DNA of 64,000 nt, taken from NCBI RefSeq assembly GCF_017599305.1, contig NZ_JAGFWR010000010.1:62001-126000 (forward strand), written 5' to 3'. The position numbers and the translations under genes were made by a program. The notes beneath the pieces were generated by a model. It was not told where the DNA came from. It did no database searches and saw nothing but the letters and a program-made list of their open reading frames with translations. Below are positions 1-64,000 of the stretch, piece after piece. Every line of letters starts with the position of its first letter. The stretch's first letter is position 1. Source of the stretch: Micromonospora antibiotica (lineage in GTDB: Bacteria > Actinomycetota > Actinomycetes > Mycobacteriales > Micromonosporaceae).

Positions 1-362
1 ACATCGACACCTTCACGATCATGCCGTTCGACTTCGGCGGCGGGGCGAACATGTACCAGAACACCGTCAACGCCGCCGAAGGGCTGAAGACCACGCTCAA
101 GTCGGCGTTCGGCTGGTCCGACGCCACCGCGTACGCGCACATGGGCATCAGCGGCATGAACGGCCTGTCCGACCAGCGGGAGCTGACCTCGCCGGCCACC
201 TGGACGCAGATCCGGGACTGGGCCAAGGCACGGGGGCTGTCCCGGTTCACCTTCTGGTCGGTCAACCGCGACCGCGCCTGCCCGGACGGGGGAGTGGTCG
301 CCAACTGCTCCGGCATCGCCCAGAACCTCTGGGAGTTCACCTCGATCACCGCGAGGTTCTGA
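1..362 (+). CDS. GH18 chitinase, C-terminal fragment (5' end outside window)
   Basis: The reading frame is open from base 3 and ends at the TGA at 360-362, so only about the last 119 residues are present. The segment begins IDTFTIMPFDFGGG, which matches the conserved M-x-[FY]-[DN] strand near the active site of ChiD-like family 18 glycoside hydrolases. It continues with AYAHMGISGMNG and ends with SRFTFWSVNRDRAC, the last barrel strand carrying the conserved Trp. Such enzymes are secreted and hydrolyse beta-1,4 linkages in chitin. The catalytic DxxDxDxE motif, any signal peptide and any carbohydrate-binding module would lie upstream and cannot be seen. The family call is fairly secure; substrate is inferred from the family. 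Confidence 0.8.
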   Translation, partial: IDTFTIMPFDFGGGANMYQNTVNAAEGLKTTLKSAFGWSDATAYAHMGISGMNGLSDQRELTSPATWTQIRDWAKARGLSRFTFWSVNRDRACPDGGVVANCSGIAQNLWEFTSITARF

Positions 363-554
363 ACAACACCGCCCGGTGGGGCCGGCCGGTCCGACGGTCC
401 GGCTCCATCGGGCGGGGCGGCTCCACCGGCGGGGCGGCTGCTCGGCCGGGCGGTCTTCATGCCCGCCGTTGTCTAATGGCCGTACCTCTCACCCTGCCCT
501 CGCGGCCCTTCGGGCGGGGTCAACCCGTGCCGGTCGGGCGGTGCGGTGGTCCGG
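363..554. other. Convergent intergenic spacer, no gene
   Basis: This is the spacer between the chitinase end and the end of the DedA gene. It is G/C-rich with short repeats of GGCGGGGCGGCT-like sequence. No credible coding frame is seen; it probably only holds transcription termination signals for the two convergent genes. Confidence 0.4.
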
Positions 555-1235
555 TCAGTGGTCGGCGGACACCGAGCGTCGGTCGCCCCGGTCACCCCGG
601 TCACGGCGGGAGCGGATCTTCTTGCCGGCCCAGCTCACGATCATGACCGCGAAGACCGCGAAGATGGCGTAGTTGAACCAGTCGCTGTACTTCTCCACGT
701 CCTGCCAACGCGAGCCCAGCGTGTAACCGAGGCCGACCACCAGCGCGTTCCACACCCCGCTGCCCAGCGTGGTGAGCAGCACGAACTCGCCCATCGGCAT
801 CCGGTTCGCACCGGCCGGGACGGAGACCAGGCTGCGCACCACCGGCACCAGCCGGCCGATCAGCACCGCCCACCGGCCGTGCCGCTCGAACCAACGGTCG
901 GCCTTCTCCAGGTCCTCCCGGTCGACCAGCGGGATGCGGTCCAGCCAGTGCTTGAGCCGTTCCTCGCCGATCGCCGCGCCGAGCCAGTAGAGCACCAGCG
1001 CGCCGACCAGCGAACCGACCGTCGCGGCGAGGATGATCACCACCAGGCTGAACCGGCCCTCGGCGGCGAGGTAGCCGGCCATCGCCAGCACGATCTCGCT
1101 CGGGATCGGCGGGATGATGCTCTCCAACGCCACCAGGAAGGCGACGCCGACCGCGCCGAGGGAGTCGATGACGCCCGCCACCCAGCCGGTCAGCCCGGTG
1201 AACTTGTTCGGGTCGACGTTCTCGGCGAGAGCCAT
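555..1235 (-). CDS. DedA family membrane protein
   Basis: The product is a 226-residue integral membrane protein of the DedA/SNARE-associated family, which is linked to lipid flipping and proton-motive-force homeostasis in other bacteria. The sequence shows the family hallmarks: ESIIPPIPSEIVL near residue 40, an amphipathic glycine-rich stretch (GSLVGALVLYWLGAAIGE), FERHGRWAVLIGRLVPVVRSLVSVPAG and a late hydrophobic span NYAIFAVFAVMIVSWAG. The C-terminus is a basic tail of RDRGD repeats. I chose the ATG at 1235 because GGAAGGA lies 5 nt upstream and the family starts near here. A longer frame to 1364 would add 43 unrelated residues. The gene converges on the chitinase. Confidence 0.88.
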   Translation of the reverse strand: MALAENVDPNKFTGLTGWVAGVIDSLGAVGVAFLVALESIIPPIPSEIVLAMAGYLAAEGRFSLVVIILAATVGSLVGALVLYWLGAAIGEERLKHWLDRIPLVDREDLEKADRWFERHGRWAVLIGRLVPVVRSLVSVPAGANRMPMGEFVLLTTLGSGVWNALVVGLGYTLGSRWQDVEKYSDWFNYAIFAVFAVMIVSWAGKKIRSRRDRGDRGDRRSVSADH

Positions 1236-1431
1236 GGGCGTCCTTCCAGCGGGCCGGCGGGATCGGACAGTGGTACCCAGCCGGCCACCACTTACACCCT
1301 GCGGTGAGGGGGCCCACCCGCCGAACCCCACCGCTGCCCGGTTGCGCCGTCCGACCCACGCCACCAGGAGACCGTTCGCAGCCGGTCATGCCGCCAGGAG
1401 ACCGGGCGGTCGCAGCCGGTTGAGCCGGGGC

Positions 1432-2046
1432 TCAGTCGCAGGGGTGCAGTCCCCGGTCCGCCGGGCCCTGTCGCCAGCCGGTGAACCGGACGGTCAGCCC
1501 GCCCCGGGTGGGCGCACAGCAGAACGGCCCGGCCAGGGCCACCGCGTCCGGGGCGAGCGGGGCGAGCCGCACCAGCCGCCACGGCCCGTCGGCGACCCGC
1601 GCCCGGACCGTCAGCGCGTCGCCGCTGCGGCTGGCCCGCACGGTCACCTCCCGGCCCTGCCAGTCCGGCACCGGGGCCACCGACCAGTCGGAGAACTCGC
1701 GGGTCACCACCGCGCCGACCTGCGGCAGTCCGTCGCTGACCTCCACCCCGGCCTTGATCCAGTTTTGCTCGTCCACCCGCACCAGCACCCCGGCCTGGTC
1801 GAACTGGGCGGTGTAGTCGAGCAGGAAGTCCACCTCGACCGCGTCGTCGGCCGGCAGCGGGGCGAGCAGCGCCGGCCCGTCGTCGTGGACGAAGCCGTAG
1901 CTGGTGTGCCGCCACAGGTCGCTGTTGGCGGCCGGCTCCACCAGCAGCGTGCCGTCACCGGCCCGGTCCACCCGTACCGGTGGGTGCAGCCACCGGCCCT
2001 CGTCCCAGTCGACCGTGCGGGAGCCGTCCGTCGGATGCGCAGCCAT
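1432..2046 (-). CDS. DUF1349 domain protein
   Basis: The 204-residue product matches the DUF1349 family, a concanavalin-A-like beta-sandwich related to the C-terminal domain of some beta-xylosidases. Supporting stretches are VEVDFLLDYTAQFDQAGVLV, DEQNWIKAGVEVSDG, VGAVVTREFSDWS, and the C-terminal PFCCAPTRGGLTVRFTGW. No signal peptide is present, so it is probably cytoplasmic. The biochemical role is not established for the family; carbohydrate binding is inferred only from fold. It is divergently oriented from the GH13 gene at 2159, with about 110 bp between starts. Confidence 0.8.
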   Translation of the reverse strand: MAAHPTDGSRTVDWDEGRWLHPPVRVDRAGDGTLLVEPAANSDLWRHTSYGFVHDDGPALLAPLPADDAVEVDFLLDYTAQFDQAGVLVRVDEQNWIKAGVEVSDGLPQVGAVVTREFSDWSVAPVPDWQGREVTVRASRSGDALTVRARVADGPWRLVRLAPLAPDAVALAGPFCCAPTRGGLTVRFTGWRQGPADRGLHPCD

Positions 2047-2158
2047 GCCCGGACCGTACCCCGCACCGGCCCGTCCCGGGTCGGTGCGGTGGCCACCGAC
2101 GGACGATGGAACGGGCCTCGCGTTTGCGGCGTCGAGCGATCGGAGACATTAGGCCGGC

Positions 2159-3811
2159 ATGGGTGACAGGTGGTATTCAGAGGCCGTCGTCTACTGCCTC
2201 GACGTCGACACGTACGCGGACTCCGACGGTGACGGGGTCGGTGACTTCCGGGGCCTGATCGGCCGGCTCGACTACCTGGCGCGGCTGGGGGTGACCTGCC
2301 TCTGGCTCAACCCGATCCATCCCTCGCCCAACCAGGACGACGGATACGACGCGACCGACTTCTACAACGTCGACCCGCGGCTGGGGACCCTCGGTGACTT
2401 CGCCGAGCTGCTGCACCAGGCACAGAACCGGGGCATCCGGGTCATCATCGACCTGGTGGTCAACCACACCTCCGACCAGCACCCGTGGTTCCAGTCGGCC
2501 AGGTCCTCGCCCGACTCGCCGTACCGTGACTGGTACGTCTGGGCCGACCAGGAGCCGGCGGACCGGCACCAGGGCATGGTCTTCCCGGGCGAGCAGCACG
2601 AGACGTGGAGCTACGACCGGACCGCCAAGGCGTGGTTCTACCACCGCTTCTACAAGTTCCAACCGGATCTCAACATCGAGAACCCGAAGGTCCGCGCCGA
2701 GATCAAGAAGATCACCTCGTTCTGGCTCCAGCTCGGCGTCTCCGGTTTCCGGATGGACGCCGTGCCCTTCATCATCGAGCAGACCGAGCCGGGCAACCCG
2801 AACGCCCCCAAGGACTTCGACTTCATCACCGACCTGCGCCAGCACGTGCAGTGGCGGCGCGGTGACGCGGTGCTGCTGGCCGAGGCGAACGTCGAGCCCG
2901 ACCAACTGCCGGTCTACTTCGGCGACGGCGGCGGCTCGGGCAACCGGATCCACATGCTCTTCGACTTCATGCTCAACGGCCGGCTGATGCTCGCCCTCGC
3001 CCGGGAGGACCCGGAGGCGATCATCGACGCGCTGCGCGACACCCCGAAGCTGCCCACCGGCGGCCAGTGGGCGACCTTCCTGCGCAACCACGACGAGATC
3101 GACCTGTCCCGGCTCACCGCCGACCAGCGCAACGACGTGCTGGCGAAGTTCGGGCCGGACGAGAACATGCAGCTCTACGGCCGGGGCATCCGGCGTCGGC
3201 TCGCCCCGATGCTCGGCAACGACCGCCGGCACATCGAGCTGGCGTACGCGCTCCAGTTCTCGTTGCGCGGCACGCCGGTGCTGCGCTACGGCGAGGAGAT
3301 CGGGATGGGGGAGAACCTCGCGCTGGACGGGCGGGACGCGATCCGTACCCCGATGCAGTGGTCGTACAAGGAGAACGGCGGTTTCTCCACGGCGGACCCG
3401 GAGAAGCTGATCCGCCCGGTGATCGACAAGGGTGACTTCGGCTACCAGCAGGTCAACGTCACCGCCCAACGGGGCGACTCGACGTCCCTGCTGGCCTGGT
3501 TCGAGCGGATGATCCGGACCCTGCGGGAGGCCCCGGAGATCGGCTCCGGCTCGACCTCGCACATCGACGTGCCGATGCCGGCCGGGGTGCTCGCGCACCG
3601 CGCCGACGGCCCGACCGGCACCATGGTCTTCCTGCACAACCTCGGCACCGAGGACGTGGAGGTGGACCTGAGCACCCTGGCCGCCGAGGCGGACCTGCCG
3701 ATCGACGTCCTGACCGACCGGGGTTACGGCGACGTCGGCAAGCTGGACAGCCTGAAGCTGGGCGGGCACGGCTACCGCTGGATCCGGCTCTGCCGCTCCA
3801 CCACCTACTGA
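2159..3811 (+). CDS. Trehalose-synthase-like GH13 alpha-amylase family enzyme
   Basis: The 550-residue product is a glycoside hydrolase family 13 barrel that resembles trehalose synthase (maltose alpha-D-glucosyltransferase). It begins WYSEAVVYCLDVDTYADSDG followed by GVGDFRGL, as TreS does. The catalytic triad is visible: nucleophile D200 in GFRMDAVP, acid/base E242 in LLAEANV, and D312 in LRNHDEID. The spacing of 42 and 70 residues is that of mycobacterial TreS. A small beta domain follows; there is no fused maltokinase. Starch or maltose to trehalose interconversion is inference; hydrolysis or another transglucosylation is possible, because TyrAla changes occur near the start (VVYCLDVDTY where TreS usually has VFYEVFVRAF). 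Confidence 0.82.
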   Translation: MGDRWYSEAVVYCLDVDTYADSDGDGVGDFRGLIGRLDYLARLGVTCLWLNPIHPSPNQDDGYDATDFYNVDPRLGTLGDFAELLHQAQNRGIRVIIDLVVNHTSDQHPWFQSARSSPDSPYRDWYVWADQEPADRHQGMVFPGEQHETWSYDRTAKAWFYHRFYKFQPDLNIENPKVRAEIKKITSFWLQLGVSGFRMDAVPFIIEQTEPGNPNAPKDFDFITDLRQHVQWRRGDAVLLAEANVEPDQLPVYFGDGGGSGNRIHMLFDFMLNGRLMLALAREDPEAIIDALRDTPKLPTGGQWATFLRNHDEIDLSRLTADQRNDVLAKFGPDENMQLYGRGIRRRLAPMLGNDRRHIELAYALQFSLRGTPVLRYGEEIGMGENLALDGRDAIRTPMQWSYKENGGFSTADPEKLIRPVIDKGDFGYQQVNVTAQRGDSTSLLAWFERMIRTLREAPEIGSGSTSHIDVPMPAGVLAHRADGPTGTMVFLHNLGTEDVEVDLSTLAAEADLPIDVLTDRGYGDVGKLDSLKLGGHGYRWIRLCRSTTY

Positions 3812-3909
3812 CCGTCACCCCCGTCGACGTCCCGGCCCGGCCGGGACATCGGCGGGGGTCGGGGCGGGTAGGCTCCTTCGATCGAGCCAGAAGTTACCGG
3901 GAGGTAGTC

Positions 3910-4668
3910 ATGTCGGAGGAGTCCCGCGTCGCCATCGTCACCGGAGCCGCGCGCGGCATCGGCGCGGCCACCGCCCGGCGGCTGGCCGCCGACGGCATGG
4001 CCGTCGCCGTGGTCGACATCGACGAGGCGGCGACCGGGCCGACCGTGGACGCGATCACCGCCGCCGGTGGCCGGGCCCTCGGTGTCGGCGCGGACGTCGC
4101 CGACCGGGAGCAGGTCGAGGTCGCCGTCGAGCGGGTCGCCACCGAACTGGGCGGGCCGACGGTGCTGGTCAACAACGCCGGGGTGCTGCGGGACAACCTG
4201 CTGTTCAAGATGACCGACGCCGACTGGGACACCGTGCTGGGGGTGCACCTGCGCGGCGCGTTCCTGTTCAGCCAGGCCGCCCAGCGGCACATGGTCGAGC
4301 AGAAGTACGGCCGGATCGTCAACCTGTCCAGCACCTCGGCGCTGGGCAACCGGGGCCAGGCCAACTACGCGGCGGCCAAGGCCGGCCTCCAGGGTTTCAC
4401 CAAGACCCTCGCCATCGAGCTGGGGCCGTTCGGGGTGACGGTCAACGCGGTCGCCCCCGGCTTCATCGTCACCGACATGACCGCCGCCACCGCCGCCCGG
4501 ATGAAGGTCGACTTCGACGACCTGCAGAAGCACGCCGCCGCCGAGATCCCGGTCCGTCGACCCGGCCGCCCCGAGGACGTCGCGCACACCATCTCGTTCC
4601 TGGTCAGCGAGGGCGCGTCCTTCGTCTCCGGGCAGGTCATCTACGTCGCGGGCGGCCCGAAGGACTGA
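3910..4668 (+). CDS. fabG: SDR family 3-oxoacyl-ACP reductase (FabG-like)
   Basis: A 252-residue classical short-chain dehydrogenase/reductase. The NAD(P)-binding motif TGAARGIG lies at residues 14-21, followed by the NNAG motif (LVNNAGVLRDN) and the catalytic Ser-Tyr-Lys set (NLSSTSALGNRGQANYAAAK). It ends with the typical FVSGQVIYVAGG. FabG enzymes reduce 3-oxoacyl-ACP with NADPH in fatty acid elongation, but many paralogues act on polyhydroxyalkanoate or other ketones, so this is a family-level call. The ATG at 3910 has GGGAGG about 6 nt upstream. The gene stands alone between the GH13 gene and a converging pair of membrane-protein genes. Confidence 0.85.
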   Translation: MSEESRVAIVTGAARGIGAATARRLAADGMAVAVVDIDEAATGPTVDAITAAGGRALGVGADVADREQVEVAVERVATELGGPTVLVNNAGVLRDNLLFKMTDADWDTVLGVHLRGAFLFSQAAQRHMVEQKYGRIVNLSSTSALGNRGQANYAAAKAGLQGFTKTLAIELGPFGVTVNAVAPGFIVTDMTAATAARMKVDFDDLQKHAAAEIPVRRPGRPEDVAHTISFLVSEGASFVSGQVIYVAGGPKD

Positions 4669-4693
4669 CCGGGCCGGGCGTCCGGCCCCGGGC

Positions 4694-4802
4694 CGGCGTC
4701 AGCCGTCGGAGCCGGAGCCGGCGTCAGGACCCGGACCGGAAGCCGGCGTCACGACCCGGACCCGGCTCCGGCGTCAGGACCCGGACCGGAAGCCGGGTGT
4801 CA
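4694..4802. repeat. 25-bp tandem repeat ending at a stop codon
   Basis: Copies of a 25-bp unit with core GCGTCAGGACCCGGACCGG start at about 4696, 4721, 4746 and 4771, with a degenerate fifth (GTGTCAGG) that supplies the stop codon of the minus-strand gene ending at 4800. The array fills the gap between two convergent genes. Confidence 0.75.
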
Positions 4803-5225
4803 GGAGTCGGCGGCGGTGCGGGTGCGGGTGCTCCAGAGCCAGAGCAGCCCCAACACCGGCAGCACCAGCGGGATGTAGCCGTAGCCGCTGCCGAAGCCGG
4901 ACCAGACCGTCTCGTCGGGGAAGAGCTCGGCGTCGACCAGGCTGAGCACGCCGACGCCGACCACCCCGACCAGCTCCACCGAGCAGCAGGCCAGCGCGAC
5001 CCGGCGGCCGGCGTGCCCGGCGCGGGCCAGCCCGACCGCCGCCACGATGTAGATCAGCGCGGCCACCGCCGAGAGCAGGTACGCCACCGGCGCCTCGTCG
5101 AACTTCGTGGCGATCTGGAGTGCGGCCCGGGAGGTGGCGGCGATGGCGAACAGGATGTAGACGGCGATCAGCAGCCGTCCCGGCCCCGCGTTGGTGGCGC
5201 GCGCCGACGCCCGGGTGTCAACCAC
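4800..5225 (-). CDS. Small membrane protein of unknown function (downstream of pair)
   Basis: The 141-residue protein has about four hydrophobic spans: LLIAVYILFAIAATS, AYLLSAVAALIYIVAAVGLA, VALACCSVELVGVVGVGVL and a C-terminal IPLVLPVLGLLWLW. I do not recognise a named domain. The start is a GTG at 5225 that overlaps the end of the upstream gene by 8 nt (GTGGTTGA), which implies translational coupling with the 131-residue membrane protein before it. The two are probably one operon and may act together, but no function can be assigned from sequence. Confidence 0.72.
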   Translation of the reverse strand: MVDTRASARATNAGPGRLLIAVYILFAIAATSRAALQIATKFDEAPVAYLLSAVAALIYIVAAVGLARAGHAGRRVALACCSVELVGVVGVGVLSLVDAELFPDETVWSGFGSGYGYIPLVLPVLGLLWLWSTRTRTAADS

Positions 5226-5613
5226 CGACGACCTCCCAGGTCTGCTGGAGCCGGACCACGACCACCGGCAGGACCAGGCAGACCGCGCAGACGATCGCCG
5301 ACCCCCACCGGGTCGGCTCCATCCTGGCCAGCACCCAGGCCAGCAGGGGCAGGCAGACCAACGTCACCAGGTATCCGAAGAACGCGCCGGGTTCGCCGGC
5401 CCGTTCTCCGCCGACGACCGCGACCAGGGCCAGGGTGGTCAGCGCGAGCAGCGCCACCTCCAGCAGGCCCAGGCCGACGGACTGCACGAGGTCCGGCGGC
5501 CGGTGCCGGACCGCCGCCACCAGGCTCCACAGCGCGAGTACGAGCGACAGCACGATCGTCGCCGTGGCGAGGACCCCGTCCACCGGCGAGCCGGCCGACG
5601 CCGCGGCGGTCAT
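5218..5613 (-). CDS. Small membrane protein of unknown function (upstream of pair)
   Basis: A 131-residue, four-span hydrophobic protein (ATATIVLSLVLALWSLVAAV; SVGLGLLEVALLALTTLALV; FFGYLVTLVCLPLLAWVLA; SAIVCAVCLVLPVVVVRL). I chose the ATG at 5613, because the codons upstream add a basic, non-membrane stretch that looks like non-coding DNA. Its stop overlaps the start of the next gene by 8 nt. No catalytic or binding motif is visible. Confidence 0.7.
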   Translation of the reverse strand: MTAAASAGSPVDGVLATATIVLSLVLALWSLVAAVRHRPPDLVQSVGLGLLEVALLALTTLALVAVVGGERAGEPGAFFGYLVTLVCLPLLAWVLARMEPTRWGSAIVCAVCLVLPVVVVRLQQTWEVVGG

Positions 5614-5784
5614 CGCGGCCCTCCGATGGGTGTCTCGGTCACCGGCACAGCCTACTAACCAGCGTAGTAATCGCTGTCGTCCCGGTCCCCGTCCCGGATG
5701 GCCCCGGTCCCGGTCCGGCGAACCGGTCCCGCCGGAGCGGGCGGTGGGGACGACCGGTCGCCACGCGGACAACGGCGCTCCCGA

Positions 5785-5862
5785 CCCGGTCCCGGCTGTG
5801 TCGCCCGGTCCCGGCTGTGTCGCCCGGTCCCGGCTGTGTCGCCCGGTCCCGGCTGTGTCGCC
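5785..5862. repeat. 19-bp tandem repeat upstream of oxidoreductase
   Basis: Nearly four copies of the unit TCGCCCGGTCCCGGCTGTG occur (5785-5800 partial, 5801-5819, 5820-5838, 5839-5857). It lies 70 bp before the start of the oxidoreductase gene. Confidence 0.85.
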
Positions 5863-5929
5863 TGGGCGGGGCGGCTAGCGTGGGTGACGGCCACGGTGTC
5901 GCGTGGCCCGACGAGACCGGGGGTACCAC

Positions 5930-6835
5930 GTGCTGCGGTTCGGCCTGTTCGGCACCGGTCACTGGGCGGCGCAGACGCACGGCGCGGGGCTGGACGCGCA
6001 TCCGCGCGCCGAGTTGGTGGGCGTCTGGGGGCGCGACCCGGAGAAGGCCGGCGCACTGGCCGCCCGGCACGGTGTACCGGCGTTCGCCGACATCGACGCG
6101 CTCCTCGACGTCTGTGACGCGGTGGCCGTGGCACTGCCCCCGCACGTACAGGCCGGGATCGCCATCCGGGCCGCCACCGCCGGCCGCCACCTGCTGTTGG
6201 ACAAACCCCTCGCGCTGAGTCTCGCCGAGGCCGACCGGCTGGTCGCAGCAGTGCGGGCCGCCGGGGTGGCCTCGGTGGTCTTCTTCACCCAGCGGTTCCA
6301 CCCGAACGTCGACGGCTTCCTCACCGCCACCGCTGCGGCCGGCGGTTGGCAGCACGCCCGCGCCACCCAGTTCGCCTCGATCTACCAGCCCGGCAGCCCG
6401 TACGCCGGTTCCCGCTGGCGGCGGGAGCAGGGGGCGCTGTGGGACATCGGCCCGCACGCCCTCTCGATCGTCTTGCCGGTGCTCGGCCGGGTCACCCGGG
6501 TCGCCGCACTGGACGGTCCCGGTGGGATGGTGCACCTGGTGCTCACCCACGACGGGGGTGCCACCAGCGCGCTGTCGCTGACCCTGGACGCCCCGCCGAC
6601 GGCGCTTGCCCGGGACTTCGTCTTCTACGGCGAGAACGGCGTCGAGACCGTACCGCCGGGCGACGGCAATGCGCTGACCGCCTTCGGTACGGCCGTCGAC
6701 CAACTGCTGGGGCAGATCGACTCGGGTGAGCGGGACCACCGGTGTGACATCCGGTTCGGCCGGGAGGTGGTGGCGGTCCTGGCGGCGGCGGAGACCGCCC
6801 GCGCCGAGGCCCGCACCGTCGACCTCCACCACTGA
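5930..6835 (+). CDS. Gfo/Idh/MocA family NAD(P)-dependent oxidoreductase
   Basis: The 301-residue product carries an N-terminal Rossmann fold (LRFGLFGTGHWA, with GxGxxA) and the family signature DKPLALSLAEADRL, where the Lys is catalytic. A C-terminal alpha/beta domain includes GALWDIGPHALSIVLPVLG, containing the conserved Asp and His. Such enzymes oxidise or reduce sugars, inositols or related polyols; substrate cannot be deduced. I place the start at GTG 5930, which has a GGGGGT element upstream and begins right before the Rossmann strand. A GTG at 5903 in the same frame is an alternative that would add nine residues. Confidence 0.83.
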   Translation: MLRFGLFGTGHWAAQTHGAGLDAHPRAELVGVWGRDPEKAGALAARHGVPAFADIDALLDVCDAVAVALPPHVQAGIAIRAATAGRHLLLDKPLALSLAEADRLVAAVRAAGVASVVFFTQRFHPNVDGFLTATAAAGGWQHARATQFASIYQPGSPYAGSRWRREQGALWDIGPHALSIVLPVLGRVTRVAALDGPGGMVHLVLTHDGGATSALSLTLDAPPTALARDFVFYGENGVETVPPGDGNALTAFGTAVDQLLGQIDSGERDHRCDIRFGREVVAVLAAAETARAEARTVDLHH

Positions 6836-6974
6836 CCGCCCCGATCCGGCCGGCTTGTCGGGGGTCGGCCCGTCGCTGGTAGGGCATGTCACAGGTCGGC
6901 TGACCGTGCGTCGGCTCGGCGTGCGGCGGGCCATCGTGCGTCCGGGCTCGGTCGTCGGGCGGGCTCGGTCGTCG

Positions 6975-7215
6975 GTCGGGCTCGGTGGTCGGTCGGGTGT
7001 GGGGGTGGTGGTCCCGTGGTGCGGTCGGGCTCGGTGGTCGGTCGGGTGTGGGGTGGTGGTCCCGTGGTGCGGTCGGGCTCGGTGGTCGGTCGGGTGTGGG
7101 GGTGGTGGTCCCGTGGTGCGGTGGGCTCGGTGGTCGGTCGGGTGTGGGGGTGGTGGTCCCGTGGTGCGGTGGGCTCGGTGGTCGGTCGGGTGTGGCGGCG
7201 GTGGACCCATGGTGC
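6975..7215. repeat. 49-bp minisatellite, about 5 copies
   Basis: The unit is built from GGGCTCGGTGGTCGGTCGGG, then TGTGGGGGTGG, then TGGTCCCGTGGTGCGGT. About five copies run from near 6975 to 7215, with unit lengths of 47-49 bp. The last copy is diverged (GGCGGTGGACCCATGG). The unit changes length by single bases, so it is not held in a reading frame. Confidence 0.85.
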
Positions 7216-7395
7216 GGCGAGGAGCGTGATGCCTGGGCGGCATAAATATGCCGCTGCGTCATATCGGTGTCTGGGCAATGGTGTCCCTGCCGGGGTCACG
7301 CTGGGTAGCTGGTGGCGCGGCGCGGGACAGCCCGACAGCGGTGCTGGCGGGCCGCGGTCCCGGTGCCGTGCGCCTCGACGTAGGGCATCGTCCTG

Positions 7396-7428
7396 CGGAC
7401 CGGACCGGACCGGACCGGACCGGACCGG
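7396..7428. repeat. GGACC pentanucleotide repeat
   Basis: Six tandem copies of the 5-bp unit GGACC are present. Such tracts are prone to slippage; no coding context is evident. Confidence 0.85.
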
Positions 7429-7606
7429 GGTGGGACCGGATGGGCCGGCCGCCGGAGCACCGTCAGCGCGGCCGATCTTTCCGGCCCGGCGGTGGCGGCG
7501 CGGGTGCTGATCGGGTCAGGTGTCGTGGGCCCGGTGGTGTCGTGGGCCGGTGGTGTCGTGGGTTGGCGGGGTCATGAGCCGGTGGGGCGGTGGCGGACCG
7601 ATCCGG

Positions 7607-7648
7607 AAATGCCTTGCGGAACGTGGGAGGTGCGTTAGCGTGGCGGCC
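7607..7648 (+). promoter_or_regulatory. Putative promoter of the erm leader transcript
   Basis: TTGCGG (7614-7619) and TAGCGT (7636-7641) are separated by 16 bp and make a good sigma-70-type promoter. Transcription would begin at about 7648-7649, at the A of an ATG, so the leader peptide would be leaderless. AAAT at 7607-7610 sits 3 bp before the -35, the position where WhiB7-dependent promoters have an AT-rich patch; WhiB7 control is only a suggestion. Confidence 0.55.
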
Positions 7649-7768
7649 ATGTGCATGCACGCCCTGATCAGCGTGGCCGTCACGTCGGCCGCGCGGGGGC
7701 CCCTCCTGGTGGCCCGCCCGCGAGTCCGGCGTCCGGCCCTGGCCGGCCGGGACGCCCACCGCGCCTGA
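7649..7768 (+). CDS. Candidate macrolide-sensing leader peptide of erm
   Basis: A 39-codon frame begins with ATG at 7649. Its N-terminus is MCMHALISVAVTSAARGPLL, and residues 23-28 read RPRVRR. Known erm leader peptides stall drug-bound ribosomes through short hydrophobic motifs (ErmAL1 has MCTSIAVV) or through R/K-x-R/K motifs (ErmDL has RLR); this frame has features like both. The putative promoter places the transcription start at the ATG. A hairpin (7728-7734 with 7750-7756, plus inner GGCC pairs) lies just after the R-x-R codons. The translation and the arrest are inference. An in-frame GTG at 7640 overlaps the -10 element and is less likely. Confidence 0.55.
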   Translation: MCMHALISVAVTSAARGPLLVARPRVRRPALAGRDAHRA

Positions 7769-7784
7769 CCTGACGAGACCGCCT

Positions 7785-7881
7785 CGGCGTGATCACGCCG
7801 ACCCCGGTCACGCCGATCCCGGTCACGCCGACCCTGATCACGTTCCCCGTGTTCACGCTCTGCCTGATCACGCTGATCTGA
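7785..7881 (+). repeat. 15-bp repeat array with palindrome in erm leader
   Basis: The array begins with the perfect 16-bp palindrome CGGCGTGATCACGCCG (7785-7800). The segment CGGCGTGA at 7785-7792 can also pair with the TCACGCCG copies at 7808-7815 and 7823-7830, so alternative hairpins are possible. It lies between the leader peptide frame and the erm attenuator. Confidence 0.7.
7789..7881 (+). CDS. Possible second short leader ORF made of 15-nt repeats
   Basis: GTG at 7789 opens a 30-codon frame ending at the TGA 7879-7881. Its product is built of V-T-P-x-P units and then turns hydrophobic (LITFPVFTLCLITLI). The DNA is six copies of a 15-nt unit with core TCACGC, starting at 7792, 7807, 7822, 7837, 7852 and 7867, so the period is exactly five codons. 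No Shine-Dalgarno sequence is seen. It may be a second uORF or simply a repeat that folds as RNA. Confidence 0.3.
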   Translation: MITPTPVTPIPVTPTLITFPVFTLCLITLI

Positions 7882-7949
7882 GCAGGGGTCTGGCCTGATC
7901 GTCGCCTGCCCCGTCACCGCGTAGCGTCCCCCTGCCGATCCCCAGGGTC

Positions 7950-8036
7950 GTCCGAGTCCCGATCCACTCGGACAGGCCCCGCGTCGTGCTGCGCCTGTCC
8001 GTACCGTCGCCGGTCGGCGACAGACAGGACGAACCC
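7950..8036 (+). promoter_or_regulatory. Candidate erm attenuator: mutually exclusive hairpins that mask the RBS
   Basis: Four segments can pair in competing ways. GTCCGAGT (7950-7957) pairs with ACTCGGAC (7966-7973). CGGACAGGC (7969-7977) pairs perfectly over 9 bp with GCCTGTCCG (7993-8001). CCTGTC (7994-7999) pairs with GACAGG (8023-8028) around an inner 6-bp stem GTCGCC/GGCGAC (8006-8011 with 8016-8021). The last structure takes up the AGGA at 8026-8029, which is the best ribosome binding site for the GTG at 8037. Formation of 1:2 permits 3:4 (RBS hidden); formation of 2:3 frees the RBS. This is the logic of translational attenuation in erm genes. Confidence 0.6.
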
Positions 8037-8867
8037 GTGGCGCCCCGCCGAGACCGCACCACCGCACGCGACCGGTCCCGTCGCGTACTGTCCCAGAATT
8101 TTCTCGCCGACCCGGCCGCCGTGACGCGGATGGTCCGGGCGGCCGATACCGGCCCGGACGACCTGCTGCTGGAGGTGGGTGCCGGTCGCGGTCAGCTGAC
8201 CCGGCCGCTGGCCCGACGGTGTGGCCGGTTGATCGCCTACGAGGTCGACCCGACCGTCGCCCCCGAGTTGGCGGCGGTGTGTGCGGCGCTGCCACACGTG
8301 GCGCATCGGCAGGCCGACTTCCTGACCGTCGCGCCGCCCGACGAGCCGTTCGCCGTGGTCGGCAACATTCCGTGGTCGTTGACCGCGGCGGTGGTCCGCT
8401 GGTGCCTCGCCGCGCCCCGGTTGCGCGCGGCCACCCTGCTCACCCAGTGGGAGTACGCCCGCAAGCGGACCGGTGACCTCGGCCGGTGGAGTCGGTTGAC
8501 GGTGCTGACCTGGCCGGAGTACGACTGGCGGCTCGCCGGGCGGGTGCCGCGCACCGCGTTTCGTCCGGTGCCCGCCGTCGACGGGGGCATCCTGCGGATC
8601 GACCGTCGGCCGGAGCCGCTGCTGGCCGTGGCCGCGCTGCCCGCGTACCGGCGGATGGTGGAGCTGGGGTTCGGCGGGGCGGGCGGGTCGCTCGCGGCCT
8701 CGCTGCGGGCGGCCCATCCCGGCCGGCGGGTCGACGGTGCGCTGCGGGCGGCGCGGATCGACCCGGCCACCCCGGTCGGGCTGGTCTGGCCGGAACAGTG
8801 GTTGGTGCTGTTCCGGCTGTTGCACGCTGCCACCGCACCGGGCCGACCCGGTGACCGCCGGTGGTGA
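8037..8867 (+). CDS. erm: Erm-type 23S rRNA (adenine-N6)-methyltransferase
   Basis: The 276-residue enzyme methylates adenine in 23S rRNA (A2058 in E. coli numbering), blocking macrolide, lincosamide and streptogramin B binding. Visible motifs are the family opener QNFL (20-23), the SAM-binding loop LEVGAGRGQLT (about 45-55), and the catalytic NIPW (110-113), the Erm form of motif IV. It also has EYARKRTGDLGRWS and FRPVPAVDGGIL, both typical of actinobacterial Erm proteins. The GTG at 8037 has AGGA 7 nt upstream and gives a 19-residue basic N-terminus before QNFL, as in ErmE. A GTG at 7986 would add 17 residues and lies within the attenuator. KsgA/RsmA is unlikely because KsgA has N-L-P-Y and different flanks. 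Whether it mono- or dimethylates cannot be told. Confidence 0.85.
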   Translation: MAPRRDRTTARDRSRRVLSQNFLADPAAVTRMVRAADTGPDDLLLEVGAGRGQLTRPLARRCGRLIAYEVDPTVAPELAAVCAALPHVAHRQADFLTVAPPDEPFAVVGNIPWSLTAAVVRWCLAAPRLRAATLLTQWEYARKRTGDLGRWSRLTVLTWPEYDWRLAGRVPRTAFRPVPAVDGGILRIDRRPEPLLAVAALPAYRRMVELGFGGAGGSLAASLRAAHPGRRVDGALRAARIDPATPVGLVWPEQWLVLFRLLHAATAPGRPGDRRW

Positions 8868-8908
8868 GCGGGGCCGCCCGCTCTGGGCCCAGGTATCCGG
8901 GTGGGGGC

Positions 8909-9100
8909 TCAGGCGAGGGTGGTGAGGGCCTCGTTCAGGTCGGCCGGGTCCTCGAACTGCTCGGCGGGCAGCGCCCGCAGCAGTTGGAGCAGCTCGGTGC
9001 TCGCCCCGTTCTCCTGACCCCAGCGGACCAGGTCCTCGCGGGAGACCGGGTAGTCGAGCCCGGCCAGGTACTCCTGCAACTGCAACCCGGTGACGCTCAT
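8909..9100 (-). CDS. DUF2795 family small protein
   Basis: The 63-residue product (start MSVTGLQLQEYLAGLDYPVS, then REDLVRWGQENGAS) matches the DUF2795 family. These are short helical proteins with the recurrent Y-P pair followed by an acidic/aliphatic helix, ELLQLLRALPAEQFEDPADL. Function is unknown. The ATG at 9100 is the natural start. It is divergently oriented from the erythromycin-esterase homologue, with 93 bp between starts. Confidence 0.78.
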   Translation of the reverse strand: MSVTGLQLQEYLAGLDYPVSREDLVRWGQENGASTELLQLLRALPAEQFEDPADLNEALTTLA

Positions 9101-9193
9101 GCCGCCGGCTACCCGTTCCGCCCGCCGCCACACCGGCCGGTCCCGCCACACCATCGGCGGTTTGTCCGCCGACCCTGCCGGGTAGCCCCGCCC

Positions 9194-10450
9194 ATGCTGG
9201 TACAGCGGCTCGGTACGCCTAGCGACTTCGACCCCCTGCTGGAGCGGGTCCGGGACGCCCGCGTGGTCATGATCGGTGAGGCGACGCACGGCAGTTACGA
9301 CTACTACCGGTTGCGCGAGCAGCTCACCCGGCGGCTCATCGCCGAGCAGGGGTTCGACTTCGTGGCGGTGGAGGGGGACTGGCCGGACTGCGACCGGGTG
9401 CACCGGTCGGTGGTCGGCGCACCGGGTGGCGCCCAGGACCCCCGGACCGCGCTGGGACGGTTCACCCGCTGGCCGACGTGGATGTGGGCGAACGCCGAGG
9501 TGGACCGGTTCTGCCGGTGGCTGCGGGCGTGGAACCTGGAGCGTCCGGAGCGGGAACGGTCCGGCTTCCACGGGCTGGACGTCTACAGCCTCTGGGAGTC
9601 CATGCAGGCGATCTTCGACTATCTCGGTGAGGAGGACCCGAAGTCGATGGAGGCCGCCCAGGACGCGTACCGGTGCTTCGAGCCGTTCGGCCGGCGGGTC
9701 GAGGAGTACGGCGCGGCCAGCCGGTTCGTCTCGGCGCGCTGCGAGGAGGAGGTGATCCGGCTGTTGGCGCGTACCCGGGCACATGTCGCCTCGGACGGCC
9801 CGGACGCCTTCGCTGCCTGGCAGAACGCGGAGGTGGTGGCGGGGGCGGAGCGGTACTACCGGGCGATGGTGCACGGTGGGCCGGATTCCTGGAACGTGCG
9901 CGACACCCACATGGCGGACACCCTGGAGAGGTTGCTGACCCGCTACGGACCCGGATCACGCGGCATCGTGTGGGCGCACAACACCCACATCGGAGACGCC
10001 CGCGCCACCGACATGGCCGGCGACGGGATGGTCAACATCGGGCAGTTGGCCCGGGAACGGCTGGGCCGCGACGCGGTGGCGCTGATCGGCCTCGGTGGTT
10101 ACCAGGGCACTGTGGTGGCCGCCCCGCACTGGGGGTCACCGGCCGAGGTGATGACGGTGCCGCCGGCCCGGGAGGGTTCGGTGGAGTCGCGGCTGCACGA
10201 GCTGCTGCCGGAGCGGGCGGTGCTCGTCTTCGGTGGCCCCGACCAGCCCGACTGGGTCACCGGCACCGCCGACCACCGGGCCATCGGCGTGGTCTACGAC
10301 CCGACCTTCGAGCGCTGGGGCAACTACGTCCCGAGTCGGCTGGCCGACCGCTACGACGCCTTCATCTGGTGCGACACCTCCACCGCCCTGCACCCGCTAC
10401 CCACCCCCAGCACCGTAGCCGAACTGGAGACCTACCCCACCGGCCTCTGA
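9194..10450 (+). CDS. Erythromycin esterase family protein
   Basis: The 418-residue protein belongs to the erythromycin esterase superfamily, some members of which open the lactone ring of 14-membered macrolides by hydrolysis. The family's active-site residues are all visible: E29 and H32 in GEATHG, E60 in VEGDWPD, and H262 in WAHNTHIGDA. No signal peptide is present, so it acts in the cytoplasm. Many actinobacterial members have unknown substrates, and close homologues need not inactivate erythromycin. Its position 330 bp after an erm gene makes a macrolide role more plausible here. The ATG at 9194 is used; the frame is open further upstream but that part overlaps the DUF2795 gene on the other strand. 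Confidence 0.8.
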   Translation: MLVQRLGTPSDFDPLLERVRDARVVMIGEATHGSYDYYRLREQLTRRLIAEQGFDFVAVEGDWPDCDRVHRSVVGAPGGAQDPRTALGRFTRWPTWMWANAEVDRFCRWLRAWNLERPERERSGFHGLDVYSLWESMQAIFDYLGEEDPKSMEAAQDAYRCFEPFGRRVEEYGAASRFVSARCEEEVIRLLARTRAHVASDGPDAFAAWQNAEVVAGAERYYRAMVHGGPDSWNVRDTHMADTLERLLTRYGPGSRGIVWAHNTHIGDARATDMAGDGMVNIGQLARERLGRDAVALIGLGGYQGTVVAAPHWGSPAEVMTVPPAREGSVESRLHELLPERAVLVFGGPDQPDWVTGTADHRAIGVVYDPTFERWGNYVPSRLADRYDAFIWCDTSTALHPLPTPSTVAELETYPTGL

Positions 10451-10466
10451 GCCCCGCTCCCATGTG

Positions 10467-10535
10467 GATCATGGAGTTGTGGTGCCGGACGGAACGGGGC
10501 GAAAAACCCCGGGTCGGCACCACAACTCCATGATC
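10467..10535. terminator. 20-bp perfect inverted repeat between convergent genes
   Basis: GATCATGGAGTTGTGGTGCC (10467-10486) is exactly inverted at 10516-10535. The 29-nt centre contains a second stem, CGGGG (10495-10499) with CCCCG (10507-10511), around GAAAAA. It lies between the stops of the esterase gene and the MMPL gene and can end transcription from both sides. Its length and precision suggest a dispersed intergenic element rather than a simple terminator. Confidence 0.75.
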
Positions 10536-10542
10536 GGCAGGG

Positions 10543-12747
10543 TCAGACGTTGACCGGTTGCTTGTCGAGGTGGGCGCGGAGGCCCTCGCCCTCGATGTCG
10601 ACGTTGGGCAGGGCGCGGTCGAGCCAGCGGGGGAGCCACCACGCCCTGGTGTTCAGCAGGGACATCACGGCGGGGACGATGGTCATCCGGACCACGAAGG
10701 CGTCGATGGCGACACCGATCGCGAGCGCGAAGCCCATCGACTTGATCACCGGATCGTCGAGGAAGACGAAGCCCCCGAACACCGACATCATGATCAGCGC
10801 GGCGGCGGTCACCACCCGGGCCCCGTGCCCCATCCCGTTGATGGTGGCCTGCCGGGCCGTGTCACCGTGCACGAAGTCCTCCCGCATCCGGGAGACCAGG
10901 AACACCTCGTAGTCCATGGCCAGGCCGAACAGGATGCCGATCAGCAGGATCGGCAGGAAGCTGATCAGCGGGGCCGGGCTGTCCAGGCCGACCAGGCTGG
11001 CCAGGTGGCCCTGCTGGAACACCGCGACGGTGATGCCGAACGTGGCGGCCACCGTGAGCAGGAAGCCCAACGCGGCCTTCACCGGCACCAGGATCGACCG
11101 GAACACGAGCATCAGCAGCAGGATCGACAACCCCACCACCAGCAGCAGGTAGACCGGCATCGCGGCGGAGAGCTTCTCGGACACGTCGATGCCGATCGCG
11201 GTCACCCCGGTCAGCAGCACCTCGGCGTTGCCGACCGAGCCGACCCGGTCCCGGATGTCGTGGACCAGCGTCTCGGTGGCGGCGTCGGTCGGCCCGCTCT
11301 TCGGGATCACCCCGAGCAGTGCCGTCCGACCGGTCGGGTCGAGCTGCGGTGGGGCCACCGCCAGCACCCCGTCCGTACGCTGGATCAGCGCCGCGACCTG
11401 CGGCACGGCGGCTGCGGTGTCCTGCGCGGAGTCCGAGGTGACCACCACGGCGAGCCGGCCGGTGAAGCCCGGACCGAAGCCCTCCCGGATCAGGTCGGCG
11501 CTGGTGCGGGCCGGGCTGCCCACCGGGGCGGTGCTGGCGTCCGGCAGCGCGATCCGCATGTCCTGGGCCGGCAGGGCGAGCAGCCCGAGGCCGAGCAGGC
11601 CGACCAGGATGACCGGGATGCGCAGCCGGGTCACCCACTGCGCCCAGCGGAACCCGAACCCGGAGCGGTCCTCGGCGGCCGGCGCGGTCTCCACGGTCTC
11701 GACGGCCTCGACGGTCTCGGTGGCCGGGGCGGCCTTGCGCAGCCGGCGGGGCAGGACCCGGCGGCCGGCGAAACCGAGCAGCGCCGGGGCGAGGGTGATC
11801 GCCACCAGCACCGCCACGCTGACCGTGCCGGCGGCGGCCAGACCCATCACGGTCAGGAACGGGATGCCGACGACGGCGAGCCCGGCGAGCGCGATGACCA
11901 CGGTCGCCCCGGCGAAGAGCACGGCGGAACCGGCGGTGCCGACGGCCCGGCCGACCGCCTCCTCCGGGGTGAGTCCTTCGAGCAGGTGCTGCCGGTGCCG
12001 GGAGGTGATGAACAGCGAGTAGTCGATGCCGACCGCCAGGCCCAGCATCAGCGCCAGGATGGGCGCGGTGCTGGTCAACTGGACCGTACCGCTGAGGGCG
12101 AACAGGCCGGCCATCCCGACCCCGACGCCGATCAGCGCGTTCAGCATGGTCATCCCGGCCGCGACCAGCGAACCGAAGGTGACGATCAGGACGATCGCGG
12201 CGACCAGCACGCCCAACGCCTCGGTCGAGCCGACCTCCGGCTCGGAGTTGAGCACCTCACCGCCGGGGGCGATCTGCCAACCCTGCGCCTCGGCCTGCGC
12301 GCCGACCTTCTCGTACGCCTCGCGCTGCTCGGGGGTCACCTCGTCCCCGCCGGTGGCGAACTGCACCTGGATCAGGGCGTACCGGCCGTTGGGGGTGATC
12401 GCCTGGGACTGGTACGGGTCGACGGCGCCGACCACGCCGGGCAGCGTCGACGCCTCCTGGACGACCCCCTTGACGACGGACTGCCCCTCAGGGGTGGTCA
12501 ACTGGCCGTCGGCGGGCGCCTTCACCGCGATGGTGCCGGTGGCGCCGCTGGCTGCCGGGAACCGCTCGGCGAGCAGGTCCAACGCCTGCTGCGACTCGGT
12601 GCCGGGCATGGTGAAGTTGCTGGCTGTCGGGCCCTTCAGGGTGGCTGCGGCGATGCCGAGGCCGACGAGTACGACGAGCCAGACGGCGACGACGAGTCGC
12701 CGGCGGCGCAACGATGCCCGGCCTAGCCGGTACAGCAGGGTCGCCAT
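10543..12747 (-). CDS. MMPL family transporter
   Basis: The 734-residue membrane protein is an RND-superfamily MMPL exporter. An N-terminal membrane span (RRRLVVAVWLVVLVGLGIAA) leads into an extracytoplasmic loop, followed by a sterol-sensing-like bundle (YSLFITSRHRQHLLEG in the first half and YEVFLVSRMREDFVHG in the second, each with the conserved Asp-Tyr). An inner linker rich in Glu and Ala lies near residue 350. Such pumps use the proton gradient to export lipids, siderophores or drugs. It is the second gene of a tetR-mmpL operon with a 13-bp gap, and is likely repressed by that TetR protein. Substrate unknown. Confidence 0.88.
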   Translation of the reverse strand: MATLLYRLGRASLRRRRLVVAVWLVVLVGLGIAAATLKGPTASNFTMPGTESQQALDLLAERFPAASGATGTIAVKAPADGQLTTPEGQSVVKGVVQEASTLPGVVGAVDPYQSQAITPNGRYALIQVQFATGGDEVTPEQREAYEKVGAQAEAQGWQIAPGGEVLNSEPEVGSTEALGVLVAAIVLIVTFGSLVAAGMTMLNALIGVGVGMAGLFALSGTVQLTSTAPILALMLGLAVGIDYSLFITSRHRQHLLEGLTPEEAVGRAVGTAGSAVLFAGATVVIALAGLAVVGIPFLTVMGLAAAGTVSVAVLVAITLAPALLGFAGRRVLPRRLRKAAPATETVEAVETVETAPAAEDRSGFGFRWAQWVTRLRIPVILVGLLGLGLLALPAQDMRIALPDASTAPVGSPARTSADLIREGFGPGFTGRLAVVVTSDSAQDTAAAVPQVAALIQRTDGVLAVAPPQLDPTGRTALLGVIPKSGPTDAATETLVHDIRDRVGSVGNAEVLLTGVTAIGIDVSEKLSAAMPVYLLLVVGLSILLLMLVFRSILVPVKAALGFLLTVAATFGITVAVFQQGHLASLVGLDSPAPLISFLPILLIGILFGLAMDYEVFLVSRMREDFVHGDTARQATINGMGHGARVVTAAALIMMSVFGGFVFLDDPVIKSMGFALAIGVAIDAFVVRMTIVPAVMSLLNTRAWWLPRWLDRALPNVDIEGEGLRAHLDKQPVNV

Positions 12748-12760
12748 CAGATCCTTGTCC

Positions 12761-13351
12761 TCAATCCTGGTGTTGGTGGTCGGGAGTTGGCGGTGGTGCG
12801 GCAGTCACGAGGACCCGCTGGGCGACGGCCAGCAGGGCGGGACGCAGTTCCTCGTCGGGGATGTCGGCGAACGTGCCGCATCCCTCGGCGATGCCGGCGA
12901 GCAGGACCAGCGCGGCGACCCGCGCGTCCTGCCCACCGTCGGGGCCGGTCATCGCCTCGATCAGCCGTTCCGAGATGAGGTGGATGTGGGCGAAGGCCGG
13001 TTGGGCGAGCAGCTCCGGGAACTCCCCGCGCAGCAGCGCGATCTCGCCCCGGAACCGCACCGCGAGGTCGACGAAGCCCTCTGCCGCCGCCTGCTGCGCC
13101 GCCGCCCCGGTCAGCGCCGAGATCCGCTCGTCCAGCTCGCAGAGCACCGAGATCGGCCCGGCCATCAGCTCGGCGAGCAGGGCCTCCTTGCCGGCGAAGT
13201 GGTAGAGCACCGCCGCCTTGGAGCAGCCCACCTCGCGGGCGATGTCCTGCAACGAGGTGCCCTTGTAGCCGGTAACCGCGAACCGCCGGGCCGCCGCGGC
13301 GAGGATCTCACCGTGGGTGCGGGGGGTGCGCCGGATCATGCGTTCCAGCAT
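12761..13351 (-). CDS. TetR family transcriptional regulator
   Basis: The 196-residue regulator has an N-terminal helix-turn-helix (ILAAAARRFAVTGYKGTSLQ, then DIAREVGCSKAAVLYHF), the classic TetR DNA-binding domain, followed by an all-helical ligand-binding domain. It immediately precedes the MMPL exporter and is very probably its ligand-responsive repressor. Two identical palindromes lie directly before the start codon and are probably its operators, which implies autoregulation. Two starts are possible, ATG at 13351 or 13339; the first lies only 2 bp from the operator. Confidence 0.9.
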   Translation of the reverse strand: MLERMIRRTPRTHGEILAAAARRFAVTGYKGTSLQDIAREVGCSKAAVLYHFAGKEALLAELMAGPISVLCELDERISALTGAAAQQAAAEGFVDLAVRFRGEIALLRGEFPELLAQPAFAHIHLISERLIEAMTGPDGGQDARVAALVLLAGIAEGCGTFADIPDEELRPALLAVAQRVLVTAAPPPTPDHQHQD

Positions 13352-13353
13352 GC

Positions 13354-13388
13354 CTGACCGATCGGTCAGACACTGACCGATCGGTCAG
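13354..13388. promoter_or_regulatory. Twin palindromic operators for the TetR regulator
   Basis: CTGACCGATCGGTCAG occurs as a perfect 16-bp palindrome at 13354-13369 and again at 13373-13388, with the trinucleotide ACA between. Centre-to-centre distance is 19 bp. The location directly before tetR-mmpL makes them operators for that operon. Confidence 0.85.
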
Positions 13389-13431
13389 AGAAAGACGGTG
13401 GCGTTCGCCACAGGCCCGGTCCGCACCGCGC

Positions 13432-14007
13432 TCAGGCCCCGTCATGCCCCCGGTCGTACGCGGCCCGCGCCTGGCTGATCGCCGCCCGGTGCCGCTGTGC
13501 CCAGTCGGTCAGCGCCACCAACGGCTCGTACAGCTCCATCGCCATCGGGGTGGCGCGGTACTCGACCCTCGGCGGCACGGTCGGGTACGCCTGCCGGTGC
13601 AGCAGGCCGTCCCGCTCCAGGTTACGCAGCGTCAACGTGAGCATCCGCCGGCTGATCCCCTCGATGCCCCGCGCCAACTCGTTGAAGCGGACCGGCCCGG
13701 GGGAGGCGGCCAACAGGATGCCGATGCTCCACTTGCCGCCCACCCGGTCCAGCGCCTCCCGCAGCGTGCAGTCACCGTCCCGGCCCGCGCCGGCACACCC
13801 GGCACCATCCCGCTCCGCGCCACCCCGCTCCCGACTGTCGGGCCCGCCGCCGCCCTGCGCAGTTTCGTCCTGCTCGGCGTCGGAGTCCTGTTCAGCCTCG
13901 GACTCCTGCTCGGCGTCGGCATTGTCGCCGCTGTCCTGTTCGGCGTCGGTGTAGCCGTCGCCGTCCTGTTCCACGTCGGGGGTGCCGTCGTCGTGTTCCT
14001 GGGGCAC
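13432..14007 (-). CDS. HxlR family regulator with acidic repeat extension
   Basis: The 191-residue protein ends with a winged-helix HxlR domain of about 110 residues (CTLREALDRVGGKWSIGILL; RFNELARGIEGISRRMLTLT; VPPRVEYRATPMAMEL). The Cys of the canonical HxlR N-terminus is retained, which in several HxlR proteins senses electrophiles or thiol stress. In front of it is an unusual 78-residue acidic tail built of D-A-E-Q-D units (13850-13990). The GTG start at 14007 is strongly supported by AAGGAGG 6-9 nt upstream. The gene is divergent from the LigD-type polymerase gene, 112 bp away. Target genes are unknown. Confidence 0.82.
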   Translation of the reverse strand: MPQEHDDGTPDVEQDGDGYTDAEQDSGDNADAEQESEAEQDSDAEQDETAQGGGGPDSRERGGAERDGAGCAGAGRDGDCTLREALDRVGGKWSIGILLAASPGPVRFNELARGIEGISRRMLTLTLRNLERDGLLHRQAYPTVPPRVEYRATPMAMELYEPLVALTDWAQRHRAAISQARAAYDRGHDGA

Positions 14008-14119
14008 GGGGTGCCTCCTTCCACCGGTGTCATGGTCACAGACGACCCCTCGGTGACGGGTTCGGTGGCCGACCCGTGTCGGGGTTGCGCCGGGGCCGTG
14101 CGCCCGGGAGGGTGGGCGG

Positions 14120-15079
14120 ATGGCGGGGGCGCAGGAGACGCGGGACGGGGTCGGCCTGACCAACCTGGAGCAGCTGCTGCTCGCCGGTGACGAGGTGACC
14201 AAGCGGGACCTGGTCGACTACCTGGACACCGTGCACGACCACATCCTGCCCGGCCTGCGCGACCGGCCGCTGTCGGTGGTCCGGCTGCTGCGCGGGCAGG
14301 AGCCGTTCATGCAGAAGAACCTGCCGAAATACACCCCCGAGTGGGTACGCCGCACCGCGATCTGGGCCGAGACCTCGCACCGCCAGGTGTCGTACGCGCT
14401 CTGCGACGACCGGCGCACCCTGCTCTGGTTCGCCAACCAGCGGGCGATCGAGTACCACCCGGCGCTGGTCACCGCGACCCGGCCCGAGCAGCCCACCCAT
14501 CTCGTGCTCGACCTCGACCCACCCGAGGGGGACGCCTTCGCGGCGGTGGCCCGGGTCGCCGGGGCGGTCCGCCGGGCGCTGGCCGACGTCGGACTGGCCG
14601 GGGCGGTGAAGACCAGCGGCGCCAAAGGGCTGCACATCTTCGTCCCGGTGCACCCGGACACCACCGCCGAGGAGGTGGCCGCCGCCACCCGGGCGCTCGC
14701 CGTACACACCGAGCGCCTCGACCCGGAGTCCGCCACCACCGCCTTCATCCGGGAGGACCGGGGCGGTCGGGTCTTCGTCGATCCGACCCGGGCCGGCGGG
14801 GCGACCGTGGTGGCCGCGTACAGCCCCCGGCTGCGCCCCGGGCTGCCGGTGTCGTTCCCGGTGGGCTGGGACGACCTCGACACGATCAGCCCCGGGGACT
14901 TCACCGTGCGGACGGTCCCCGCGCTGCTCGGTGACCGCGACCCGTGGGCCGAGGCGATGCCCGCACCGCAGCGGCTCCCGGCCGACCTGGTCGCCGAGGG
15001 CCGCACCATCCCGGTGCCCCGGGTGCAGGCCATGCACGAGGGGAAACGCCGGGCCAGAGCCCGCCGCGAAACCCCCTGA
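14120..15079 (+). CDS. LigD-type DNA polymerase/primase domain protein
   Basis: The 319-residue protein is a stand-alone polymerase domain of the LigD/AEP family, which adds or fills in nucleotides at DNA ends in bacterial non-homologous end joining. The metal-binding D-x-D appears in LVLDLDPPEGD, and SGAKGLHIFVPV and GRVFVDPTRAGGATVVAAYS are conserved motifs of the fold. No ligase or nuclease domain is fused and no Ku gene lies in the window. It may work with Ku and a ligase encoded elsewhere, or in primer synthesis during repair. The ATG at 14120 follows GGGAGG. Confidence 0.87.
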   Translation: MAGAQETRDGVGLTNLEQLLLAGDEVTKRDLVDYLDTVHDHILPGLRDRPLSVVRLLRGQEPFMQKNLPKYTPEWVRRTAIWAETSHRQVSYALCDDRRTLLWFANQRAIEYHPALVTATRPEQPTHLVLDLDPPEGDAFAAVARVAGAVRRALADVGLAGAVKTSGAKGLHIFVPVHPDTTAEEVAAATRALAVHTERLDPESATTAFIREDRGGRVFVDPTRAGGATVVAAYSPRLRPGLPVSFPVGWDDLDTISPGDFTVRTVPALLGDRDPWAEAMPAPQRLPADLVAEGRTIPVPRVQAMHEGKRRARARRETP

Positions 15080-15275
15080 CCCGCCGCCTGCCCAGGATGG
15101 GCGGTGATCGGTTCCCGTGGCTGCCTGCCCGGCCCGGCGGTGACCGACTCTCGTGGGCCGGTATGGCGGCATCGCCGAGCCGTGACAACGGCACGAGGGC
15201 GACATTGAGTCGGTCAGCGCGGTGGCACAGACGCCCGCCACGGCCGCTGACGGCCGGACCTGGCCGGAGATACGA

Positions 15276-15316
15276 CGAAGGCCACTGATCGGGTTTACCC
15301 TGGTCGGCGGCCTTCG
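15276..15316 (-). terminator. Probable terminator of tRNA-Arg
   Basis: CGAAGGCC (15276-15283) and GGCCTTCG (15309-15316) form an 8-bp stem about 30 bp past the 3' end of the tRNA on the minus strand. The loop is long (25 nt) and no clear T-run follows, as is usual in these genomes. Confidence 0.5.
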
Positions 15317-15345
15317 TGTGCTGGTCTTGGCTTTCTTAGCAAGTG

Positions 15346-15417
15346 TGCCCCCGGCAGGATTCGAACCTGCGCCCCCGCCTCCGGAGGGCGGTGCTCTATC
15401 CCCTGAGCTACGGGGGC
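15346..15417 (-). tRNA. tRNA-Arg (anticodon CCG)
   Basis: A complete 72-nt cloverleaf can be folded on the minus strand. The acceptor stem is GCCCCCG/CGGGGGC with discriminator A, the D stem GCTC/GAGC, the anticodon stem CCGCC/GGCGG around loop CTCCGGA, a 4-nt variable loop, and the T stem GCAGG/CCTGC around TTCGAAT. The anticodon CCG (15382-15384) reads the common Arg codon CGG. The 3' CCA is not encoded. Confidence 0.96.
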
Positions 15418-15644
15418 TCAGCGACCTGAGAAGAGTAGCAAACCCCCTTCCGGATCACCGAATCGCCACCCGGCACCCCCCCGGTGCTGTCCGCTGACCT
15501 GCATGATCGTGACGCCGCGGAGCCACCCCGACCGCCATTGGTGGCGGGCGGAGCGTCACTGCCGGTGGTGGGGCGAGCCGTCACCGTTGGTGGTGGGACG
15601 CGCCGCCGGCAGGTGAGCCGTCACCGGCGGCCGGAGCGAGCTGG

Positions 15645-16358
15645 TCAGGCAGCGGCCAGGGTGCGTCCGCAGCTGGGCAGCGGGTGCAGGGCGATGCGCC
15701 GGGGGAGCCGGCGGGGCCATTCGTTCCGGGGCCAGGAGCCGTCCACGATCAGGTGCACCGGGTGCTGGTCGGCGCCGCTGAGCCGGAACACGAAGTCGCG
15801 GGGCAGCGGTGGGTCCACGCTGGGCGTGGTGACCATGAACCGGACCCGCCCCCGGGACGACACCGCCGAGATCACCTCGGCGGCGGGCATGGTGCCCCGC
15901 AGGCGTACCCGGCCGATCCAGTAGACCTCCGCGTCGTGTTCCTGGGCGGCCCGGGTGATGACCGGGTACTCGCCGCGTACCCAACGTTCGACCGCGCCGA
16001 CGCAGAGCCCGCAGGCCCGTTCGCGCGGCTCCCGGGGGCCCAACCCCCAGGCCCGCAGGTACGCCCCGACCGTGCCGGCGTCGATCGTCAGGTCGAAGCG
16101 GCGTTGGATCAGTGCGGCGAGGCTCTGCCGCGTCCACAGCTCCTCGTCCAGCCCGAACTCGTCGGGGTGGACGCCTCGCAGTACGTCGATCAGTTCGAGT
16201 TCCTGTTCCCGGCTGAGCGCTCCCGACTCGCCCTGCCGGTGTCCGCGACGGGCGGCTGCCACCGCTCCGTCACCGCCGATGGTGTGGCGTCGGCACCAAC
16301 TGGTGACCGAGCGCCGCGCGTCTCTGAGTGCAACCCCCACGTCCTGCGCAACGAGCAC
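15645..16358 (-). CDS. IS630-family-derived winged-helix protein, apparently inactivated
   Basis: The 237-residue product resembles IS630-type transposases over the N-terminal helix-turn-helix (ARRSVTSWCRRH) and the winged-helix domain (LWTRQSLAALIQRRFDLTID, AGTVGAYLRAWGLGPREP). The catalytic part is present in outline (HDAEVYWIGRVRLRGTMP, VHLIVDGSWPRNEWPRRLP), but the first catalytic Asp position reads Gly (YWIGRV where active enzymes have DE), and the protein ends without the usual C-terminal Glu helix. The GTG start directly follows an in-frame stop, so the N-terminus is short. No terminal inverted repeats or target duplication are seen. It is either a decayed transposase or a domesticated DNA-binding protein. 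Confidence 0.62.
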   Translation of the reverse strand: MLVAQDVGVALRDARRSVTSWCRRHTIGGDGAVAAARRGHRQGESGALSREQELELIDVLRGVHPDEFGLDEELWTRQSLAALIQRRFDLTIDAGTVGAYLRAWGLGPREPRERACGLCVGAVERWVRGEYPVITRAAQEHDAEVYWIGRVRLRGTMPAAEVISAVSSRGRVRFMVTTPSVDPPLPRDFVFRLSGADQHPVHLIVDGSWPRNEWPRRLPRRIALHPLPSCGRTLAAA

Positions 16359-16600
16359 GAATCACAACTGGTCACGATATGTGGGTAGAAAAGTCTCTTA
16401 GGTCTTCAAAGGTGCGCGGCACGCCAAAAACCCAAAACGCCCATAACTCCCTGGCGGTAGGGGATGCGGCGCGGCCCGGGCCGCTGACGCTTCGGGGAAG
16501 GCCGGCAGTCCGAGGGCATGCGGGGGCGAGACGTGCAACAGGTGCGTGGGGGTTCCAGTCGGGCGGAGACCCTCAGGTGTGGGGGAGGCCGGAGACGTGC
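16359..16600. other. Intergenic, no gene seen
   Basis: This stretch upstream of the IS630-like gene has a relatively A+T-rich patch around 16375-16465 (GATATGTGGGTAGAAAAGTC, CCAAAAACCCAAAACGCCC), unlike the surrounding DNA. That patch could hold the promoter of the IS630-like gene or a remnant of transferred sequence. Confidence 0.45.
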
Positions 16601-16637
16601 GGAGGCCCGCGTCCGCCGGAGCGGGACGCGGGCCTCC
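16601..16637 (-). terminator. Terminator after the DUF305 gene
   Basis: A perfect 14-bp stem, GGAGGCCCGCGTCC (16601-16614) with GGACGCGGGCCTCC (16624-16637), and a 9-nt loop lie 16 bp past the stop of the DUF305 gene. Confidence 0.75.
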
Positions 16638-16653
16638 CAGGAGGGCGGGCGGG

Positions 16654-17322
16654 TCAGCCGCCCAGTCGCTTCAGCGCGTTCTGGAGGTTGGTCAGGTCCG
16701 TCTGCTGGGTGTTCTTCATGATCTGCGCCACCGCGAGGACGTCGTCGTCGCCACCGGCGTCGAGGATGCCCTGGATCATGTGGATGCCGCCGAGGTGGTG
16801 CTTGATCATCATCTGGAGGAAGAGGACGTCCAGCTCGCGCCCCTGGGCGACGCGCAGCTTCGCCATCTCCTCCGGGGTCGCCATGCCCGGCATCAGACCG
16901 TTTTCGATCTTGCCGGTGCCGTCCGGCATCCAGGCCATCCGGGGCTGGTCGCCGGTCGGGTCGAGCCCCCACGACCGCAGCCAGGTCTGCATGGTGCCGA
17001 TCTCGCCCTGCTGGCCGGTGGCGATGTCGCCGCCGATCTGGCGAACCTCAGGGTCGGTGCCCCGGTCGAAGGCGATCAGCCCCATCTCCACCGCCTGGGC
17101 GTGGTGGGTGGTCATGTCCCGGGCGAAGCCCGCCTCCGCCGAGCTGTCACCCGGTCGGGTCAACGTCGGGGTCAGCAGACCGCCGGCGTACCCGAGGAGG
17201 AGACCGACCACGACGGCGGCCGCCAGGGCGAGCAGGCCGTAGCGGCCGGCGGGCCGCCGGTCACCGGAACCGGTGACCGAGGGCTCGACGGGCGGTGTGT
17301 CGGTCGTCGCGGGAGCGGTCAT
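16654..17322 (-). CDS. DUF305 domain membrane-anchored protein
   Basis: The 222-residue protein has one N-terminal membrane span (GLLALAAAVVVGLLLGYAGG) and an extracytoplasmic ferritin-like DUF305 domain. The domain shows the repeated H-x-x-[QM] pattern: FARDMTTHHAQAVEMGLIAF in the first half and FLQMMIKHHLGGIHMIQGIL in the second. The paired His and Met residues suggest metal, often copper, binding; that is inference from family literature. The ATG at 17322 has GAGGA upstream. It follows the DUF3105 gene by 10 bp and is co-transcribed with it. Confidence 0.87.
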   Translation of the reverse strand: MTAPATTDTPPVEPSVTGSGDRRPAGRYGLLALAAAVVVGLLLGYAGGLLTPTLTRPGDSSAEAGFARDMTTHHAQAVEMGLIAFDRGTDPEVRQIGGDIATGQQGEIGTMQTWLRSWGLDPTGDQPRMAWMPDGTGKIENGLMPGMATPEEMAKLRVAQGRELDVLFLQMMIKHHLGGIHMIQGILDAGGDDDVLAVAQIMKNTQQTDLTNLQNALKRLGG

Positions 17323-17332
17323 CGCCACGTCC

Positions 17333-18148
17333 TCACTGGGTGGGCTGCTGCTGTTGCTGCGGGACGTTGTCGCGCGGGGCCGTGCCGGTGGCCGTGATGC
17401 CCTGGCCACAGTTGGCGTTCGGACCCTCGACCGAGGCGTTCACCCGCAGCGTCTTGATGAACTCGTCGATCCGGCTGTCGTCGGCGTTGTCGACCTTGAG
17501 CTGGTAGCCCCACGCCTGGAGCGAGATCGGCTTGTCCAGCCCCTCGAACGGGCTGAGCATGACCTTCTCCACGCCCTGCGTCTTGCTGCGGAGCTTGCTG
17601 ACCTGATCGGCCGGCAGGTCGGGGCGGTAGGTGATCCAGACCGTGCCGTGCTCCAGGCTGTGCACCGCGTGCTCGTTGGCGATCGGGGCGTCGTAGACGT
17701 CACCCATGCAGTTCTGCCAGGCCGGGTTGTGCGGGCCGGCCACCGGCGGGAGGACGTCGTACTTGATCGCGCCCTGCTGGTGCTGGCCGCCCTGGACGAG
17801 CTTGGGGTCCTTGTCCCGGAAGTCGACGATGCCGTCGATGTCGGCGGCCCGCTGCTCCCACGACTTGGAACCCTGGAAGGCCGCGTACGCGCCGTAGCCG
17901 ATGATCGAGACGGCGAGCACGCCCACGGCGACGAACAGGGCGATCGGGCCCCACGAGCGGCCCTGGCTCACCTTCACCGGCGTGATCGGCTTGCGGGGGC
18001 CCTTGCCGCCCGAGGTCTGCCGGGGCGCGCCCGCGGACTTGCCGCCCCCGGGCTTGGCGACGGCCGCGGGCCGGCCGGCCGCCGGCTTCTTACCGGTGCT
18101 GACCACGGTCGGACGGCGCTCAGGGCCGCCCGGGGTGCTGATGCTCAT
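17333..18148 (-). CDS. DUF3105 domain membrane protein
   Basis: The 271-residue protein has a basic Gly/Pro/Lys-rich cytoplasmic tail of about 70 residues, one membrane span (WGPIALFVAVGVLAVSIIGY) and an extracytoplasmic DUF3105 domain (HQQGAIKYDVLPPVAGPHNP, AWQNCMGDVYDAPI, EHAVHSLEHGTVWITYRPD). Conserved His residues and a Cys pair may bind metal. The C-terminus is a poly-Gln/Pro tail. It is the first gene of a two-gene operon with the DUF305 gene, and this pairing is common in actinobacteria, but its function is unknown. It is divergent from argS. Confidence 0.86.
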   Translation of the reverse strand: MSISTPGGPERRPTVVSTGKKPAAGRPAAVAKPGGGKSAGAPRQTSGGKGPRKPITPVKVSQGRSWGPIALFVAVGVLAVSIIGYGAYAAFQGSKSWEQRAADIDGIVDFRDKDPKLVQGGQHQQGAIKYDVLPPVAGPHNPAWQNCMGDVYDAPIANEHAVHSLEHGTVWITYRPDLPADQVSKLRSKTQGVEKVMLSPFEGLDKPISLQAWGYQLKVDNADDSRIDEFIKTLRVNASVEGPNANCGQGITATGTAPRDNVPQQQQQPTQ

Positions 18149-18234
18149 CGTGCCTCGTCAGGTCGGTCGGTCAGGGGATCTGGCGGGCCGGGTGACGCTC
18201 AGGGTCGCCGCCGAGTGCCCGAGTCTACCCCCGA

Positions 18235-18249
18235 TAACATGGTTCGGTG
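18235..18249 (+). promoter_or_regulatory. -10 element giving a leaderless argS start
   Basis: TAACAT at 18235-18240 is followed 6 nt later by the argS GTG (18247), so transcription would start at the start codon. No Shine-Dalgarno sequence precedes the GTG. Confidence 0.6.
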
Positions 18250-19911
18250 ACTCCCGCAGAACTGGCCGAGGTCGTCCTCTCCGCAGCCCACGCCGTTTTC
18301 ACCGAGCGTGGGCTCGACCCCGCCGCGCTTCCGGCGCGTACGGCGGTGGAACGACCGCGTAATCCCGACCACGGCGACTACGCCTCGACGCTGGCGCTCC
18401 AGCTCAGCAAGAAGGTGGGCGTCCCGCCCCGGGAGCTGGCGGCGGCGCTGGCCGACCAGCTCGGCCGGGCGGCCGGGATCAAGTCGGTGGAGATCGCCGG
18501 CCCCGGCTTCCTCAACATCCGGCTCGACGCCGCCGCCGCCGGCCAGCTCGCCCGGGTGATCGTCGAGGCCGGCGAGGAGTACGGCCGCAGCGACCGGCTC
18601 GCCGGGCAGCGGATCAACCTGGAGTTCGTCTCGGCCAACCCGACCGGCCCGGTGCACATCGGCGGGGTCCGCTGGGCGGCGGTCGGCGACGCGCTCAGCC
18701 GGCTGCTGCGGGCCACCGGCGCCGACGTCGGCACCGAGTACTACTTCAACGACGCCGGGTCGCAGATCGACAGGTTCGCCCGGTCGCTGCTGTGCGGGGC
18801 CAAGGGCGAGCCGGCCCCCGAGGACGGCTACGGCGGGGCGTACATCGCCGAGATCGCCGAGCAGGTCCGGGCGGTCCGGCCGGACGTGCTCGACCTGCCC
18901 GACGGCGAGGCCCAGGAGGTTTTCCGGGTCGAGGGCGTGACGCTGATGTTCGCCGAGATCAGGTCCTCGCTGCGCGGCTTCGGGGTGGAGTTCGACACCT
19001 ACTTCAACGAGAAGGACCTGCACGACCGGGGTGAGCTGGACCTCGCCCTGGACCGGCTGCGCGCGCAGGGTCACCTCTACGAGGCCGACGGGGCGACCTG
19101 GCTGCGCACCACCGACTTCGGCGACGACAAGGACCGGGTGCTGCGCAAGTCCAACGGCGAGTGGACCTACTTCGCCGCCGACTGCGCCTACTACCTGGAC
19201 AAGCGGGAACGCGGCTTCGAGCGGGTCGTGATCATGCTGGGCGCGGACCACCACGGCTATATCGGGCGGATGAAGGCGATGTCCGCCTGTTTCGGCGACG
19301 ACCCGGCGGTCAACCTGGAGATCCTCATCGGCCAGCTGGTCAACCTGGTCCGCGACGGCGTCCCGCTGCGGATGAGCAAGCGCGCCGGCACGGTGGTCAC
19401 CCTGGAGGACCTGGTCGACGCGATCGGGGTGGACGCGTCCCGCTACGCGCTGGCCCGCTACTCCAGCGACTCGCCGATCGACATCGACGTGGAGCTGTGG
19501 ACCCGGGCCACCCGCGACAACCCGGTCTACTACGTGCAGTACGTCGCGGCCCGGACGGCGAGCGTCGGCCGTAATGCCGCCGAGGTCGGCCTGAGTCGGG
19601 GCGACGGGGCCGGGTTCCACCCCGAGCTGCTCGACCACGACAAGGAGAACGAGCTGCTCAAGGCGCTCGCCGAGTTCCCCGCCGTGGTCGCCGCCGCCGC
19701 CGAGCTGCGCGAGCCGCACCGGGTGGCCCGCTACCTGGAGGACCTCGCCGGGGCGTACCACCGGTTCTACGACAACTGCCGGATCCTGCCGCGCGGCGAC
19801 GAGGAGGTCACCGACCTGCACCGGGCCCGGCTCTGGCTCAACGACGCCACCCGTACGGTGATCGCCAACGGGCTGCGCCTGCTCGGTGTCTCCGCCCCGG
19901 AGAGGATGTAG
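18247..19911 (+). CDS. argS: Arginyl-tRNA synthetase
   Basis: The 554-residue class I synthetase charges tRNA-Arg. The N-terminal add-on domain precedes the HIGH motif ([14 protein letters not shown], near residue 137). The KMSKS equivalent appears as [10 protein letters not shown], and the C-terminal DALR anticodon domain ends [17 protein letters not shown]. Length matches the family. It heads the argS-lysA-hom-thrC cluster; argS-lysA linkage is a known actinobacterial arrangement, in Corynebacterium under arginine/lysine control. It begins with GTG at what looks like a leaderless transcript start. Confidence 0.97.
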
Positions 19912-19916
19912 CCCTG

Positions 19917-21302
19917 ATGCGTGCCCACGAAGCCGGTGCGATGCACGGCGACATCGGGGACCGGGGGCCGGGCTGGCTGCGTCCCCCGGCCGACGTCAAC
20001 GCCCTGGTCCCGCAGCTCTGGCCGCGTCAGGTGGAGCGCGGCACGGGCGGTGCGCTGACCGTCGCGGGCCTCGACGTCCGTGAGCTGGCCGCCGAGTACG
20101 GCACCCCGGCGTACGTCCTCGACGAGGACGACCTGCGCTCGCGCGCCCGGGACTTCCGGGCCGCCTTCCCCGACGTCGACGTCTACTACGCCGGCAAGGC
20201 CTTCCTGTGCCGGGCGGTGGTCCGCATGATCGCCGAGGAGGGCCTGCACCTGGACGTCTGCTCCGGCGGCGAGCTGGCCACCGCGCTGTCGGCCGGGATG
20301 CCGGCGGAGCGGATCGGTTTCCACGGCAACAACAAGTCCGTCGCCGAGCTGACCCGGGCGCTGGACGCCGGGGTGGGGCGGATCATCCTCGACTCGTTCA
20401 CCGAGATCGACCGGCTCACCGCGCTGGCCCGGGAGCGCGGGGTCCGCCCCGGCGTGCTGATCCGGGTCACCGTCGGCGTGGAGGCGCACACCCACGAGTT
20501 CATCGCCACCGCCCACGAGGACCAGAAGTTCGGTTTCTCGCTGGCCGGCGGGGCCGCCGCCGCAGCCGCCTTCACGGTCATCGACGAGGGTGTGCTGGAC
20601 CTGCGCGGGCTGCACTCGCACATCGGTTCGCAGATCTTCGACACCAGTGGCTTCGAGGTGTCCGCCCGCCGGGTGCTCGCCCTCCAGGCGCAGATCCGCG
20701 ACGCCCGGGGGGTGGAACTGCCCGAGCTGGACCTGGGCGGCGGCTTCGGCATCGCGTACACCACCCAGGACGACCCGGCCACCCCGGACGAGCTGGCCAA
20801 GCGGCTCCGCAAGATCGTCGACTCGGAGTGCGCGGCGGAGAACCTGAGCGTCCCGCACCTGTCGATCGAGCCGGGCCGGGCCATCGTCGGGCCCGCCGTC
20901 TTCACCCTCTACGAGGTGGGCACCGTCAAGGACGTCGACGGGCTGCGGACCTACGTCAGCGTGGACGGCGGGATGAGCGACAACATCCGGACCGCCCTCT
21001 ACGACGCGTCGTACTCGGCCACGCTTGCCGGGCGGGCCTCGACCGCCGAGCCGCTGCTGGCCCGCGTGGTGGGAAAGCATTGTGAGTCCGGGGACATCGT
21101 GGTGAAGGATGAATTCCTGCCCGCCGACGTGCAGCCCGGAGATCTTGTCGCCGTTCCCGGCACGGGAGCGTACTGCCGCAGCATGGCCAGCAACTACAAC
21201 CATGTGCCCCGCCCCCCGGTGGTCGCGGTGCGTGACGGCCAGGCCCGGCTGATCGTGCGGCGGGAGACCGAAGAAGACCTGCTCGCTTTGGATGTGGGAT
21301 GA
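19917..21302 (+). CDS. lysA: Diaminopimelate decarboxylase
   Basis: The 461-residue fold-type III PLP enzyme decarboxylates meso-diaminopimelate to L-lysine, the last step of lysine synthesis. The PLP lysine is in VYYAGKAFLC, with the phosphate-binding glycine stretch LGGGFGIAYT. The EPGRAIVGPA motif and the active-site GKHCESGDIV (Cys and Glu reach across the dimer) are also present. It starts 5 bp after argS and overlaps hom by 4 nt, so the three are translationally linked. Confidence 0.97.
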   Translation: MRAHEAGAMHGDIGDRGPGWLRPPADVNALVPQLWPRQVERGTGGALTVAGLDVRELAAEYGTPAYVLDEDDLRSRARDFRAAFPDVDVYYAGKAFLCRAVVRMIAEEGLHLDVCSGGELATALSAGMPAERIGFHGNNKSVAELTRALDAGVGRIILDSFTEIDRLTALARERGVRPGVLIRVTVGVEAHTHEFIATAHEDQKFGFSLAGGAAAAAAFTVIDEGVLDLRGLHSHIGSQIFDTSGFEVSARRVLALQAQIRDARGVELPELDLGGGFGIAYTTQDDPATPDELAKRLRKIVDSECAAENLSVPHLSIEPGRAIVGPAVFTLYEVGTVKDVDGLRTYVSVDGGMSDNIRTALYDASYSATLAGRASTAEPLLARVVGKHCESGDIVVKDEFLPADVQPGDLVAVPGTGAYCRSMASNYNHVPRPPVVAVRDGQARLIVRRETEEDLLALDVG

Positions 21303-22624
21303 CGTCACCTGTGCGCTTGGCCCTGCTCGGCTGCGGAACGGTCGGTAGCGAGGTGGTCCGCCTGTTGCACACGCAGGCCGCCGACCTGGCCGCCCGGATC
21401 GGTGCTCCGCTGGAGATCGCCGGCATCGCCGTGCGCCGGGTCGGTCGGGACCGGGGTGACCTCCCCGTCGACCCGGCGCTGTTCACCACCGACCCGCTCG
21501 GCCTGATCAAACGCGACGACGTGGACGTGGTCGTCGAGGTGGTCGGCGGCATCGAACCGGCGCGGAGCTGGCTGGTGGAGGCGCTGCGCGCCGGCAAGAG
21601 CGTGGTCACCGCCAACAAGGCGCTGCTCGCCGAGGACGGCGCGGCCCTGCACGACGCGGCGGCCGAGGGCGGGGCCGACCTCTACTACGAGGCGTCCGTC
21701 GCCGGGGCGATCCCGCTGCTGCGCCCGCTGCGCGAGTCGCTGCACGGCGACCGGATCAACCGGGTCACCGGCATCGTCAACGGCACCACCAACTTCATCC
21801 TCTCCGCGATGGACGCCACCGGAGCCGGCTTCGCCGAGGCACTGGACGAGGCGACCGAGCTGGGGTACGCCGAGGCCGACCCGACCGCCGACGTGGAGGG
21901 CTTCGACGCCGCCGCGAAGGCCGCCATCCTGGCCTCGCTCGCCTTCCACACCCGGGTCACCGCCGCCGACGTGCACCGCGAGGGCATCACCGAGGTGACC
22001 GTCGCCGACATGGCCAGCGCCAAGGCGATGGGCTGCACCATCAAACTGCTCTGCATCGCCGCCCGGGGCACCGACGCGGCCGGCCGGGAGACCGTCAGCG
22101 TCCGGGTGCACCCCGCGATGATCCCGCTGACCCACCCGCTGGCCAGCGTCGGCGACGCGTTCAACGCGGTCTTCGTCGAGGCCGAGGCGGCCGGGCAGCT
22201 GATGTTCTACGGCCGTGGGGCGGGCGGCGCACCGACCGCCAGCGCGGTCCTCGGCGACGTGGTCGCGGTGGCCCGCAACCGGCTCGCCGGGGCGTACGCG
22301 GCCAGCGAGTCCGCCTACGCCGACCTGGCGGTCCGGCCGATGGGCGAGGCGCTGACCCGCTACCACATCAGTCTCGACGTGGTCGACCGGCCGGGTGTGC
22401 TCCAGGCGGTGGCCGGGGTGTTCGCCCGGCACGACGTGTCCATCGCCACCGTCCGGCAGGGGCCGGCCGGGGGCGGTCCGGCGGGCCGTGGTGAGGACGC
22501 CGACCTGGTCATCGTCACCCACGTCGCCCCCGACGCCGCGCTCGCCGCGACGGTACGGGAGCTGCGCGGGCTGGACATCGTCCGCTCGGTGGCCAGCGTG
22601 CTGCGGGTCGAGGGCGGCGCGTGA
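21299..22624 (+). CDS. hom: Homoserine dehydrogenase
   Basis: The 441-residue enzyme reduces aspartate semialdehyde to homoserine, at the branch to threonine and methionine. It has the NAD(P) fold GCGTVGSEV at residues 11-19, the catalytic-region motif KSVVTANKALLAEDG, GIVNGTTNFIL, and a C-terminal ACT domain (YHISLDVVDRPGVLQAVAGV) that mediates threonine feedback in relatives. The start ATG overlaps the lysA stop (ATGA). Confidence 0.97.
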   Translation: MTSPVRLALLGCGTVGSEVVRLLHTQAADLAARIGAPLEIAGIAVRRVGRDRGDLPVDPALFTTDPLGLIKRDDVDVVVEVVGGIEPARSWLVEALRAGKSVVTANKALLAEDGAALHDAAAEGGADLYYEASVAGAIPLLRPLRESLHGDRINRVTGIVNGTTNFILSAMDATGAGFAEALDEATELGYAEADPTADVEGFDAAAKAAILASLAFHTRVTAADVHREGITEVTVADMASAKAMGCTIKLLCIAARGTDAAGRETVSVRVHPAMIPLTHPLASVGDAFNAVFVEAEAAGQLMFYGRGAGGAPTASAVLGDVVAVARNRLAGAYAASESAYADLAVRPMGEALTRYHISLDVVDRPGVLQAVAGVFARHDVSIATVRQGPAGGGPAGRGEDADLVIVTHVAPDAALAATVRELRGLDIVRSVASVLRVEGGA

Positions 22625-22738
22625 CCCGGCGTCTCGCCTGATGGTTATCGGTGGGTGTGCCGGGGACAGATCGACGAGGCTGGTCCAGGCTGGCAGGGGC
22701 CCCGGCACGACCGGGGCGGCAGAGGCGAGGAGAGCGAC

Positions 22739-23788
22739 ATGTGGCGGGGCCTGATCGAGACGTACCGGGACCGGCTGCCGGTCACCGACGCCACGCCCGT
22801 GGTCACCCTGCACGAGGGGAACACCCCGCTGCTGCCCGCGCCGGCCCTCTCCGCCCGGCTCGGCGCGGACGTCTACCTGAAGGTCGAGGGGGCCAACCCG
22901 ACCGGCTCGTTCAAGGACCGGGGCATGACCGTCGCCGTCTCCAAGGCGGTCGAGGCCGGTGACAAGGCGATCATCTGCGCCTCGACCGGCAACACCAGCG
23001 CCTCCGCCGCCGCGTACGCGGCCCGGGCCGGGATCACCTGCGCGGTGCTGGTGCCGCAGGGCAAGATCGCGCTGGGCAAGCTGGCCCAGGCGCTGGTGCA
23101 CGGGGCCAAGCTGCTCCAGGTACAGGGCAACTTCGACGACTGTCTCGCGCTGGCCTCGAAGCTCGCCCAGGACTTCCCGGTCGCCCTGGTCAACTCGGTG
23201 AACCCGGACCGGCTGCACGGCCAGAAGACGGCCGCCTTCGAGATCGTCGAGGCGCTCGGCGACGCCCCCGACATCCACTGCCTGCCGGTCGGCAACGCCG
23301 GCAACATCTCCGCGTACTGGATGGGCTACTCGGAGGACCTGCGGGCCGGCAACGCCACCCGCGCCCCCAGGATGTACGGCTTCCAGGCCGCCGGGGCGGC
23401 CCCGATCGTCAACGGTCAGGTGGTGCCGGAGCCGTCGACCATCGCCACCGCCATCCGGATCGGCAACCCGGCGAGCTGGACCAAGGCGCTCGACGCCCGG
23501 GACGCCTCGCAGGGGCTGATCGCCGCCGTGACCGACCGGGAGATCCTCGCCGCCTACCGGCTGCTGGCCCGGGAGGTGGGGGTCTTCGTCGAGCTGGGCA
23601 GCGCGGCCAGCGTGGCGGGCCTGCTCCAGCAGGGGGCCGAGGGCCGGGTGCCGGCCGGGGCGACGGTGGTCTGCACGGTCACCGGCCACGGCCTGAAGGA
23701 CCCGGAGTGGGCGATCTCCACCGCACCCGCCCCGATCACCATCGCCAACGACGCCCTGACCGCCGCCCGCTCGCTCGACCTGGCCTGA
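22739..23788 (+). CDS. thrC: Threonine synthase
   Basis: The 349-residue PLP enzyme converts O-phosphohomoserine to threonine. The PLP lysine sits in [11 protein letters not shown], the SxNTSAS motif is [15 protein letters not shown], and the glycine-rich phosphate loop is [15 protein letters not shown]. It begins at ATG 22739, which has GAGGAGAG upstream, about 115 bp after hom. The kinase that makes its substrate, thrB, lies 6.4 kb downstream and is separated by transporter genes. Confidence 0.96.
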
Positions 23789-23935
23789 TCCGATCCCGCC
23801 GCGGGCGGCGGTGCCGGGCACCGTGCCGTCCCCCGTCGCCCCGGCCGGCGGTGACCACCCCGTTACGGGTAGGGAATACCGGGTCGGGCAGACTTTCCCC
23901 ACGCCCATCCCCTCTCCCAGGAGTGAGCCACGCCG

Positions 23936-26900
23936 ATGTCGCTGCTCGCCAGATCCAGCCTCGCCAACCGGGGGCTCGTCGCCCTGATCGCAGTGGTGAC
24001 CGCGGCGTTCGGGGCGTTCACCGTCCCCTCGCTCAAGCAGCAGCTGCTGCCGTCGCTGGAGTTCCCCGGCGCCTTCGTCGTCGCGGTCTACCCGGGCGCC
24101 TCGCCGGAGATCGTCGAGGCGCAGGTGACCGAGCCGATCGAGAACAGCCTCCAGAGCATCCCGGGGCTGGAGAAGGTCACCTCCACCTCGCGGGAGGGGT
24201 CGGCGACGATCGCGGTGGAGTTCGTCTTCGGCACCGACATCGACGACGTGGCCAACAAGATGCAGACCGCGCTGAGCCGGGTCGACGCGCAACTGCCCGA
24301 CGACGTGGACCCGCAGGTCATCACCGGCAGCACCGACGACCTGCCGGCCGTGGTGCTGGCCGCCACCGGCGGCGGCGACGAGCAGGCGCTCGCCGCCAAG
24401 CTGCGCGACACGGTGGTGCCCGAGCTGGAGGGCATCGACGGGGTCCGTACGGTCGCCGTCACCGGCACCCGCGACCAGGTCGTGACGATCGTCCCGGACC
24501 CGGCGAAGTTCGCCGCCGCGAAGCTGAGCCCGACCGCCATCGCCACCGCGCTCAAGACCAACGGCATCGCCGTCCCGGCCGGTGCGGTCGTCGACGGCAC
24601 CACCGCGCTGCCGGTGCAGGTGGGGGCCCCGGTCACCACCCTCGACGAGTTGCGGGGCATCGCGCTCACCCCAACCGCGCCGAAGGCCGTCCCGGTCCGC
24701 CTCGGTGACGTGGCGACCGTCGAGCAGCAGCTCGCCCCGGCCACCGCGATCACCCGTACCAACGGCAAGGAGAGCATCGGCGTCCAGGTCACGGCCGCGC
24801 AGGACGGCAACGCCGTACGGATCTCGCACGACATCCGGGACCGGCTGGACGACCTGCGGTCCGCCTCCGGCGCCGAGTTGACCATCGTGTTCGACCAGGC
24901 CCCGTTCGTGGAGAAGTCGATCGAGAGCCTGACCACGGAGGGGCTGCTCGGCCTGCTGATGGCGGTCGTGGTGATCCTGGTCTTCCTGCTGTCGGTCCGG
25001 TCCACCCTGGTCACCGCGGTCTCCATCCCGCTGTCGGTGGTGGTGGCGCTGCTCGCCCTCTGGGTCGGTGACTACTCGCTCAACCTGCTCACCCTGGGCG
25101 CGCTGACGATCGCGGTCGGGCGGGTGGTCGACGACTCGATCGTGGTGTTGGAGAACATCAAACGCCATCTGGAGTACGGCGAACCGAAACGGGACGCGAT
25201 CGTCGCCGCCGTCCGTGAGGTGGCCGGGGCGGTCACCGCGTCGACGCTCACCACGGTCGCGGTGTTCGCGCCGATCGCCCTGGTGGGTGGCTTCGTCGGG
25301 CAGCTCTTCGCGCCGTTCGCGATCACCGTGACGGTGGCCCTGCTCGCCTCGCTGCTGGTGTCGCTGACGGTGATCCCGGTGCTGGCGTACTGGTTCCTCA
25401 AGCCGCCGCGCGACGGTGCGGACGAGGCGGTACGCCGCGCCGCGGAGGCCAAGGAGCTGCGTAGCCCGTTGCAACGGGCGTACCTGCCGGTGATCGGGTT
25501 CGCCACCCGGTCCCGCGGGACCCGGTGGATCACCGTGGCGGTGGGCATCCTGCTGCTGTTCGGCACCTTCGGGCTGGCCCAGAAGTTGGAGACCAACTTC
25601 CTCGACGACTCCGGCCAGGACACCCTGAGCATCAGCCAGAAGCTGCCGGCCGGCTCGGGACTGGCCGCCACCGACCAGGCGGCCCGCCTGGTGGAGGGGG
25701 TGCTGGCGCGTACCGACGGGGTCGAGACCTACCAGGTGAGCGCGGGCGGCAACGACCAGCCGTGGCTGGCGGGCGGAGGCAACAACACCGCCCGCTGGTC
25801 GGTGGCGCTCGGTGGCGACACCGACGCCAAGGAGATGAAGCAGGTCCTGCGCCGGGAGTTCGACGGGCTCGGTGCCGCAGCCGGCGAGCTGAGCTTCGAC
25901 AACGGGCAGGGGGGCACCTCGGGCAACCAGTTGGAGGTGGTCGTCCAGGCCGCCGACACCGACACCCTGAACCGGGCCGCCGACCAGGTCCGGGGCGCCA
26001 TGGCGGGCATCTCGGGGGTCGAGGACGTCGCCACCAGCCTGGCCGACCGGGTGCCCCGGGTCGACGTCAGGGTCGACCGGTTGGCCGCGGCCCGGGTGGG
26101 GCTGAGTGAGGCGGCGGTCGGGCAGTTGGTGTCGCAGGCGTACCGGGGCAGTCCGCTGGGCCGGGTGACGCTCGACGGCGGCCAGCAGGACGTGGTGCTG
26201 CGGACCACGGCCACCCCGCCGTTGACCGAGGAGCAGTTGCGGGCGCTGCCGGTGGGCCCGGTGAAGTTGGACGACATCGCCGACGTCACCCGGGGCGAGG
26301 GGCCGCAGCAGGTCACCCGGATCGACGGTGAGCGCAGCGTGTCGGTGACCGGCACGGCCACCGGCTCCAACCTCGGTGCGACCACGACCGAGCTGAAGCA
26401 GCGGCTGGACGAGCTGGACGTGCCGGGGGCGACGATCACCGTGGGCGGGGCCAGCGCCCAGCAGGAGGACGCCTTCGGTGACCTGGGCCTGGCCGTGCTG
26501 GCGGCGATCGCGATCGTCTTCCTGATCATGGTGGCGACGTTCCGGAGCATCGTCCAGGCGCTGATCCTGCTGATCTCCATCCCGTTCGCGGCGACCGGTG
26601 CGATCGGCCTGCTGCTGGTCACCGGGACCCCGCTGGGCGTGCCGGCGCTGATCGGCGTGCTCATGCTGGTCGGCATCGTGGTGACCAACGCGATCGTGCT
26701 GCTGGACCTGGTCAACCAGTACCGGGGGCAGGGGATGAGCGTCAGCGAGGCGGTGGTCGAGGGCGGCCGACGCCGGTTGCGGCCGATCCTGATGACCGCG
26801 GTGGCCACCATCTTCGCGTTGCTGCCGATGGCGTTCGGGCTCACCGGGGAGGGCGGCTTCATCTCCCAGCCGCTCGCCGTGGTGGTGATCGGTGGCCTGC

Positions 26901-27208
26901 TCAGCTCCACCCTGCTCACCCTGGTCCTGGTGCCGACCTTCTACACGATGGTGGAGCGCACCAAGGAGTCGCTGCGGGAGCGGCGGGCCGGCCGGCGGGG
27001 GCGCACCTCCGACGAGGGTGGACCCGCCGGGACGCCCGCGGAGCCGGACGCCGAGGTGCCGGCGCCGGTGGGTGCCCCGGCCGCCGAGGCAGCCGCCGAA
27101 GCGCCGGCCCGGCCGGCCCCGTCGGCGGCCCTGGTGGACGGCACCGACCAGTTCGAGGTGCTGCGGCTGCCGAAGAGCCGCCGCTCGCCGCTGCCGCCGA
27201 CCGAGTAG
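23936..27208 (+). CDS. RND family efflux transporter (AcrB/HAE1-like)
   Basis: The 1090-residue inner-membrane pump shows the AcrB layout: an N-terminal span, a large periplasmic-type loop, a bundle of membrane helices, and a repeat of this in the second half. The proton-relay Asp pair is in GRVVDDSIVVLENIKRHLEY. The second half carries VGIVVTNAIVLLDLVNQYRG. Substrate, if a drug, is unknown. The C-terminus is a disordered Pro/Ala/Glu tail of about 80 residues. Unusually for the HAE1 type, no membrane fusion protein gene adjoins it; in Gram-positive bacteria such pumps often work alone. Promoter likely at 23865-23880. Confidence 0.92.
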   Translation: MSLLARSSLANRGLVALIAVVTAAFGAFTVPSLKQQLLPSLEFPGAFVVAVYPGASPEIVEAQVTEPIENSLQSIPGLEKVTSTSREGSATIAVEFVFGTDIDDVANKMQTALSRVDAQLPDDVDPQVITGSTDDLPAVVLAATGGGDEQALAAKLRDTVVPELEGIDGVRTVAVTGTRDQVVTIVPDPAKFAAAKLSPTAIATALKTNGIAVPAGAVVDGTTALPVQVGAPVTTLDELRGIALTPTAPKAVPVRLGDVATVEQQLAPATAITRTNGKESIGVQVTAAQDGNAVRISHDIRDRLDDLRSASGAELTIVFDQAPFVEKSIESLTTEGLLGLLMAVVVILVFLLSVRSTLVTAVSIPLSVVVALLALWVGDYSLNLLTLGALTIAVGRVVDDSIVVLENIKRHLEYGEPKRDAIVAAVREVAGAVTASTLTTVAVFAPIALVGGFVGQLFAPFAITVTVALLASLLVSLTVIPVLAYWFLKPPRDGADEAVRRAAEAKELRSPLQRAYLPVIGFATRSRGTRWITVAVGILLLFGTFGLAQKLETNFLDDSGQDTLSISQKLPAGSGLAATDQAARLVEGVLARTDGVETYQVSAGGNDQPWLAGGGNNTARWSVALGGDTDAKEMKQVLRREFDGLGAAAGELSFDNGQGGTSGNQLEVVVQAADTDTLNRAADQVRGAMAGISGVEDVATSLADRVPRVDVRVDRLAAARVGLSEAAVGQLVSQAYRGSPLGRVTLDGGQQDVVLRTTATPPLTEEQLRALPVGPVKLDDIADVTRGEGPQQVTRIDGERSVSVTGTATGSNLGATTTELKQRLDELDVPGATITVGGASAQQEDAFGDLGLAVLAAIAIVFLIMVATFRSIVQALILLISIPFAATGAIGLLLVTGTPLGVPALIGVLMLVGIVVTNAIVLLDLVNQYRGQGMSVSEAVVEGGRRRLRPILMTAVATIFALLPMAFGLTGEGGFISQPLAVVVIGGLLSSTLLTLVLVPTFYTMVERTKESLRERRAGRRGRTSDEGGPAGTPAEPDAEVPAPVGAPAAEAAAEAPARPAPSAALVDGTDQFEVLRLPKSRRSPLPPTE

Positions 27209-27310
27209 CCCCGTCCACCGCATCGCGGCCGTCAGCCGGGTCGTGGCGCGGTGGACACGCCACGACGCACCAGCGCGCCGGGTCAGGCCCGGCACGACCG
27301 TCGCCCCACC

Positions 27311-27348
27311 ACGCGCCCCCGGCCCGGGACCACCGGCCGGGGGCGCGT
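27311..27348 (+). terminator. Strong hairpin terminator after RND gene
   Basis: ACGCGCCCCCGGCC (27311-27324) pairs perfectly with GGCCGGGGGCGCGT (27335-27348), a 14-bp stem with a 10-nt loop, about 100 bp past the RND stop. Confidence 0.75.
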
Positions 27349-27436
27349 CGTGTCGGGCCCGGGACAGCGCGCCGACCTGGGGGTACGGTCACCCTGTGGT
27401 CACCTACCTTCGGTCATCGTCTCTCCACCGTCGGTG

Positions 27437-28282
27437 ATGGTGCGGGACGGGGGCGAGACGACCGGCCCGGGTGGCGGGCGGTGGGGCCGACGGCGGGTGC
27501 TGGGCGGCGGGGCGCTGCTGGCCGGGGGGATCACGCTGGGCGCCGTCGGCATGTCACAGGGGGCGTCGCTCGCCGACCGGCACCTGCCGCTGTCCGGCGG
27601 TCCGGCCAGCGCCACCGTCGGCAACCGACGCCAGGACGTCGGTGCGGGGGGGCTCCAGGTGGTGTGGCACGCCCCCACCACCGAACGGCTGGTGGCCCTC
27701 ACCTTCGACGACGGACCCCTGCCGCGGTGGACGCCGACCGTGCTGGACACCCTGGAGCGGCACGCGGTGCCGGCGACCTTCTTCCTGGTCGGCGCGCGGG
27801 TCCGCCGGCACGCCGACCTGATCCGGGGGCGGCTGGCCCGGCACGAGGTGGGCAACCACAGCTGGCGGCACCGGGACCTGGCGCGGCTGGCCGCCGCCGA
27901 GGTGCACGACGACCTGCGCCGGTCGCACGACGCCATCGCCGAGGCCGCCGGGGTGGCACCCCGGTTGACCCGCCCGCCGTACGGGCACCTGGGCGGCGGG
28001 GTGCTGCACGCCGCCGTACGCCTGGACTACCGGGTCGTGCTCTGGTCGTTGCAGATGGTGGAGGGTGAGTTCCCGGACGACCCGGCCGGACACGCCCGGC
28101 GGATCGTGGCGGACGTCGTGCCGGGCACGATCCTGCTGGCCCACGACGCGGGTCCGGAGAACCGGCAGGTGGCGGTGCGGGGCCTGGACGCGATGATCAC
28201 CGGTCTGCGGGCCCGGGGCTACACCTTCGTCACGGTCTCCCAGTTGCTGAGCCGAACGAGCGGGCCGCGAGCCGGCGGGTAG
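27437..28282 (+). CDS. Polysaccharide deacetylase (NodB domain), probably Tat-exported
   Basis: The product is a carbohydrate esterase family 4 enzyme. An N-terminal twin-arginine-like signal (GRRRVLGGGALLAGGITLGA) precedes the NodB domain. Its metal and catalytic motifs are visible: LTFDDGPLPRW (motif 1 with the Asp pair), HEVGNHSWRH (H-x-x-x-H metal site), RPPYG (motif 3) and ILLAHDAG (motif 5). Such enzymes remove N-acetyl groups from peptidoglycan or chitin-like glycans outside the cell. The start is uncertain: ATG 27437 or the neighbouring in-frame GTGs at 27434 and 27440. The frame is open further upstream through a terminator hairpin, which argues against a longer protein. Confidence 0.85.
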   Translation: MVRDGGETTGPGGGRWGRRRVLGGGALLAGGITLGAVGMSQGASLADRHLPLSGGPASATVGNRRQDVGAGGLQVVWHAPTTERLVALTFDDGPLPRWTPTVLDTLERHAVPATFFLVGARVRRHADLIRGRLARHEVGNHSWRHRDLARLAAAEVHDDLRRSHDAIAEAAGVAPRLTRPPYGHLGGGVLHAAVRLDYRVVLWSLQMVEGEFPDDPAGHARRIVADVVPGTILLAHDAGPENRQVAVRGLDAMITGLRARGYTFVTVSQLLSRTSGPRAGG

Positions 28283-28293
28283 GGTGCGGGCAC

Positions 28294-29538
28294 GTGTCCT
28301 CTCCGCTCTCCGTACTCGTCCGCAACCGGGACTTCCGCAACCTCTTCCTGGCCGAGCTGGTGGTCTTCGGCGCCGACTGGTTCGTCATGGTGCCGCTGCT
28401 GGTGCTGCTGCCGCAGTTGACCGGCAGCGGCGTGTGGGGCGCCCTGGTGCTGGCCCTGGACACCGGCGTGCTGGCGCTGCTGCTGCCGTACACCGGGACC
28501 ATCGCCGACCGGTTCGACCGCCGCAAGGTCATGATGGCCGCGAACGGCGTGACCCTGCTCGGCGTGCTGCTGCTGCTCGGGGTGCGTGACGCCGGCACGG
28601 CCTGGTTGGCCATGGTGGCGATCGCGGCGGTGGCGGTCGGCAAGGCGTTCTACTCGCCCGCCGCGCAGGCCGCCCTGCCCAACGTCGTCGACCCGGCCGA
28701 CCTGGCGGCCGGCAACGCCATCGCCGGGTCCGCCTGGGGGACGATGACGGTGGTCGGCGCGTCCCTCGGTGGCGTGTTGAGCGCGGTGGTCGGGCCGTAC
28801 GCCTGCTTCTGGGTGGGTGCGGTCGGCCTGGTGCTGGCGGCGGGCCTGGCGGCGCTGATCCGCCGGCCGTTGCAGGCGCCCCGGGAGGCCGACCGGTCGA
28901 CGCCGCGCACCTGGGTGGCGATCCGCGAGGCGCTGGGTCACATCCGGCACCGGCCCCGGGTGCTGGCGCTGGTCACGGTGAAGTCGGCGGTGGGCCTGGG
29001 CAACGGTGTGCTGACGGTCTTTCCGCTGCTGGCCGCCGTCTACGGGGTGGGGCCGGTCGGCACCGGGCTGCTCTTCGCCGCGCGCGGGGCGGGGGCGCTG
29101 GTCGGGCCGATCCTGATGAGCCGGGTGCTGACCAACCGGGCCTGGCTGTTGCCCGGCCTGGCCCTGTCGATGTCGCTGTACGGGTTGGCCTACCTGGGCG
29201 CGGCGGTGGCGAGCTGGTTCCCGTTGGTGCTGCTGCTGGTCTTCGTGGCCCACTTCGGTGGCGGCAGCAACTGGGTGCTGTCGAACTTCGCCCTCCAGGG
29301 CGAGGTGCCCGACCGGCTGCGCGGCCGGGTGTTCGCCACCGACATGATGCTCGCGACCCTGGCGATCTCGGTCAGTCAGCTGGTGGTGGCCGGCGTGGTC
29401 GACCTGGTGGACGAGCGGGTGGTGCTGGCCGGCTGCGGCCTGGTCACCGTCGTGTACGCGGTGGGCTGGCGGATCGCCACCCGCCGGCTCTCGCTCACCG
29501 ACCCGGCCGCCGGCCCGGACCCGCTGGCCGCCCGCTGA
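28294..29538 (+). CDS. MFS transporter (exporter type)
   Basis: The 414-residue protein has twelve predicted membrane spans of the major facilitator superfamily, MFS_3/enterobactin-exporter-like group. The loop 2-3 signature appears as GTIADRFDRRKVMMAAN, and the second-half loop as QGEVPDRLRGRVFATDMML. It starts with GTG at 28294; TAGGGT at 28280-28285 ends 8 nt before it, so it may have its own leaderless transcript despite lying only 11 bp after the deacetylase. Substrate unknown. Confidence 0.88.
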   Translation: MSSPLSVLVRNRDFRNLFLAELVVFGADWFVMVPLLVLLPQLTGSGVWGALVLALDTGVLALLLPYTGTIADRFDRRKVMMAANGVTLLGVLLLLGVRDAGTAWLAMVAIAAVAVGKAFYSPAAQAALPNVVDPADLAAGNAIAGSAWGTMTVVGASLGGVLSAVVGPYACFWVGAVGLVLAAGLAALIRRPLQAPREADRSTPRTWVAIREALGHIRHRPRVLALVTVKSAVGLGNGVLTVFPLLAAVYGVGPVGTGLLFAARGAGALVGPILMSRVLTNRAWLLPGLALSMSLYGLAYLGAAVASWFPLVLLLVFVAHFGGGSNWVLSNFALQGEVPDRLRGRVFATDMMLATLAISVSQLVVAGVVDLVDERVVLAGCGLVTVVYAVGWRIATRRLSLTDPAAGPDPLAAR

Positions 29539-29550
29539 CCCTCGGGCGGC

Positions 29551-30129
29551 TCAGTCGACCCGGTCGCCCTGTGGCGGTGCGGCCGGCGGCCGGTCGCTCC
29601 CGCCCCAGGGGGCGGCCTGGCCCGGCACCACGGGGCCGGGGCCCGGTTGGCCGGTGGCTGGGTGTCCGGAGGCCGGGTGGCCGTGGCCTGGGTGGCCGGT
29701 GCCCGGGTGGCCGGCGGCGAAGCCGGACGGCTGGCCGGCGGCGGATCCGGCCGGGGGCGTCCAGGCGCCCCACGGTTGGCCGGGGGCGTGGCTCGCGGCG
29801 CGGCCGGCGAACACGGCGGCGACGACGAGGCCCAGGCCGATCGGGTAGCCGATCCAGCTGACCGTGCTGGCGGCGAGGTTCATCAGCTCGAACTGCCGCA
29901 TCCCGCCGGAGCGGACCCGGGCCCGGATCAGCTCGGGCAGGGCCACCACCCAGGCGGTGTTGAACAGCTCCACCAGCAGCAGGACAGCGGCCCCGGCGAT
30001 CAGCAACGACCGGGCCCGGCCGGGCAGCCGGCGGCGGGCGGTGGCGGCGAGCACCAGGACGACGAGCAGCGTGACCAGCACGGGAAGGTGCCCCACCAAC
30101 TGCGTGATCCGGTAACCGAACATTCCCAC
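29551..30129 (-). CDS. Membrane protein with Gly/Pro/His-rich tail
   Basis: The 192-residue protein has about four hydrophobic spans in its first 115 residues (LPVLVTLLVVLVLAATA, RSLLIAGAAVLLLVELFNTA, a middle segment, and SWIGYPIGLGLVVAAVFAG). The tail repeats GHPGTGHPGHGHPASGHPAT and is rich in Pro. I do not recognise a family. The His-rich tail could bind metal, but this is only a composition-based guess. It converges on the MFS gene and diverges from thrB. Confidence 0.7.
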   Translation of the reverse strand: MGMFGYRITQLVGHLPVLVTLLVVLVLAATARRRLPGRARSLLIAGAAVLLLVELFNTAWVVALPELIRARVRSGGMRQFELMNLAASTVSWIGYPIGLGLVVAAVFAGRAASHAPGQPWGAWTPPAGSAAGQPSGFAAGHPGTGHPGHGHPASGHPATGQPGPGPVVPGQAAPWGGSDRPPAAPPQGDRVD

Positions 30130-30225
30130 GTCGCCTCCTGAGCGGCTGATAGATCGGCGTCAGGCTAACCGAGCCGATCCAGTCCCACCGGCCGGGCGAG
30201 CGGGTGCGTCGTCGGCCCCGGGCCC

Positions 30226-30240
30226 TAGCATGAGCCGGTG
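30226..30240 (+). promoter_or_regulatory. -10 element giving a leaderless thrB start
   Basis: TAGCAT (30226-30231) lies exactly 6 nt before the thrB GTG at 30238, and no Shine-Dalgarno sequence is present. Confidence 0.55.
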
Positions 30241-31182
30241 CCGACGACTTTCGCCTCCGGGCCGGTGCGGGTGCGGGTGCCCGCGACCAGCGCCAACCTG
30301 GGCCCCGGGTTCGACGCCCTCGGGCTCGCCCTCGCCCTGTACGACGACGTGTCCGCCGAGGTGACCTCGACCGACGTCCGGGTGGCGGTGACCGGTGAGG
30401 GGGCCGGTGAGCTGCCGCAGGACGACCGGCACCTGGTGGTGGTCGCCATGCGGGCCGCCTTCGACCTGCTCGGTGGGCAGCCGCCCGGGCTGGCGCTGGA
30501 GTGCGTCAACCGGATCCCGCAGGCACGGGGCCTGGGGTCTTCCTCGGCGGCGATCGTGGCCGGGGTGCTGCTGGCCCGGGCGCTGGTCACCGACGGCGCG
30601 CAGCGGCTCGACGACGACGCCGTGCTGCGGCTGGCCGCCGAGATCGAGGGCCATCCGGACAATGTCGCGCCCTGCCTGCTCGGCGGGTTCACCATCGCCT
30701 GGACCGAGCCGGGTGGCGGCCGGGCGGTCTCGCTGCCGGTGGCGGCCGGGGTCCGCCCCACGGTCTTCGTACCGGCGCAGCGGGGTCTGACGGCCACCGC
30801 ACGGGCGGCCCTCCCGTCGACCGTCCCGCACGGGGACGCGGCGCTGAACGCGGGCCGGTCGGCGTTGCTGGTGCACGCGGTGACCGCCGAGCCGACGTTG
30901 CTGCTGCCGGCCACCGTCGACCGGCTGCACCAGGATTACCGCGCGCCGGGAATGCCGCAGACGGCTGCCCTGGTCAGTGCGTTGCGAGCGGCTGGTGTGG
31001 CGGCTGTGGTCAGTGGGGCGGGCCCCACCGTGCTGGCGTTCACCGAGCCGCCCGCGGGGTTCACCGAGGGAACAGAATGGGAAGTCTGGCGGTTGCCGGT
31101 AGAGGCGCGCGGAGCGACGGTCGTACGGGGTAGACTGGGACACGCCGAGCGGGGCCCTGTTGCCGCAGGTCGGAAGAGTTGA
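30238..31182 (+). CDS. thrB: Homoserine kinase
   Basis: The 314-residue GHMP kinase phosphorylates homoserine with ATP, making the substrate of ThrC. It has the family motifs VRVPATSANLGPGFDALGLA at the N-terminus, the ATP-binding IPQARGLGSSSAAIVAGVLL, and the C-terminal VVSGAGPTVLAF. Separated from hom-thrC by four unrelated genes. It ends about 295 bp before the rho start. Confidence 0.96.
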   Translation: MPTTFASGPVRVRVPATSANLGPGFDALGLALALYDDVSAEVTSTDVRVAVTGEGAGELPQDDRHLVVVAMRAAFDLLGGQPPGLALECVNRIPQARGLGSSSAAIVAGVLLARALVTDGAQRLDDDAVLRLAAEIEGHPDNVAPCLLGGFTIAWTEPGGGRAVSLPVAAGVRPTVFVPAQRGLTATARAALPSTVPHGDAALNAGRSALLVHAVTAEPTLLLPATVDRLHQDYRAPGMPQTAALVSALRAAGVAAVVSGAGPTVLAFTEPPAGFTEGTEWEVWRLPVEARGATVVRGRLGHAERGPVAAGRKS

Positions 31183-31200
31183 TTACGCTCTAGACTCAGC
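31125..31200 (+). promoter_or_regulatory. Candidate rho promoters (two TAGACT -10 boxes)
   Basis: TAGACT occurs inside the thrB end (about 31131-31136) and again just after its stop (about 31191-31196). Both are good actinobacterial -10 hexamers and would produce a rho transcript with a 280-340 nt 5' leader. -35 elements are weak. Confidence 0.4.
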
Positions 31201-31477
31201 ACAGCCGCGAAGCACGCGATCTCTCTGCGGGTCGGCGCACCCCGAAGCTCTCGGCGGTCAGCCCGCCACCCCTGCCAAAGGCCCACGCCGCACCGCAGTT
31301 TCCGCAGGTCGCCGCAGACGGCGAGACCTGCTCACCGACGTTGGTGAGTTGGGAAACCGCCCGGCTGCTGTGCCACAGACTCCCGCGACGCGTCATGCGA
31401 GGCGGGTGCACCGAGGCCGCCCGGCCACCTTGCTTGTCGATCCCGGGCAGTCCCGGCCTATCGAGGGAAGGATTCCA
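31183..31477. other. Long 5' leader region of rho
   Basis: No gene is evident. The rho frame stays open through this whole stretch upstream to 31160, but the TTG at 31478 is preceded by a strong Shine-Dalgarno sequence. The upstream translation has no Rho similarity. Long leaders before rho commonly serve autoregulation by Rho-dependent attenuation; that is inference here. Confidence 0.45.
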
Positions 31478-33685
31478 TTGAGCGACACCACCGACGTGAC
31501 GTCGGATGTTTCCAACGTCGCTGGCGATGCCACCACCGCCGCCCCCGCCCGCCGTCGGCGCAGCGGCACCGGCCTGTCGGCGATGCTGCTGCCGGAGCTG
31601 CAGAGCCTGGCCGCGTCGCTCGGCATCTCCGGGACCGCCCGCATGCGCAAGGGCGAGCTGATCAGCGCGATCTCCGAGCGGCAGCAGGGCGGCGCCGCGA
31701 CCGGCACCCCTCGACCGCGGGCCGAGGTTGCTGCTGCGGCTGCCCCCGTCCGGGAGGAGGTGCGCGCCGAGGTGACCACCCCGGAGCGGGCCACCGAGCC
31801 GGCGTCGGCGACCCCTGCCGCCACCGGTGAGACCGAGGGTCGGACCCGGACCCGGCGCAGCCGGGCCAGCACCGCGGAGGCCCGGCCGGCCGCCGAGCCA
31901 CGGGCCGCCGAGGCCCGACCCGTCGAGACCCGTACCGAGGAGGCACCGGTCGAGGCCGGCGAGCGTCCCGAGCGGGCCGAGGGACGCAGCGGTCGGGACC
32001 GTGGCGAGCGGACCGGCGTGGACCGGGCCGAGCGGACCGGTAACGACCGTGGCGAGCGGGCCGGCAGCGACCGTGGTGAGCGGGCCGGCAGCGACCGGGT
32101 CGAGCGGACGGACAACGACCGCGCCGGCCGTACCGGTAACGACCGTGGCGAGCGGGCCGGTAACGACCGGGTCGAGCGGACCGGCAACGACCGGGCCGAG
32201 CGGACCGGCAACGACCGGGCCGAGCGGACCGGCAACGACCGGGCCGAGCGGACGGGCGGCGACCGTGGCGAGCGGGCCGAGCGCGGCGGCAACGAGCGGT
32301 CCGACCGGGGTGACCGCAACGACCGGGGCGACCGGGGCGAGCGGTCCGACCGCAACGACCGGGGCGACCGCTCGGGCGAGCGTGGTCAGCGCGACAACCG
32401 CGACGACTCGGATGACGACGAGGGCGGTGGCCGGCGGGGTCGGCGCAGCCGGTTCCGGGACCGCCGGCGTGGCCGGGGCGACCGGGTCGAGGGCGGCAAT
32501 GACAACGGCGGCGGCAGCCGTGAGCCGCAGGTCGGTGAGGACGAGGTGCTGGTCCCGGTGGCCGGGATCATCGACGTGCTCGACAACTACGCCTTCGTCC
32601 GGACCACCGGCTACCTGGCCGGCCCGAACGACGTGTACGTCTCCATGTCGCAGATCAAGAAGTACGGTCTGCGCCGGGGTGACGCGATCACGGGAGCCGT
32701 CCGGGCCACCCGGGACAGCAGCGCCAGCGGTGACCAGCGGCGGGACAAGTACAACCCGCTGGTCCGGTTGGACACCATCAACGGCATGGAGCCGGACGAG
32801 GCGAGGCGTCGTCCCGAGTTCTACAAGCTGACCCCGCTCTACCCGCAGGAGCGGTTGCGGCTGGAGACCGAGCCGCACATCCTGACCACCCGGGTGATCG
32901 ACCTGGTCATGCCGTTGGGCAAGGGGCAGCGGGCGCTGATCGTGTCGCCGCCCAAGGCCGGTAAGACGATGGTGCTCCAGGCGATCGCGAACGCGATCAC
33001 CCACAACAACCCGGAGTGCCACCTGATGGTGGTGCTGGTCGACGAGCGGCCCGAAGAGGTCACCGACATGCAGCGTTCGGTGAAGGGCGAGGTCATCGCG
33101 GCCACGTTCGACCGTCCGCCGCAGGACCACACCACGGTGGCGGAGTTGGCGATCGAGCGGGCCAAGCGCCTGGTCGAGCTGGGGCACGACGTGGTCGTGC
33201 TGCTCGACTCGGTGACCCGGCTCGGCCGGTCGTACAACCTGGCGGCGCCGGCCTCCGGGCGGATCATGTCCGGTGGTATCGACTCCACCGCGCTCTACCC
33301 GCCGAAGCGCTTCCTGGGTGCGGCCCGCAACATCGAGAACGGCGGATCGCTGACCATTCTCGCCACCGCGCTGGTGGAGACCGGATCGATGGCGGACACG
33401 GTCATCTTCGAGGAGTTCAAGGGCACCGGCAACGCGGAGCTGAAGCTGGACCGGAAGATCGCCGACAAGCGGACCTTCCCGGCGGTGGACGTCAGTTCCT
33501 CGGGTACCCGCAAGGAGGAGATCCTGCTCGCGCCGGAGGAGCTGGCCATCATCCACAAGCTCCGCAAGGTCCTGCACTCGCTGGACTCGCAGGCGGCGCT
33601 GGACCTGCTGCTCGACCGGCTCAAGCAGTCCCGCACCAACATCGAGTTCCTGATGCAGATCGCCAAGTCGACGCCGGGGGAGTGA
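31478..33685 (+). CDS. rho: Transcription termination factor Rho, with long disordered insert
   Basis: The 735-residue hexameric RNA helicase terminates transcription. The TTG start at 31478 is backed by GGGAAGG 6 nt upstream. Order: N-terminal Rho-N helical domain (LSAMLLPELQSLAASLGISG, RMRKGELISAI); a disordered region from about residue 75 to 345 rich in Arg, Asp, Glu and Gly; the RNA-binding cold-shock-like domain (DNYAFVRTTGYLAGPNDVYV); and the ATPase core with the P-loop IVSPPKAGKTMVLQAIA, Walker B VVVLLDSVTRLGRSYN, and a terminal motor region. The insert includes about twelve copies of an 8-residue unit (x-D-R-x-E-R-x-G). Actinobacterial Rho proteins often carry such inserts, but this repeat is unusually regular. 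Confidence 0.96.
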   Translation: MSDTTDVTSDVSNVAGDATTAAPARRRRSGTGLSAMLLPELQSLAASLGISGTARMRKGELISAISERQQGGAATGTPRPRAEVAAAAAPVREEVRAEVTTPERATEPASATPAATGETEGRTRTRRSRASTAEARPAAEPRAAEARPVETRTEEAPVEAGERPERAEGRSGRDRGERTGVDRAERTGNDRGERAGSDRGERAGSDRVERTDNDRAGRTGNDRGERAGNDRVERTGNDRAERTGNDRAERTGNDRAERTGGDRGERAERGGNERSDRGDRNDRGDRGERSDRNDRGDRSGERGQRDNRDDSDDDEGGGRRGRRSRFRDRRRGRGDRVEGGNDNGGGSREPQVGEDEVLVPVAGIIDVLDNYAFVRTTGYLAGPNDVYVSMSQIKKYGLRRGDAITGAVRATRDSSASGDQRRDKYNPLVRLDTINGMEPDEARRRPEFYKLTPLYPQERLRLETEPHILTTRVIDLVMPLGKGQRALIVSPPKAGKTMVLQAIANAITHNNPECHLMVVLVDERPEEVTDMQRSVKGEVIAATFDRPPQDHTTVAELAIERAKRLVELGHDVVVLLDSVTRLGRSYNLAAPASGRIMSGGIDSTALYPPKRFLGAARNIENGGSLTILATALVETGSMADTVIFEEFKGTGNAELKLDRKIADKRTFPAVDVSSSGTRKEEILLAPEELAIIHKLRKVLHSLDSQAALDLLLDRLKQSRTNIEFLMQIAKSTPGE
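31991..32280 (+). repeat. 24-bp coding repeat inside rho
   Basis: About twelve tandem 24-bp units encode variants of N-D-R-A-E-R-T-G. The three central copies (about 32188-32260) are nearly identical at the DNA level, which indicates recent duplication or gene conversion. Confidence 0.85.
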
Positions 33686-33703
33686 CCCCTCCCGGGTGAG
33701 ACC

Positions 33704-33744
33704 ACGACGAAGGGCACGGCCGCTCCGGTCGTGCCCTTCGTCGT
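33704..33744 (+). terminator. rho terminator
   Basis: ACGACGAAGGGCACG (33704-33718) pairs perfectly with CGTGCCCTTCGTCGT (33730-33744): a 15-bp stem with an 11-nt loop, 18 bp past the rho stop. Confidence 0.85.
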
Positions 33745-34198
33745 ACCCCCGGAGTCCTGTAGGTGGGAATCCCCGTCGGTGGACTTTTCTTTCGGCAGAC
33801 CTGGCAGCTCTTGAAAGTTGTGTGCGCCGCCGGGTTGACTGGAGGTGCGGTTCCCGGCCGATCCGGCCGGGCCGGCCACCGGAGGGCGGCGCAGACCTGG
33901 GGAGGCGTACGCCGCCCGGCGTCCGGCCGGGCGGGCTCCTGAACCTGGGGGAGGAGCCCGCCCGGCCGGTCGGTGCGCCGGGGCAGGAATGGTGGGCGCG
34001 AGCAGCGGGAATGCCGGGTGGTGGGCCGGCGTTACGACTGCCGGACCGATCGTGTGGCCCGCCCGTCGGGTCGGCTCACGCCCATGGCACACTGGTCAAT
34101 CGGCCACCGGTTCCGGTTCACGCCCGAGTCCGTCGCGCACCAGGCGACGGGGGATCAGCGGCGACCCGGCGACCACCTGACGAAAGGACCGAGGCGAC
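33745..34198. other. Intergenic region before rpmE
   Basis: No convincing gene is seen in these 450 bases. They hold a relatively A+T-rich segment (33780-33840: GGACTTTTCTTTCGG, CTCTTGAAAGTTGTGTG) that could contain the rpmE promoter, followed by G/C-rich sequence with no clear ORF. No Zur-box-like palindrome was recognised. Confidence 0.45.
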
Positions 34199-34423
34199 AT
34201 GAAGCCCAACATCCACCCGGAGTACACGACGACCGAGGTCAAGTGCTCCTGCGGCAACTCCTTCACGACCCGCAGCACCGCCAAGGGCGGTTCGATCTCG
34301 GTCGAGACCTGCAGCGCCTGCCACCCGTTCTACACCGGCAAGCAGCGCGTCCTCGACACCGCCGGCCGGGTCGCCAAGTTCCAGCAGAAGTACGCCAAGA
34401 TTCAGGCGAAGAAGGCCAAGTAG
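34199..34423 (+). CDS. rpmE: Ribosomal protein L31 (zinc-binding form)
   Basis: The 74-residue 50S subunit protein has the Cys-containing motifs KCSCGNSF and ETCSACHPFYTGKQ, which bind zinc in the C+ form of L31, and a basic C-terminus (KKAK). ATG 34199 is the usual start, with GAGG (34191-34194) upstream. The rho-rpmE-prfA order is typical for actinobacteria. Zinc-dependent replacement by a C- paralogue, as seen in Streptomyces, would need a second copy elsewhere. Confidence 0.97.
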   Translation: MKPNIHPEYTTTEVKCSCGNSFTTRSTAKGGSISVETCSACHPFYTGKQRVLDTAGRVAKFQQKYAKIQAKKAK

Positions 34424-34430
34424 CTCCACC

Positions 34431-34473
34431 GACGACGCCCGTGTCCGGCCCCGTGCCGGACGCGGGCGTCGTC
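34431..34473 (+). terminator. rpmE terminator
   Basis: A 19-bp stem (34431-34449 with 34455-34473; one G-U pair) has a 5-nt loop and lies 7 bp after the rpmE stop. Confidence 0.85.
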
Positions 34474-34537
34474 CGTTACGTCCTACTTTTCGCCTCAGCC
34501 TTCCCTCTGCACCGGATCCGTCGAAGGAGCCCCCCAC

Positions 34538-35626
34538 ATGAGCAGCGAGCGCCTGGCCGCCCTCCTCGACGAGTACGCCGAGCTGGAGAAGCGGCTGGCC
34601 GACCCGGCCATCCACGCCGACCAGAACACCGCCCGTCGGGTCGGTCGTCGTTACGCCGCGCTGGTGCCGCTGCACAAGGCCGCCGACGAGCTGGCGCAGA
34701 CCCGCGCCGACCTGGTCGCGGCCCGGGAGCTGGCAGCCGAGGACCCGGCGTTCGCCGATGAGGCGGACTCCATCGCGGCGACCCTGCCGGCACTGGAGGA
34801 GCGGCTGGCCGAGCTGCTGATCCCCCGGGACCCGCACGACGCCAAGGACGTGATCATCGAGATCAAGGCCGGCGAGGGCGGCGAGGAGTCCGCGCTGTTC
34901 GCCGGGGACCTGCTGCGGATGTACACCCGCTACGCCGAGCGGCACGGGTGGCTGACCGAGGTGATCGACGCGCAGGACTCCGACCTCGGCGGGGTCAAGG
35001 ACGTCTCGTTGGCGATCAAGACCAAGGGGGTCCCGGACGGCGGCAACGGCGTCTGGTCCCGGCTGAAGTGGGAGGGTGGCGTGCACCGGGTCCAGCGGGT
35101 CCCGGTCACCGAGTCGCAGGGCCGCATCCACACCAGCGCGGCCGGCGTCCTGGTGCTGCCCGAGGCCGAGGACGTCGACGTCACCATCGACCCCAACGAG
35201 CTGCGCATCGACGTGTTCCGCTCGTCCGGGCCGGGCGGCCAGTCGGTGAACACCACCGACTCGGCGGTACGGATCACCCACCTGCCGACCGGGGTGGTGG
35301 TCTCCTGCCAGAACGAGAAGTCCCAACTGCAGAACCGGGAGCAGGCGATGCGCATCCTGCGGGCCCGGTTGCTGGCGGTGGCCCAGGAACAGGCCGACGC
35401 CGCCGCCTCGGACGCCCGCCGGGCGCAGGTGCGCACCGTGGACCGTTCGGAGCGGATCCGCACCTACAACTTCCCGCAGAACCGGATCACCGACCACCGG
35501 ATCGGCTACACGGCGTACAACCTCGACCTGGCGCTCGCCGGGGAACTGGACGGGGTCCTCGACGCCCTCACCGAGGCCGACCGGGCCGCCCGGCTGGCCG
35601 GCGACACCGAGCTGACCCGCCGCTGA
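34538..35626 (+). CDS. prfA: Peptide chain release factor 1
   Basis: The 362-residue factor releases nascent chains at UAA and UAG. The catalytic GGQ lies in [20 protein letters not shown], and the stop-codon recognition region (including the PxT-type loop of RF1) lies upstream near [20 protein letters not shown]. Length is normal. The cognate GGQ methyltransferase gene prmC lies downstream, separated by the oppositely oriented GGDEF gene. Confidence 0.97.
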
Positions 35627-35640
35627 CCGCGCCCCGCCAC

Positions 35641-35666
35641 CGGCGGGCCCGGCACCGGGCCCGCCG
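35641..35666 (+). terminator. prfA terminator hairpin
   Basis: CGGCGGGCCCGG (35641-35652) and CCGGGCCCGCCG (35655-35666) form a compact hairpin 15 bp after prfA; it may also serve the convergent GGDEF gene. Confidence 0.65.
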
Positions 35667-35703
35667 TTACCGGGCCGGGTCACCCGGGCCGTCCCCGGCG
35701 CGG

Positions 35704-37314
35704 TCAGGAGGCGCGGGTGCGGTTCTTGGCCCGCAGCATCTCCCGGTCGGCGATCTCGAACGCGGCGCCGAGGGCGTCGCGTAGCGCGGTCCCGGTGCCG
35801 CTGACCTCGGCGAAGCCGATGCTCAACCCGACCGGAGTGCCGGGCACCAGCGACTCCCAGTCCTCGGTGCGCACGGCCGCGTCGATCCGGCGGGTCACCT
35901 CGGCGGCCTCGGCCATGCCGGCCCCGGAGAGCACCACCACGAACTCGTCGCCGCCGTAGCGGGCCACGAAGTCGCCCCGGCGCATCACCCGGTTGATCAC
36001 CCCGGCGATGCGTTGCAGCACCAGGTCGCCGGAGTGGTGGCCGTGGTGGGTGTTGACCGCCTTGAAGCCGTCCAGGTCGCAGACGCCGATCACCACCCGC
36101 TCGCCCCGGGACACCACCGAGGCGATGTGCCGCTCCAACTGACGCCGGTTGGGCAGCCCGGTGAGCGGGTCGGTCAGCGCCTCACCCTCGTAGCGGGCCG
36201 CCTCCCGGCGCATCTCCTCGTGGTCGATGCGCAACGCGATGCCGTCGATGTAGACGTCCCGCAGCCGGTCGTTGCGCTGCCCGGCCAGCCGGAACGCCAT
36301 CCGGTCGGCGCGGTGCGCGGCGGCGTGGTCACCGGCCCGGGAGAAGGCGATGCTGCGCAGCCGGGACGGTTCCGCCGCGCCGAGCGTCTCGGCCGACACC
36401 CGGGCCGAGTCCAGTCGGGTGATCGCCTCGATCGGGCGTCCGTCGGCGACCGCCAGGCAGACATGGCCGAGTTGCCGCATGTCCCGGGCCCGGGCGCTGT
36501 CCCCGCTGTGGTCGAGCAGTCGGGCCGGCTCCGGGCCGACCGGCACCGGATCGCCGAGCGCCGCCCGGCGGACCGCCGCGTAGCCGTACGCGGCGAGGCT
36601 GCTCGGGCGCAGCCGGTCGGCCCGGCCGTCGGCGACGAACCGCGCCAGGTCGGCCGCGATGTCGCGGAGCACCCGCAGGCAGCCGTCGCTGTCCCCGTTG
36701 TGGTCCAGGGCGACGGCGTTGCGCAGCCGGATGCCCGGGGCGGCGAAGGTCTCCTCGGGGATGCCGGCGGCGGCACCGTGCTGGCGGGCCCGTTCGATCG
36801 CGCCCAACGCGTGACCGTGGAAGCTCAGGTAGGAGTAGGCCATCGCCAGGTCGTGCCAGCCCCAGGCGGTGTCCCGGTCCCGGTCCTCCGCCGCCTTGAG
36901 CGCCCGCGAGGCCCGGACCAGGTGCATGACGCAGCGGTCCAGGGCGCCCTGGTGGTGCGCGGCCAACGCGGCCAGCGCGTTGAGGTGCCCGTGCAGGTAG
37001 GGCTCGGGGAGGTCCCGCACGGCCCCGGACGCCTCCTCGATGGCCCGGGTGAACTCGGCCGTCCGGCCGAGGTTGATCAGCGCGCAGAGCCGCTGCACCA
37101 GCGCGTCGGCCTTCGTGTACGGGTCGGCGGTGGTGCGCAGCACCCGGTCGAGGACCCCGACCGCCTCGGCCGAGCGGCTGGCCTCCTGGAGGTCGCGGGC
37201 ATGGGTCAGGGCGTCAACCTGGTCATCGACCCGGTCGAGCCACCCCACCTGGCGAACCTCCCGTCGGTGTGCGCCCGGCCGCACCCACTCGTGGCGCGGC
37301 CGACGACGCCTCAT
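35704..37314 (-). CDS. GGDEF domain diguanylate cyclase with TPR-like sensor region
   Basis: The 536-residue cytoplasmic protein has about 370 N-terminal residues of helical repeats resembling TPR (AVGVLDRVLRTTADPYTKAD; AIERARQHGAAAGIPEETFA) and a C-terminal GGDEF domain. The domain starts LTDPLTGLPNRRQLERH and has an intact catalytic motif GGDEF (454-458). The allosteric I-site RxxD (RRGD, 445-448) sits five residues before it. It is therefore predicted to make c-di-GMP from GTP and be product-inhibited. No EAL domain is present. The start is ATG 37314; it is divergent from prmC with only 9 bp between starts. Confidence 0.9.
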   Translation of the reverse strand: MRRRRPRHEWVRPGAHRREVRQVGWLDRVDDQVDALTHARDLQEASRSAEAVGVLDRVLRTTADPYTKADALVQRLCALINLGRTAEFTRAIEEASGAVRDLPEPYLHGHLNALAALAAHHQGALDRCVMHLVRASRALKAAEDRDRDTAWGWHDLAMAYSYLSFHGHALGAIERARQHGAAAGIPEETFAAPGIRLRNAVALDHNGDSDGCLRVLRDIAADLARFVADGRADRLRPSSLAAYGYAAVRRAALGDPVPVGPEPARLLDHSGDSARARDMRQLGHVCLAVADGRPIEAITRLDSARVSAETLGAAEPSRLRSIAFSRAGDHAAAHRADRMAFRLAGQRNDRLRDVYIDGIALRIDHEEMRREAARYEGEALTDPLTGLPNRRQLERHIASVVSRGERVVIGVCDLDGFKAVNTHHGHHSGDLVLQRIAGVINRVMRRGDFVARYGGDEFVVVLSGAGMAEAAEVTRRIDAAVRTEDWESLVPGTPVGLSIGFAEVSGTGTALRDALGAAFEIADREMLRAKNRTRAS

Positions 37315-37323
37315 GATTATGGC

Positions 37324-38271
37324 GTGACCTCACTCCCGCGCCACCCGTCCGAAGGGACAGAACGCGAGCGGACTTCGCCCGTGGTGGCCCGAGCCGCCCG
37401 TACCCTCGCCGCCGCCGGGGTGGCGTCGGCCCGCGCCGAGGCGGAGCAGCTCGCCGCGTACGTGCTGGAGGTGCCCCGGGGGCGGCTCGTGCTGTCCGAC
37501 GGCTTCACCCACGCCCAGCGGACCCGCTACGAGGCGCTGGTGGCCCGGCGGGCCGACCGTGAGCCGTTGCAGCACCTGACCGGCCGGGCCGGTTTCCGGC
37601 ACCTGGAGCTGGCGGTCGGGCCGGGGGTCTTCGTGCCCCGCCCGGAGACGGAGCTGCTGGCGGGCTGGGGGATCGAGCGGGCGCTGACCCGGGACGCCCC
37701 GGTGGTGGTCGACCTGTGCAGCGGTTCGGGGGCGATCGCGCTGGCGGTGGCCCAGGAGGTGCCGGCGGCCCGGGTGGTGGCGGTGGAGCGGTCCCCGGCC
37801 GCGTTGGGCTGGCTGCGCCGCAACGCCGCCGAGCGGGCCGCCGCCGGGGACCGGCCGGTCGAGGTGGTGGTGGCCGACGTCACCGGTGCGGGGCTGCTCG
37901 CCGACCTGGTCGGCGCGGTGGACGTGCTGCTGTGCAACCCGCCGTACGTGCCGCGTGCGGTGGCGGTCCCGCCGGAGGTCGCCGGCTACGACCCGGACGA
38001 GGCGGTGTTCGGCGGGGCGGACGGGTTGACGGTGTTGCGGCCGGTGCTGCGCCGGGCGGCCGAACTGCTGCGACCCGGGGGTGAGCTGGGCGTCGAGCAC
38101 GACGACACGCACGGCGCGGCGGTGCCGGCGCTGCTCACCGCCGACGGCCGGTACGCGGCGGTGCGGGCCCACCGGGACCTGGCCGGGCGGGCCCGGTTCG
38201 CCACCGCGTCCCGCCGGTCGGACGGCCCGCACGCCGTCCGGGCGTCGGCGTGGCAGACTGGCTCCTCGTGA
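37324..38271 (+). CDS. prmC: Release factor glutamine methyltransferase
   Basis: The 315-residue SAM enzyme methylates the Gln of the GGQ motif in RF1/RF2. The N-terminal helical domain is followed by the SAM loop VVVDLCSGSGAIALAVAQEV and the signature VLLCNPPYVPRA (NPPY). The GTG at 37324 starts just after the divergent GGDEF gene. The stop overlaps the start of the tsaC-like gene. Confidence 0.93.
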   Translation: MTSLPRHPSEGTERERTSPVVARAARTLAAAGVASARAEAEQLAAYVLEVPRGRLVLSDGFTHAQRTRYEALVARRADREPLQHLTGRAGFRHLELAVGPGVFVPRPETELLAGWGIERALTRDAPVVVDLCSGSGAIALAVAQEVPAARVVAVERSPAALGWLRRNAAERAAAGDRPVEVVVADVTGAGLLADLVGAVDVLLCNPPYVPRAVAVPPEVAGYDPDEAVFGGADGLTVLRPVLRRAAELLRPGGELGVEHDDTHGAAVPALLTADGRYAAVRAHRDLAGRARFATASRRSDGPHAVRASAWQTGSS

Positions 38272-38915
38272 TGCTCTACGACTGTCGGTCGCCCGCCGAC
38301 CGGGACCGCGGTGTCGCCGCGGCGATCGAGGCGGTCAAGAACGGCGAGCTGGTCGTTCTGCCCACCGACACGGTCTACGGGATCGGCGCGGACGCGTTCA
38401 CCCCGTACGCGGTGAAGGCCCTCTCCGATGCCCGGGGCGGCAGCCAGGCGGCGCCGCCGGTGTTGATCGGTTCCCGGCACACCCTCGACGGCCTGGTCTT
38501 CTCGCTGCCCAAGGCGGCCCGTGACCTGGTCGAGGCGTTCTGGCCGGGGGCGCTGACCATCGTGGTGGAGCACTCGCCGAGCCTCGCCTGGGACCTGGGC
38601 GACGCCAGCGGGACGGTCGCGGTGCGGATGCCGTTGCACCCGGTGGCGCTGGAGGTGCTGCGGGAGACCGGCCCGATGGCGGTGGCCTCGGCCAACAAGG
38701 TGGGCCAGCCGGCGGCACTGACCGCCGAGCAGGCCCGCGACCAGCTCAGCTACTCGGTGCGGGTCTATCTGGAGGCCGGGGAGTGCCCCGATCCGGTGCC
38801 GAGCACCATCGTCGACCTGACCGCCGAGGTGCCCCGGCTGCTCCGGGTCGGCGCGATCAACCTGGACCAGCTCCGTGACGTGGCGCCGGACATCCTCGAC
38901 GAGCGGGGAGCCTGA
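38271..38915 (+). CDS. tsaC: L-threonylcarbamoyladenylate synthase (Sua5/YciO/YrdC)
   Basis: The 214-residue single-domain enzyme makes threonylcarbamoyl-AMP from threonine, bicarbonate and ATP for the t6A modification of tRNAs. Motifs: NGELVVLPTDTVYGIGADAF (the conserved P-T-E/D-T-x-Y-G-[LI]), FWPGALTIVVEHS, TVAVRMPLHPVALEVL and ASANKVGQPAALTAEQARDQ. ATG 38271 overlaps the prmC stop by one base (TGATG); a GTG at 38268 is an alternative. Confidence 0.93.
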   Translation: MLYDCRSPADRDRGVAAAIEAVKNGELVVLPTDTVYGIGADAFTPYAVKALSDARGGSQAAPPVLIGSRHTLDGLVFSLPKAARDLVEAFWPGALTIVVEHSPSLAWDLGDASGTVAVRMPLHPVALEVLRETGPMAVASANKVGQPAALTAEQARDQLSYSVRVYLEAGECPDPVPSTIVDLTAEVPRLLRVGAINLDQLRDVAPDILDERGA

Positions 38916-39527
38916 GTGCCGCCGTTCACCGTCCTGCACGTCTGCATGGGCAACATCTGCCGGTCCCCGATGGCCGAGCGGTTGCTGGTGCTCGCCGTCC
39001 GCGAGCGGTTGGGCCGGCTCGGCGTCGACCCGGCCGGCTCGGACGCGTTGCTGCACAGCCACAGCGCCGGCACCGGCGGCTGGCACGCGGGGGAGGAGAT
39101 GAACCCGCCCGCCGCCCGGCAGGTGCTGGGCCGCGGTGGTGACGTGGACGGGTTCGCCGCCCGCAAGCTGCGTTCCGACCTGATCGACGCCGCCGACCTC
39201 GTCCTCACCGCCACCGCCGACCAGCAGGAGTACGTGGTGGCGTTGCGCCCGGACGCGGCCGGTCGCACCTTCGTGCTGGGGGAGTTCGGCCGGCTGCTCG
39301 CCACGGTGGAGGTGGCCGCCCTGCCATCGGCCCAGGCCACCCCGGACGCCGTGTACGCCCGGGGGGTGGCCCTGGCGGCGGCGGTCGACGCGGCCCGGCA
39401 GGGGGCGGCCTCGTTGCACTCCGACGACCTGGACGATCCGTGGGGCCGGGGTGACCAGTGCTTCAGCCGGGTGGCCGACGAGATCGAGGAGACGGTGCAC
39501 CCGCTCGCCTCGGCACTGCTGCCCTGA
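38916..39527 (+). CDS. Low-molecular-weight protein tyrosine phosphatase
   Basis: The 203-residue enzyme has the P-loop C-x5-R-S in HVCMGNICRSPMAERLL, near the N-terminus, and the general-acid Asp in SDDLDDPWGRGD. Such enzymes remove phosphate from Tyr residues and in actinobacteria influence development and secretion. It is longer than minimal LMW-PTPs (about 160) because of inserts. The GTG start directly abuts the tsaC stop (TGAGTG), so prmC-tsaC-PTP form one operon. Confidence 0.88.
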   Translation: MPPFTVLHVCMGNICRSPMAERLLVLAVRERLGRLGVDPAGSDALLHSHSAGTGGWHAGEEMNPPAARQVLGRGGDVDGFAARKLRSDLIDAADLVLTATADQQEYVVALRPDAAGRTFVLGEFGRLLATVEVAALPSAQATPDAVYARGVALAAAVDAARQGAASLHSDDLDDPWGRGDQCFSRVADEIEETVHPLASALLP

Positions 39528-39575
39528 TCTTCTCGCTGCGCCGGCTTCCGGTCTTCTCGCTGCGCCGGCTTCCGG
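39528..39575. repeat. 24-bp direct duplication just after a stop codon
   Basis: The 24-bp unit TCTTCTCGCTGCGCCGGCTT-CCGG occurs twice without a gap (39528-39551, 39552-39575), starting with the base right after the PTP stop codon. Confidence 0.85.
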
Positions 39576-39773
39576 GCGGGGCGCCGGACTCCCGGCCGCG
39601 CCGGTTGCGGCGGGTGGCGGTGCCGGTCTCCTGCGGGTGATGGGTGCGGCGTGTCCCGCAGTGCGCGCCGTGTCCTTCTCGCGATCTTCCTCCGGTTTCG
39701 GGGAAAGATGAGAGTTCGGGTGGTTTTGCGGGTCATGCTGAACGGGTCCTGACGACTCCTGCGGGGAGCACTG

Positions 39774-41894
39774 ATGATCCGGGCCCACCTCGACAAGGTG
39801 TTCACCGTGCTGATCGCCGGCGTGCTCGCCGGTCTGGTGCTGGCGGCGGCCGCCCTGCCGCTCGCCCTGGTGTTCGGCATCGGCTTCGGCGGGCTGGCGT
39901 CCTCCTACGCCGAGCTGCCCAACACGCTGCGCACCCCACCCACCGCCCAACGCTCCACCCTCTACGCCGCCGACGGCGTCACCCTGATCACCTCGTTCTA
40001 CACCGAGGACCGGGTGGACGTGCCGCTGGCCAAGGTCGCCCCGGTGATGCGGCAGGCGATCGTGGCCGCCGAGGACGCCCGGTTCTACCAGCACCGGGGT
40101 GTCGACGTGCGGGGCGTGGTCCGGGCCTTCACCGCCAACCAGCGCGACGGCCGGGCCCGGCAGGGTGCCTCCACGCTGACCATGCAGTACGTCCGTAACG
40201 TGCTCAGCAGCGATCCCCGGCTGACCAAGGAGCAGCGGAAGAAGGCCACCGAGATCAGCACCGCCCGCAAGCTCCAGGAGATGCGGTACGCCCTGGCGCT
40301 GGAGCGGGAACTGACCAAGGACGAGATCCTCACCCGCTACCTCAACATCGCGTACTTCGGTGCCGGGGCGTACGGCATCGCCGCGGCGGCCAAGCGGTAC
40401 TTCTCCACCACCCCGGCCCGGCTGACCCTGGCCCAGGCGACGCTGCTGGCCGGGCTGGTCCGCTCCCCGGACACCGACGATCCGATCAACGGCGACGCCG
40501 ACGCGGCGCTGACCCGCCGCTCGTACGTGCTGGACCGGATGGTGGCGTTGGCCCAGGTGCCGGCGCAGGACGCGGCGGTGGCCCGGGACGCGCCGCTGAC
40601 GTTGCGCCCCAGCCGGACGCCGAACGACTGCACCGCCGTGCCCGAGCAGCGCAACGACTGGGGTTTCTTCTGCGACTGGTTCACCCAGTGGTGGAGCGAC
40701 CAGCCCGCCTTCGGCGCCACCGCCGCCGAACGGCAGGACAACCTGCGCCGGGGCGGCTTCCGGATCGTCTCCTCGCTCGACCCGGCCGTGCAGCGTTCCG
40801 CCGTCCGCCAGGCGACCGACATCTACGACGTCGACGATCCCCGGGCGGCGCCGGTGGCGGTGGTCCAGCCCGGCACCGGGCGGGTGCTCGCCCTGGCGGT
40901 GAACCGCCACTACAGCGTCACCCCCAACCCGGCCGGGCAGCGGAACTATCCGAACACGGTCAACCAGCTGATCGCCGGTGGCGGCGGCATCGAGGGTTAC
41001 CAGGCCGGCTCGACGTTCAAGCTGTTCACCCTGCTGGCCGCCCTGGAGTCCGGGCGGCCCCTGGAGACGGGTTTCATCGCGCCCAGCCGGATCGTGACCC
41101 GCTTCCCGACCGACGACGCCCGGTCCAGTTGCGGCGGCCGGTGGTGCCCGGCCAACGCCACCCCCGAGTGGATGGACGGCTACCGCACCATGTGGACCGC
41201 CTTCGGCCGTTCGGTGAACACCTACTTCGCCTGGCTCACCGAGCAGGTCGGCGCGGAGCGGGTGGTGGAGATGGCCGAGCGGCTGGGCATCCGGTTCCGC
41301 GCCGCCGACGACGCCGAACTGGCCCGGTCCGGGGCCCGCGACTGGGGGGCGTTCACCCTGGGGGTCTCCTCCACCACCCCGCTCGACCTGGCCAACGCGT
41401 ACGCCACGGTGGCCGCCGAGGGGACCTGGTGTGCGCCGCTGCCGGTCGTGTCGATCAGGGACAACGCCGGGAATGAGGTGGCCGCCGGTCGGCCCGACTG
41501 CCGGCAGGTGGTCGACACCGAGGTGGCCCGGGCCGCCGCCGACGCGGCCCGCTGCCCGGTCGGCGACCAGTCGATGTACCGCCGCTGCGACGGTGGCACG
41601 GCGGAGAAGCTCCGGACGGGGCTGGGTCGCCCGGTGGCCGGCAAGACCGGCAGTTCGGAGCGGAACGAGACCGAGTCGGTGGTGGCTTTCACCCCGCAGC
41701 TCGCGGTGGCCCAGATCGCCGCCAACCCGGACGACCCGCGCGACGCCGTCGGTGCCGCCGTCCAGTCCCGGATGGTCGACGCGGTGGGCCGCATCCTGTT
41801 CGCCGCCCTGGCCGATGCCCCGGTCCGGGACTTCGTCCCACCCGGCGAGTCGATCACCTACCGCCCCGCCCCGGCCCCCCGTACCGGCAACTGA
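39774..41894 (+). CDS. Class A penicillin-binding protein
   Basis: The 706-residue bifunctional cell-wall synthase has one N-terminal membrane span. A glycosyltransferase-51 domain follows (IVAAEDARFYQHRGVDVRG with the catalytic Glu; QGASTLTMQYVRN; LNIAYFGAGAYGI). It ends in a transpeptidase domain with SxxK (STFK in YQAGSTFKLFTLL), SxN (SVN in FGRSVNTYFAW) and KTG (VAGKTGSSERN). It polymerises and cross-links peptidoglycan outside the membrane and is a beta-lactam target. The ATG at 39774 follows GGGGAG. Confidence 0.95.
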   Translation: MIRAHLDKVFTVLIAGVLAGLVLAAAALPLALVFGIGFGGLASSYAELPNTLRTPPTAQRSTLYAADGVTLITSFYTEDRVDVPLAKVAPVMRQAIVAAEDARFYQHRGVDVRGVVRAFTANQRDGRARQGASTLTMQYVRNVLSSDPRLTKEQRKKATEISTARKLQEMRYALALERELTKDEILTRYLNIAYFGAGAYGIAAAAKRYFSTTPARLTLAQATLLAGLVRSPDTDDPINGDADAALTRRSYVLDRMVALAQVPAQDAAVARDAPLTLRPSRTPNDCTAVPEQRNDWGFFCDWFTQWWSDQPAFGATAAERQDNLRRGGFRIVSSLDPAVQRSAVRQATDIYDVDDPRAAPVAVVQPGTGRVLALAVNRHYSVTPNPAGQRNYPNTVNQLIAGGGGIEGYQAGSTFKLFTLLAALESGRPLETGFIAPSRIVTRFPTDDARSSCGGRWCPANATPEWMDGYRTMWTAFGRSVNTYFAWLTEQVGAERVVEMAERLGIRFRAADDAELARSGARDWGAFTLGVSSTTPLDLANAYATVAAEGTWCAPLPVVSIRDNAGNEVAAGRPDCRQVVDTEVARAAADAARCPVGDQSMYRRCDGGTAEKLRTGLGRPVAGKTGSSERNETESVVAFTPQLAVAQIAANPDDPRDAVGAAVQSRMVDAVGRILFAALADAPVRDFVPPGESITYRPAPAPRTGN

Positions 41895-41900
41895 GCGGGG

Positions 41901-43367
41901 TCAGCGGGTGGGGGCGTGGTTGGCGATGTTGCGGGCCATGCCGCCGAAGATGACGGCGTGGAAGGGTGCCACCGAGTGCCAGTAGAGGTGACCGGGCAGG
42001 CCGCGGGGGAGGAAGACGGCGCGTTGGACGTACCGGCTGCGGCCCGCGCCGGCCGGCTCGGCGCGCAGCTCCAGCCAGGCCCGACCGGGTAGCCGCATCT
42101 CGGCGCGCAGCCGCAGCAGCTCGCCGGGGACGATCTCCTCCACCCGCCAGAAGTCCAGCGCCTCACCGACCTGGAGGTGGTGCGGGTCGCGTCGGCCCCG
42201 ACGCAGTCCGACCCCGCCGACCAGTCGGTCCAGCCAGCCGCGCACCGACCAGGCGAGCGGGAACGAGTACCACCCGTGTTCGCCGCCGACGCCCTCGATG
42301 ACCCGCCAGAGCGCGCCCGGTGGGGCGTCGACCTCACGTTCCCGTACGTCGGTGTAGACCGTGCCACCGGACCAGTCCGGGTCCGACGGCAGCGGCTCGG
42401 CCGGCGCGTCCGGGCCGCTCGCGTTGGACCAGCGGGTCTCCACCTCGGCGTCGCGCACCTTGGTCAGGGCCAGCGCGACGGCGTCGTCGAAGCCGGTCAG
42501 CCCGCCCGGCGGGTCGGGCAACCAGCGGGCGATGTCGTGTTCGTGCGTCACCGCCTCGTGGATCAGGCTCTCGACCAGGGGCCGGGCGATGGCGTTCGGC
42601 ACCGGGGTGATCAGCCCCACCCAGTGCGAGGAGAGCGACGGGGTGAGCGGGCGGACCGGCACGATGATCCGGCGGCGTAGGCCGGCGACCTGCGCGTAGC
42701 GCTGCATCATCTCCCGGAAGGTGAGCACGTCCGGCCCACCGATGTCGAAGGCCCGGTCCACCTCGGGTGGCAGGGTGGCACAGCCGACCAGGTAGCGCAG
42801 CACGTCCCGGACGGCGATCGGCTGGATGCGGTTGCGGACCCACCGGGGGGTGATCATGGCCGGCAGCCGTTCGGTGAGGTAGCGCAGCATCTCGAACGAG
42901 GCCGACCCGGACCCGATGATCACGGCGGCCCGCAGCACCACCGTGGGTACGTCGCCGGCCAGCAGGATCCGGGCCACCTCGGCCCGGGACCGCAGGTGCG
43001 GCGACGACACGCTGTCGCCGCCCGCCGGCTCCGGCCCACCGAGGTAGACGATGCGGCGTACGCCGGCTGCCGCGGCGGCTGCGGCGAAGTTGGTGGCGGC
43101 CTCCCGGTCGGCGGCCTCGAAGTCGCCCTGCCCGAGCGAGTGCACCAGGTAGTACGCGACGTCGACGTCGGCGAAAGCGGCTGTCAGCGTCTCGGGTTTG
43201 CGCAGGTCCCCCTCGGTGACCTCGGCGCGGGCCGCCCAGGGCACGTCGCGCAGCCGACCGGCCTTGCGGGCCAGGCAGCGCACCTGGTGCCCCTCGGCGA
43301 TCAGGCGGGGCGCGAGCCGTCCGCCGATGTACCCGGTCGCGCCGGTGACGAGGCATCTCACGGTCAC
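41901..43367 (-). CDS. NAD(P)-binding SDR/DUF2867 fusion protein
   Basis: The 488-residue protein has an N-terminal extended-SDR/atypical Rossmann domain (TVRCLVTGATGYIGGRLAPR, with GxxGxxG; YYLVHSLGQGDFEAADREAA) and a C-terminal DUF2867 domain (DAPPGALWRVIEGVGGEHGW, GVGLRRGRRDPHHL, GEALDFWRVEEIVPGELLRL). The same fusion is widespread in actinobacteria as a putative membrane-associated NAD-dependent epimerase/reductase. Substrate is unknown. It starts with GTG at 43367, 30 bp from the divergent ATP-operon leader ORF. Confidence 0.85.
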   Translation of the reverse strand: MTVRCLVTGATGYIGGRLAPRLIAEGHQVRCLARKAGRLRDVPWAARAEVTEGDLRKPETLTAAFADVDVAYYLVHSLGQGDFEAADREAATNFAAAAAAAGVRRIVYLGGPEPAGGDSVSSPHLRSRAEVARILLAGDVPTVVLRAAVIIGSGSASFEMLRYLTERLPAMITPRWVRNRIQPIAVRDVLRYLVGCATLPPEVDRAFDIGGPDVLTFREMMQRYAQVAGLRRRIIVPVRPLTPSLSSHWVGLITPVPNAIARPLVESLIHEAVTHEHDIARWLPDPPGGLTGFDDAVALALTKVRDAEVETRWSNASGPDAPAEPLPSDPDWSGGTVYTDVREREVDAPPGALWRVIEGVGGEHGWYSFPLAWSVRGWLDRLVGGVGLRRGRRDPHHLQVGEALDFWRVEEIVPGELLRLRAEMRLPGRAWLELRAEPAGAGRSRYVQRAVFLPRGLPGHLYWHSVAPFHAVIFGGMARNIANHAPTR

Positions 43368-43382
43368 CAGTGTGCGGCTCCG

Positions 43383-43399
43383 TAGACTCTTTCGCTGTG
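43383..43399 (+). promoter_or_regulatory. -10 element upstream of the ATP synthase leader ORF
   Basis: TAGACT at 43383-43388 is followed 8 nt later by a GTG (43397). If this is the promoter of the ATP synthase region, the first ORF is leaderless. No clear -35 is visible. Confidence 0.5.
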
Positions 43400-43504
43400 G
43401 AGAACGTGAAGCACACCTGGTGGGTGCCGGCCGCCGACCGGCTCGACGCCGCCGGTCCGCAGCTGGTCAGGCTGGTCGGCGATCCGGTGGGACCGCGTGG
43501 CTGA
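43397..43504 (+). CDS. 35-residue ORF coupled to the AtpI-like gene
   Basis: A short frame begins MENVKHTWWVPAADRLDAAG and runs to a TGA at 43502-43504. It sits just after a good -10 element and overlaps the GTG of the next gene by 8 nt (GTGGCTGA), the same coupling geometry as elsewhere in this window. It has no recognisable domain. It may be a coupling peptide or a small subunit; translation is inferred only from context. Confidence 0.4.
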   Translation: MENVKHTWWVPAADRLDAAGPQLVRLVGDPVGPRG

Positions 43505-43922
43505 GCCGGGGGTACGCGCGCCGGAGGTGGCCGACGAACGCGGCTGGCGGTTGCGCCACCTGCCGGTGCTGCTGGCCGCCTCGGCGGTGTTGGGGGCGGT
43601 CGCGGCGGTGGTCGGCGGGCTGACCGGCGGCGGGGCCGCGGCGGCGGGCGCGGCGGCCGGGGTGGCGGTGACCGTGCTCAGCTACACCCTGACCACAGTG
43701 GTGCTGGCCTGGGCCGACGCGATCAACCCGCAGTTGGTGCTGCCGCTCGGGCTGGGCCTGTACATCGCCAAGTTCACCCTGCTGGGGGTGGTGATGGTGG
43801 CGGTGGCGTCGACCGGCTGGGACGGCCTGGTGCCGCTGTGTGTCGGCATTGCCGCCGGCGTGGCGGTCTGGACCGGAGTGCACATCTGGTGGCTGAGCAG
43901 CGGGAATTCCCGTCGACCGTGA
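43497..43922 (+). CDS. AtpI-like small membrane protein
   Basis: The 141-residue protein has four hydrophobic spans (LLAASAVLGAVAAVVGGL; AAAGAAAGVAVTVLSYTLTT; PLGLGLYIAKFTLLGVVMVA; LVPLCVGIAAGVAVWTGVHI), in the layout of ATP synthase protein I. AtpI-type proteins assist assembly of the c-ring or Mg2+ handling. The family assignment rests on topology and position, not on a strong motif. The GTG start overlaps the stop of the upstream short ORF. Confidence 0.65.
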   Translation: MAEPGVRAPEVADERGWRLRHLPVLLAASAVLGAVAAVVGGLTGGGAAAAGAAAGVAVTVLSYTLTTVVLAWADAINPQLVLPLGLGLYIAKFTLLGVVMVAVASTGWDGLVPLCVGIAAGVAVWTGVHIWWLSSGNSRRP

Positions 43923-44059
43923 ACCGGGCGTCCCACATGGTGGACGGGTGGGCGACTGTCGGCGTGCGGTCATTCTCTCACTGGCCGAAGGGGAGTAGCG
44001 TGCCCCCAGACGATGGAGCCCGCCTGATGCCCACACAACGACGGTTGTGCGGGGGGTGA

Positions 44060-45517
<1,458 letters not shown>

Positions 45518-45546
45518 CCCAGTCCCCGCAGACCAGGAGGTCATCC

Positions 45547-46086
45547 ATGTACTTCCTCGCCGCTGAGGGTGGTGAGTCGACGCACAACCCGATCATCCCG
45601 ATCTGGCAGGAGATCGTGGTCGGCAGCGTCGCCTTCGCCGTACTCTGCTTCGTCCTGATGAAGTTCGTCTTCCCCCGCATGGAACAGACGTTCCAGGCCC
45701 GGGTCGACGCGATCGAGGGCGGCATCAAGCGCGCCGAGGCCGCCCAGGCCGAGGCCAACCAGCTCCTCGAGCAGTACCGCGCGCAGCTCGCCGAGGCGCG
45801 TACCGACGCTGCCAAGATCCGGGACGACGCCCGGGCCGACGCGGAGGGCATCCGGCAGGACATCCTCGGCAAGGCGCGGGAGGAATCCGACCGGATCATC
45901 GCGGCCGGCAAGGAACAGCTCGCCGCGGAGCGGGCCACCATCGTGCGCGAGCTGCGTACCGAGGTGGGCACCATCGCGGTCGACCTGGCCAGCAAGATCG
46001 TCGGGGAGTCGCTGGCCGACGAGGCCCGCCGCAAGGGCACCGTCGACCGGTTCCTGAGCAACCTCGAGAGCACGGGGGCCCGCTGA
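45547..46086 (+). CDS. atpF: ATP synthase F0 subunit b
   Basis: The 179-residue stator subunit has one N-terminal span (VVGSVAFAVLCFVLMKFVF) and a long charged coiled coil (RVDAIEGGIKRAEAAQAEAN, ARADAEGIRQDILGKAREES). ATG 45547 follows a perfect AGGAGG. The stop shares a base with the start of atpH (TGATG). Confidence 0.95.
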   Translation: MYFLAAEGGESTHNPIIPIWQEIVVGSVAFAVLCFVLMKFVFPRMEQTFQARVDAIEGGIKRAEAAQAEANQLLEQYRAQLAEARTDAAKIRDDARADAEGIRQDILGKAREESDRIIAAGKEQLAAERATIVRELRTEVGTIAVDLASKIVGESLADEARRKGTVDRFLSNLESTGAR

Positions 46087-46907
46087 TGCAGGCCGCCAGC
46101 CGGGAGTCGTACGCGATCGCGGCCGAGCGCCTCGACGCGTACGTCCGCGGTGCGGAGCCGTCGGTGGTGGCCTCCACCGCCGACGACATCCTCGCCGTCG
46201 CCGCCCTGTTGCGGGGTGAGCCGCGGCTGCGCCGGGCGCTGTCCGACCCGGCCCGCAGCGGCGACGACCGTGCGGCGCTGCTCACCGGCATCCTGGCCGG
46301 CAAGATCGGCGCGGACGCGCTCGACCTGCTGTCCGGCCTGGTCGCCGGCCGTTGGTCGGCACCGTCGGAGCTGCTCGACGGCACCGAGCGGCTCGGGGTG
46401 GAGGCGCTGCTGGCCAGCGCCGACTCCGCCGGCGACCTCGGTGAGGTCGAGGACGAGCTGTTCCGTTTCGGCCAGGTGGTCACCGGTCAGTCCGCGCTCT
46501 CCGCGGCGCTGGCCGACCCGATCGCCCCGGCCGGGCAGCGGGCCGCGCTGGCCCGGGAACTGCTCGCCGGCAAGGCCCGTCCGGTCACCGTCCGCCTCGT
46601 CGAGGTGGCTCTCGGCGGGTTCGGGGGACGCTCCTTCACCGGGGCGCTCACCCGGCTGGTCGAGCTGGCCGCCGACCGGCGGGACCGCCAGGTCGCGTAC
46701 GTGACCGTGGCTGCCCCGTTGAGTGAGGCCGACGAGCGACGGCTCGGTGCCCGCCTCTCCGCGATGTACGGTCGAGAGGTTTCCGTCAAGCAGACGGTCG
46801 ACCCGGAGGTGCTCGGTGGGGTGAGCGTGCGGGTCGGTTCCGACCTGTACGACGGCACCGTCCTGCGCCGCCTCAACGAGACCCGCAACGCGCTCGTGCA
46901 GCGCTGA
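46086..46907 (+). CDS. atpH: ATP synthase F1 subunit delta
   Basis: The 273-residue delta subunit joins the b stator to the top of F1. The OSCP-type motif lies at the C-terminus (VTVAAPLSEADERRLGARLS; VLGGVSVRVGSDLYDGTVLR). It is about 95 residues longer than the E. coli protein, with an extra N-terminal helical region, the usual size in actinobacteria. Confidence 0.94.
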   Translation: MQAASRESYAIAAERLDAYVRGAEPSVVASTADDILAVAALLRGEPRLRRALSDPARSGDDRAALLTGILAGKIGADALDLLSGLVAGRWSAPSELLDGTERLGVEALLASADSAGDLGEVEDELFRFGQVVTGQSALSAALADPIAPAGQRAALARELLAGKARPVTVRLVEVALGGFGGRSFTGALTRLVELAADRRDRQVAYVTVAAPLSEADERRLGARLSAMYGREVSVKQTVDPEVLGGVSVRVGSDLYDGTVLRRLNETRNALVQR

Positions 46908-46994
46908 CCAGCGGCCTCGCCGCCCTTTGATCGACGCCATTCGGACCGGTCGGTACTAGGTATCCCGGGCCCCTGAATTTTAAGGAAGCAGAGG

Positions 46995-48638
46995 ATGGCC
47001 GAGCTGACCATCTCGACGGAGGAGATCCGCGGCGCCCTGGAGCGCTACGTCTCCTCCTACTCGACCGACGTCTCCCGCGAGGAGGTCGGCACCGTCGCCG
47101 ACACCGGTGACGGCATCGCCCACGTCGAGGGCCTGCCCTCGACCATGACCAACGAACTCCTGGAGTTCGAGGACGGCACGCTCGGCGTGGCGTTGAACCT
47201 CGACGTCCGGGAGATCGGTGTCGTCGTTCTCGGTGACTCCGCCAAGCTGGAGGAGGGGCAGCGCGTCAAGCGCACCGGCCGGGTGCTCTCCGTCCCGGTC
47301 GGCGACGCCTTCCTCGGCCGCGTGGTCAACGCGCTCGGCCAGCCGATCGACGGCCTCGGCGACATCGCCGACGAGGGCTTCCGCGAGCTGGAGCTCCAGG
47401 CCCCGAACGTGATGTCCCGGCAGTCCGTCGACGAGCCGCTGCAGACCGGCATCAAGGCGATCGACGCGATGACCCCGATCGGTCGGGGCCAGCGGCAGCT
47501 GATCATCGGCGACCGGAAGACCGGCAAGACCACCGTCGCGCTGGACACCATCCTCAACCAGCGGGACAACTGGCGCTCCGGCGACCCGAAGAAGCAGGTC
47601 CGCTGCATCTACGTCGCCATCGGCCAGAAGGCCTCCACGATCGCCTCGATCAAGGGCATCCTGGAGGACGCGGGCGCGCTGGAATACACCACCATCGTGG
47701 CCTCCCCGGCGTCCGACCCGGCCGGCTTCAAGTACCTCGCCCCGTACACCGGCTCGTCCATCGGGCAGCACTGGATGTACGGCGGCAAGCACGTCCTGAT
47801 CGTCTTCGACGACCTGAGCAAGCAGGCCGAGGCGTACCGGGCCGTGTCGCTGCTGCTGCGTCGCCCGCCGGGCCGTGAGGCGTACCCGGGTGACGTCTTC
47901 TACCTGCACTCCCGCCTGCTGGAGCGCTGCGCGAAGCTCTCCGACGCGCTGGGTGGCGGCTCGATGACCGGCCTGCCGATCATCGAGACGAAGGCCAACG
48001 ACATCTCGGCCTTCATCCCGACCAACGTCATCTCCATCACCGACGGCCAGATCTTCCTGGAGTCCGACCTGTTCAACCAGGGCGTCCGGCCGGCCATCAA
48101 CGTCGGCACCTCGGTCTCCCGGGTCGGTGGCGCCGCGCAGATGAAGCCGATGAAGAAGGTCTCCGGTTCGCTGCGGCTCAACCTGGCCCAGTTCCGTGAG
48201 CTGGAGGCGTTCGCCGCCTTCGCCTCCGACCTGGACAAGGCCTCGCAGGCCCAGCTGAACCGGGGTTCCCGGCTGGTCGAGCTGCTCAAGCAGCCGAACT
48301 ACTCGCCGTACCCGGTGCAGGAGCAGGTCGTCTCGGTCTGGTCCGGCGTCGAGGGCAAGCTGGACGACGTCCCGGTCGGTGAGGTCCGTCGCTTCGAGTC
48401 GGAGTTCCTCCAGTACCTGCGGCACAAGCACGAGGGCGTGCTGGCCTCGATCGCCGGTGGCAAGTGGGGCGACGACATCGCGGCCTCGCTCGACGCGGCC
48501 ATCGCCGAGTTCAAGCAGGTCTTCCTCGGCAAGGCCGACGAGCACCGGGTCAACGACGCGCCCGCCAAGCCGCTGGAGGGTGAGGCCGACCGCGAGACGG
48601 TCACCCGCTACGCCGGCGGCGACGCCGAGAAGCAGTAG
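46995..48638 (+). CDS. atpA: ATP synthase F1 subunit alpha
   Basis: The 547-residue noncatalytic nucleotide-binding subunit carries the P-loop [16 protein letters not shown] and the conserved signature [14 protein letters not shown]. It starts at ATG 46995 after AAGGAAG. A C-terminal extension of about 30 residues ([20 protein letters not shown]) follows, as in other actinobacteria. Confidence 0.97.
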
Positions 48639-48647
48639 GGCTGAGTC

Positions 48648-51034
<2,387 letters not shown>

Positions 51035-51054
51035 GCCCCTCGACAGTCGTCCCA

Positions 51055-51090
51055 CGAAGGCCACCCCGGCGCGAGCCGGGGTGGCCTTCG
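51055..51090 (+). terminator. Terminator after atpD
   Basis: CGAAGGCCACCCCGGC (51055-51070) pairs perfectly with GCCGGGGTGGCCTTCG (51075-51090) around GCGA: a 16-bp stem 20 bp past the atpD stop. Confidence 0.88.
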
Positions 51091-51277
51091 GCCGTTGTCG
51101 TGCCTGCTGGGGGCCGGTGTCCGGTTACCGGGCGCAGGACTGGTCGGGAGACGGGGTACCGTTTCGAGAACGACTCTCGGGTTCGGGTGTCGACGCGATG
51201 CAACTTTTCGACCGGGTACGCCCGTCTCCTCTTCGTGGGCGTGACGAATCCTCGTGACGAGTCCCCGTGCGCGACGA

Positions 51278-52504
51278 ATGGAGCTGCTGGTGGGCAAGGC
51301 CGGCAAGGGCGACAGGGACGGTAAGGGCGGCGGGTTCGGCAGGGCCGGCACGGTTGGTGAGACCGGCGCGGTCGGTAGGACCGGCAAGAGCGGCAGGCGG
51401 TCGATCTGGTCCGGGGTGCCCCGCTGGGCGCGCGTGTGCACCATCTTCGGGGTCGTGCTGCTGATGCTCAGCGGCGCGGTCCTGGTGGGCTACGAGACGC
51501 TGCTGTCGCGTTACGAGGGCTCGGTGGGCAAGGCCGACCTCTTCGGTGACAAGGCGGCCGGGGCGCAGGAGCGCAAGAGCAACGTCAAGGGCCCGTTGAA
51601 CATCCTGCTGGTGGGGATCGACCCCCGCGACGCGAAGACCCCGCCGCTGGCCGACTCGATCATGGTGCTGCACGTGCCGGAGTCGCTGGAGCAGGCGTAC
51701 ATCTTCTCCGTTCCGCGCGACCTCTACGTCGACATCCCCAAGTTCGACAAGGCCGGCTACCGGGGCGGCTCCGGCAAGATCAACGCGGCGATGTCGTTCG
51801 GCAGCATCGTGGAGGGCAAGAACCCCAGCGCCCCGCAGGGCTTCGAACTGCTCGCCAAGACCGTGCAGAAGGCGACCGGGATCGAGCGGTTCGACGCCGG
51901 GGCGATCATCAACTTCACCGGCTTCCAGAAGATCGTCGACGCGATGGGCGGCGTCGACATGTACATCGAGCGTCAGGTCAAGTCCGAGCACCGGGAGCCG
52001 AACGGCAAGCACCGCAAGGGCAACCCGTACGGCGAGGGCTACATCGGGCCGCAGGCGGTCTACAAGAAGGGCAACCAGCACCTCAACGGCTGGCAGGCGC
52101 TGGACTACGTCCGGCAGCGCTACCCCCGCAACGGTGTTCCCGACGCCGACTACGGCCGGCAGCGCCACCAGCAGCAGTTCATCAAGGCGATGGTCAGCCA
52201 GGCGTTCAGCGCCGACGTGGTGACCAACCCGATCAAGCTGGACCGGGTGATCCGGGCCGCCGGTCAGTCGCTGACCTTCAATGGCCGGGGCAGCAGCGTG
52301 GTCGACTTCGCCATCGCGCTCAAGGGCATCCGCTCGGAGAACGTCGAGTTGATCAAGCTGCCGGGGGAGGGGATCGGCACCGGCAACGGCTACCGGGGCG
52401 AGCGGCTGCTGCCCGTCGCCGACGACTTCTTCACCGCCCTCGGCAACGAGAAGTTGGACGCCTTCCTGCTGGAGCACCCGGAGTTCCGTAACAAGGCCAA
52501 GTGA
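51278..52504 (+). CDS. LCP (LytR-CpsA-Psr) family protein
   Basis: The protein (about 408 residues) has a cytoplasmic Gly/Lys-rich tail, one membrane span (VCTIFGVVLLMLSGAVLVGY) and an extracytoplasmic LCP domain. Conserved stretches are NILLVGIDPRDAKTPPLADS, IFSVPRDLYVDIP, GGVDMYIER and LDYVRQRYPRNGVPDADYGR; the Asp and Arg residues bind the pyrophosphate of polyprenyl-linked substrates. LCP enzymes attach teichoic acid or arabinogalactan-type glycopolymers to peptidoglycan. It lies between atpD and atpC, which is odd. The start is uncertain: ATG 51278, a GTG at 51254, or a GTG at 51290 with GGAG upstream. Confidence 0.88.
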   Translation: MELLVGKAGKGDRDGKGGGFGRAGTVGETGAVGRTGKSGRRSIWSGVPRWARVCTIFGVVLLMLSGAVLVGYETLLSRYEGSVGKADLFGDKAAGAQERKSNVKGPLNILLVGIDPRDAKTPPLADSIMVLHVPESLEQAYIFSVPRDLYVDIPKFDKAGYRGGSGKINAAMSFGSIVEGKNPSAPQGFELLAKTVQKATGIERFDAGAIINFTGFQKIVDAMGGVDMYIERQVKSEHREPNGKHRKGNPYGEGYIGPQAVYKKGNQHLNGWQALDYVRQRYPRNGVPDADYGRQRHQQQFIKAMVSQAFSADVVTNPIKLDRVIRAAGQSLTFNGRGSSVVDFAIALKGIRSENVELIKLPGEGIGTGNGYRGERLLPVADDFFTALGNEKLDAFLLEHPEFRNKAK

Positions 52505-52518
52505 TCCGCCAGATGCCG

Positions 52519-52558
52519 ACGCCACCACCCGGCCAGCCGACACGCCGGGTGGTGGCGT
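52519..52558 (+). terminator. Terminator after the LCP gene
   Basis: ACGCCACCACCCGGC (52519-52533) pairs perfectly with GCCGGGTGGTGGCGT (52544-52558). It separates the LCP gene from atpC, so atpC needs its own promoter (TAGACT at about 52599-52604 is a candidate). Confidence 0.85.
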
Positions 52559-52638
52559 ACGTCTCGGCACCCGCGTTGGGTAGGTCACCATGCTCCGACT
52601 AGACTTTCGACAATCCGCCGCCGCAGCAAGGAGACAGC

Positions 52639-52917
52639 GTGGCACAGCAGCTTCACGTCGACCTCGTAGCCGTCGAGGAGAAGGTCTGGTCCGGCGAGGC
52701 CGAGATGGTCGTCGCCCGCACGACCGAGGGCGAGCTGGGTGTGCTGCCGGGGCACGCGCCGCTGCTCGGCCAGCTCGCCGAGCCCAGCCAGATCCGGATC
52801 AAGCAGGCCGGCGGCCAGCAGGTCGCCTACGACATCACCGGCGGATTCCTGTCGGTCGGCGCGGAGAGCGTGACAGTGCTCGCCGAGAGCGCCACCCCGG
52901 CCACTCCGGCCCGCTGA
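52639..52917 (+). CDS. atpC: ATP synthase F1 subunit epsilon
   Basis: The 92-residue epsilon subunit contains the beta-sandwich domain (QLHVDLVAVEEKVWSGEAEM; GELGVLPGHAPLLGQL; GGFLSVGAESVTVLAESA). The C-terminal helical hairpin that inhibits ATP hydrolysis in E. coli is nearly absent, as in other actinobacterial epsilon subunits. The GTG at 52639 has AAGGAGA upstream. It is cut off from atpD by the LCP gene and two terminators. Confidence 0.92.
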   Translation: MAQQLHVDLVAVEEKVWSGEAEMVVARTTEGELGVLPGHAPLLGQLAEPSQIRIKQAGGQQVAYDITGGFLSVGAESVTVLAESATPATPAR

Positions 52918-52929
52918 GCCCACCCGCCG

Positions 52930-53385
52930 ATGGAGATCGTCGAAGGGATCGCAATCGGCATCGCGGTGATCCTGGTCGCGGTCCTGATCCTCTTCGTGCG
53001 GCGGGCACTGGTCACCCGTAGCGGCGGCATCATCCGGTTGAGCGTCCGGGTCACCACCGTGTTGGACGGTCGGGGCTGGTCCCCGGGCTTCGCCCGCTTC
53101 GTCGGCGACCAACTGCGGTGGTACCGGATGTTCAGCTTCGCCCTCCGGCCCAAGCGGGTGCTCTCCCGCAAGGAGCTGGTGGTGGAACGACGGCGTCTCC
53201 CCGAGGGACAGGAACGGCTCTCCATGCCGTCCGACTGGGTGATCCTCCGCTGTACCAGTCAACACGCGCCGGTCGAGATCGCCATGGCCCGCTCCACGGT
53301 GACCGGATTCTCCTCCTGGCTCGAGGCCGCCCCGCCCGGGGCGGCCTCGCCACGTATGGCGTCCCAGGACTGGCCCGCCGCCTGA
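52930..53385 (+). CDS. DUF2550 family membrane protein
   Basis: The 151-residue protein has one N-terminal span (IAIGIAVILVAVLILFVRRA) and a conserved cytoplasmic part (GWSPGFARFVGDQLRWYRMF, SFALRPKRVLSRKEL, SDWVILRCTS). DUF2550 follows atpC in many actinobacteria, but its function is unknown. It lies 12 bp after atpC and is probably co-transcribed. Confidence 0.88.
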   Translation: MEIVEGIAIGIAVILVAVLILFVRRALVTRSGGIIRLSVRVTTVLDGRGWSPGFARFVGDQLRWYRMFSFALRPKRVLSRKELVVERRRLPEGQERLSMPSDWVILRCTSQHAPVEIAMARSTVTGFSSWLEAAPPGAASPRMASQDWPAA

Positions 53386-53488
53386 CCCGGGCCGGCCCGG
53401 CCATCGGGATCGCGCCCGGCCAGGTGCGCCGGGACCGGAGGGCTGCGCGCCGTCGGGACCGTTGATGCCCGCCGCCTGACCGGTGGTC

Positions 53489-53911
53489 CTACGGTTGCGT
53501 GGCGGCGACCAGCTCGACCTCGTACCCCTGCTCGTCGGTGAGGTAGCCGGCGTAGCTGTCCGGGCCACCGGCGTGCGGGTGACGGTCGGCGAAGAGCAGC
53601 GTCCAGCCGTGGGCCGGTGCGGCAGCCACCAGCCGGTCCACCGCGTCCGGCGGACCGGCGTGGAACGCCAGGTGGTTGAGGCCCGGGGCGAGCCGGTCGT
53701 GGATCCGCCCCGACAGCGCCGGGGACTCCTCCATGACCAGGTACGTCGGGCCGTGCCGCCAGGACCGACCGGCCGGCCAGTCCTGGTACGGCGTCCAGCC
53801 GAGCGCACCGAGCAGCCAGCCCCAGCTCCGCTGCGCGGCGGCCAGGTCGGGCACCCAGACCTCGACGTGGTGCAGCCCGCCCGTGCTCAGCGCTTGCCGC
53901 CCGGCACCCAT
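53489..53911 (-). CDS. VOC (glyoxalase/bleomycin-resistance fold) family protein
   Basis: The 140-residue protein has the paired beta-alpha-beta-beta-beta modules of the vicinal oxygen chelate superfamily. Metal-ligand-type positions are visible: the opening His (GLHHVEVWVPDL), a central His (LNHLAFHAG), and Glu near the end (EQGYEVELVA). Substrate is unknown. The ATG at 53911 lies inside the end of the adenosyltransferase gene, a 25-bp overlap, so the two are co-transcribed. Confidence 0.82.
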   Translation of the reverse strand: MGAGRQALSTGGLHHVEVWVPDLAAAQRSWGWLLGALGWTPYQDWPAGRSWRHGPTYLVMEESPALSGRIHDRLAPGLNHLAFHAGPPDAVDRLVAAAPAHGWTLLFADRHPHAGGPDSYAGYLTDEQGYEVELVAATQP

Positions 53912-54459
53912 AGCACATCGCCGCCCGGATTGGCCGTTCTTGACAGGATGAACAGCAGGTCGGAGAGGCGGTTGAGATACTTTGCCGGAAGGGAGCTGGT
54001 GCGATCCGGATCGTGGGCGACCAGGGCCCAGGCCGTCCGTTCGGCGCGCCGGGCGATCGTCCGTGCCACGTGCAGCAGTGCCGCGCCTGCGGTGCCGCCG
54101 GGGAGGATGAAGGAGTCGAGCTTGCCCAGTCGCCCGTTGTACTCGTCGCACCAGCCTTCGAGGCGTTCGACGTACTCCTCGGTGACCCGCAGCGGCGGGT
54201 ACGCCGGGTCCGGCTCGACGGGGGTGGCCAGGTCGGCGCCGACGTCGAACAAATCGTTCTGGATCGACTCCAGCACGGCCCGAAGCCCGTCGTCGAGCTG
54301 CCCCAGGGCGAGCGCCACGCCGAGCGCGGCGTTGCACTCGTCGACATCCGCGTACGCGGCGATCCGGGGATCGGTCTTCGGCACCTGCTCGTTGTTGCTC
54401 AGCCTGGTCATGCCGGCGTCGCCGGCCTTGGTGTAGATGCGCGTGAGGTGGACGGCCAT
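53887..54459 (-). CDS. PduO-type cob(I)alamin adenosyltransferase
   Basis: The 190-residue enzyme transfers adenosyl from ATP to cobalamin to make coenzyme B12. The N-terminal ATP loop is [14 protein letters not shown], where PduO enzymes usually read TKTGDxGxT, so one Thr is replaced by Ala. The central [13 protein letters not shown] and the conserved [25 protein letters not shown] motif and [15 protein letters not shown] are all present. TAGGCT ends 7 nt before the ATG, so it may be leaderless. Its start codon overlaps that of the divergent murA gene. Confidence 0.9.
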
Positions 54460-55897
54460 GACGCACAGCCTACGGATACCGGACCTGACGATCCCGGCCC
54501 GGCCGGCCCCGACCGGGTGGCCGGCGGGGGTGGGGCCGGGTGACGCCGGTGACCCGGCGGTCGACGACGTCGAGGTGATCCGGGTCGGCGGGGACGCCCG
54601 GCTGGCCGGCACGGTGCACGTCGTCGGGGCGAAGAACTCGGCGTTGAAGCTGATGGCGGCGGCGCTGCTGGCACCGGGACGGACGGTCATCACGAACGTC
54701 CCCCGGATCACCGACATCGCCATCATGGGCGAGGTGCTGCGCCGGCTCGGCTGCCTGGTGCGGTTCGAGGCGGACGACCCGGTGGACCCGATGGTCGGCC
54801 ACGGCGGGCAGGCCCGGTCCCGGTCGGTCGTCATCGACGTACCCGAACAGCCCGGTGCGGACGCCGACTACGACCTGGTACGGCGGCTGCGGGCGTCGAT
54901 CTGCGTGCTGGGCCCGTTGCTGGCCCGCCGGGGGTACGTGCGGGTGGCGCATCCGGGCGGGGACGCGATCGGTTCCCGGGGCCTGGACATGCACATCGCC
55001 GGCCTGGCCCGGATGGGTGCGGACGTCTCCGGGGAGCACGGTTTCGTCATCGCCGCCGCCCCGGACGGCCTGCGGGGTGCCGAGATCATGCTGGACTTCC
55101 CCAGCGTGGGGGCCACCGAGAACCTGGTGATGGCGGCGGTGCTGGCCCGGGGCGTCACCGTGATCGACAACGCGGCCCGGGAGCCGGAGATCGTCGACCT
55201 CTGCACCATGCTCAACCGGATGGGCGCCCGGATCTCCGGCTGCGGCAGCTCCACCCTGCGTATCGCCGGGGTGCCTGCGCTGCACCCGGTGCGCCACGCC
55301 ACGGTGGGGGACCGGATCGTGGCCGGCACCTGGGCGTTCGGTGCGGCGATGACCCGGGGGGACGTGACGGTCACCGGGATCGACCCGGCCTGTCTGGAGG
55401 TCGCGCTGGACAAGTTGGTGTCGGCCGGCGCGCTGGTGGAGACCCGGGGCGACGCCTTCCGGGTACGCGCCGACGACCGGCCCACCGCCGTCGACGTGGT
55501 CACCCTGCCCTACCCGGGTTTCGCCACCGATCTGCTGCCGATGGCGATCGGGCTGGCGGCGGTCAGCGACGGGGCGTCGCTGATCACCGAGAACATCTTC
55601 GACGGCCGGTTCATGTTCGCCAACGAGATGACCCGGCTCGGCGCCGACATCAAGACCGACGGTCACCACGCGGTGGTACGGGGTCGGGACCGGCTCTCCG
55701 GTGCCCCGGTACGCGCCACCGACATCCGGGCCGGTGCCGGGCTGATCATCGCCGGGCTCTGCGCGGACGGCGTCACCGAGGTCTCGCACGTGCACCACGT
55801 GGACCGGGGCTATCCGGACTTCGTGGCCGACCTGCGGGCGCTCGGGGTGAAGGTGGAACGCGGCACCGCCCCGGAGGCCCCGGAGCTGACCATCTGA
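54458..55897 (+). CDS. murA: UDP-N-acetylglucosamine 1-carboxyvinyltransferase, Asp variant
   Basis: The enzyme adds enolpyruvate from PEP to UDP-GlcNAc, the first committed step of peptidoglycan synthesis. The signature [20 protein letters not shown] and [20 protein letters not shown] are clear. The catalytic loop reads [19 protein letters not shown]: Asp (residue 169 here) takes the place of the fosfomycin-binding Cys115 of E. coli. That change is known in mycobacteria and chlamydiae and gives fosfomycin resistance. With ATG 54458 the protein is 479 residues and has a 45-residue Pro/Asp-rich N-terminal extension. A later GTG at 54574 would start just before the fold. The true start is not certain. 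Confidence 0.93.
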
Positions 55898-55945
55898 CCC
55901 CGCGCCACCTGACCCTGCGCCATCTGACCCTGCGCCATCTGACCC
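55891..55945. repeat. 15-bp tandem repeat containing the murA stop
   Basis: The unit CATCTGACCCTGCGC occurs almost four times (55891, 55906, 55921 and a partial copy at 55936). The TGA inside the first unit is the murA stop codon. Confidence 0.85.
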
Positions 55946-56055
55946 GCGCTGACCTGCCGCCCGAGCTCGCCCGGCCCGGGTCGGGGGCTTAGCGGTCGTT
56001 CAGGCTCGCCGACTAGGGTGCTGGCAGACACTCAATCGCAGCGAGGGAGAAGCAG

Positions 56056-56904
56056 ATGGCGGGTCGACTCGCGGTCGTCGGGGCCGGGCTGATGGGTTCC
56101 GGCATCGCCCAGGTGGCGGCGCAGGCCGGGTGGCAGGTGACCCTGCGGGACGTGGACGACGCGGCCACCACCCGGGGGCTGGACGGCATCCGGAAGTCGC
56201 TGGCGAAGTTCGCCGAGAAGGGCAAGATCGACCCGTCCGAGGTCGAGGCGACCCTGGCCCGGATCACCCCGACCACCGAGCTGGAGGCGGCGGCCGACGC
56301 GGACATCGTGGTGGAGGCGGTCTTCGAGAAGATCGAAATCAAGCACGAGGTGTTCCGTGCGTTGGACAAGATCTGCAAGTCCGACGCGGTGCTCGCGACC
56401 AACACCTCGGCCATTCCGGTGACCCAGATCGCCACGGCCACCGAGCGGCCGGAGTCGGTGGTGGGCACCCACTTCTTCTCCCCGGTGCCGATGATGAAGC
56501 TCTGCGAGCTGGTCCGTGGCTACAAGACCAGCGATGCGACGCTCGCCACGGCGAAGGCGTTCGCCGAGGAGATCGGCAAGACGGTGGTGGTGGTCAACCG
56601 GGACATCGCCGGTTTCGTCACCACCCGGCTGATCTGCGCGCTGGCCATGGAGGCGGTCAAGCTGGTCGAGTCCGGGGTGATGTCGGCCGAGGACCTGGAC
56701 ACCGCCTGCAAGCTGGGCTTCGGTCACGCCATGGGCCCGCTGGCCACGGTCGACCTGACCGGCGTGGACGTCCTGCTGAACGCCACGAAGAACATCTACA
56801 CCGACACCGCCGACGAGAAGTTCTTCCCGCCGGAGCTGCTCCAGCGGATGGCCACCGCCGGGGACCTGGGCCGCAAGACCGGCCAGGGCTTCTACTCCTA
56901 CTGA
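56056..56904 (+). CDS. 3-hydroxybutyryl-CoA dehydrogenase family protein
   Basis: The 282-residue enzyme oxidises L-3-hydroxyacyl-CoA, or reduces acetoacetyl-CoA, with NAD(P). The Rossmann motif is VVGAGLMGSGIAQVAAQAG; the catalytic His is in SVVGTHFFSPVPMMKLCELV, followed by Ser/Asn substrate contacts (DIAGFVTTRL). The C-terminal helical domain is ACKLGFGHAMGPLATVDLTG. The size fits single-domain PaaH/Hbd enzymes. The GAGGGAG upstream supports the ATG at 56056. Confidence 0.93.
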   Translation: MAGRLAVVGAGLMGSGIAQVAAQAGWQVTLRDVDDAATTRGLDGIRKSLAKFAEKGKIDPSEVEATLARITPTTELEAAADADIVVEAVFEKIEIKHEVFRALDKICKSDAVLATNTSAIPVTQIATATERPESVVGTHFFSPVPMMKLCELVRGYKTSDATLATAKAFAEEIGKTVVVVNRDIAGFVTTRLICALAMEAVKLVESGVMSAEDLDTACKLGFGHAMGPLATVDLTGVDVLLNATKNIYTDTADEKFFPPELLQRMATAGDLGRKTGQGFYSY

Positions 56905-56921
56905 TCCCGGGGCGCACGGTC

Positions 56922-56964
56922 GCCGATACTGCGGTCTCCCGTCGACGGACACCGCAGTATCGGC
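56922..56964. terminator. 14-bp perfect inverted repeat between convergent genes
   Basis: GCCGATACTGCGGT (56922-56935) is inverted exactly at 56951-56964, with a 15-nt loop. It lies between the dehydrogenase gene and the ABC permease gene, which converge, and can stop both. Confidence 0.8.
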
Positions 56965-56999
56965 ACAACCGCGTCGAGCACGCCGGCCGGGGTGGCGGA

Positions 57000-57842
57000 T
57001 CAGCCGTCGCGCTTGGTGGTCCAGCGGAAGGTGGTCAGGCAGAGGACCAGGCCGATCACACACCACAGGGCGAGGACCAGGGCGACCCGGCCCAGCTCGA
57101 AGGAACCGCCGGGTTCCTGGGCGCCGAAGCTCTCCGGCAGGAACACCGCGCGCAGGCCCTGGCACATCCACTTCAGCGGGAAGAGCGCGGCCACCTGCTG
57201 CATCCAGGTGGGCAGGTCGGTGAAGACGAAGAACACCCCGGAGATGAACTGGAGCACCAGGGAGACCGGGGTGACCACGGCGGAGCCGCTGCGTGCGGTG
57301 CGGGCCAGCGACGAGATGGCGATGCCGCACAGGGTGCAGGCGGTCACCCCGAGCACGGCGACCCAGCCGAAGGTGAACCACTTGGCGGCGGTGGCCGGCA
57401 GGTCGAGGTCGAACAGCGCCACGGCGACGGCCAGCAGCAGCGCGGTCTCGGCGACGCCGATCGCCACCACCATGATCACTTTGCCGGCGAACCAGACCCA
57501 CTTGGGCATCGGGGTGCCGCGGTAGCGCTTGAGCACGCCCCGGTCCCGTTCGATCGGGATCCAGATGCCGAGGTTCTGGAAGCTCACCGTCATCAGGCCG
57601 GTCGCGATCATGCCGGTGATGAAGTACTGGGTGAACTTCACCCCGCCGCCGATCGTCCCGTCGAAGATCGACGCGAAGATCAGGATCATGATGATCGGGA
57701 AGCCCATCGTGAACACGACGGACTCCCGGCTGCGCAGGAACTGGGTGATCTCCAACCGGCCCTGGCGCAGGGCGAGTGCGCCCGGCCCGAGCCGTCGACT
57801 GCCGGCGGCGACCGGGTTCCCCGGCCTGGTGGTGGTCGTCAT
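57000..57842 (-). CDS. ABC-2 type transporter permease
   Basis: The 280-residue protein has six predicted spans of the ABC-2 exporter family, with conserved ERDRGVLKRYRGTPMP and the later segment PVSLVLQFISGVFFVFTDLP (with a typical SG-x-x-F motif). It forms the membrane part of a drug or lipid exporter with the ATPase encoded just upstream. The start ATG overlaps the ATPase stop by one base. Confidence 0.9.
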   Translation of the reverse strand: MTTTTRPGNPVAAGSRRLGPGALALRQGRLEITQFLRSRESVVFTMGFPIIMILIFASIFDGTIGGGVKFTQYFITGMIATGLMTVSFQNLGIWIPIERDRGVLKRYRGTPMPKWVWFAGKVIMVVAIGVAETALLLAVAVALFDLDLPATAAKWFTFGWVAVLGVTACTLCGIAISSLARTARSGSAVVTPVSLVLQFISGVFFVFTDLPTWMQQVAALFPLKWMCQGLRAVFLPESFGAQEPGGSFELGRVALVLALWCVIGLVLCLTTFRWTTKRDG

Positions 57843-58741
57843 CAGTGTCCGATCATGCTCAGATAGACGTCTTCCAGGGTCGGCCGGGTCACGGTCAGGC
57901 CGGGCACCTCGCCACCGAAACGCGCGGCCAGCTCCGCCACCAGCGCCGTCGGCGTCGCGCTCTGCGCCGTCTCCGGCGTCCCGTCCGGCGTACGCCAGGA
58001 GACCGTCGCCAGGGCGTCCTGGCGGTTGCCGAGCAGGTTCGGCGGGGCCACCTCGATCACCCGGCCGGCGGCGATCACCCCGACCCGGTCGGCGAGCGAC
58101 TCGGCCTCGTCCAGGTAGTGGGTGGTGAGCACGATGGTGGTGCCGGCGGCGGCGAGGTCCCGGATCAGTTCCCAGAACTCGCGTCGCGCCTCCGGGTCGA
58201 AACCTGTGGTGGGCTCGTCGAGGAAGAGCAGCTCGGGGCGGCCGATGATGCCCAGCGCCACGTCGAGCCGTCGCTTCTGCCCGCCGGAGAGGGTGTGCGT
58301 GCGGGCGTTGGCCTTGGCACCCAGCCCCACCCGCTCGACGACCCTGTCCGGGTCGTCCGCCTCGGGATAGAAGCCGGAGAAGTGCCGCACCACCTCGGCC
58401 ACGGTCAGCTCGTCGAACTCGCCGGTGCCCTGGAGCACGATGCCGACCCGGGAACGCCAGTCGGCCGCCCCGCGTCGGGGCGTGCGCGACGATCCCCGCG
58501 ATCCCCGCGGTCTCGACCCGAGGACGAGCCCGGGATCGCTGCCGAGCACGCTCACCTCACCGGCGTCGCGCTGCCGGTAGCCCTCCAGGATCTCCACCGT
58601 GGTCGTCTTGCCCGCGCCGTTGGGGCCGAGCAGGGCGAACACCTCGCCCCGGCGGACGTCGAGGTCCACCCCCGCCACCGCGACGTTGTCGCCGTACGCC
58701 TTGCGCAGTCCCCGTACGGAGATCGCGAGCTCGTCTTCCAT
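57842..58741 (-). CDS. ABC transporter ATP-binding protein
   Basis: The 299-residue ATPase has Walker A LLGPNGAGKTTTVEILEG, Q-loop VGIVLQGTG, signature THTLSGGQKRRLDVALG, Walker B ELLFLDEPTTGFDP and H-loop VLTTHYLDEAE. It belongs to the DrrA-like drug-export group. Between Walker A and the Q-loop is an extra Arg/Ser/Gly-rich stretch (GSRPRGSRGSSRTPRRG, encoded near 58470-58530) not seen in typical family members. It forms a two-gene operon with the permease. Confidence 0.92.
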   Translation of the reverse strand: MEDELAISVRGLRKAYGDNVAVAGVDLDVRRGEVFALLGPNGAGKTTTVEILEGYRQRDAGEVSVLGSDPGLVLGSRPRGSRGSSRTPRRGAADWRSRVGIVLQGTGEFDELTVAEVVRHFSGFYPEADDPDRVVERVGLGAKANARTHTLSGGQKRRLDVALGIIGRPELLFLDEPTTGFDPEARREFWELIRDLAAAGTTIVLTTHYLDEAESLADRVGVIAAGRVIEVAPPNLLGNRQDALATVSWRTPDGTPETAQSATPTALVAELAARFGGEVPGLTVTRPTLEDVYLSMIGH

Positions 58742-59066
58742 GGCGTCCAGTGTGCGACCAGGCCGCCCGGCGCGGCGGTCCGGGGTCTCCGGTGCCGGTC
58801 GGGGCACATCAAGGCGGCCCGCTCGCCCGGGTGCGGGCCGGTGGGGTGCTGCCCGGTCGGGGGCGTGGCCGGTCGGGGGCGTGGCCGGCCGGGGGCGTGG
58901 CCGGTCGGGGCGTGGCCGGCCGGGCCAGGGGATGTCCGGCGGTGCGAGGGATATCCGGCGGTGCCGGCGATATTCGGCGGTGCCGGGCATGGCCGCCGGT
59001 GCCGGGACCTGGACCTGGGCCGGGGCCGGGGCCGGGGCGTGTGGCCCCGGCCCCGATGGCGGCCGG
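58742..59066. repeat. Repeat-rich gap: 16-bp tandem array and neighbours
   Basis: No gene is seen. Four tandem copies of CGGTCGGGGGCGTGGC run from 58854 to 58916. They are followed by a looser series of about 19 bp (ATATCCGGCGGTGCCGGCG-like, 58925-58995) and GGGGCC repeats to 59045. Confidence 0.75.
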
Positions 59067-59363
59067 TCAGCGGCGCTGGTAGGTCATGCAGTCGGCCAGG
59101 TCGTTGTCGGGGCCGACGGTGATCGCCGGGGCGCGGCACTCCAGCTCGGCGTTGTGCTGGCAGTCGGCCCGGCTGCACGCGCCGACCTGGGCGATCAGCC
59201 GGTCGAGGCCGCCACGTACCGGCAGCTCCACGAAGGTGTGGCAGTGGGCATGGTCGGTGCTGCCGATGGTGATGGCGAACGCGTGGCAGTCGTTGGTGTG
59301 GTTGTAGGCGCAGGACGAAGCCGCGCACTCCTGAACCCGGGGCATTTCCAGCGCTGCGGTCAT
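59067..59363 (-). CDS. Tandem DUF1540 cysteine-rich protein
   Basis: The 98-residue protein contains two copies of the DUF1540 motif. Copy 1 (residues 13-41) has Cys spacing C-x4-C-x7-C-x14-C and copy 2 C-x4-C-x7-C-x15-C. Both include a matching A-F/P-A-I-T-[IV]-G stretch. Four Cys per unit suggests one metal ion (zinc is likely) each, but no function is known. The ATG at 59363 has GAGG upstream. The region before it (59385-59407) is unusually A+T-rich and holds ATGCC...GGCAT half-sites that could bind a regulator. Confidence 0.82.
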   Translation of the reverse strand: MTAALEMPRVQECAASSCAYNHTNDCHAFAITIGSTDHAHCHTFVELPVRGGLDRLIAQVGACSRADCQHNAELECRAPAITVGPDNDLADCMTYQRR

Positions 59364-59531
59364 GACAACCTCACTTTCGGTAGATATGCCACAAATGGTA
59401 GGCATCGTTCCGGCAGGCGCGAGCCGTTCCACCACTGATCCCCCCGTAGGAAGCCCATCCCGTGGCCCCCTCCCCTCACCCCGACGCCCCCGCCCGTCCT
59501 GCCCGCCTCGCCCTTCCGCCCCGCCCTTTTG

Positions 59532-59599
59532 CCCCGGTGATCAAGAGAATTGCGGCAGGGAGAGCGCTCTCGATGACGCAAACCTCTTGATCACCGGGG
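59532..59599. repeat. Nested long palindromic element
   Basis: CCCCGGTGATCAAGAG (59532-59547) is exactly inverted at 59584-59599. Inside, TTGCG (59550-59554) pairs with CGCAA (59577-59581), and the centre holds the perfect 12-bp palindrome GAGAGCGCTCTC (59560-59571). The sequence is less G/C-rich than its flanks and looks like an inserted repeat unit. Confidence 0.75.
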
Positions 59600-59690
59600 C
59601 GGGGCCGGCGGGGCGGGGCCGGCGGGGCGGGGCCGGCGGGGCGGGGCCGGTGGGGCGGCTCGGCGGGGCGGGGCCGGCGGGGGCCTGTTG
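59596..59690. repeat. 14-bp GGGGCCGGCGGGGC array
   Basis: Four to five tandem copies of a 14-bp G-rich unit follow directly after the palindromic element. There is no coding potential. Confidence 0.8.
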
Positions 59691-59871
59691 GGTGGGTCGG
59701 GGTGGGTGGGGCCGGGTGGGCGGGTCTGCGGTCGGCCGGTTGTGGGCGTTGCATCTGGTCTGGATGTCCGGTTCGGTGCGGTCGGGGCGTCACCGGTGTC
59801 CGGTGTGGGGGCGACCGGGCGGGGGTGTCCCGTGACCGGCGGCACCCCCGCGGCGGAATGCTGGCCGGCCA

Positions 59872-59971
59872 GCGGTCGTTACACCCTCTGTACGACCGCA
59901 GCAGCACCCCGCCCGGCCAGCCCGGAAGTGGGTGGGCGCCCCGGAATGATGCGGGACCCCCGGTCGTTACA
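59872..59971 (+). promoter_or_regulatory. Paired GGTCGTTACA motifs and 8-bp inverted repeat
   Basis: GGTCGTTACA occurs at 59874-59883 and 59962-59971, 88 bp apart. The first is also the left arm of a perfect inverted repeat, GCGGTCGT (59872-59879) with ACGACCGC (59892-59899). These may be operators or alternative sigma-factor promoter elements for the lysozyme-like gene at 60129. Confidence 0.45.
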
Positions 59972-60128
59972 TCTGGTTCCGGCGTGGGCGGCAGGGCCCG
60001 CCGGAGACCGACGACTTCTCCCTCATGAGCGCCTCGTCGTGGTGCTTACGCCCCCTCCACCGGTTCCGCCGGTGTTCCGGTCCCCCGACCGGTCGGGTGG
60101 CGTCGACCCCCTCGAAGGAGCATCCCCC

Positions 60129-60725
60129 ATGAAGACCACCATTCTGCGTAAGAGTGTTCTCGGTATCGCCGGTCTGGCCGTCGCCGGTGGTCTGGCCGCC
60201 GGCCCGCTGAACCACGGCACCGCCGAGTCGACCGCCACCGACCACACCGTGGCCGTGGTGCAGGCCGACAAGCCGGCCGTGGACAAGGCCAAGCTGATCC
60301 CGCACGGTGTGCAGGGCGAGCAGTCCCGCATCGACCTGAACGACGAGCAGACCGGCAACGTCAAGGCCATCATCGCGGCGACGAAGAAGGCCGGCATGGA
60401 CGAGCGGGCCGCGGTCGTGTCCATCGCGACCAGCCTGCAGGAGTCGAAGCTGGAGAACCTGGGCCACCTCGGCGACCGTAACGACCACGACTCGCAGGGC
60501 CTGTTCCAGCAGCGCCCGTCCAGCGGCTGGGGCACCGTCGAGCAGATCACCGACCCCGAGTACGCCACCCTGGCGTTCCTCAAGGGCCTCAAGCAGGTCG
60601 ACGGCTGGCAGGACATGCCCCTGACCAAGGCCGCCCAGACGGTGCAGGTGTCGGCGTACCCCGACCACTACGCCCAGTGGGAGCAGCAGGCCGCCGACCT
60701 CGTCGCCCAGCACTGGAACAGCTGA
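60129..60725 (+). CDS. Secreted lysozyme-like (transglycosylase-fold) protein
   Basis: The 198-residue protein starts with a Sec signal peptide of about 27 residues (KSVLGIAGLAVAGGLAAGPL). The mature part resembles soluble lytic transglycosylase-like proteins of actinobacteria: AVVSIATSLQESKLENLGHL, with the presumed catalytic Glu, then DSQGLFQQRPSSGWGTVEQI, then YATLAFLKGLKQV. Cutting of peptidoglycan outside the cell is inferred; many relatives are annotated only as hypothetical. AAGGAG lies 8 nt before the ATG. Confidence 0.75.
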   Translation: MKTTILRKSVLGIAGLAVAGGLAAGPLNHGTAESTATDHTVAVVQADKPAVDKAKLIPHGVQGEQSRIDLNDEQTGNVKAIIAATKKAGMDERAAVVSIATSLQESKLENLGHLGDRNDHDSQGLFQQRPSSGWGTVEQITDPEYATLAFLKGLKQVDGWQDMPLTKAAQTVQVSAYPDHYAQWEQQAADLVAQHWNS

Positions 60726-60739
60726 CCCGCGTACGACAC

Positions 60740-60773
60740 GATGGCCGGCACCCCACGCGGGGTGCCGGCCATC
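60740..60773. terminator. Strong terminator between convergent genes
   Basis: GATGGCCGGCACCCC (60740-60754) pairs perfectly with GGGGTGCCGGCCATC (60759-60773) around a 4-nt loop; 15 bp after the lysozyme-like gene. Confidence 0.9.
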
Positions 60774-60791
60774 GGCGTGTGCGGCGGCGGG

Positions 60792-61412
60792 TCAGACCCG
60801 GTAGCCGGCGGCGCGGGCCGCCTCGCGGTCCCGGCGGCGTTCCCGGCGTCGCCGCAGGAACCAGACCACGAACGCCACCATGCCCAGCAGGAAGGCCAGC
60901 ACCAGCACCGGCAGGATGATCGCCACCAGGGACATCAGCACGCTGGTCGCGTCTTCGGCGGTGCTGGCCACCGGTGCGCCGAAGCCCGCCGTGGTCGCGT
61001 TGACCACCGGCCTTGCCGCCGCTTTGAACAGGTGTACGCCGAGCGCGATGGCGACCCCGGCGGCCACCGGCACCCACTGGTGGGACGAGAAGAACCCGCC
61101 CGGGTCGCTGACCGTCACCGTCTCGGAGCCCGAACCGGCGCCGAAGGCGAGCCCGCCGGCGGTGGGCCGGACCACCGTCTGCACGACGTCGTTGACGTGG
61201 TCGACCACGGGCACCTTGTCGGCGACGACCTCGACTGCGAGCAGTGCGGCGAGGATCGCCAGTACCCACCCGTTGCCCAGCCACTGCCAGCCGCTGGGCA
61301 GGTCGATCAGGCTGGTGTAGCGGGCGAGCAGACCCATGGTGAGCAGGGGGATGTAGGCGTTGAGGCCCGCCGAGGCGGCGAGACCGGTACCGGTGAGGAC
61401 TTCGAGCACCAT
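60792..61412 (-). CDS. DUF4126 membrane protein
   Basis: The 206-residue protein carries the DUF4126 hallmarks: an N-terminal [20 protein letters not shown], the span [20 protein letters not shown], then [20 protein letters not shown], and a C-terminal span with a strongly basic tail ([20 protein letters not shown]). Function unknown. It is divergent from nucS, 68 bp between starts. Confidence 0.83.
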
Positions 61413-61468
61413 CTCAGCATCGCACCGGCACGCCAGTGCCGCGCGACGGTGAACGGCCGGTCCTCGGC

Positions 61469-61483
61469 TACCCTCGTCGGGTG
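61469..61483 (+). promoter_or_regulatory. -10 element giving a leaderless nucS start
   Basis: TACCCT (61469-61474) lies exactly 6 nt before the nucS GTG at 61481; no Shine-Dalgarno sequence is present. Confidence 0.55.
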
Positions 61484-62140
61484 CGTCTGGTGATTGCGAA
61501 GTGCTCGGTGGACTATGTCGGACGGCTCTCGGCGCATCTGCCGCTGGCCACCCGCCTGCTCATGGTCAAGGCGGACGGGTCGGTGTCGATCCACGCCGAC
61601 GACCGGGCGTACAAGCCGTTGAACTGGATGAGCCCACCCTGTCGGTTGGAGGAGGCCCCCGGCGTGTGGCGGGTGGTCAACAAGGCCGGCGAGGAGTTGC
61701 GGATCACCCTGGCGGAGATTTTCCAGGACACCTCCTACGAGCTGGGCGTCGACCCGGGGCTGCGCAAGGACGGCGTCGAGGCGCACCTGCAGGAGTTGCT
61801 GGCCGCCAACCCGGAGACGCTGGGGGAGGGCTTCACCCTGGTCCGGCGGGAGTACATGACCGCGATCGGCCCGGTCGACCTGCTCTGCCGGGACGCCAAC
61901 TCCGGCGCGGTCGCCGTCGAGGTGAAGCGGCGTGGCGACATCGACGGCGTCGAGCAGCTCACCCGCTACCTCGAACTGATGAACCGGGACCCGCTGCTCG
62001 CCCCGGTGGCCGGTGTCTTCGCCGCTCAGGAGATCAAACCGCAGGCCCGGGTCCTCGCCACCGACCGGGGCATCCGCTGCGTGGTCGTCGACTACGACCG
62101 GCTGCGGGGCATCGTGCGCGACGAGCTGACCCTGTTCTGA
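61481..62140 (+). CDS. nucS: Endonuclease NucS (non-canonical mismatch repair)
   Basis: The 219-residue nuclease cleaves both strands at mismatches and replaces MutSL in actinobacteria. It starts [20 protein letters not shown], the normal NucS N-terminus, which supports the GTG at 61481. The N-terminal dimerisation/DNA-binding domain leads to the RecB-like catalytic domain with the D-E-x-K nuclease residues ([37 protein letters not shown]). The C-terminus DELTLF is compatible with the beta-clamp-binding tail. Confidence 0.95.
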
Positions 62141-62220
62141 CCACAGGCGTCGGCGCGCTGCGGGCACCACCGCCCCGCCGGGCACGCGGCCGCGGTGGCC
62201 AGCACTCCCGCACCCCGCGC

Positions 62221-62345
62221 GGCCCGGCACCGCCCGTGCGGCCGGCGTCGCGCTGTGCGGCCTGCTTTGTGCGGCCCGGCACCGCCCGTGCGGCCGGTGT
62301 TGCGCTGTGCGGCCTGCTTTGTGCGGCCCGGCACCGCCTGTGCGG
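62221..62345. repeat. 52-bp tandem repeat
   Basis: Two full copies (62221-62272, 62273-62324) and a partial third of a 52-bp unit that begins GGCCCGGCACCGCCCGTGCG and contains CCTGCTTTGTGC. It fills the gap between nucS and the aldehyde dehydrogenase gene. Confidence 0.85.
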
Positions 62346-62369
62346 CCCGGGCACCGCCCGTGCGGTCGG

Positions 62370-63869
62370 TCAGCGGCGGCCGTAGAGCGCCTTGGCGACC
62401 TTGACGAGGCGGGCCACGTCGGTCGGGGTCCGCTCGAAGGTCATCGAGGGCAGCAACGACCGGGCCCGCCGTCGGGTGACCGACTTGGCCCGCCCGAACT
62501 CGCGCAGCCCGTCCTCGCCGTGGATCCGGCCGAAGCCCGAGTCGCCCACCCCGCCGAACGGCAGCGTGGACATCCCGGCGAAGGTGAGCGCCGAGTTGAC
62601 CGACGCCATCCCCGACCGCAGCCGCCGGGCGATCGCCACCGCGTCGCGCCGACCGAACACCGAACCCCCCAGGCCGTACGGCAGGGCGTTGGCCCGGCGT
62701 ACGGCCTCGTCGGCGTCGGCGACCCGGCTGATGGTCACGGTCGGGCCGAACGTCTCCTCGCGGATGGCCGAGGCGGACTCGGGGACGTCCACCAGCACCG
62801 TCGGATGCACGTACGGCGGCTGGACGGCGGCGGGGCCACCCAGCACCGCCCGCCCCCCGGCGGCGATGGCCTCGTCGATGTGCCGGCGGATCACGTCGAG
62901 CTGGCTCGGCATGGTGATCGGGCCGAGGTCGGCGGAGTCCGCGCCGACGGTCAGCCGTTCGGCGCGGGCGACCACCCGGGCGACGAACTCGTCGTAGACC
63001 GGTGCCACCGCGTAGACCCGTTCGATGCCGATGCAGGTCTGGCCGGCGTTGGTGAGCGCGCCCCAGACGCAGGCGTCGGCGGCGGCGTCCAGGTCGGCGT
63101 CGGCGTCCACGATCATCGCGTCCTTGCCACCGGCCTCCAGCAGCACCGGGGTCAGCGACTCGGCGCAGGCCGCCATCACCGCACGGGCGGTCGCCGTGGA
63201 GCCGGTGAAGGCCACCTTGTCGACGCCCGAGCGGCACAGTGCCGCGCCGACGTCGCCCAGGCCGTGCACCGCCGTGAACACCGGCTGCTCCGGCACCACC
63301 TCGGCGAACGCGTCGACCAGCCACTGCCCGGCCACCGGGGTGTACTCGCTGGGCTTGAGGACCACCGCGTTGCCGGCGGCCAGCGCGTACGCGGCGGAGC
63401 CGACCGGGGTGAAGACCGGGTAGTTCCACGGGCCGATCACCCCGACCACGCCGTGCGGCTGGTATTCCAGGTGGCCGGAGAACTCGGCCAGGATCAACCG
63501 GGACCGGACCCGGCGCGGCCCCAGCACCCGGCGGGCGTTGCGGGCCGCCCAGTCGATGTGCTCGATGGCGGTGAGGATCTCGACGACCGCGTCACCGACC
63601 GGTTTGCCGCCCTCGACGTGGAGCAGTTCGGCCAGTTCCTCGATCCGCTGGGCGAGCAGGGCCCGCCAGCGCAGCAGGCGCGTCCGGCGGCCGTCGAAGC
63701 CGAGCCCGGCCCACCACTGCCCGGCCGTGCGGGCGCGGTCGACCGCGCGCTGCACCTCCTCGGCGGTGGCGACCGGCAGCCTGCCGGCTTCCGCGCCGGT
63801 GGCCGGGCTGGTCGAAATCAACTGACCATCGCTGATTACCGGGGCACCCGGGACCTGTACAGCCGTCAT
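62370..63869 (-). CDS. Aldehyde dehydrogenase family protein
   Basis: The 499-residue NAD(P)-dependent enzyme oxidises an aldehyde to the acid. The cofactor-binding motif FTGSTATARAVMAA, the general-base Glu in LLEAGGKDAMIV, and the catalytic Cys in NAGQTCIGIERVYAV are all visible, as is the PWNYP motif (IGPWNYPVFTPVGSAAYALA). The group resembles succinate-semialdehyde dehydrogenase. TAGACT ends 6 nt before the ATG, so the transcript may be leaderless, and a palindrome overlaps the -35 region. Confidence 0.93.
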   Translation of the reverse strand: MTAVQVPGAPVISDGQLISTSPATGAEAGRLPVATAEEVQRAVDRARTAGQWWAGLGFDGRRTRLLRWRALLAQRIEELAELLHVEGGKPVGDAVVEILTAIEHIDWAARNARRVLGPRRVRSRLILAEFSGHLEYQPHGVVGVIGPWNYPVFTPVGSAAYALAAGNAVVLKPSEYTPVAGQWLVDAFAEVVPEQPVFTAVHGLGDVGAALCRSGVDKVAFTGSTATARAVMAACAESLTPVLLEAGGKDAMIVDADADLDAAADACVWGALTNAGQTCIGIERVYAVAPVYDEFVARVVARAERLTVGADSADLGPITMPSQLDVIRRHIDEAIAAGGRAVLGGPAAVQPPYVHPTVLVDVPESASAIREETFGPTVTISRVADADEAVRRANALPYGLGGSVFGRRDAVAIARRLRSGMASVNSALTFAGMSTLPFGGVGDSGFGRIHGEDGLREFGRAKSVTRRRARSLLPSMTFERTPTDVARLVKVAKALYGRR

Positions 63870-63875
63870 GGCGGA

Positions 63876-63905
63876 AGTCTAGACCCGGAAGCTACCGGCT
63901 GGTAG
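63876..63905 (-). promoter_or_regulatory. Promoter and palindromic operator of the aldehyde dehydrogenase gene
   Basis: On the minus strand TAGACT (63881-63876) is the -10. CTACC...GGTAG half-sites (63892-63896 and 63901-63905, 4-bp spacer) lie at the -35 region. A TetR- or GntR-type repressor is plausible; no regulator gene is in the window. Confidence 0.5.
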
Positions 63906-64000
63906 TTGTGAGTGCTGCTCGTCTATTGCTTCCGCCGCCGCCTGTTCGGTGGACGGTCGATGTCCGCCAGGGGTCGCGGAGGTGGCCGGGCGGGTGGTGA

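Follow-up and report, generated by a model that had tools for sequence, protein, structure and literature searches.

A predicted WhiB7-type promoter and leaderless Arg-x-Arg leader with a long-range RNA helix upstream of chromosomal erm genes in Micromonospora

The control region of a chromosomal erm gene described here contains a long-range RNA pairing, the edge helix, whose existence is well supported by joint sequence changes and by its recurrence with unrelated sequence in other clades. We favor, with modest confidence, the reading that this region carries two antibiotic-sensing layers and that ribosome stalling on a short leader ORF would let the edge helix form and thereby favor erm translation. 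Each ingredient is known by itself, whether R-x-R leaders, attenuation of erm, or control by WhiB7, and the arrangement is a new variant of erm attenuation; a literature search, mostly of open papers, found neither the combination nor the edge helix described. Older work on the leaders of Streptomyces tlrA/ermSF/ermSV and Corynebacterium ermX may cover part of this design.

The region lies in a 64,000-nucleotide stretch of DNA (the window) from a genome whose nearest named relatives are Micromonospora, and its features are collected in Table 1. By sequence, the gene is a true erm gene, with a product that scores 351.2 bits against NF000337 (cut-off 320) and 250.5 bits against NF000499 (cut-off 212). 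Matches at E 1e-70 or better are found in 87 of 151 genomes of the genus (84 at 71% identity or more, three at 48-59%), and erm is therefore common in the genus. We took erm loci from named genome contigs (80 kept; 93 relatives), added further genomes of the genus, and removed near-duplicates, which gave a working set of 116 distinct regions upstream of erm; L157, L164, and L165 (no anchor) and L171 (weak anchor) had been left out beforehand.

Table 1. Features of the erm control region, in window coordinates.
Feature	Position	Strand	Basis
AT box AAAT, WhiB7-type element, 3 nt 5' of the -35	7607..7610	+	A/T profile; WhiB7 motif of PMC10727445
Predicted promoter: -35 TTGCGG 7614-7619, 16-nt spacer, -10 TAGCGT 7636-7641	7614..7641	+	sequence; spacing to ATG
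Leader-peptide ORF, 39 codons, predicted leaderless	7649..7768	+	ORF in 110/116 loci
Arg23-Pro24-Arg25 codons, predicted arrest motif	7715..7723	+	conservation; R-x-R stalling literature
Edge segment GGCCCTGG, 5' arm of long-range helix	7735..7742	+	low pS; helix test
15-bp tandem repeats, spacer between leader and conserved block	7793..7874	+	tandem-repeat arrays
Partner segment CCAGGGTC, 3' arm of long-range helix	7942..7949	+	joint changes with leader
Hairpin 7950-7957:7966-7973 (8 bp), extended by 7945-7949:7975-7979	7950..7973	+	sequence; folds
Hairpin 7969-7977:7993-8001, alternative to the 7950-7973 hairpin	7969..8001	+	two-sided changes
Hairpin GTCGCC:GGCGAC directly 5' of the Shine-Dalgarno	8006..8021	+	two-sided changes in 6/89 loci
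Shine-Dalgarno region, AGGA 8026-8029; 8023-8028 pairable with 7994-7999	8023..8029	+	sequence
erm, 23S rRNA A2058 methyltransferase gene, GTG start	8037..8867	+	curated Erm models; PF00398

The leader ORF runs from the ATG at 7649 to a stop codon at 7766-7768, encodes the peptide MCMHALISVAVTSAARGPLLVARPRVRRPALAGRDAHRA, and starts 388 nt upstream of erm; ATG, codon count, hexamers, and spacer are exactly where a first-pass annotation of this DNA had put them. That annotation had also called the region an erm leader with an arrest-type peptide, a prediction supported by the comparison. A conserved short ORF of the kind seen in erm attenuation leaders is present in 110 of the 116 distinct loci, 106 of them found by a scored search and the others (L091, L093, L096, and L097) added through their -10 and an Arg-Leu-Arg motif. 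The leader is absent from L034, L036, L103, L166, L167, and L170, of which L034 contains a run of N and L036 ends 341 nt upstream; L049 starts 7 nt before the ATG, with its promoter outside the locus and no -10 visible. Under a strict rule (an ATG ORF that is 15-60 codons long, contains R-x-R, and starts 5-9 nt after TANNNT), a leader is found in 105 of the 116 loci as compared to 1, 0, 1, 1, and 1 in five dinucleotide shuffles of these loci, and demanding an AT box at the right distance as well gives 99 of 116 versus none in all five shuffles. With the ATG 7 nt after the -10, the ORF in the window is expected to be leaderless. Of the 106 aligned leaders, 77 have this spacing of 7 nt and 29 have 6 nt (5-9 nt were allowed), which fits the prediction, already made in the first-pass annotation, that the mRNA starts at or very near the leader ATG.

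Within the peptide, Arg23 is present in 84/84 and Arg25 in 81/84 aligned Micromonospora leaders, the latter through four synonymous codons, and Arg28 is invariant in the same 84. The ratio pN/pS is 0.45 in codons 21-28 versus 0.83 in codons 2-20 of the Micromonospora leaders. R-x-R as such is present in 83 of 86 leaders of the genus, and the three exceptions (L035, L055, and L059) have Trp25 and lack R/K-x-R/K. Little besides Arg-x-Arg is common to the leader peptides of different clades, with the motif taking the form RPRVRR in Micromonospora, RLRxRRR in Dactylosporangium, RLRS or RPRS in several Nocardiopsis, and RLRA in Glycomyces. The conserved leader element thus appears to be an Arg-x-Arg of the macrolide-arrest type that is kept at the amino-acid level, and we predict it to be the arrest motif, with the Pro24 codon (7718-7720) in the ribosomal P site. 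A likeness of ISVAV to the IAVV arrest motif had been proposed as well, and we reject it because leader positions 8-11 are variable. An amino-acid-responsive attenuator was ruled out by eye, as runs of a single residue are not conserved among the leaders. The leader peptide had no match in Pfam, and Rfam had none at the erm leader.

Just beyond the motif, synonymous variation nearly disappears: pS is 0.035 in codons 29-33 of the Micromonospora leaders, compared with 0.288 in codons 2-20 and 0.246 in codons 21-28. The edge segment GGCCCTGG lies in codons 29-32, begins 17 nt from the first nucleotide of the codon in the P site, and is complementary to CCAGGGTC with one G-U pair. Toeprints described in PMC6851288 lie 15-16 nt from the P-site base, so the edge segment would start about where a stalled ribosome ends. 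The two arms change together among the 86 Micromonospora loci: a leader CTG goes with a CAGGG partner in 74 of 75 loci (the exception is L159), and CCG (10 loci) or TCG (one locus) goes with CGAGGG or CGTGGG in 11 of 11. Beyond the genus, edge helices of other sequence are formed by GGCCCCGGCGA:TCGCCGGGGCC in Actinoplanes (L080), GCCTGGACCGGT:GCCGGTCCAGGC in Nocardiopsis (L099), and GCCCGGATCCGG:CCGGGTCCGGGC in Nocardia (L098).

We scored this pairing as the best contiguous helix that joins the stretch P+11 to P+34, with P being the first base of the x codon, to the 190 nt immediately preceding erm. For 28 hand-picked representatives out of 120, the combined Fisher p is 2.8e-12 with 11 of 28 below 0.05, and two control windows further upstream are not significant (p 0.46 with 2/28 and 0.66 with 1/28); these p values are approximate because the loci are related, and the statistic was chosen after a first result, replacing an energy-based duplex test over whole downstream regions. 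The latter was not significant for most single loci, beating all 60 shuffles in 2 of 86 Micromonospora loci and in 0/10, 0/8, 2/6, and 3/10 elsewhere, and GC-rich repeats are perhaps behind this outcome. In 24 of the 28 representatives the best helix begins between P+12 and P+18; it begins at P+11 in L088 and between P+22 and P+25 in L147, L079, and L086.

The promoter reads AAAT-GCC-TTGCGG, i.e., with an AT-rich element 3 bp upstream of the -35, which is the kind and position of sequence bound by WhiB7 of Mycobacterium abscessus as described in PMC10727445. Across 106 leaders, A/T content at -31 to -28 from the -10 start is 75, 97, 99, and 81% over a background of 27%. The hexamers match the generic sigma-70 consensus poorly, and a scan for it (at least 9 of 12 consensus matches) returned no promoter-like site in 6800-9300. 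Start to start, the -35 and -10 are 22 nt apart, and the distances given in PMC10727445 are 13-14 or 23-24 nt. The genome encodes WhiB7: among six WhiB matches, one (L207) is so identified because it has EPW adjoining GVWGG together with an RGRP AT-hook, the features given for WhiB7. We therefore face a predicted WhiB7-type promoter in front of the leader, and one could argue that WhiB7 is the sole control of erm and the leader ORF a relic or a small protein that has no part in switching. The AT box in 99 of 116 loci would fit, as would erm41 of M. abscessus, which is among the WhiB7 ChIP targets (PMC10727445), and erm(37), which is described as an exception to uORF control that is regulated through WhiB7 (PMC4128351). 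However, this would leave unexplained the Arg-x-Arg, the loss of synonymous changes and the joint changes of the edge segment, and the near-constant distance from motif to edge in several clades, and we consider it very improbable.

The first-pass annotation had instead placed the switch in a chain of three competing stems, all of which are present base for base: 7950-7957:7966-7973 (8 bp), 7969-7977:7993-8001 (CGGACAGGC:GCCTGTCCG, 9 bp), and 7994-7999:8023-8028 (6 bp). Alternative pairings are thus real, but the three stems are all local and the set is incomplete, with the long-range edge helix overlooked. Two-sided changes are seen for the 9-bp stem in 10 of 89 loci but for the 7950:7966 stem in none of these 89, and the third stem, which needs CCTGTC in segment 4, is lost in a minority (e.g., GCGGTC in 9/89). 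The pairings that join the predicted stall site to the erm start are the edge helix and two local hairpins with two-sided changes. The Shine-Dalgarno can pair with segment 4 or, in alternative predicted folds (L014 and L037), with the partner region, and in the window 7945-7953 could pair with 8027-8036. Masking of the ErmC type by the three local stems alone has in its favor that all of them exist in the window and that one shows two-sided changes, but the first begins 182 nt past the leader stop, which would leave all three untouched by a ribosome on the leader; given further that the first lacks two-sided changes, that the third is missing in a minority of loci, and that the edge helix would be left unexplained, we regard this as very improbable.

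The two-sided changes of the 7969-8001 hairpin (10/89 loci) could also reflect transcription attenuation, with this hairpin (together with 8006-8021) halting RNA polymerase whenever a ribosome reads through the leader and a stalled ribosome favoring an antiterminator, like in tlrB and whiB7 leaders. In Bacillus subtilis tlrB, R-Y-R stalling is described as acting against a terminator and a Shine-Dalgarno hairpin (PMC6851288). However, a search of 6800-9300 for terminator-like sites, i.e., an intrinsic terminator stem with U-tract, returned none, and no U-tract was seen by eye among the leader sequences, in contrast to this genome's whiB7 leader, where a stem followed by TTTTTT was seen (by eye). 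The absence of a U-tract is not decisive because some leaderless amino-acid leader peptides of Streptomyces lividans are reported to lack a typical terminator (PMC8079986), and we rate transcription attenuation as rather unlikely.

We therefore return to the preferred reading, in which stalling would expose the edge segment. Sequence and conservation support a WhiB7-type promoter that would yield an mRNA beginning at or very near the leader ATG. Without drug, the ribosome would pass Arg-Pro-Arg and run over codons 29-33 so that the edge segment is occupied, and the downstream RNA would fold with the erm Shine-Dalgarno paired. With a macrolide, the ribosome would arrest with Pro24 occupying the P site and Arg25 the A site, by analogy with R-x-R arrest in the ErmD and TlrB leaders, and its leading edge would end about where GGCCCTGG begins. 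The exposed segment would then pair with CCAGGGTC, a pairing that joint changes and recurrence in other clades support, and would thereby draw the partner off the local hairpin and off the 7945-7953:8027-8036 Shine-Dalgarno pairing and may in this way favor erm translation. It counts against this scheme that the Micromonospora leader ends several codons beyond the edge segment, which would thus not be covered by a ribosome at termination.

That the edge helix would switch erm on is weakly supported by folding at equilibrium with the ribosome as a mask. When the partner is masked, the computed opening cost of the Shine-Dalgarno falls by 1.39 kcal/mol across 84 Micromonospora loci (versus 0.31 with control masks) and by 1.06 and 0.90 in two mixed groups (n = 10 and n = 9; controls 0.34 and 0.28), with almost no effect in Dactylosporangium/Actinoplanes (-0.15, n = 10). 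The mean unpaired probability of the Shine-Dalgarno hardly moves on partner masking, from 0.24 to 0.26, and rises by more than 0.1 in 7 of 82 loci. With the ribosome at R-x-R rather than on the edge segment, the mean opening cost changes by -0.85, being more than 0.5 lower in 60 and higher in 9 loci (n = 110). Compared to empty mRNA, the ribosome at R-x-R makes the Shine-Dalgarno no easier to open (-0.15; 40 lower, 32 higher; n = 110), and neither does it with a longer footprint (+0.12; 18 lower, 24 higher; n = 92). For the window RNA, whose folding the first-pass annotation had suggested as a check, the edge helix is predicted with 7.93 of 8 pairs when the ribosome sits at R-x-R, 0.00 when it sits on the segment, and 0.45 when it sits at the stop, but the Shine-Dalgarno is mostly paired in every computed state. 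That annotation had named missing leader conservation and missing covariation upstream of other erm genes as evidence against itself, and both conservation and covariation are found; its observation is confirmed, and proves stronger and more widespread than one sequence could show, and its interpretation is partly supported.

The proposed logic resembles a trp-type attenuator, where stalling exposes and read-through covers a segment just 3' of the stall codons, with the differences that the signal here would be a macrolide-bound ribosome and that a terminator was not found. The ErmD leader, ErmDL, likewise precedes an erm gene and has Arg-x-Arg at its arrest site, where it arrests telithromycin-bound ribosomes with x expected in the P site; the motif is described as critical for telithromycin and less so for erythromycin, and lies at codons 6-8 (PMC8298421), whereas ours is at codons 23-25 of a predicted leaderless ORF behind a WhiB7-type promoter. 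In tlrB (yxjB) of B. subtilis, a ribosome that stalls at R-Y-R within a short leader turns on a resistance methyltransferase gene, and toeprinting puts the middle residue into the P site, but there the stalled ribosome itself blocks the terminator and Shine-Dalgarno hairpin (PMC6851288), while here it would sit far upstream and act via the long-range helix. TlrB is moreover an RlmAII-type enzyme and not an Erm. The uORFs of whiB7/wblC leaders are also actinobacterial, antibiotic-responsive, and upstream of a resistance gene (PMC10727445), but whiB7 leaders are described as using an intrinsic terminator and those of M. marinum and M. bovis as having a Shine-Dalgarno (PMC4128351), neither of which was found for the erm leader. 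Mycobacterial erm41 and erm37 share a WhiB7-type promoter upstream of erm, and these descriptions of them mention no arrest leader (PMC10727445 and PMC4128351).

Other actinobacterial erm genes were surveyed as well. Among 396 genomes of the phylum, 14 Erm lie above the NF000499 cut-off, of which 11, counting the window's own, are preceded within 700 nt by a leaderless ORF that encodes R/K-x-R/K, under a rule that is looser than the strict one and without shuffle control; L172, L178, and L184 lack it. Among the best 16 matches below the cut-off, 15 of which had upstream sequence, there is one such ORF. An Erm(38)-like lineage of the same order is found in 35 of 298 genomes at E 1e-60, none above that model's own cut-off, and provided 25 loci, 24 of them anchored (L226 could not be anchored, and L214 has no qualifying ORF). 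Here, 23 loci carry a leaderless ORF that is 10-20 codons long and whose R-x-R precedes the stop by three or four codons, and 19 of the 23 have an AT box (background 3%; it is missing in L222 and L227-L229). Tested afterwards with the same contiguous-helix statistic, this lineage gives a Fisher p of 1.6e-5 with 5/23 below 0.05 (controls 0.44 and 0.99) and a best helix around P+12 to P+16 in 21/23 loci. The helix is formed by a GCGGCGG-type sequence beside the stop codon and a downstream, mostly CCGCCGC-like, sequence.

The arrangement is thus apparently widespread in actinobacteria and probably a general design. We see an even chance that chromosomal erm genes across much of the actinobacteria share a WhiB7-type promoter, a leaderless Arg-x-Arg leader, and a helix arm at the leading edge of the stalled ribosome, with the regulatory strand exposed and not masked. 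In such a shared design, the helix could vary in sequence but would keep a set distance from the arrest codon, with the ribosome acting as a ruler.

Soil bacteria are often regarded as a reservoir of resistance genes. If our reading is true, WhiB7 and ribosome stalling would form two antibiotic-sensing layers on one resistance gene and offer a compact system for studying how a stalled ribosome sets RNA folding. A 2024 survey of ca. 250 bp upstream of erm genes describes uORFs and palindromes as not universally conserved (PMC11264731), and a common actinobacterial design could have escaped it, since many leaders are more distant from erm and the pairing is long-range. The distance from leader to erm differs among loci, with a spacer of species-dependent length that in the window holds tandem repeat arrays at 7793-7842 and 7832-7874.

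Because Trp replaces Arg25, three Micromonospora leaders among the fetched erm upstream regions (L035, L055 and L059) lack the R-x-R of the predicted macrolide arrest motif, but they nonetheless retain the edge segment that provides the 5' arm of the long-range helix. These leaders are natural tests of the arrest motif. At two further erm loci, L167 and L103, we found no leader ORF, and the conserved block before erm is present in both; possibly the leader has been lost there, or erm is expressed constitutively.

The leaders of Erm(38)-like genes from the same order (loci L208-L232) are short and leaderless, with R-x-R three or four codons ahead of the stop. At their stop codon lies a GCGGCGG-type sequence that is able to pair with downstream sequence, and with which the Arg codons (CGCCGC) of many of these leaders could themselves pair. 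These codons may be its off-state partner.

In the genome of the window, whiB7 has its own leader (locus L207, 850-1450), in which inspection by eye picked out a promoter-like AT-rich segment and, further, a stem with TTTTTT after it, in agreement with descriptions of whiB7 attenuators.

Other features of the window
Feature	Position	Remark
L31-Actinobacteria ribosomal protein leader	34107-34174	Rfam RF03158
Tandem repeat, 48-bp unit, five copies	6973-7217	upstream of erm-leader promoter
Tandem repeat, CGGAC unit, 6.6 copies	7396-7428	upstream of erm-leader promoter
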